DNA from: a virus
Reading direction: 5' to 3' (one strand)
Length of the DNA: 20,198 nucleotides
IMG/VR virus record: IMGVR_UViG_3300031463_000555
Location: 1 to 20,198 of that record
The position numbers and the translations under genes were made by a program. Shown in pieces: positions 1 through 20,198 of the stretch. Under the pieces are notes generated by a model. It had not been told where the DNA came from and searched no databases. It saw only the letters and a program-made list of their open reading frames with translations. How positions within the stretch are numbered: the first letter of the stretch is position 1; every line of letters starts with the position of its first letter.

Positions 1-410
1 CTAGAGGTGCTGCTGCTCGAACTCCATGAAGCCGACGTGCTTGAACTTGAGAACGACGCGCTGCTGCTCGAACTCCATGAAGCCGACGTGCTTGAACTTG
101 AGAACGACGCGCTGCTGCTCGAACTCGATGAAGCCGATGAGCTTGAGCTTGACGATGAACTGCTACTGCTGGAACTCGATGTGTAAGATGAACTCGAGCT
201 TGACGACGAGCTTCTACTGCTCGAACTGGAGGCGTATGATGAGCTTGAGCTTGAGGATGAACTACTACTACCGGGAGGGGGATGCGCCAGAGCCAGGAAC
301 AGTTCACGGACGCCGTCATCGGCGATGCGGACTGTGGCGACGATGCCAGCGCCGGCAATAATGCCGCTGAATGGCTCCCCGTTCGGTAATGTTAGATAAA
401 ATCGCCTCAT
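1..410 (-). CDS. Serine-rich low-complexity tail-end protein (partial, runs off left edge)
   Basis: The reading frame starts at an ATG at 410 and stays open to base 1, giving 136 residues without a stop. The first 42 residues (MRRFYLTLPNGEPFSGIIAG onward) are a compact beta-rich-looking head, followed by PPPG and then almost pure serine broken by Ala, Tyr, Phe, Thr and Trp. The last part is a 17-residue repeat made by a 51-bp DNA repeat. The head is a clear paralog of the next gene upstream (23 of 42 residues identical without gaps). The ATG overlaps that gene's TGA (ATGA), and no Shine-Dalgarno sequence is visible, so translational coupling is likely. It lies after the tail tip gene, where receptor-binding or fibre proteins usually sit. 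The serine tract could be a flexible stalk or linker. No family is recognised; the function is inferred from position only. Confidence 0.7.
   Translation of the reverse strand, partial: MRRFYLTLPNGEPFSGIIAGAGIVATVRIADDGVRELFLALAHPPPGSSSSSSSSSSSYASSSSSRSSSSSSSSSYTSSSSSSSSSSSSSSSASSSSSSSASFSSSSTSASWSSSSSASFSSSSTSASWSSSSSTS
9..126. repeat. 51-bp tandem repeat inside the serine-rich gene
   Basis: Bases 9-75 match bases 60-126 exactly at a spacing of 51 bp, giving about 2.3 perfect copies. Degenerate copies continue to about base 240. Fifty-one bases are 17 codons, so gain or loss of a unit keeps the frame. On the minus strand each unit reads as mostly serine with single Ala, Phe, Thr and Trp. 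Confidence 0.9.
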
Positions 411-601
411 GTGCTGGAACCCGACGAAGACGATGAGCTAGAGCTGCTACTACTCGAGCTGGATGAAGACACGGAGGCGAGACTCAGCACTAGTCTTCGG
501 GTGCCGTCGGGTGCAATTTGGATTGATGCGGTGAGCCCGGGGCCGACGGCGATTTGGCTGAACGGAGCGTCATTTGGGCCAGTGAGGTAGTAGCGAATCA
601 T
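407..601 (-). CDS. Small tail-end protein with polyserine tail, paralog of its neighbour
   Basis: This is a 64-aa protein with a good Shine-Dalgarno (GGAGG, 5 nt before the ATG). Residues 1-44 form a small domain (MIRYYLTGPNDAPFSQIAVG onward) 55% identical to the head of the downstream gene. Residues 45-60 are sixteen consecutive serines, and the protein ends GSST. Its ATG overlaps the stop of the 163-aa gene upstream, and its stop overlaps the next start. The polyserine is coded by mixed TCN and AGY codons, so it is not a simple trinucleotide run. The pair looks like a duplication of one gene, with the second copy keeping a much longer serine tail. No known family is recognised. A role in the tail fibre or tip is inferred from position. 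Confidence 0.75.
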   Translation of the reverse strand: MIRYYLTGPNDAPFSQIAVGPGLTASIQIAPDGTRRLVLSLASVSSSSSSSSSSSSSSSSGSST

Positions 602-1089
602 AGATACCTCCGTCGCGAATGGATGGTTACGCGTGCATCGGCGGCGCCGTTGGCGGCGATGATGCGGACGGCGAGCGGCGTGCCGGCGGGCACTATGACG
701 CCCGGCCCGCTCAGGGGATCATGCTCGGCATCTTCCTGGAACGGATTCTGTCCGCCGTTGCCGTCCCCAACGACGGGCACAAGCACCGTCTCATCGGTGT
801 ATGTATATTGCTGGCTCAACAGCACGCCACCGACCACAAGCTGGACAACCAGGCTCCCGCCGTTTGGCTGAATACCGTCCACAGCGATTTCGACGAATTT
901 GACGATGCGGTCGAAATGGCGGAGCGATGAGCCGCGCTCATCGCCGTCAAGAAGCAAACCGTCAAAGGCAATTTTCTCGAACTCGAAGGAATCGGTGAGG
1001 TTGCGGCGTTGCAGTTCTGCGTCAAACAGGCTGTTGGCTTGGGTGCCGCCGATGCCTTCGAGGAGTTCAGAACCGTTTTCAAGTTGCAT
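598..1089 (-). CDS. Hypothetical distal tail protein, 163 aa
   Basis: The gene starts 2 nt after the stop of the tail tip gene with a very strong Shine-Dalgarno (GGAGGTGG). The protein has no signal peptide or membrane segment. Residues about 60-160 alternate hydrophobic and polar residues in a beta-sandwich-like way, with a motif GVIVPAGTPLAVRIIAANGA near the end that resembles phage virion beta-sandwich domains. It is coupled to the two polyserine genes downstream. By position, just after the tip protein in a lambda/GTA-like tail operon, it is probably a virion component involved in host contact. I do not recognise a named family. Confidence 0.75.
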   Translation of the reverse strand: MQLENGSELLEGIGGTQANSLFDAELQRRNLTDSFEFEKIAFDGLLLDGDERGSSLRHFDRIVKFVEIAVDGIQPNGGSLVVQLVVGGVLLSQQYTYTDETVLVPVVGDGNGGQNPFQEDAEHDPLSGPGVIVPAGTPLAVRIIAANGAADARVTIHSRRRYL

Positions 1090-1091
1090 GA

Positions 1092-3494
1092 TTATTCCAC
1101 CTCCAAAAGCACTTCAGGTTGGTTGAGGCTCTCCCAGCCGTTGAGGACACTGGCCACGCGCAGTCGGTTACCGGCTGGGATGAAATCGAGGTAATGGCGC
1201 GTGACGCCGAGCGAATCGGTGTACGTCTGGCCGCTCGGGACGCTGTGGATTTTGATCAGCGAAGTCCCGTCAAATTCGCGCACTTTGAATGAGCCTTCGG
1301 GCGCGATATTCGGGTCAAACGGACCGTCCGGGTTCAGGTAGCCGGCGCCGGCTCCTCTGGTGCGCGGTATCCAGTCGAGGCGAATGGTGCCGCTGACCCT
1401 GTAGACGCGTCGTCCGCCCTCGCCGTTCACGCGAAGATTACTGACCGGGAAAGGCCGTTTTGCGCGTTCGACGAGCAGAAGCGATTTCGTCGGCATCAAC
1501 GATGGATCGGCCTGCTGGGCTAGGTCATAGGGCATGGCCTTGAGATTTAGGGTGACGCCGTTGCCCCAGCCGCCGAGCCGCGGCACGGTGAACGGGATTT
1601 CCGAAAAGAGAAACACGCTGGCACCGGCGGGGAAGGAGCGGATCTGGGTATCGAACAATCCGCGTAGAATGCCGCTGACCCGGTAGTTGTTCGCTTCCGG
1701 CTCAATGCTTTGCCAGGCGATGAACTCCACGTCGCCGGTGGCGGGATTGTGGATGACACCGAGCCGCGCGCGGTCGAAGAGCTGCGACCGCAGGACCGAT
1801 GCGGTCGGCCAGTATTCAGCAGCATCGGCGGGAAGGGCTGGGACAAGGACAAAACCGGTATCGTCCACGGTGAGAGTCTTTTTTGAATACGGCGCGGCGA
1901 GCGTGCCCGCCTGCACAAATTGGCAGCCGTCACTGAGCAGGTCGAACTGGTCGGTGACAATGCCGCCAAGCAAACGGAAGGCAGAGTATATTTGCTGGGC
2001 GCGCGCAGCCAGAAGCGAGACTTGCATTGCCGCGTTCTCCGACAGGTCCCAGGGGAGTTCAATGGGGAGTTGCGGCGCCGGGGCAAGAAATTTGACGATG
2101 CCCGTCAACGTCGGATTGGCAACGTCGGTTGTGATGGTTGTGGGAATCATCGCGCATTCCTCGAACGCCTCGCCTTCGAGGTAGAGGCCAGTCAGCGGGC
2201 GGGTGATCTTCGAGATCCGGAAGACGCGGCTGCCGTCGAGCGTGCCATTTTGGACAAGAGGATAGACGGGGCGGAAGACATCGCCCGGTTCGAGCGCGAT
2301 GCCAGCGTAGCGATTCAATTTGAACTTGAGCTGGTCGGGCGGCGTGACGATGAGCGGGGCGCGGCCCTGTGCGGCAGCCAGCGCCGCCGAAGCCGACGTG
2401 AAATACGGAAGGGCGAGCCGCTCGCGCCGAGTGACGCCGGTTGATTTGGCGGCGGCGATATTAGGCAGTGGCCGGGCAGAGGTGGTGTAATCGCGAGTAG
2501 CGTCGGAGAATTCCACCATCAACTCGGTCACAGCGGTGGTTTGGATCGAGGGCGTCAGCGTAACTTCGGCGAAATGTTCCGCCTCGATGATGGGCGCATC
2601 GGAGAGTGAGTAGGTGCGCCGGATGAGGCGGATGCCGAGTTGAGCGCCGCGCGGGACGAACACCGCGCCGATATGATCAAGCAGATCGTCGGCGAAAGCG
2701 GTGAACCGGTCTTGTCGGTCGAGGTAGCCGGACACGCCAAGACCTTCCCGCCATACTTGTTCGGCGGCGATCTCCCAGGAATCATCAAGCGTGAGCGGGT
2801 CAAGGCCGAGACCGTAGCGCGAATTGGTGTAGATATCAGCGAGCAGATGAACAGGATTGGCCTCGTTATAGACTCCAGTATTGATCGTCCGGTGCGGATC
2901 GCGCAAAGGCGATGAGTGCATTGCCTCGGCCCGGATGCGGATTTTGGGGACCGTGGGCGAAGTGCCGACTTCAAAATCCTCGAAGAATGCCCAACACCAG
3001 CCCGGCCATGATGGCATCTTGATGCTGTGGTTGATGAAGAAACTATCAACGGCCTGTGTCTCCAGACCGAAATAGAATCGGATGAGTCCCTTCAAGGTCA
3101 AGCCTTGTCGGAGTGTTACGTAGCCGGCATTGTTGGCGGACGCGTAGCCGATGCCGCCGCCAGGATTCGGACTGCCCCATACGATGTGATCATCCACTTT
3201 GATTTCGATCAGACGAGCCACTGGGTTGGCGGCATAAGCAATGGCAAAATTCAGGAAGTAGTCCGACTGGCCGGTTGCATAGCCGCCGCCAAAACCGCCC
3301 TTGCCGCCGCCTCCGCCGGTGACCACCTTGCGGTAAATCATCGCGCCGGGCATTGCCGGATAGACGCAGACGCCGGTCATGTGGTGCGTGCCGAATAGGA
3401 AAGGCAATGGCTCGCCCTGTTGCGCACCCGGTAACTGGACCGCTTCAGGATACCGTTGCTCCGGCGGCTTCGGTTTGGGAAACAGAAAGCTCAT
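1092..3494 (-). CDS. Tail tip / host-contact protein (gpJ- or GTA gp15-like), 800 aa
   Basis: This large protein occupies the J position: tape measure, two distal tail proteins, NlpC/P60 peptidase, then this gene. The N-terminus (GEPLPFLFGTHHMTGVCVYP) and the following glycine-rich loop (VVTGGGGGKGGFGGGYATGQ, about residues 58-77), then a segment giving the protein's own index of value (RLIEIKVDDHIVWG), are typical of tail tip attachment proteins that form the central hub and spike. The middle (about 190-430) matches the hub-like part. The C-terminal third is beta-rich, probably an FN3-like or fibre-type region. Its start overlaps the peptidase stop by 4 nt and has a GGAG Shine-Dalgarno 5 nt upstream. 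Family assignment rests on order, length and the glycine loop. Confidence 0.8.
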   Translation of the reverse strand: MSFLFPKPKPPEQRYPEAVQLPGAQQGEPLPFLFGTHHMTGVCVYPAMPGAMIYRKVVTGGGGGKGGFGGGYATGQSDYFLNFAIAYAANPVARLIEIKVDDHIVWGSPNPGGGIGYASANNAGYVTLRQGLTLKGLIRFYFGLETQAVDSFFINHSIKMPSWPGWCWAFFEDFEVGTSPTVPKIRIRAEAMHSSPLRDPHRTINTGVYNEANPVHLLADIYTNSRYGLGLDPLTLDDSWEIAAEQVWREGLGVSGYLDRQDRFTAFADDLLDHIGAVFVPRGAQLGIRLIRRTYSLSDAPIIEAEHFAEVTLTPSIQTTAVTELMVEFSDATRDYTTSARPLPNIAAAKSTGVTRRERLALPYFTSASAALAAAQGRAPLIVTPPDQLKFKLNRYAGIALEPGDVFRPVYPLVQNGTLDGSRVFRISKITRPLTGLYLEGEAFEECAMIPTTITTDVANPTLTGIVKFLAPAPQLPIELPWDLSENAAMQVSLLAARAQQIYSAFRLLGGIVTDQFDLLSDGCQFVQAGTLAAPYSKKTLTVDDTGFVLVPALPADAAEYWPTASVLRSQLFDRARLGVIHNPATGDVEFIAWQSIEPEANNYRVSGILRGLFDTQIRSFPAGASVFLFSEIPFTVPRLGGWGNGVTLNLKAMPYDLAQQADPSLMPTKSLLLVERAKRPFPVSNLRVNGEGGRRVYRVSGTIRLDWIPRTRGAGAGYLNPDGPFDPNIAPEGSFKVREFDGTSLIKIHSVPSGQTYTDSLGVTRHYLDFIPAGNRLRVASVLNGWESLNQPEVLLEVE

Positions 3495-4072
3495 GACGAC
3501 TCCAAAAGCCGGTAAACGTTGACAAGATATGCGCCAATCTGGTTGAGACTTTCGACCATGAATGGTTGGCCGGGGCCGGGCGCATGATAAAACAGGCGAT
3601 CCGGGCCGCCTCGGTAGATGCCGAGATGATGTGCGCGGGCAGCCCGCAGGCGGAACGCGAGGAAGTCGCCGACTATCAGCGGCTCGCGTTTGAAAGCGAC
3701 TTCGCGGAGTTGACCGGCGGCGATATAGGGGCGGACAAACTTGGTGATAGATTCCAAGACTTCGTCGTCGCGGCAGAGTGCCGGTGCAACTACATGTGCG
3801 GGCAACTGCAACGGTGTGAGGAGCGAGAGATTATAGAGAGCGGTCAATGGAATCGTGACGCAATCGCCTCCGACATGTTTGATGGCCCGTTGTTGACCGG
3901 GCGTGTTGGCGCGGTGCGCCCAGGGCGTCCCGAGCCAGCTATCCAGTTCGGCGACCAGCGCGGCGGCGCGGTCGGGATCGGCGAAGATTTCACAACGAGG
4001 GCGCGAAGACGCGAAGGGCAGAGGGCTTGGCGCCGTCAAGTCAGGGCTATCTATTGGCTGTCCAGTTTTCAT
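3491..4072 (-). CDS. NlpC/P60-type tail peptidase (lambda gpK-like)
   Basis: This 193-aa protein has the hallmarks of phage NlpC/P60 cysteine peptidases, which cut peptidoglycan peptide cross-links during DNA entry. The catalytic Cys is in HVGGDCVTI (about residues 67-75, replacing the usual GxDCSG). The catalytic His is in ARAHHLGIYRGG, and a third polar residue lies in LFYHAPG. The order tape measure - distal tail proteins - NlpC/P60 - tip is the standard siphovirus/GTA order. The ATG has a GGAG motif 8 nt upstream and overlaps the previous stop. The residue after the Cys is Val-Thr rather than Ser-Gly, a mild departure from the consensus. Confidence 0.85.
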   Translation of the reverse strand: MKTGQPIDSPDLTAPSPLPFASSRPRCEIFADPDRAAALVAELDSWLGTPWAHRANTPGQQRAIKHVGGDCVTIPLTALYNLSLLTPLQLPAHVVAPALCRDDEVLESITKFVRPYIAAGQLREVAFKREPLIVGDFLAFRLRAARAHHLGIYRGGPDRLFYHAPGPGQPFMVESLNQIGAYLVNVYRLLESS

Positions 4073-4791
4073 TCTTGCGGCTCCGAAGCGCCCTGAATAC
4101 GATGCCGGCCCGTATGCAAATACAACGTGCGAACCGTGCGGTCGCCCGGCTTGTGATCGGTGCGGCCCGGCTCGATGATCTCAACCCACGGCGCTCCGTG
4201 CGCCGTGGTGTCGTCGCACACGCGGAAGACCGCGCCGGTGCCGTCTTCTTGGATCAGGGTCCCGGCGGGGACCGGCCGGTGCTTGCATAGGAACTCGCGA
4301 GCGGACGGAGAAAGATGATCATCGAAATGACGCCAAAACAATTCCGCGACATCATTCTTGTTCAGACTGAGACCGAAGCACTGCTGAAGGAACTGGAAAC
4401 GATGGGATTCCGAAGCAGGTAAGTCATTCGCTATCAGTTGATCGAAACGGCTGGCGGCGCTGGCGGGGAGGGCTTGAACGAACACGAAGGCGTTGTCACC
4501 CTCTATCGTGATTTTACGGCGGGCGCCGTCGCGCATGAGCTTGGTCACGGGTTCCATGAATGCCTTTGCCGCGACCAGAAACTTCCGGACCTGTTTGGTG
4601 AGGATTACGCCGAGGCGATCCGCTGGTTTGTTGAAGAGCGGCTCGGTTGGACGGAGTGGCAATCGGAGTTTCAGAATCGCGCCCACAAGAACGATCTCGT
4701 GCTGGGCGATTGCGGATTCTATTGGCCGCGGTTCGTCCAGAATCTGCGCGCGGGACGGTTTTTTCCTGACTGAGGACTTCGGTTCGTTCAT
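4069..4791 (-). CDS. Hypothetical protein between distal tail protein and peptidase, 240 aa
   Basis: This is a 240-aa protein of mixed charge with no signal peptide or membrane helix. The N-terminus is basic (residues 1-16 contain six Lys/Arg). Residues about 130-185 (FQFLQQCFGLSLNKNDVAEL then FWRHFDDHLS) look helical, and the last 60 residues (GTLIQEDGTGAVFRVCDDTT) look like a small beta-rich domain. It overlaps both neighbours by 4 nt, so it belongs to the tail operon. In gene transfer agents and D3112-like phages the DUF2163-like and NlpC/P60 genes are usually adjacent, so this is an extra gene. I do not recognise it. It could be a tail-tip chaperone or an additional tip subunit. Confidence 0.75.
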   Translation of the reverse strand: MNEPKSSVRKKPSRAQILDEPRPIESAIAQHEIVLVGAILKLRLPLRPTEPLFNKPADRLGVILTKQVRKFLVAAKAFMEPVTKLMRDGARRKITIEGDNAFVFVQALPASAASRFDQLIANDLPASESHRFQFLQQCFGLSLNKNDVAELFWRHFDDHLSPSAREFLCKHRPVPAGTLIQEDGTGAVFRVCDDTTAHGAPWVEIIEPGRTDHKPGDRTVRTLYLHTGRHRIQGASEPQE

Positions 4792-7232
4792 GTTGACATC
4801 ACCGTGAAATTGCCACAGGGGCTGCCGGCGTCGGCACTGGAAGCGACGGCGCCATCGTTGCGAGTGACGACAACCGGGTGCGCGACACCAAGATCAAACC
4901 CATAATTCGAGTTGAGCTTGACCTCGATTAGGCGCTGTGACCAGGACCGGTAGGCAGCGGCGGCAAGTGTGACATCGCCGATGGTCACGGTGCCGGTCCC
5001 GCGCGAGTCGCCAAAGTTTTCACCTATCAGCCGGAGGGTATCGGTATTGTAGGCTGCATTGATGGCCGCGCCGTTGATGTTGGCGACATGGTCAAGCCAC
5101 GGCCGCCCGGCAGCCTTGCCGACGATGAGCGCCGGCGCGGTATCCGTCAAACCAGAGTCGGTCTGGATGGTGACGACGACCGGATCGGCGCCATACTGTG
5201 GGAGCGGTGGCACAGTAACGCGGATCGCCGTGTCGCTCCAACCGAGATAGGAGGCGGCGGCGATGCCATTGAACTTTACGAACCCGCTGCCGCGCGACGA
5301 GCCGAAGCCGAAGCCAATGATCCAGAGTTGTGCCCCGGCGACAGTTGAGCTGATCCTGCGTCGTGTGGAATCGGCGTTCTCGTAGTGGTCGGCGAGATCG
5401 GCGGCAGTGCCGGTGATCGTGAAATTTACGCCAGTCGCGATGACCGTGCCATTCGCCCGGGTAATGACGATCTCGCCAGTGTATGGGTAACTCGAAGCTC
5501 GTGGCGCGATGAATTCGATCTGGTTGTCGTTCCAGATGCTGAACGGGTCGGTTTTGAGTGGTCGCGGCCCTGGCGCAGTGATCACAACTTTCGTCTCGAT
5601 CGTGCCGATCTTGACGGAGCGCGCGTCGGGCGTGCCGGTGGGCGCGGTGCCGAAGCCAGCGCCAACGAGCCGGATTTTGAGGCCGATCGCGCTCTCAGTA
5701 ATCGTGGCGCCGAGCTGGTTCTTGACCGAATCGAGGAATGGGGACGGCGCCGCGATCAGTGCGGGACCTTCAGCGTTGTTGCCCTCGAGACCATCGCTGT
5801 TGACCAGTTCGATCAGAACGGTGCCGGGATCCACGGGCGGCAACGGCAAGGTGATGGCGGTGGCGTTTGCGGGCCAGCCCTGCGACGGCTGCCAGGCGCG
5901 CCAGCCCGGCCAGCTATATCCGCCCCCCGGCAACGTGCCCCCATTCTCCAGCGTGACATCCGCCCCATTGATTCGGACCGGACTGATGTTTGCCGGCGAG
6001 CCGAAATTTGTCTGCACGCCATCGAGGATCGCGGCCAGAATCTTCAGCGTCTGCCCGGGGGCGCATTTCGTGATGGCGTCGCCGTAGGCGTTGGCGTAGC
6101 CGCCAATGGTTGGCAGGTTTTGCGGCCCAGCGGGCGTCGGCGCGCCGGTCTGAGAGGTGAGCACCGGGTTGTCCGCGGGCAACTCCGGGAAACCGCGATA
6201 CCCGCGTCCTGCCCACCGGAGATCGGCAGCATCAAGGAGCGAATCGGGTCGGACTGTGAATGTGATCGTGCCGGCTTCGGGGTCGAATGTGGCAGGCGAC
6301 GGGAATGAAGCGCTCGTAAAACCTTTTTCAAAAAGCCGGTAAGGATGATTGAGTTGAATGTTGGCAAGGCTCGTCTGGCCGGTGATTTGCTGAACCGTTT
6401 GGAGGATGCGCGAGTAGAAGTTGCCGAGCGCGAGTGAGGCGGCGCGGTTGGCGGCGTAACCGGGGTAGAGCCAGAACTCGCCGTCGCCGTCATCGAGCAA
6501 CGGCGCGGGCTGGCTAAGCAGCAGGTAGCCGAGTTCCGGATGATCGGCATCTGGCGTCGGCACGTTCGTGACGACCCGGTGCCGGAGCGTGACGATTCGG
6601 CCGCCGAGTTCGCGTTCGTAAGAGAGAAACGCGTTATCGTAGTAGCCGGCTGGTTTGGCGGAGGCGGCAGCGCAATAGCAGAAATTGCGGTCGAGAGCGA
6701 TCACAGTGCCGCGCACGGCGTATTGTTCGGGATCGAGTCCCCAATCGGCGATGTCGCCCCACGGCGTGCGACCGTCGGTGAGTTGGACGAGATCGCGCGG
6801 GAACTTCAATTCGGCCCACGCGGCGAGTCGTTGGAATGTGGCGGTGACTTTGCCAGCCACGATCTGGCAATCTTTGAGTTGCGCAGTGAAGCTGTCCGGC
6901 CACGGCGAGCCGGCGTCATCGAAATAACACTCGTGGACATCAACCTCGACAATGAACGGCAGGCCGCGTCCGACAAATGACAGGAATGGTTCGACCGGTT
7001 CCATTTCCAGCGTAAACTCCTGAGCTTCCGTTTTGCCGTCGCTGCCTTCGCGGCCTTCGGTAAGGCCAATGACAGCGGCGGCATAGGTCTGGCCGTTCAG
7101 CGTCAGCGCGGTCGGTGATGAATACCGCCAGACAAAATCCGGCAAACCACGCAATCGGAATTCGAACGCGAATTGTGTGCGGACTTCGCGCGATTGCGCT
7201 GCTGCAATCAAAGCTGGCTCTAAGGGTCTCAT
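4788..7232 (-). CDS. DUF2163/BR0599-like distal tail protein with three IPT/TIG-like domains, 814 aa
   Basis: The N-terminal about 290 residues (VWRYSSPTALTLNGQTYAAA, then a run of beta strands to about YCAAASAKPAGYYDNAF) resemble the DUF2163/BR0599 family of GTA gp13-like distal tail or hub proteins that sit between tape measure and tip. Ordinary members end at about 300 residues. Here a further 500 residues follow. Within them, about 498-621, 622-710 and 711-814 each show the IPT/TIG pattern LxIxGxxFG...GxVxxG...W(S/N)DxxIxxxxP...VxVxxxxG, for instance LWIIGFGFGSSRGSGFVKFN. IPT/TIG folds are immunoglobulin-like and often display or bind carbohydrate. It overlaps both neighbouring genes by 4 nt. 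The fusion suggests surface display on the tail tip. The DUF2163 call is moderate; the repeat call is stronger. Confidence 0.75.
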   Translation of the reverse strand: MRPLEPALIAAAQSREVRTQFAFEFRLRGLPDFVWRYSSPTALTLNGQTYAAAVIGLTEGREGSDGKTEAQEFTLEMEPVEPFLSFVGRGLPFIVEVDVHECYFDDAGSPWPDSFTAQLKDCQIVAGKVTATFQRLAAWAELKFPRDLVQLTDGRTPWGDIADWGLDPEQYAVRGTVIALDRNFCYCAAASAKPAGYYDNAFLSYERELGGRIVTLRHRVVTNVPTPDADHPELGYLLLSQPAPLLDDGDGEFWLYPGYAANRAASLALGNFYSRILQTVQQITGQTSLANIQLNHPYRLFEKGFTSASFPSPATFDPEAGTITFTVRPDSLLDAADLRWAGRGYRGFPELPADNPVLTSQTGAPTPAGPQNLPTIGGYANAYGDAITKCAPGQTLKILAAILDGVQTNFGSPANISPVRINGADVTLENGGTLPGGGYSWPGWRAWQPSQGWPANATAITLPLPPVDPGTVLIELVNSDGLEGNNAEGPALIAAPSPFLDSVKNQLGATITESAIGLKIRLVGAGFGTAPTGTPDARSVKIGTIETKVVITAPGPRPLKTDPFSIWNDNQIEFIAPRASSYPYTGEIVITRANGTVIATGVNFTITGTAADLADHYENADSTRRRISSTVAGAQLWIIGFGFGSSRGSGFVKFNGIAAASYLGWSDTAIRVTVPPLPQYGADPVVVTIQTDSGLTDTAPALIVGKAAGRPWLDHVANINGAAINAAYNTDTLRLIGENFGDSRGTGTVTIGDVTLAAAAYRSWSQRLIEVKLNSNYGFDLGVAHPVVVTRNDGAVASSADAGSPCGNFTVMST

Positions 7233-8464
7233 TCCGCAAGCCTCCCATCATCTTGGAGCGTGCCTTCCTCGGCTTCGCCATGGGGCCAAACCTCGGCGTA
7301 TTCATCCGGCAGCTCGACGAATGCTAGCTCGGCGTCGGCGCTGTCTGTGTGAGCGAACTTCAATTCGATGTCATCCGTATCGAGCCGCGCGAGAAGGAGC
7401 GCGCTTATGATTGTCTCGGTGGTAAGCGCGGGCACTTCCTCCTCCAACGTCAAGGTCTCGGTGCCGTCTTGCTCAGCGACAGCTTCAGTGACGCGGCGAG
7501 CATACCATGCGCCCCGCGCCAAATCACGGACCAGGACGGCGAAGCCGTGCGCGACGAGATCCGCCGCGCCGACGGCCGCGATCTTGAGTTCGGTGCCGGA
7601 AGATTCCATGTCGGCGGCAAGATGAATGTCCCATTTATCCGACGGCAACCAGAACCGGCCGCGCCGGCCGCGGACGGCGTCGAACCATGCAAACACCAGA
7701 GCCAGCTCCTCGCGAGTGAGCTGGCCAATGCCGGTCTCGATCTGGAGTCGCGCAAACTCTCCGAGCACAGTGGTTTTGATCAGGCCCGCCGCATCCCGCA
7801 GCTCGGCTGTGTTCTGGAGATACTGGGTGTCGAACTTTTCCCAGTCAAACGGCAACGGCCAGATCGGCAGGCCGCGAAATTCCGGCAGGCTGACTGCGGA
7901 CGGGCGAAGGCCAGCGGACGCTGAGATCAATTCGTTGAATTCGACTTCCCCGCGGGCGGTGAACGCGTCGAGCCAGGAAAGAGTCTGGTTAGCGCCGAGC
8001 GGCTCGGTCGCGATGAGCGGGACGACATAGAGAGCTTTGTTGTCGGTGACAGGGGCAGGGCGCAAGGCGTCGGCGCGGATCTCGGCCACGACAGCGATCA
8101 CCGTGTTGTTGGAGGCCGCCCACAGCGCCACGGATCCTCCCACGCGGAACAGTCTGCCACCGGGGTCACACTTGATGAGAGTGACCCGACCACCCGTGCC
8201 CTCAACGTCGGTGATCGGCACGGCCTCGGACCAGAGCGGCACGTAGATGGACTGGCCTATGTTCTCGCGCATGAACCGGGCGACGGCGGCGGCCACCGCA
8301 GCGTCGCCAATGGTATCAATGGTGAATCTAGTGCCGAAACCGACAAGCGGCCAGCGGGCGGTGCGTTCTTCGCGGCCGGAATCCGACGCGGCCAGTTCCG
8401 TGGACGCCCGCAGCCGCAGCGTCACGGGATCCGACCAATCGGGTTGGAACGGGAAGAGGTTCAA
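7229..8464 (-). CDS. DUF2460/GTA gp12-like distal tail protein, duplicated architecture, 411 aa
   Basis: The gene begins with a TTG that overlaps the tape measure's TGA (TTGA). An AAAGGA Shine-Dalgarno lies 8 nt upstream, which supports this start. It is directly downstream of the tape measure, the place of the distal tail protein. The protein appears to contain two versions of one unit. Residues about 60-185 (FMRENIGQSIYVPLW ... VGGSVALWAA ... LPLL-type strand ... FTARGEVEFNEL) and about 245-395 (FDAVRGRRGRFWLPSD ... HGFAVLVRD ... LLLARLDTDDIELKF) follow the same order of motifs. DUF2460 proteins are usually near 210 aa, so 411 aa fits a doubled unit. Assignment to that family is by position and general pattern, not by a diagnostic motif. 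Confidence 0.65.
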   Translation of the reverse strand: MNLFPFQPDWSDPVTLRLRASTELAASDSGREERTARWPLVGFGTRFTIDTIGDAAVAAAVARFMRENIGQSIYVPLWSEAVPITDVEGTGGRVTLIKCDPGGRLFRVGGSVALWAASNNTVIAVVAEIRADALRPAPVTDNKALYVVPLIATEPLGANQTLSWLDAFTARGEVEFNELISASAGLRPSAVSLPEFRGLPIWPLPFDWEKFDTQYLQNTAELRDAAGLIKTTVLGEFARLQIETGIGQLTREELALVFAWFDAVRGRRGRFWLPSDKWDIHLAADMESSGTELKIAAVGAADLVAHGFAVLVRDLARGAWYARRVTEAVAEQDGTETLTLEEEVPALTTETIISALLLARLDTDDIELKFAHTDSADAELAFVELPDEYAEVWPHGEAEEGTLQDDGRLAE

Positions 8465-11319
8465 ATCTTGTGTCCTTTCCTCCTGGATAGCGCGGTTTCG
8501 ATGTCCCGCCCGTCACGCAACGAGGCCCGCACATTGGTGCGGAACCGTGAATCGGCGCCGATCTTGTCAATCTCGCGCGGACCGATCAGGACGAAGGCTG
8601 GGATGCCAGCGCCGCGCGACATCTGCCCGCCTATAGGAGTCACGGCGCCGCCACCAGCGAATGCGTATTGCGGACGCGGCAGCGCGGCGGCGGGTATCGC
8701 CATTGCCAGATCGGCGGCGCGCACCAGGCCCGCGTTGATCGCGCTGAGCCATCGCAGACCGATGGCGGCCACGCCGCGCCGCGACACGACGAACTCACCG
8801 GGCGTCAATAAGGCGGGCACGCTGTCGTCGTCACCGCTGCCGGCGATTGGGCCGCCGGTGGCCATCTTGGCGGGGACCGGGCCGCCTTCGCCGAAGCCCA
8901 GGAATCCGATTGCTGCCGACACCGCTTTGAAGATGAGCATCTGAACGATCATGCGGATTAGATCGGCAATGACAGCGCGAGCGAATGCGGCAAATGCTTC
9001 ACCAGCGCTGCGCGTGCCCGCGATGAGATTCATCAGCGCATCGGTGCTGGCCTGGGCAAAATTCTCGAGGGCATTGACGGTGAAGTTGCCAACCTGTTCG
9101 GTGAGGTCGCCCCATGCGACAATGGAGGTGCGGATTTTGCCGATGAGCGTGCCCCGTTCCATATCGGCCTCGAGTCGTCGCAGCGTCCGTCCTAGCTCTT
9201 CGTACCGGTCGATTTCGTTCTGTGTGAGGAGGCCGCTCTGTTCGAGGAGGCGCATCTCTTCGCGGAGCGCTTCAGCGTAAATTCTAGCAGCAGCGACGTT
9301 CTCGCGCCGGGCTTCCGTTTGGTTGAGGAGGCCGGAGGTGACGCGGTCCTGCGTGGCAGCGAGAGCATCCTGGTATATTTTCTCGGCGCGGGCGGTGCGT
9401 TCCTGAGCGGCCTTCAGATCGAGGTTGGCAAGCGCGGCTCGGTAGATTTCCCAATATCGCTCGGCGTTGGCCGGATCAGCGGTGATCGCGTCGGCGAGTT
9501 CCTTGTTGAGTTTCCGGCGCTCGGCCAGCAGTTTCTCGCCATGGACTTCGGCCAGTTGGATCTCGATTTCGGCATTGGTGCGGGCCGATTTGATCCGATC
9601 ATTCGCAACGTCGGAGTCCAACTTCCGCAAGGCGACGGCGCGCTGCGCTTCCAGGATTCTTTCGGTGGCCGCAGCCTTCTCGCGCGCTTTGAGGGCCGCG
9701 TTATAAGCTTCCGTGTCGCGGAAGTTTCCTTTTCTCAGAAGTTCGTCCTGTTGCTTGTATTCCGCCCGCGCGACATCCATCTCGGCATTGAACGTTTCGA
9801 TGATCAGGCGTCGTTTTTCCCGATGATACTCCTCCAGCGAGATGGTTTGCCGCGCGTAGCTCTGGTCCAGCAACTGTTCTTCTTCCGCCAATTCCGCCTT
9901 GACGGCCGCGGCGGCGGCGGCGGCCAGCGCCAAAGTGGTTTCCGGCAATATCTCGAAAGAGAACGGCTGGCGCCTGGAATCGGCTTCGGCGACCTTTTCG
10001 GCGGCGGCGGCCAGCGCGGCGGCGTCTTCGCGGAGCGCCTCGGCCAGATACGGCGAAATATCCACCACGGCGCGCGCGGCGGCGGCGACGCGACGCAGCG
10101 AATCGCCCAGCCGTTGCGGATCGGAGATTCCCGCAAGAACAGAAATCGGTTTGTCGCCGATCGTGGCCGCCTTCAGGATATCGCGGAGCGCAGGACGGTC
10201 TTTCATGGCTTGCTCGACGATGAGCTGCAGGTTGCGCGCTGCGAGCGCGATTTGATGGCCGTCCTTGCCCTCCAACATTGCCGTGTAGGCCCGGGTAAAA
10301 GCGTCTGCGGCCTTCTGGCCGGAGACGCGCGCGATCTCCGCTTGCAGTTCGCCGAGACTGACGCCGGCGATCGGCCCACGGGTTGTGGCCTCGATGATCG
10401 CCGCGCGTTGCGCTTCCAGGTTCGCTTTCAGGGCCTCGTTCGACATCGGATCTTTCGCCGCGAGTTCTCTGGCGCGGGCGCGCGCTTGCAGCAAATCGGC
10501 GGTCGTTTGGAACGCGTGCAGTTTTTCCGAGAGCTGAACAATCCGCGCCAAGGCCCCGCCGACGGATTCGGACAGTTCTTTGAAACTGACCCCCAAAGCC
10601 TTCGTCTGCGCCGAGATCGTATTGAGGCGGGAATCGGCCAGGGCCGTGATCTTCGCATCGAGCGCGCCGAGGATCCTGTCGAAGTTTCCGGCCTGGTCGC
10701 CGCTGGCGTTCAGTTCCTGGCGCAGTTGGCCCAGCAATTGCCCGAATAGCGAGCCGGGGCGAACGACGCCATTGAGCGCGAGAATAAGCGACTGCAGAGC
10801 TTCCTCGAAGTTCCCCTCCCCGGCGGCGGCCAATTTCGCCGCGAATTCGACTCCCCGCATCGCCTGATTCAGGCCGAGACCGCGGGTGAGCAGCGCGCTG
10901 ATGCCTTTCGCGGCGCGATCTCCCTCAAGTCCATACTTGGCCAGCGCCGATGTCGCGGCGGAAATCAGAGGCTCGACTTCGCGGAAGTTCGCGCCCGCCA
11001 GCTCCACCGCCATGGCCAGTTGACGCTGGGTGGCCTCCGCCTCCGCAAATTGCGCGAGCGATTTTCGCGCGGCCTCGATGATCCCGCCTATGGATAGGAA
11101 GGTTGCGAAACTGCCGGCAAGTTGTCGGCCAATTCCCATGAGGCTGCGCGCGGCCTTGTCGAGCGCCCCGTTGGTGTTCTCGGCCACCTTCGCCAGCGAT
11201 GCGTTCGCTTCGGCCGCCTTTGCCGTAATGGCGCCGAGTTGGCCGGCGATCTGCGGTATCGCTCCCAGCCTGGCCTGGATCGCCACGAGGATGTTCATGA
11301 CTTGGGTGTTCGTTGACAT
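8461..11319 (-). CDS. Tail tape measure protein, 952 aa
   Basis: This is the longest gene in the window and lies just after the tail tube and chaperone genes. The N-terminal 450 residues are Ala-, Leu- and charge-rich helix. Residues about 470-720 are strongly coiled-coil with Glu/Lys/Arg heptads (AEEEQLLDQSYARQTISLEE and following). A hydrophobic segment near residues 790-830 (AFAAFARAVIADLIRMIVQM) fits the membrane-inserting part. The C-terminus has the tape-measure signature of a glycine loop and GDDDSVPALLTPGEFVVSRR. It scaffolds tail polymerisation and fixes tail length; at about 1.5 angstrom per residue this suggests a tail near 140 nm. The Shine-Dalgarno is weak (AGGA about 13 nt upstream). 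A plus-strand promoter overlaps its start codon. Confidence 0.93.
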   Translation of the reverse strand: MSTNTQVMNILVAIQARLGAIPQIAGQLGAITAKAAEANASLAKVAENTNGALDKAARSLMGIGRQLAGSFATFLSIGGIIEAARKSLAQFAEAEATQRQLAMAVELAGANFREVEPLISAATSALAKYGLEGDRAAKGISALLTRGLGLNQAMRGVEFAAKLAAAGEGNFEEALQSLILALNGVVRPGSLFGQLLGQLRQELNASGDQAGNFDRILGALDAKITALADSRLNTISAQTKALGVSFKELSESVGGALARIVQLSEKLHAFQTTADLLQARARARELAAKDPMSNEALKANLEAQRAAIIEATTRGPIAGVSLGELQAEIARVSGQKAADAFTRAYTAMLEGKDGHQIALAARNLQLIVEQAMKDRPALRDILKAATIGDKPISVLAGISDPQRLGDSLRRVAAAARAVVDISPYLAEALREDAAALAAAAEKVAEADSRRQPFSFEILPETTLALAAAAAAAVKAELAEEEQLLDQSYARQTISLEEYHREKRRLIIETFNAEMDVARAEYKQQDELLRKGNFRDTEAYNAALKAREKAAATERILEAQRAVALRKLDSDVANDRIKSARTNAEIEIQLAEVHGEKLLAERRKLNKELADAITADPANAERYWEIYRAALANLDLKAAQERTARAEKIYQDALAATQDRVTSGLLNQTEARRENVAAARIYAEALREEMRLLEQSGLLTQNEIDRYEELGRTLRRLEADMERGTLIGKIRTSIVAWGDLTEQVGNFTVNALENFAQASTDALMNLIAGTRSAGEAFAAFARAVIADLIRMIVQMLIFKAVSAAIGFLGFGEGGPVPAKMATGGPIAGSGDDDSVPALLTPGEFVVSRRGVAAIGLRWLSAINAGLVRAADLAMAIPAAALPRPQYAFAGGGAVTPIGGQMSRGAGIPAFVLIGPREIDKIGADSRFRTNVRASLRDGRDIETALSRRKGHKI

Positions 11320-11341
11320 CGCGCGGAAACCGTCCTATTTT
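11313..11341 (+). promoter_or_regulatory. Predicted sigma70-type promoter for the 29-aa peptide
   Basis: On the plus strand there is a perfect -35 box TTGACA (11313-11318), a 17-nt spacer, and TATTTT (11336-11341, four of six consensus). The ATG of the small hydrophobic peptide begins 6 nt later, so the transcript would be leaderless. The spacer shares TC at its start and CCGTC near its end with the hicB promoter. The -35 box overlaps the start codon of the divergently read tape measure gene. Confidence 0.6.
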
Positions 11342-11347
11342 GTGTTC

Positions 11348-11437
11348 ATGATCGCAATCATTCTGGCCATTCTCCGAGGCGCCATCCTCGGCGCTGCCAT
11401 CGTTCTCGGCATATTGTGGCTTTTCGCCAATCTCTGA
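11348..11437 (+). CDS. 29-aa hydrophobic membrane peptide
   Basis: The ATG at 11348 opens a 29-residue peptide (MIAIILAILRGAILGAAIVL then GILWLFANL). It is one hydrophobic stretch with a single Arg at position 10. Size and composition resemble toxic or signalling membrane peptides such as TisB (29 aa) or small holin-like peptides, although no sequence match to these is claimed. No Shine-Dalgarno is present, but an excellent promoter ends 6 nt before the ATG, consistent with leaderless translation. It runs against the late operon and lies between the tape measure start and the left copy of the hicBA-flanking repeat, so it may be part of the same accessory block. A chance open frame is possible because it is so short. 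Confidence 0.45.
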   Translation: MIAIILAILRGAILGAAIVLGILWLFANL

Positions 11438-11445
11438 TCGCCGTC

Positions 11446-11488
11446 ACAATCTTGGCGGGATTTTCTTGAGCAGGTCATTGGTTTTCTC
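11446..11488. repeat. Left copy of 43-bp direct repeat flanking hicBA
   Basis: Bases 11446-11488 match 12086-12128 with one mismatch (11450), and 11451-11488 is a perfect 38-bp match. The two copies are exactly 640 bp apart. The right copy codes, on the minus strand, for the last residues of the frameshift-extended tail chaperone (EKTNDLLKKIPPRL). The left copy is therefore a displaced duplicate of that gene's 3' end. Confidence 0.95.
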
Positions 11489-11493
11489 TCAAC

Positions 11494-11522
11494 TTGACAT
11501 CCGCAAGGGGCCGTCGTAAATT
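11494..11522 (+). promoter_or_regulatory. Predicted hicBA promoter
   Basis: A perfect TTGACA (11494-11499), 17-nt spacer and TAAATT (11517-11522) lie on the plus strand. The hicB ATG at 11530 is 7 nt downstream of the -10 box, at the expected transcription start, so hicB is predicted to be leaderless. HicB proteins commonly repress their own promoter; no clear operator palindrome is obvious here. Confidence 0.75.
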
Positions 11523-11529
11523 GCCGCGC

Positions 11530-11859
11530 ATGGAACAAATCGTACACATCGAAGGCCAGTTGTCGTGGGACTGCGCCCAAAGCCGGGAGTCGGGCAAATG
11601 GATTGGCGTGTGCGAAGCGCTGCGCCTGACGGTGCAGGCCGACAGTTACCGCGAACTGGACGCCGCCATCGAGGACGGCTTGCAACTGCTGTTCGCCGAT
11701 CTCGTGCGGGCCGGCGATCTGTCGGACTTCCTGAAGGAACATGGCTGGCGCGCGCACGATCCGGTCGTAATCGCCCGCTCCCCGCGCCAGTTGCGGTTTT
11801 CGATTCCCCACAGCAAAAAACGCGTGGCCCTCCATGATCTCGAAGCCGCGGTTTGTTGA
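11530..11859 (+). CDS. hicB: HicB-family antitoxin
   Basis: This is a 109-aa protein with the partial RNase H-like fold of HicB antitoxins. A beta hairpin (MEQIVHIEGQLSWDCAQSRE) is followed by GKWIGVCEALRLTVQADSYR, matching the HicB pattern G-x-W-x-x-x-C-x-x-L...G-x-(T/S)...E. Then comes the long helix ELDAAIEDGLQLLFADLVRA. HicB binds and neutralises the HicA mRNA interferase and usually autorepresses the operon. The order is antitoxin first with a 26-nt overlap onto hicA, so the two are translationally coupled. An upstream TTG at 11494 is in frame but lies inside the -35 box, so the ATG at 11530 is preferred. The C-terminus (FSIPHSKKRVALHDLEAAVC) is not an obvious helix-turn-helix, so DNA binding would need another mode. 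The cassette opposes the phage late operon. Confidence 0.85.
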   Translation: MEQIVHIEGQLSWDCAQSRESGKWIGVCEALRLTVQADSYRELDAAIEDGLQLLFADLVRAGDLSDFLKEHGWRAHDPVVIARSPRQLRFSIPHSKKRVALHDLEAAVC

Positions 11860-12052
11860 ACAACTCCGCGCGCTCGGCTACCGGTTCCAGGACCAGACCA
11901 AGCGGGTGGAACTCTGGCGGCGCAGCGGCAGCACCCACCGCGTCATCGTCCCGAAATGCGATGAACTCGACCCGCTGTACGTCCGCGGCGTGTTGCGCCA
12001 ATGCGGCATGAAGGAGCGCGACATCGCCGAGTTCCTCGCGGAACAACCCTGA
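11834..12052 (+). CDS. hicA: HicA-family mRNA interferase toxin
   Basis: This is a 72-aa dsRBD-like small toxin. The catalytic region is in SGSTHRVIVPKCDELDPLYV: the His at position 35 in G-S-T-H is the expected catalytic residue of HicA ribonucleases, which normally have G-S-H. The C-terminal helix region VRGVLRQCGMKERDIAEFL matches the usual L-R-x-x-L-R-x-x-G-(I/M)-x-x-x-x-F-x-x-x-L. HicA cuts mRNA and tmRNA and stops growth unless bound by HicB. It starts 26 nt before the end of hicB and is followed at once by a GC-rich stem-loop. The extra Thr between Ser and His is a small oddity that could affect activity. Confidence 0.85.
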   Translation: MISKPRFVEQLRALGYRFQDQTKRVELWRRSGSTHRVIVPKCDELDPLYVRGVLRQCGMKERDIAEFLAEQP

Positions 12053-12071
12053 CGCGGCCCGGCGCCGCGTC
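12051..12071 (+). terminator. GC-rich stem-loop after hicA
   Basis: GACGCGGC (12051-12058) and GCCGCGTC (12064-12071) form a perfect 8-bp stem with a 5-nt loop beginning inside the hicA stop codon. There is no T run after it, so it is at best an atypical or Rho-assisted terminator. It would protect the opposing tail chaperone gene from antisense transcription. It may also be a host palindromic repeat. Confidence 0.5.
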
Positions 12072-12083
12072 GGGTGGCGCGGC

Positions 12084-12643
12084 CTACAACCTTGGCGGGA
12101 TTTTCTTGAGCAGGTCATTGGTTTTCTCCGTGAACCTTGCCAGTTGCCGAAACGTCAGATGATCCAATTCATCCTTTGTCCAGCCGCCGAAGCGCATCAG
12201 GAACACGTAAAGGCCGATCAAGTCTCCCTCCGTGGTTGCGTCACACCCGCCGCGCCGATCCGCGCGGCGATGGATTTTCCCCGTTTGAGCAGCTCCTCAT
12301 TGAGATTGATTTCCAGCGCCTTGTCCAGCACTGCCAGCGCATCCCGCGCAGCCAGCGCGCCGAACTTCTCGGCAGATAGCCCGGCGGATTTCTCCGCCAG
12401 ATACAAAGCGAGTTCGTCCACGCTGGCAATCAGCGCCGGCAGATTAGCCAGTAGGGCAGTGACGGCCGCCCCGGCCGTGGTGGCGTCCATAACCGACACC
12501 GATGCGCCGAGCTTGCCAATGTGGCCGCTGAGTTTCTGGAGGAACTCCAGCGCCTCGCGCCATGATAGTTCTCGGACCCGAATCACTTCGCCGGTTGACA
12601 GTTTCAGGTCCCGGTCAGGAAACAGAATTTCGATGTCGTTCAT
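12084..12643 (-). CDS. Tail assembly chaperone GT-type frameshift product, 186 aa
   Basis: The zero-frame gene below can be extended by a -1 frameshift at GGGAAAA. After 123 codons the ribosome would read 63 further codons in the -1 frame with no stop, through GLYVFLMRFGGWTKDEL and FRQLARFTEKTNDLLKKIPP, to the TAG at 12086-12084. This second domain looks like a true small helical domain with the W-x-x-(D/E)-(D/E)-(L/I) and R-x-x-x motifs common in the T-part of phage chaperones. It has no start codon or Shine-Dalgarno of its own. In lambda, gpG and gpGT chaperone tail-tube polymerisation on the tape measure. The hicBA cassette sits immediately after its stop. Confidence 0.8.
12086..12128. repeat. 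Right copy of 43-bp direct repeat flanking hicBA
   Basis: This copy lies in the coding region of the GT-type frameshift product, ending directly before its stop codon, so it is the functional and probably original copy. Its partner is at 11446-11488. Confidence 0.95.
12218..12643 (-). CDS. Tail assembly chaperone, G-type zero-frame product, 141 aa
   Basis: This 141-aa protein (lambda gpG is 140 aa) starts MNDIEILFPDRDLKLSTGEV and continues IRVRELSWREALEFLQKLSG, a beta hairpin then helices as in phage tail chaperones of the gp41 type. It lies between the tail tube gene and the tape measure, the invariant place for such chaperones. The start has an AAAGAG Shine-Dalgarno 8 nt upstream. Termination is at the TGA at 12218-12220, about 50 nt beyond the slippery heptamer. 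Most ribosomes would make this product and a minority the GT fusion. Confidence 0.85.
   Translation of the reverse strand: MNDIEILFPDRDLKLSTGEVIRVRELSWREALEFLQKLSGHIGKLGASVSVMDATTAGAAVTALLANLPALIASVDELALYLAEKSAGLSAEKFGALAARDALAVLDKALEINLNEELLKRGKSIAARIGAAGVTQPRRET
12275..12281 (-). promoter_or_regulatory. Programmed -1 frameshift slippery heptamer GGGAAAA
   Basis: On the minus strand the zero frame reads CGG GGA AAA TCC. This places the heptamer G GGA AAA in the exact X XXY YYZ register of a -1 slippery site; lambda G-T uses GGGAAAG. The -1 frame is open from here for 63 codons, and the zero frame stops shortly after. No downstream pseudoknot was worked out, but the following sequence is GC-rich. 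Confidence 0.82.
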
Positions 12644-12664
12644 AAGCGCACTCTTTAGTCCATA

Positions 12665-12708
12665 GTCCAGAGTTCTGAGTCATTCGCTGCGGACTCAGAA
12701 CTCAGGAC
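12665..12708. other. Long intergenic stem-loop between tail tube and chaperone genes
   Basis: GAGTTCTGAGTC (12670-12681) pairs perfectly with 12692-12703 across a 10-nt loop. After one A-A mismatch another 4 bp pair (12665-12668 with 12705-12708). It fills the 79-nt gap after the tail tube stop. There is no T run in the minus-strand direction, so it may act as an RNA-processing or stability element that sets the tube-to-chaperone ratio, or be a palindromic repeat. On the plus strand TTTTTT follows 6 nt after the outer stem, a possible weak terminator for opposing transcripts. Confidence 0.7.
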
Positions 12709-12722
12709 CGATGATTTTTTGA

Positions 12723-13514
12723 TCATCCGCGATCCACTCGCATGATCGTGCCCCACCCAAGCGTCGGGTGCTTCAACGCCACGAGGTTGAACTCCAGAGG
12801 CGAGTTGTCGTCCACCACGCTCTGGGCATTTCCGTCAGGCTCAAGCCGCGCAAGCGGGATGGTTTCCTTCTCGATCACCGCGCCATCCTCGAAGACGCGC
12901 CAGATTTCGGCGGAGACGCTGAGTTCGGTGACGGCGAACTTGTCGAACACGCCGCCCGTTTGCGCTTCGCAGTCGTAGGTGATCGTGTAGGCCATTTCGG
13001 CCTCCAGCAGCGCCCGCAGAAACGCGATTCGTCCTGCGTGATAATCCACCTTGTAATCGGTGTCCTCGACGAGCACGGTCGGATTTTGTCCGCCGCTGCT
13101 GACAACCACATTGCTGACGCCGCGTTTCGCTAGTGGATACCAGCCGCCCACCATCACTTCATCTTTGTTCTCGGTGCCGGTAACTTCCGCGATCGTCTCG
13201 GTTTCGCCGGTTGCCGCTGCCTGCGTGAATGGCGTAGCGTCTTTGCCCAGGAACCAGCTTCGCAATAGCGCGCTGGTCCGTTCGAGCGCCTTGAACTTGT
13301 ATTCCACCTTTCTGAGGTTGACGCGCCGTTTCACAATGGAGGCAGTGCCGCCGATCCCGCTGATCGTTTCCTTGATCTCGCGTTCCGGCGTGATCGAGAT
13401 TGGCTCGATATGGCCGAAATGCGTCGGCGCCGCGTCGCCCGGCAGCGTGATAAATACATGATCGCCACCGGCGAGCATGTTGTCGGTGTTTGGACTGACT
13501 TTGAGTTGACTCAT
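12723..13514 (-). CDS. Major tail (tube) protein, 263 aa
   Basis: I chose the ATG at 13514 because AGGAG lies 8 nt upstream; the longer frame to 13610 would translate the CAA repeat as polyglutamine and overlap the previous gene. The protein is beta-rich: GDHVFITLPGDAAPTHFGHI at the start, then repeated strands such as ITYDCEAQTGGVFDKFAVTE and LEFNLVALKHPTLGWGTIMR. Position between the gp37-like gene and the chaperone pair, before the tape measure, is that of the tail tube subunit that polymerises around the tape measure. The initiation region lies behind an unstructured (CAA)8 leader, in keeping with a need for high expression. Identification is mainly by order, size and beta content. Confidence 0.75.
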   Translation of the reverse strand: MSQLKVSPNTDNMLAGGDHVFITLPGDAAPTHFGHIEPISITPEREIKETISGIGGTASIVKRRVNLRKVEYKFKALERTSALLRSWFLGKDATPFTQAAATGETETIAEVTGTENKDEVMVGGWYPLAKRGVSNVVVSSGGQNPTVLVEDTDYKVDYHAGRIAFLRALLEAEMAYTITYDCEAQTGGVFDKFAVTELSVSAEIWRVFEDGAVIEKETIPLARLEPDGNAQSVVDDNSPLEFNLVALKHPTLGWGTIMRVDRG

Positions 13515-13534
13515 GATTGGGTCTCCTAATGTTG

Positions 13535-13558
13535 GTTGTTGTTGTTGTTGTTGTTGTT
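13535..13558. repeat. (GTT)8 microsatellite in the tail tube leader
   Basis: Eight perfect GTT units on the plus strand read as (AAC)8 in the minus-strand mRNA. They lie between the TGA of the gp37-like gene and the AGGAG of the tail tube gene. CAA/AAC repeats cannot form structure and often enhance initiation. Copy-number change would alter spacing without touching either protein. Confidence 0.9.
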
Positions 13559-14073
13559 CACAGGTTGACTCCTGCGGTGAAATGGACATGGTAGCCGAGG
13601 CCGCCCTCAATGCCGTAGCGGGCGCGTTTCTCGTCGGGCGACAACAGCTCGATCACGGGATCGGCCGGCGCGAACCGGGCGGTCGGCGTCGACACGTCGT
13701 GAACGCCGGCATGGGCGATGGCCTTGAAGACCTCCTCGGCCACAGCGAGCGCGGCTTTGCCGCTGCCGGCGGCGCCTTTGTTGACCAGCGGGTTTTCGAG
13801 CACGGCGACGGTGAGGGCGGCGAGGACCCGGCCCGGTCGCGGTTGAAAACCGCTCCCACTGGAACCTGAGCCGAGGCCCGCGCCGGTGACGGACACGAGG
13901 ACGAGGAGGCCGGGTTTCTTCGTATCGGTCTTGGAAACGCCGGCGGCCAGGCGCTCGGCGATGACGGCGGCCAGATCGCCGTGGTGCTGGGCGCGGACGA
14001 GCACGTCAGAAAAATAGCTCGCCGCTTCGAGGAGCGCGGCGGCGCGGGTTTCAAGATCAAGAAGGGCGCTCAT
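13558..14073 (-). CDS. Mu gp37-like tail completion protein, 171 aa
   Basis: This 171-aa protein comes directly after the gp36-like gene with a 4-nt overlap, the Mu order gp36-gp37. The N-terminal helices (MSALLDLETRAAALLEAASY) are followed by a strand-rich part (KPGLLVLVSVTGAGLG) and a C-terminal beta region (IEGGLGYHVHFTAGVNL). This layout resembles tail terminator/completion proteins that sit at the head-tail junction. A glycine-serine-rich loop (GLGSGSSGSGFQ) interrupts the middle. Assignment is by order and size; the exact family (DUF1834 or similar) is not certain. Confidence 0.65.
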   Translation of the reverse strand: MSALLDLETRAAALLEAASYFSDVLVRAQHHGDLAAVIAERLAAGVSKTDTKKPGLLVLVSVTGAGLGSGSSGSGFQPRPGRVLAALTVAVLENPLVNKGAAGSGKAALAVAEEVFKAIAHAGVHDVSTPTARFAPADPVIELLSPDEKRARYGIEGGLGYHVHFTAGVNL

Positions 14074-14489
14074 AGCGCGAGTCGCTCCTCGCTGCCCCAG
14101 GCCGCCGAGGGCCGGTTGGTCTCGCCCGTGGCGGGGTCTTCGATGGCGAACCGGCCCGCCGCCACCTCGCGGAACAGGCGGAGCGCGGCCTCGTTGGCCT
14201 CTTTGCGCGCGTCGTTGGTGTCCATGATCGTCGCGCCGGGACGCTTCATGACTTCCCAGACGATGCGATCCAGCGCGGCGGAGGCGAGTCGGACGGGGAT
14301 GGTTTCAGGCAGGCCGAGCGTGTAGCCGCCGGCGGCGATGTAGCCTCGGATTTCCTCGACCACCGCGAGGATGATCGTGGCGATCGGGTCGCCCTGCCCT
14401 TCCGTCAGGCCCGCCGCGCGGAAAGCCTCCAGCTCCGAGCCGCTCATCCTCGTCAGCAGGTCTTCTTCGGTGATGGCGATCCAGGACAT
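14070..14489 (-). CDS. Mu gp36-like head-tail connector (DUF1320-type), 139 aa
   Basis: The N-terminus MSWIAITEEDLLTRMSGSEL has the form of gp36/DUF1320 proteins (short strand, then a helix starting TxxDL). It continues into a helical bundle with LASAALDRIVWEVMKRP and EANEAALRLFREVAAGRFAI, where the aromatic W/R-rich helix is typical of connector proteins. It lies between the head genes and the tail genes, where head-tail adaptors sit. The stop overlaps the start of the gp37-like gene by 4 nt. The Shine-Dalgarno is weak. Confidence 0.75.
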   Translation of the reverse strand: MSWIAITEEDLLTRMSGSELEAFRAAGLTEGQGDPIATIILAVVEEIRGYIAAGGYTLGLPETIPVRLASAALDRIVWEVMKRPGATIMDTNDARKEANEAALRLFREVAAGRFAIEDPATGETNRPSAAWGSEERLAL

Positions 14490-14530
14490 GGGTTCTCGTG
14501 CGAGCGGCCAGCGGCCAGGGTTGGCTCGCC

Positions 14531-14551
14531 GCTGATCGCTGATAGCTGATT
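14531..14551. repeat. Tandem heptamer GCTGATN x3 in the intergenic gap
   Basis: Three consecutive 7-mers (GCTGATC, GCTGATA, GCTGATT) and a partial fourth fill the space right after the stop of the signal-peptide gene. The rest of the gap (14490-14530) holds GGCCAGCGGCCAGGG and an imperfect GCGAGC...GCTCGC inverted repeat. Such strings look like host intergenic repeats rather than phage coding remnants. Confidence 0.7.
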
Positions 14552-14552
14552 G

Positions 14553-15002
14553 CTACATTCCTGCCTTCTTGTTGAACCAGATCAAGAACCGGTTCGTGCA
14601 TTTGTCGTCGCCCAGGGCGTCGCTCACAACGCGATGGATGCGCAGATAACGCACGGCGCCGAGGTTGATGTTGGTATGGATGTTGACCGGGGTTGTGCCG
14701 TTGGCCGTGAAGCCGATCGTCACCCATTGGGTCTGCCAGACGTCGCCGGTGCCAATCAGCGACTTGTCCACATACACGGTCAGTCCGTTGGTGGTGGCGG
14801 CATTCGCGCCGACGGAGTAGATGCCAATGGCGACTTGACTGGCGTTCTGGCAGTCCAGCGCCGCGGTGTTGGTGAGCGCCCCCGACACGCCGATCAACGT
14901 GCTGTTGGTCCAGACAAGCGTCGGGCTGCCGAGTTGCGCCTGCGCCGTGGCGACCAGCGCCACGGCCACGGCGGCCACGCGGATGAGTTTCTTGAGGTTC
15001 AT
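14553..15002 (-). CDS. Exported beta-rich protein with signal peptide, 149 aa
   Basis: The N-terminus is a textbook Sec signal peptide: charged MNLKKLIR, hydrophobic VAAVAVALVATA, then the AQA cleavage motif ending at residue 22. The mature part of about 127 residues is beta-rich (LTVYVDKSLIGTGDVWQTQW; LGAVRYLRIHRVV) and has exactly two cysteines (51 and 135) that could form a disulfide. The Shine-Dalgarno AAAGGA lies 10-11 nt before the ATG in an A/C-rich leader. It sits in the slot between major capsid and gp36, usually used by decoration or hypothetical head proteins, yet it is predicted to leave the cytoplasm. It could be a lysogenic-conversion or exclusion factor, or a lysis-related periplasmic protein. 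I do not recognise a family. Confidence 0.75.
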   Translation of the reverse strand: MNLKKLIRVAAVAVALVATAQAQLGSPTLVWTNSTLIGVSGALTNTAALDCQNASQVAIGIYSVGANAATTNGLTVYVDKSLIGTGDVWQTQWVTIGFTANGTTPVNIHTNINLGAVRYLRIHRVVSDALGDDKCTNRFLIWFNKKAGM

Positions 15003-15048
15003 TTTCTTTGTTCCTTTCTTTTTTGTTCTGTTTTTGGGTTTCGGTTTT

Positions 15049-15080
15049 GTTGGGGCGCGGTCTCACGACCGCGCCCCAAC
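15049..15080. terminator. Perfect 14-bp stem-loop after the major capsid gene
   Basis: Bases 15049-15062 pair perfectly with 15067-15080 around a 4-nt loop (GC-rich stem GTTGGGGCGCGGTC). It begins 10 nt after the capsid stop codon. In the mRNA direction it is followed by an A/C-rich stretch, not U, so it is not a classic intrinsic terminator. It may stabilise the capsid mRNA 3' end or partly attenuate downstream transcription. Confidence 0.6.
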
Positions 15081-15090
15081 GAGCTTGCGG

Positions 15091-16515
15091 TTACGGTGTT
15101 ACCAGTCGGACGCCGAGGGTGCTGTCGCCCTTGGCGACGCCATAGACCAGGCTCGCCCGTTGATAGGCCGCGGCGAGCTTGTGGTCGGTGAACTTGACCA
15201 GCGTGACGCTGATGCCGGTGCGCGGCTCCGTGACGGTCTGGAGCAGCGCCGTGGCGGGCACGCCGGGGATCGCGTTGATGTAGTCTTCGTCGGGCGAAGT
15301 CACCATCGCCAGCGCGTCGGCGAACAATGCGAAGCCTTTGAGGTTGGCGGTGCTCGGCAAGTTGGTGGCCTTGATCATCTCGAAGCCGCTCAACATCGGC
15401 AGCTTGCCGGTCTGCATGGCGCGTTGGCTTTCGGGCAAGGCGATGCTGACAATGCTGCTGTCCTCCGTGAGCTTGTTGTAGAAGTCGTTCTTCAGGATGA
15501 ACGACCGCGCGTAGTCCGGCGCCTTCGCCGTGTCGAGCAGATCGGCGAATTCGGGGAGCTTGACGCGGGCGAAGTCCGCCAGCGCGCAGGCGGTGCCGGC
15601 GGTGGGGAAGTTGTCGGCGGTGATGAGCGCGTAGAGGTCATCGGTGATGGCCTTGCCGAGCGCATAGACCTGCGCCTCCTCCTGCTCGGTGAACAGGCGG
15701 CGGGTCGTGCCGGACAGTTCCTCCTGGTGGAACGTGATCTGGATGCCCATCCGCTTGTTCAGCGTGACCGTGATATCGCTGACCGAGACATCCACGTTGG
15801 GCCAGCCGGTGCCGGCCACGTAGGCGACTGGGGTCAGCACGCCGATCTTCTGCGCATAGGCGGTTTTGCCGAACTTCAGGGCGGTATCGGAGAAGTTGCG
15901 GGCGATCCGGGTCAGGATCGGCAGCGTGTCCACGAGCAGTTCGAGCCGGCGCTGGGTGATCAGATCGGCGGCGACCGTGCCGAGCACGTTCGCGCACCGG
16001 ATCGGGATCATCTCGTCGCGCTGGGCGCGGGGACTGAACTCGCGCGCGTAGATCGCGGCCCGGCGTTTCGGATTCTTCTCCTCGGTGTAGCCCTTCAGCG
16101 CGTCCTCGATGGGCGCGAGTTGGCCGTAGGGGATTTCGACGGCGCTGGCCTTCGTCGTCACGGGCTGGGTGATGCGCTGGCTGCCGTCATCGGCGGCGGG
16201 CAGCGCGTCGAGCAGCTCGGCGTTCTTCGGGTCGGCGAGGATCATTTCGACCCAACGGGTCTTGAGCGCGTCGTCGCCCTTGATCTTGCCGGCCTTGACG
16301 GCCTCGGCCACTTTCGTTTCGGCGTCCTGTTTGGCTCTGGCCTTGATGGCTTCGGCCTGCTCCTGGATTTTGGCGTCCTTCGCCTTGAGGGCGTCGTCGG
16401 CGGCGAGCGTGATGGCGTCGCCGTTGTCGAGCGCGGCGACGAGTTCGTCGCCGGCGAGTTCGACGATGGCGCCTGCGGCGTTGCCGCCGCGAGCGCGGAT
16501 CAGTTTGACCTTCAT
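15091..16515 (-). CDS. Major capsid protein with N-terminal scaffold (delta) domain, internal start, 474 aa
   Basis: Inside the long protease-capsid frame an ATG at 16515 has a strong Shine-Dalgarno (AAAGGAG, 9 nt upstream), so capsid is probably made mostly from here. Residues 1-110 (MKVKLIRARGGNAAGAIVEL and the coiled coil KAKDAKIQEQAEAIKARAKQ) look like a scaffold/delta domain removed by the protease. The remainder, from about TTKASAVEIPYG, is HK97-fold-like, with long stretches such as LITQRRLELLVDTLPILTRI, MGIQITFHQEELSG and EAQVYALGKAITDDLYALIT. It forms the icosahedral shell. A 14-bp stem-loop follows the stop. Confidence 0.85.
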   Translation of the reverse strand: MKVKLIRARGGNAAGAIVELAGDELVAALDNGDAITLAADDALKAKDAKIQEQAEAIKARAKQDAETKVAEAVKAGKIKGDDALKTRWVEMILADPKNAELLDALPAADDGSQRITQPVTTKASAVEIPYGQLAPIEDALKGYTEEKNPKRRAAIYAREFSPRAQRDEMIPIRCANVLGTVAADLITQRRLELLVDTLPILTRIARNFSDTALKFGKTAYAQKIGVLTPVAYVAGTGWPNVDVSVSDITVTLNKRMGIQITFHQEELSGTTRRLFTEQEEAQVYALGKAITDDLYALITADNFPTAGTACALADFARVKLPEFADLLDTAKAPDYARSFILKNDFYNKLTEDSSIVSIALPESQRAMQTGKLPMLSGFEMIKATNLPSTANLKGFALFADALAMVTSPDEDYINAIPGVPATALLQTVTEPRTGISVTLVKFTDHKLAAAYQRASLVYGVAKGDSTLGVRLVTP

Positions 16516-17067
16516 GTTGCGGTTCTCCTTTGCGGCGCTTGCCGCGGGTTGAGGGTTGTTGGTTGTTGCATCTCTCGCCCACAAGGGCGAAATGTCCGAG
16601 AACGCGGGTTCATTGACGAGGCCGCCCATGCAGAGCGGCGCGCCGAGAACGCGCGCGGGTTTCGTGTTGGTCTCGAAAAACGTCGGGGAAAACGAGCGGA
16701 AGGTTTTTCCGGTGATCGCCTCGGCACCGGGCTTCGACCATTCGACTTTGCAGTAGATGCCCGGTCGCGGCGTCTCCCGCCACTCGAAGGCCAGCGGCCA
16801 GGCGCTGGCTTCGGCCTCGCGGTGGTCGAAATCGAGGTAGGGTTTCAACCCCTTCTCGAAATACCGGGCAAGGATCGCCTGCATCGTGGCGGCGTCTTCG
16901 GCGCCGATGTCGAGCGACACCTCGATCTCGGCGTCGCCCTTGCGGGCGCGGATGACGTGGCGGCCGCCGGGCATCCACATGATCCAATCGGGCGGCGAAT
17001 CGCCGAGGGCGTAGGCGGACCGGCAATGGAGCGGCATGGGGTTGGAGTGTTGGAGTGATGGAGTCAT
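15091..17067 (-). CDS. Mu gpI-like prohead protease fused in frame to scaffold and major capsid, 658 aa
   Basis: The ATG at 17067 overlaps the gpG stop (ATGA) and has AAAGGAA 6 nt upstream. Residues 1-184 are a Mu gpI-like maturation protease: LDFDH (acidic/His motif), ASAWPLAFEW, GIYCKVEWSKPGAEAITGK, SFSPTF and a final GGLVNEPAF, all in the family's order. In Mu the frame ends before the separate capsid gene; here no stop separates the protease from the capsid start at 16515, only a Q/N/P-rich linker (DATTNNPQPAASAAKENRN). Full-length translation would give a protease-scaffold-capsid polyprotein, and internal initiation gives capsid alone. The open frame upstream of 17067 is a shadow of gpG. 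Confidence 0.8.
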   Translation of the reverse strand: MTPSLQHSNPMPLHCRSAYALGDSPPDWIMWMPGGRHVIRARKGDAEIEVSLDIGAEDAATMQAILARYFEKGLKPYLDFDHREAEASAWPLAFEWRETPRPGIYCKVEWSKPGAEAITGKTFRSFSPTFFETNTKPARVLGAPLCMGGLVNEPAFSDISPLWARDATTNNPQPAASAAKENRNMKVKLIRARGGNAAGAIVELAGDELVAALDNGDAITLAADDALKAKDAKIQEQAEAIKARAKQDAETKVAEAVKAGKIKGDDALKTRWVEMILADPKNAELLDALPAADDGSQRITQPVTTKASAVEIPYGQLAPIEDALKGYTEEKNPKRRAAIYAREFSPRAQRDEMIPIRCANVLGTVAADLITQRRLELLVDTLPILTRIARNFSDTALKFGKTAYAQKIGVLTPVAYVAGTGWPNVDVSVSDITVTLNKRMGIQITFHQEELSGTTRRLFTEQEEAQVYALGKAITDDLYALITADNFPTAGTACALADFARVKLPEFADLLDTAKAPDYARSFILKNDFYNKLTEDSSIVSIALPESQRAMQTGKLPMLSGFEMIKATNLPSTANLKGFALFADALAMVTSPDEDYINAIPGVPATALLQTVTEPRTGISVTLVKFTDHKLAAAYQRASLVYGVAKGDSTLGVRLVTP

Positions 17068-17714
17068 GCGGTTCCTTTCAGCACGTGGCGCCGCAGCCAC
17101 TCGGCGGCGCGCGCCATGAGTTTCTCCTGGAGCACGGACGGCCTCGGCAGCGCGTCGGGGTCCTTGGGGACGGTGACGAATCGTTTGAGCCAGTAGAAAA
17201 CGCCGCCGCCTTGTTCGCCGAGCGACTTGGCTCGGAGTTGGCCTTCGCGGCCTTTGCGGCTGTCCTTGACGATCCGCAGCGCGGTGAAATCGCGCTGGAC
17301 CAGCATCCCGCCCGCGCGGGTCGGCACGAACCGCAGGCCGGGGATCAGGCCGCTCGATGGCCGGATGCCGTAGGCTTCCGCGCGCGCGGGGATGGCGAGG
17401 AATTTCGCTTCCTTCGGGCGGATCGTGCCGCCGTAGTAATGGGCGTGGATCGCCGGGTCGGCGATGCTGACGGTGGCGGCATCGTTGGTGGCGCCCGTAA
17501 ACACGGTGGCATTGCGGATGCGCGCCCAGAAGTGTTGACGCGGCCAGCCGCGTCGGTTGCCGCGGGCGTCTTTGGCGGCGAAATGAGCGCGCAAATCGGC
17601 TTCCAGGCCGCGACCGAGCGCGGCCAGCAACGGCTGGCGGTGGGTGAGGTTGGCCAGCGCCTCGCGCAGCGCGGGCGAGGCCGTGTCGCGGACCTGGACG
17701 GAGAGGGAGATCAT
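17064..17714 (-). CDS. Mu gpG-like virion morphogenesis protein, 216 aa
   Basis: The ATG at 17714 has a strong GGAGG Shine-Dalgarno 6 nt upstream and is preferred over the longer frame. The sequence follows the phage virion morphogenesis (gpG) pattern: MISLSVQVRDTASPALREAL, a helix, then FAAKDARGNRRGWPRQHFWA, then HAHYYGGTIRPKEAKFLAIP with the conserved YGGTI, and a basic C-terminus. Mu gpG sits between gpF and gpI, exactly as here (gpF remnant, gpG, protease), and acts in head assembly or tail joining. The gene is preceded by a divergent plus-strand gene only 37 bp away, so late transcription must pass through that accessory block. Confidence 0.85.
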   Translation of the reverse strand: MISLSVQVRDTASPALREALANLTHRQPLLAALGRGLEADLRAHFAAKDARGNRRGWPRQHFWARIRNATVFTGATNDAATVSIADPAIHAHYYGGTIRPKEAKFLAIPARAEAYGIRPSSGLIPGLRFVPTRAGGMLVQRDFTALRIVKDSRKGREGQLRAKSLGEQGGGVFYWLKRFVTVPKDPDALPRPSVLQEKLMARAAEWLRRHVLKGTA

Positions 17715-17716
17715 GC

Positions 17717-17745
17717 TTGGCCTCCGGTGGGGCTGGTGGCAGAAT
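17717..17745 (+). promoter_or_regulatory. Predicted promoter of the membrane protein gene
   Basis: TTGGCC (17717-17722), a 17-nt spacer and CAGAAT (17740-17745), each four of six consensus, lie 6 nt before the ATG at 17752. The surrounding CTTGGCCTCCGG matches the CTTGAC(A/C)TCCG motif at hicBA and in the two 188-bp repeats. The geometry again predicts a leaderless mRNA. The region overlaps the gpG Shine-Dalgarno on the other strand. Confidence 0.5.
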
Positions 17746-17751
17746 GGCGGA

Positions 17752-18165
17752 ATGAAACAGTCCGAGGCACAAGCCCTGATGGAACTGGCCGACTGGCGCA
17801 ACGAACGATACTACCAGTGGCTCCGATTTCTTCTTGGATTAGCCGCAGGGACTCTATCGCTTCTGGTGGCATTTCCACCGAGTGCCACGGGTCCGGCATG
17901 GTGGTGCGCGCGCGTGGGATGCACTGCACATGGACTAGGTATCCTGCTTGGCGCATTCGCGCTGCACGGCGAAGTATGGTCTGCTCACGCGAAGACCAAG
18001 GAGGCGTTCCGACAGTTGCAAAAATCACCTTTTGATGCCAACGGCCAAACGCCTTCCATAGGCGGCGTGCGACTGCCCGCGCGGTATCGAGTCGCCGAGC
18101 GAGGTTGCTACGGATGTTTGGCCATCGCGGTGTTGTGTTGGATGGCGATGTCATGGCTGCGGTAA
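17752..18165 (+). CDS. Small three-helix membrane protein, 137 aa
   Basis: The N-terminus MKQSEAQALMELADWRNERY is a cytoplasmic-looking amphipathic helix. Three hydrophobic segments follow: about 22-41 (WLRFLLGLAAGTLSLLVAF), 54-70 (AHGLGILLGAFALHG) and 120-136 (GCLAIAVLCWMAMSWL). A charged loop AKTKEAFRQLQKSPFDANGQ lies between the second and third. It is read against the late operon and diverges from gpG. The last 161 bp of the gene are inside a 188-bp repeat whose second copy (18490-18677) has lost both the upstream part of the gene and its stop codon. No family is recognised. An immunity or superinfection-exclusion role is a guess from being a membrane-protein accessory gene next to nuclease-like domains. 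Confidence 0.6.
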   Translation: MKQSEAQALMELADWRNERYYQWLRFLLGLAAGTLSLLVAFPPSATGPAWWCARVGCTAHGLGILLGAFALHGEVWSAHAKTKEAFRQLQKSPFDANGQTPSIGGVRLPARYRVAERGCYGCLAIAVLCWMAMSWLR

Positions 18166-18192
18166 TCATCGCTTGACCTCCGCGCCGGTCGG
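18005..18192. repeat. 188-bp direct repeat, copy A
   Basis: This matches 18490-18677 with only five differences (18009, 18012, 18163, 18183, 18189); 18013-18162 is identical over 150 bp. It contains the 3' part of the membrane protein gene, its TAA stop and the -35 box of a promoter-like element. Copy A is the intact version. Confidence 0.95.
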
Positions 18193-18201
18193 ACGCATAT
18201 T
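18173..18201 (+). promoter_or_regulatory. Promoter-like element downstream of the membrane gene (copy A)
   Basis: TTGACC (18173-18178), 17-nt spacer, CATATT (18196-18201), embedded in CTTGACCTCCG. No convincing plus-strand gene follows; it may have lost its gene when the nuclease copy was inserted. It aligns with the copy-B element because both lie in the repeat, so the two are not independent. Confidence 0.4.
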
Positions 18202-18258
18202 CTTTGTGCGGCCCCGTCGCCGGGATCGTTTCGGACGTACAGCTCTGAGGGATCGTCT

Positions 18259-18654
18259 TCATGACGGTTGCACCGGGGCACTCGGCGCAGGGCCGATCCA
18301 AAGGGTTTTGACTCCCATGCTCTGTTTATTCACGGAGCGCGTCCATGTGATCAGATAACTTCGTCCCAGAATCACCTTGCGAAATTCCAGCGTGCCCGGT
18401 GTCTTGCCGGGACGGACGGAATCCGGATTGCGCCACACATGGGGCAATACTTCGAAGTCAAGTCGTGTGAGTGGTCGCTGTGATGGATTCGTTTCGCCAG
18501 TTGCAAAAATCACCTTTTGATGCCAACGGCCAAACGCCTTCCATAGGCGGCGTGCGACTGCCCGCGCGGTATCGAGTCGCCGAGCGAGGTTGCTACGGAT
18601 GTTTGGCCATCGCGGTGTTGTGTTGGATGGCGATGTCATGGCTGCGGCAATCAT
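18259..18654 (-). pseudogene. Orphan second copy of the nuclease-like C-terminal domain
   Basis: On the minus strand residues 62-120 (18295-18471; LTRLDFEVLPHVWRNPDSVR and on to TLWI) align without gaps to the C-terminus of the gpF-like gene at 18764-18940, with 30 of 59 identical including PHVWR-x-PDSV-x-PG, LE-x-RK, and TL. The 60 residues before it are the antisense of the plus-strand membrane gene repeat, Arg-rich and probably not a native domain. The body of a gpF gene is missing. It is therefore an orphan nuclease-domain fragment flanked by the two 188-bp repeats, either a stored alternative C-terminus or a decayed gene. An ATG at 18654 overlaps a tiny upstream frame (ATGA), so expression as a 131-aa protein is possible. 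Confidence 0.65.
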
Positions 18655-18677
18655 CGCTTGACCTCCGTGCCGGGCGG
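18490..18677. repeat. 188-bp direct repeat, copy B (truncated gene copy)
   Basis: The partner of 18005-18192 at an offset of 485 bp. In this copy the TAA stop of the membrane gene is CAA (18648) and the first 84 codons of the gene are absent, so it is a remnant on the plus strand. Confidence 0.95.
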
Positions 18678-18749
18678 GCGTAGAGTGCAGAGGGAACCGT
18701 GAGTCGCGTTCTGGACGTCTGCCAGGGGCTTGTACATCTGGCCACTCAT
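18651..18749 (-). CDS. Possible 32-aa coupled peptide after the gpF-like remnant
   Basis: An ATG at 18749 overlaps the stop of the gpF-like frame (ATGA) and has AAGGGG 6 nt upstream. It codes for 32 residues (MSGQMYKPLADVQNATHGSL onward, ending GTEVKR), and its stop overlaps the ATG of the orphan nuclease frame. The chain of two ATGA overlaps and a Shine-Dalgarno argues for translation. The peptide has no recognisable feature, and the end is antisense to a promoter-like element, so it may be accidental. Confidence 0.3.
   Translation of the reverse strand: MSGQMYKPLADVQNATHGSLCTLRPPGTEVKR
18658..18686 (+). promoter_or_regulatory. Promoter-like element (copy B)
   Basis: TTGACC (18658-18663), 17-nt spacer, TAGAGT (18681-18686). 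A GTG at 18699 with AGAGGGA just upstream opens only 23 codons and ends at 18770, where the opposing gpF-like gene begins. This looks like the cut-off start of a lost plus-strand gene. Confidence 0.45.
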
Positions 18750-19270
18750 GCGTTCCCCTTTTTGATGTAGAGCGTGTTCACGAACATGCGCTTCTGTTGC
18801 GGCCACATCTGGTAGGTGATCATTACTTGCTCGCCGATGATTTGCTTTCGCATCTCCAGCGAACGAGGCTTGTTTCCCGGCAACACGGAGTCCGGTTGTC
18901 TCCAGACGTGCGGGATTGTTTCAATTTGCAGGCGCGTCAAACCGGGATGCGCGGTCATCGCGTGCGAGAGATGTTCGGGCGTGATAAACAAATCCATCCC
19001 CGCGATGTCCAGGCCAGCCTGACGGGCCATTGCGACTGCGTCGGGAGTGGCGCGACCGAGTGAAAACCCGGCTGGCTTCGCTGCTTCCAAGCGCCCGCGC
19101 GATTCCCAATCCTGAACCGAATCAAGGAAGTCCCCGATGATGTTCCCCTGCCACTGGGCCCTGTCGCCTTCGATGACGATCTGGTCGCCGAACATATCCT
19201 TCAAGTCCTGCCGTCCGTTGTCGTCGAGATCGGCGATGCTCTGTTCCAGCTTGTCGTTGAATCCCGCGAG
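18746..19270 (-). pseudogene. gpF-like head protein, 5'-truncated, with nuclease-like C-terminal domain
   Basis: The native-looking sequence begins near 19270 (PLAGFNDKLEQSIADLDDNG) and runs into the ATG/TTG-initiated 152-aa frame from 19204. It includes GLDIAGMDLFITPEHLSHAM, THPGL-type HPGL, and the C-terminal IPHVWRQPDSVLPG...NTLYIKK. This last part (residues about 76-150 of the 152-aa frame) has the pattern of phage-Barnase-EndoU-ColicinE5/D-RelE-like (PBECR) nuclease domains often found at the C-terminus of Mu gpF proteins: LTP-E-H-L, H-P-x-L, (I/L)P-x-(V/I)-x-x-x-P-D-x-V, and a final T-L-Y. Position just before gpG fits gpF. The normal gpF body (several hundred residues) is missing; upstream the frame runs into sequence that codes better on the plus strand. 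Domain assignment is from memory of the motif. Confidence 0.6.
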
Positions 19271-19365
19271 CGGCCCGCCGCAAGACGAGCGAAGCCGTCC
19301 GCGCCGAGTTCGACGCGACGGACTCCCGCCTGCGCTCCGCCTTCACCTCCGAGGTGACCCCGTGA
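19271..19365 (+). pseudogene. 3' end of a truncated plus-strand gene before the ATPase
   Basis: In the plus frame ending at the TGA at 19363-19365 the sequence reads RRKTSEAVRAEFDATDSRL then RSAFTSEVTP, a natural charged C-terminus. The stop overlaps the ATPase GTG (GTGA), which is typical operon coupling. In Mu-like phages the gene before the ATPase B is transposase A, so this is probably the end of a transposase, but only about 30 codons remain and nothing diagnostic is visible. Confidence 0.5.
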
Positions 19366-20198
19366 ACATCGCCAACACCTCCTACGCTCGGCAGATACTG
19401 TACACGCTCAAGGTCGCCGCGCGCGCCGGTTCGCGGGGCAAAGGCGTCCTGCTCTTCATCGCCGGCGACTCGCGCATCGGCAAGACGTTCGTCACCGAGT
19501 CCTGGTGCACCGAGACGGGCGCGAAGTTCTACCCTTACGACGACGGCGGCGGCGCCCGCCACGTCCAGCGCCAACTGGCCGCGCTGTTCGGGATATCGAA
19601 GTACGGCAACGCGGAACTTGTGGACAAGCTCGAAGCGTTCTGCCGTGCGATGCCGCCGCCGCGCGTCCTGGTCGTTGACGAACTGCATCTGATGTTGAGG
19701 GGCCGGTCCAATCATCCCGTGATGATCGAGTTCCTCCGACGCCTCGCCGATCTCTGCGGCATCTCTGTCGTCGCGCTCGCCACGTTCGACCGGTTCAAAC
19801 AGGCCCTCGCCGAATCAAACTGGAACGACACCCAGTTCTTTGGGCGGGCCGACGACATCCTGATTCTCGACCCTGAATGGGTCCGCCGCCCCACGGCGAC
19901 CGACAAGGGCGAACGGCGTCCGGTGGAGGCGGACATCGAGGCGCTCCATAAGTTTGATTGCCCGGAGATCAAGCTCGACGACGGCCTCGCCAAAATCTGG
20001 CGGGCGCTACATGACCACGAGAAGGGCGGCCCCGGCCTGATCTGCCGTTGCATCGCCAAGGCGCGCGACTTCGCCGCCGATGATCTGAAGGAAAAATTTT
20101 CGCGCGAACACCTGGTCGCGTGCGCCGAGAGGCAGTTGAACGCCCTCGATCAATTAACTAGCCAACTCCGAGTCGGCGCACTCCGCCGCCGCCGCTGA
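19362..20198 (+). CDS. MuB/IstB/TniB-like AAA ATPase, 278 aa
   Basis: I use the GTG at 19362, which overlaps the preceding stop; the longer frame to 19137 is antisense to the gpF remnant. Walker A is GDSRIGKT (about residues 34-41 of the 278-aa product) and Walker B is RVLVVDELHLM (about 102-112), with a sensor-like stretch SVVALATFDRF after it. This is the layout of MuB/IstB/TniB ATPases that bind target DNA and activate the transposase. The C-terminal third (KIWRALHDHEKGGPGLICRC onward) is helical, as in MuB-type proteins. The stop codon is the last base triplet of the window. No insertion-sequence transposase or terminal repeat is visible, so the phage origin is favoured over IS21. Confidence 0.85.
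   Translation: MNIANTSYARQILYTLKVAARAGSRGKGVLLFIAGDSRIGKTFVTESWCTETGAKFYPYDDGGGARHVQRQLAALFGISKYGNAELVDKLEAFCRAMPPPRVLVVDELHLMLRGRSNHPVMIEFLRRLADLCGISVVALATFDRFKQALAESNWNDTQFFGRADDILILDPEWVRRPTATDKGERRPVEADIEALHKFDCPEIKLDDGLAKIWRALHDHEKGGPGLICRCIAKARDFAADDLKEKFSREHLVACAERQLNALDQLTSQLRVGALRRRR

Follow-up and report, generated by a model that had tools for sequence, protein, structure and literature searches.

A probable recombination scar at the PBECR3 end of a gpF-like head gene in a Mu-like phage

In a Mu-like phage from bacteria of the Verrucomicrobiota type, the region between the gpF-like and gpG-like genes is, in our assessment, probably the scar of a recombination event in a polymorphic effector, in which one C-terminal end of gpF (CT1, or domain 1) has replaced another (CT2, or domain 2). 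The small membrane protein gene beside them does not look like an antidote. On the minus strand, domain 1 is followed by copy B of a direct repeat, then domain 2, then copy A with the intact membrane gene. The coordinates (Table 1) confirmed this order, which had been proposed in an earlier sequence-only reading of the same DNA.

Table 1. Features of the gpF–gpG region and its flanks (positions in the window)
Feature	Position	Strand	Remarks
gpG-like virion morphogenesis gene	17064–17714	-	57% identity to L002 gpG; phrog_6367
gpF–gpG slot with antisense cassette	17730–18207		Three different antisense genes in the L002 slot (4337–5878)
Small membrane protein gene, intact (137 aa; three probable TM segments)	17752–18165	+	Antisense to late genes
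Repeat copy A, membrane gene 3′ end plus about 30 bp	18000–18195
Native 3′ flank of CT2	18208–18258	-	blastn, 18208–18498 vs L002 4336–4045, 77%
CT2, gpF PBECR3 end reduced to its last 79 aa, His helix absent	18259–18498	-
Repeat copy B, fragment of membrane gene 3′ end, without start, stop lost (CAA)	18485–18680
Non-homologous joint J1, truncated membrane gene against truncated CT2	18490–18498
Spacer after CT1, short ATGA-overlapping ORF, unrelated to native gpF 3′ flank	18681–18745	-	Sequence
gpF-like minor head protein, C-terminal part (173 aa)	18746–19267	-	About 225 N-terminal residues missing
CT1, complete PBECR3 RNase-like domain	18752–19033	-	Predicted active-site H107 (18947–18949) and T165 (18773–18775)
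Joint J3, cut gpF (-) abutting tail of gene upstream of MuB-like ATPase (+)	19267–19361		Frames
MuB-like ATPase	19362–20198	+	PF13401/TniB, phrog_296

Setting of the locus and state of the contig

The window, which is the whole 20,198-base stretch that was analysed, is a complete IMG/VR-type virus record. Its late genes lie on the minus strand in a Mu-like arrangement that runs from the gpF-like head gene to the gpG-like gene and on to the tail genes. The GC content of the region under study is lower (0.54–0.63) than that of the flanking late genes (0.65–0.72).

The gpF reading frame is cut at about 19267 and the N-terminal part of the protein is absent from the contig, so the gpF copy of the window cannot work as it stands. 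The gpF-like and MuB-like genes are 95 bp apart in the window versus 15–16.5 kb in three related phages or prophages, where they are also divergent. This comparison indicates that a large piece, about 15 kb that includes the N-terminal part of gpF, is missing from the window at about 19270. Either prophage decay (a deletion in a defective prophage) or misassembly is the cause, and the window copy is thus defective or the contig misjoined. An inversion at the gpF/MuB joint was considered and ruled out, since the divergent orientation is normal in the relatives and DNA is missing instead.

Two further sets of small genes were seen in the window. Between tail genes, two overlapping small genes run against the direction of the late genes (11494–12052, plus strand); the second is HicA-like (PF07927, E 0.001, below the cut-off), and a HicAB-like toxin–antitoxin pair is possible. 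The contig end (1–620, minus strand) encodes two or more small proteins that look alike and have long low-complexity tails rich in serine, for example at 407–601.

Domain 1 at the end of the gpF-like protein

By profile and alignment, domain 1 is a complete PBECR3 domain that ends a gpF-like head protein. It matched the PBECR3 profile PF18812 with E values of 8.5e-9 and 6.4e-11 and 35.8–36.6 bits, above the curated cut-off of 30 bits. The adjoining sequence is gpF-like, and the gpF part in the window shares 37% amino acid identity with residues 224–400 of the gpF of L002, a related contig from another phage that carries an intact 411-aa gpF. An AlphaFold2 model of the 173-aa gpF part (pLDDT 84) contains helix H97–106 and four strands in the arrangement of the BECR fold. 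In a Foldseek search of a viral library this model matched phage nucleases, a minor capsid protein and a MuF C-terminal protein, with E values from 3.6e-7 to 5.8e-4, which supports a BECR/MuF-C fold. A fold search of the PDB with the same model gave no significant match, with RelE/HigB near the top of the list. The suggestion that a nuclease domain is carried on a phage head gene was thus upheld for domain 1, by profile score, by predicted fold and by the gpF-like sequence next to it.

The active site of PBECR domains consists of a His and a Thr (Iyer et al. 2017, PMC5512222). The predicted catalytic residues, H107 and T165, are both present in domain 1 according to the alignments, the model and a codon check. 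The loop after the His is short in CT1, which sets it apart from the PBECR3 domains described on phage head proteins (PMC5512222). By analogy with other gpF-fused PBECR domains, CT1 would travel inside the head, enter the host together with the phage DNA by injection and cut RNA with its His–Thr site; RNase activity and injection are both predictions.

Domain 2 as a truncated remnant

Domains 1 and 2 are 50.8% identical over 59 aa (18940–18764 vs 18471–18295), and this alignment begins after H107 (codon 18949–18947) of domain 1. The two domains are therefore not equivalent, and only domain 1 is whole. CT2 shares 78–81% amino acid identity with the C-terminus of the L002 gpF, and the similarity to L002 runs on for 50 bp beyond the stop codon. 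In the protein alignment CT2 starts at GETNPSQRPLT, after the His helix; in the DNA, homology to L002 starts at 18498, past the His-bearing helix, and meets the repeat there. The alignments with L002 thus identify domain 2 as a truncated C-terminal remnant of the native gpF end and not a second nuclease. Lacking the His helix, CT2 would be incapable of cutting RNA. Of the two nuclease domains originally proposed, the first was found to be a complete PBECR3 domain, while the second is a gpF remnant.

Domain 2 did not reach the PF18812 cut-off (17.4 bits). Its match to half of the profile is no proof of truncation, because the intact L002 gpF matches the same half and also scores only 16.8 bits; truncation is proved instead by aligning DNA and protein with L002. 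Between CT2 and L002, dN/dS is about 0.07 and 42 of the 59 changes fall at third positions. The coding pattern has been kept, suggesting that the cut of domain 2 is probably recent.

That coding pattern also speaks for another reading. A minus-strand ORF (18654–18259) joins a leader of about 50 aa, encoded by the repeat, to CT2 in frame, and could specify a new protein in its own right, for instance one that regulates CT1 or acts as its decoy; a good Shine–Dalgarno sequence, GGAGGT, lies 6 nt before its ATG. However, the leader is antisense membrane-gene DNA, long antisense open frames are common here (539 codons in L002) and the selection signal of CT2 is mostly older than the truncation. We regard a stand-alone protein as highly improbable, and the ORF was judged to be an accident of high GC despite its Shine–Dalgarno sequence.

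The direct repeat and the joints

Copies A and B of the direct repeat are 96.9% identical over 191 bp, a similarity far beyond chance. A core of 150 bp (18013–18162) is exact and nearly all of the mismatches are at the repeat edges. Across 18013–18182 there is a single mismatch, at 18163, inside the stop codon of the membrane gene, which reads TAA in copy A and CAA in copy B. The identities given in the sequence-only reading, about 97% for the repeats and 51% (30 of 59) for the nuclease-like domains, were reproduced, as was its conclusion that the domains did not arise by the same recent duplication. An in-place tandem duplication of the cassette, followed by divergence of one nuclease copy, would yield the tandem order and the direct repeat, but it is scarcely credible: the repeat is 97–99% identical versus 51% for the domains, on which grounds it was rejected, and it is CT2, not CT1, that groups with L002.

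The joint between the truncated membrane gene and the truncated CT2 was located from the start of L002 homology at 18498 and from the point at which copies A and B diverge (18012/18009). When the joint (18490–18498) was compared with its L002 counterpart, an overlap of 1–2 bases was found and no shared word beyond it. The event was therefore not a simple homologous exchange through the repeat. The repeat, proposed earlier as a recombination handle, could still have served as one, but the joint that is visible is non-homologous. Downstream of CT1 on its own strand, a 31-codon ORF was the only one found.

A second abnormal joint, at about 19267, lies approximately 780 bp away, and both may be products of misassembly or of prophage decay. 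In that case the locus would be a chimera of two related phages, made during assembly or amplification, or the product of random decay in a defective prophage, with no selected swap. The occurrence of two abnormal joints within 800 bp, the loss of about 15 kb and of the gpF N-terminus at the second of them, and the fact that the record is a 20-kb fragment are all consistent with a chimera or with decay. A chimera is harder to reconcile with the first joint, which offers no shared word for an assembler to walk through, with the resolution of both repeat copies with distinct bases, and with the orientation at the second joint, which is the natural divergent one. We consider an origin by chimera or decay rather unlikely.

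The membrane gene and the gpF–gpG slot

In the window, the blastn blocks shared with L002 stop at 17729 and 18208; the matching edges in L002 are 5879 and 4336. As judged from these boundaries, both phages carry an insert in the same slot, with different cargo. No such insert was found in the other gpF–gpG pairs with PBECR3 ends (L003, L009, L011, L013–L016 and L018). The start region of gpG, GGAGGCCAAGCATGATCTCC, is similar to the sequence at the other edge of the slot, GGAGGTCAAGCGATGATTACC, a hint that the gpG start may have been the point of entry for the cassette. In L002, three unrelated antisense genes lie between gpF and gpG (4407–5891); one of them encodes a 147-aa membrane protein of phrog_2720 (E 1.7e-10).

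The membrane gene of the window was recognized as an ORF with same-length homologues in L053 and L054 and by its hydropathy. A single-sequence model of the protein was all-helical and of low confidence (pLDDT 64), too poor for a fold search. No promoter was evident for the gene, and PADLOC gave no defence profile match. Among Verrucomicrobiota genomes, two clear relatives of the protein and a few weak ones were found. The clearest homologue (G266/L053) belongs to a Mu-like prophage with a short gpF that lacks a toxin end, and lies antisense there at a different site. The homologues in G011 and G097, the latter weak, are near HTH and integrase-like genes (L054 and L070); homology of the L070 type to the membrane family is weak (E 4e-4). 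L055 and L056 were set aside as weak and unconvincing matches. The protein was not found in named phages or, using peptide patterns, in genome contigs.

The sequence-only reading saw the membrane gene as a possible partner or immunity gene in a toxin/immunity array, with the repeat serving as the handle by which toxin and partner segments are exchanged. The membrane gene does adjoin the gpF end, the repeat belongs to it, and orphan toxin ends behind a main gene are known from CDI systems (PMC3150448). Against this, the gene is absent beside all of the other PBECR3 gpF genes listed above, the cargo of the L002 slot differs, and the prophage that carries the best homologue has a gpF lacking any toxin domain. 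In addition, the membrane gene tails are near-identical while the C-termini beside them, only 45–51% identical, differ by half, the reverse of what a cognate pair would show. CDI-type modules combine a complete toxin end with a cognate immunity gene; here domain 2 is truncated, and the gene that adjoins it is the same cassette tail as is found beside domain 1. A membrane protein would also be unusual as immunity to a toxin whose predicted target is cytosolic RNA. A toxin/immunity array is accordingly very unlikely in our view.

The gene is small, encodes a membrane protein, is independent of the late operon and is variably present, as morons are. The antisense position of its homologue elsewhere, without a toxin-bearing gpF, and its absence at the other PBECR3 gpF genes argue that it is better read as an independent moron of the lysogeny or superinfection-exclusion type than as an immunity gene; its function is possibly superinfection exclusion.

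Two paralogous 78-aa membrane genes antisense to late genes were observed in L071 (G215) at 6402–6638 and 12627–12863, and one of them has a PBECR-like ORF and a gpF-like gene as neighbours. Late operons of this kind may often contain antisense membrane genes. A further proposal, that the gpF–gpG boundary of Verrucomicrobiota Mu-like phages is a dedicated exchange site at which an undescribed antisense membrane family involved in superinfection exclusion travels with the injected RNase ends of gpF and supplies homology for swapping them, is speculative and we think it unlikely.

Which end is the newcomer

Relative to L002, identity is 57% for the gpG of the window and about 80% for domain 2 versus 37% for domain 1 with the adjoining part of gpF, which is about as distant from L002 as from other relatives (28–37%). 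Neighbouring segments therefore have conflicting affinities to L002. The simplest reading of these values takes domain 1 as a newcomer from a different phage and domain 2 as the native end that it displaced, a direction that rests mainly on one comparator, L002. The earlier idea that one C-terminus had been swapped for another agrees with this contrast.

Under the replacement of CT2 by CT1, the ancestral phage would have had an L002-like gpF ending in CT2, followed by the slot with its antisense membrane gene, a moron, before gpG. A second phage would have carried a different gpF end, CT1, with nearly the same membrane cassette, and its DNA would have been joined in. The incoming stretch, comprising gpF with CT1, the spacer and the first 170 bp or so of the cassette, would have been joined non-homologously to the resident gpF end, partway along it, at 18490–18498. 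The effector end would thereby have been replaced, and a shortened CT2 would have stayed behind with a second, partial copy of the membrane gene. A pair of phages that differed in their gpF ends but had nearly the same cassette would account for a repeat that is 97–99% identical next to ends that are about half identical. A search of IMG/VR with peptide patterns found no second contig with CT1 or the membrane gene, and the donor is thus hypothetical.

Relation to known systems

Head proteins of the MuF type with variable toxin ends have been described as polymorphic toxins in temperate phages (Jamet et al. 2017, PMC5576092), as have MuF proteins that carry PBECR domains (Iyer et al. 2017, PMC5512222), so calling the module undescribed, as had been suggested, was too strong. 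The kind of effector is already known, and the informative part is the probable recombination scar. As in MuF toxins (PMC5576092), the gene belongs to the head module, next to gpG, and its C-terminus varies among relatives. A search for variation of the C-terminus had been proposed as a check, and in the Verrucomicrobiota panel gpF was found to end in PBECR3, in nothing or in other extensions. Unlike in MuF toxins, the N-terminus of gpF in close relatives gave no match to PF04233 (Phage_Mu_F), though a weak match to phrog_220, minor head protein, was seen; the N-terminus in the window is missing, as the gene is cut. A conserved small immunity-like gene downstream, as in MuF toxins, also appears to be lacking here. 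In L014 (1501–2670), the PBECR3-like end of gpF lacks the His segment and may be inactive, as has been reported for the gpF of Mu.

Displaced toxin ends are found at CDI loci as orphan cdiA-CT/cdiI modules (Poole et al. 2011, PMC3150448). The locus resembles these in that a piece of a toxin end has been displaced to a position behind the main gene and has homologues elsewhere. It differs in that the fragment is truncated inside the catalytic domain and has no cognate immunity gene, and in that the duplication covers only the tail of an antisense gene with no relation to the toxin. It also differs from PBECR3 head fusions (PMC5512222) in that domain 2 is a mere remnant without the His helix.

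Morons, superinfection exclusion genes among them, offer another comparison. The likeness lies in a small membrane gene on the opposite strand between late genes, in one site with variable cargo, and in relatives of the gene near repressor-like and integrase-like genes.

The slot after gpF gathers unrelated antisense membrane genes. The presence of a membrane gene near a phage toxin end is no evidence of immunity, which corrects a tempting toxin/immunity reading. If CT1 has replaced CT2, the locus would give a direct view of how the end of an injected phage effector is replaced, with the old end persisting beside the new one.
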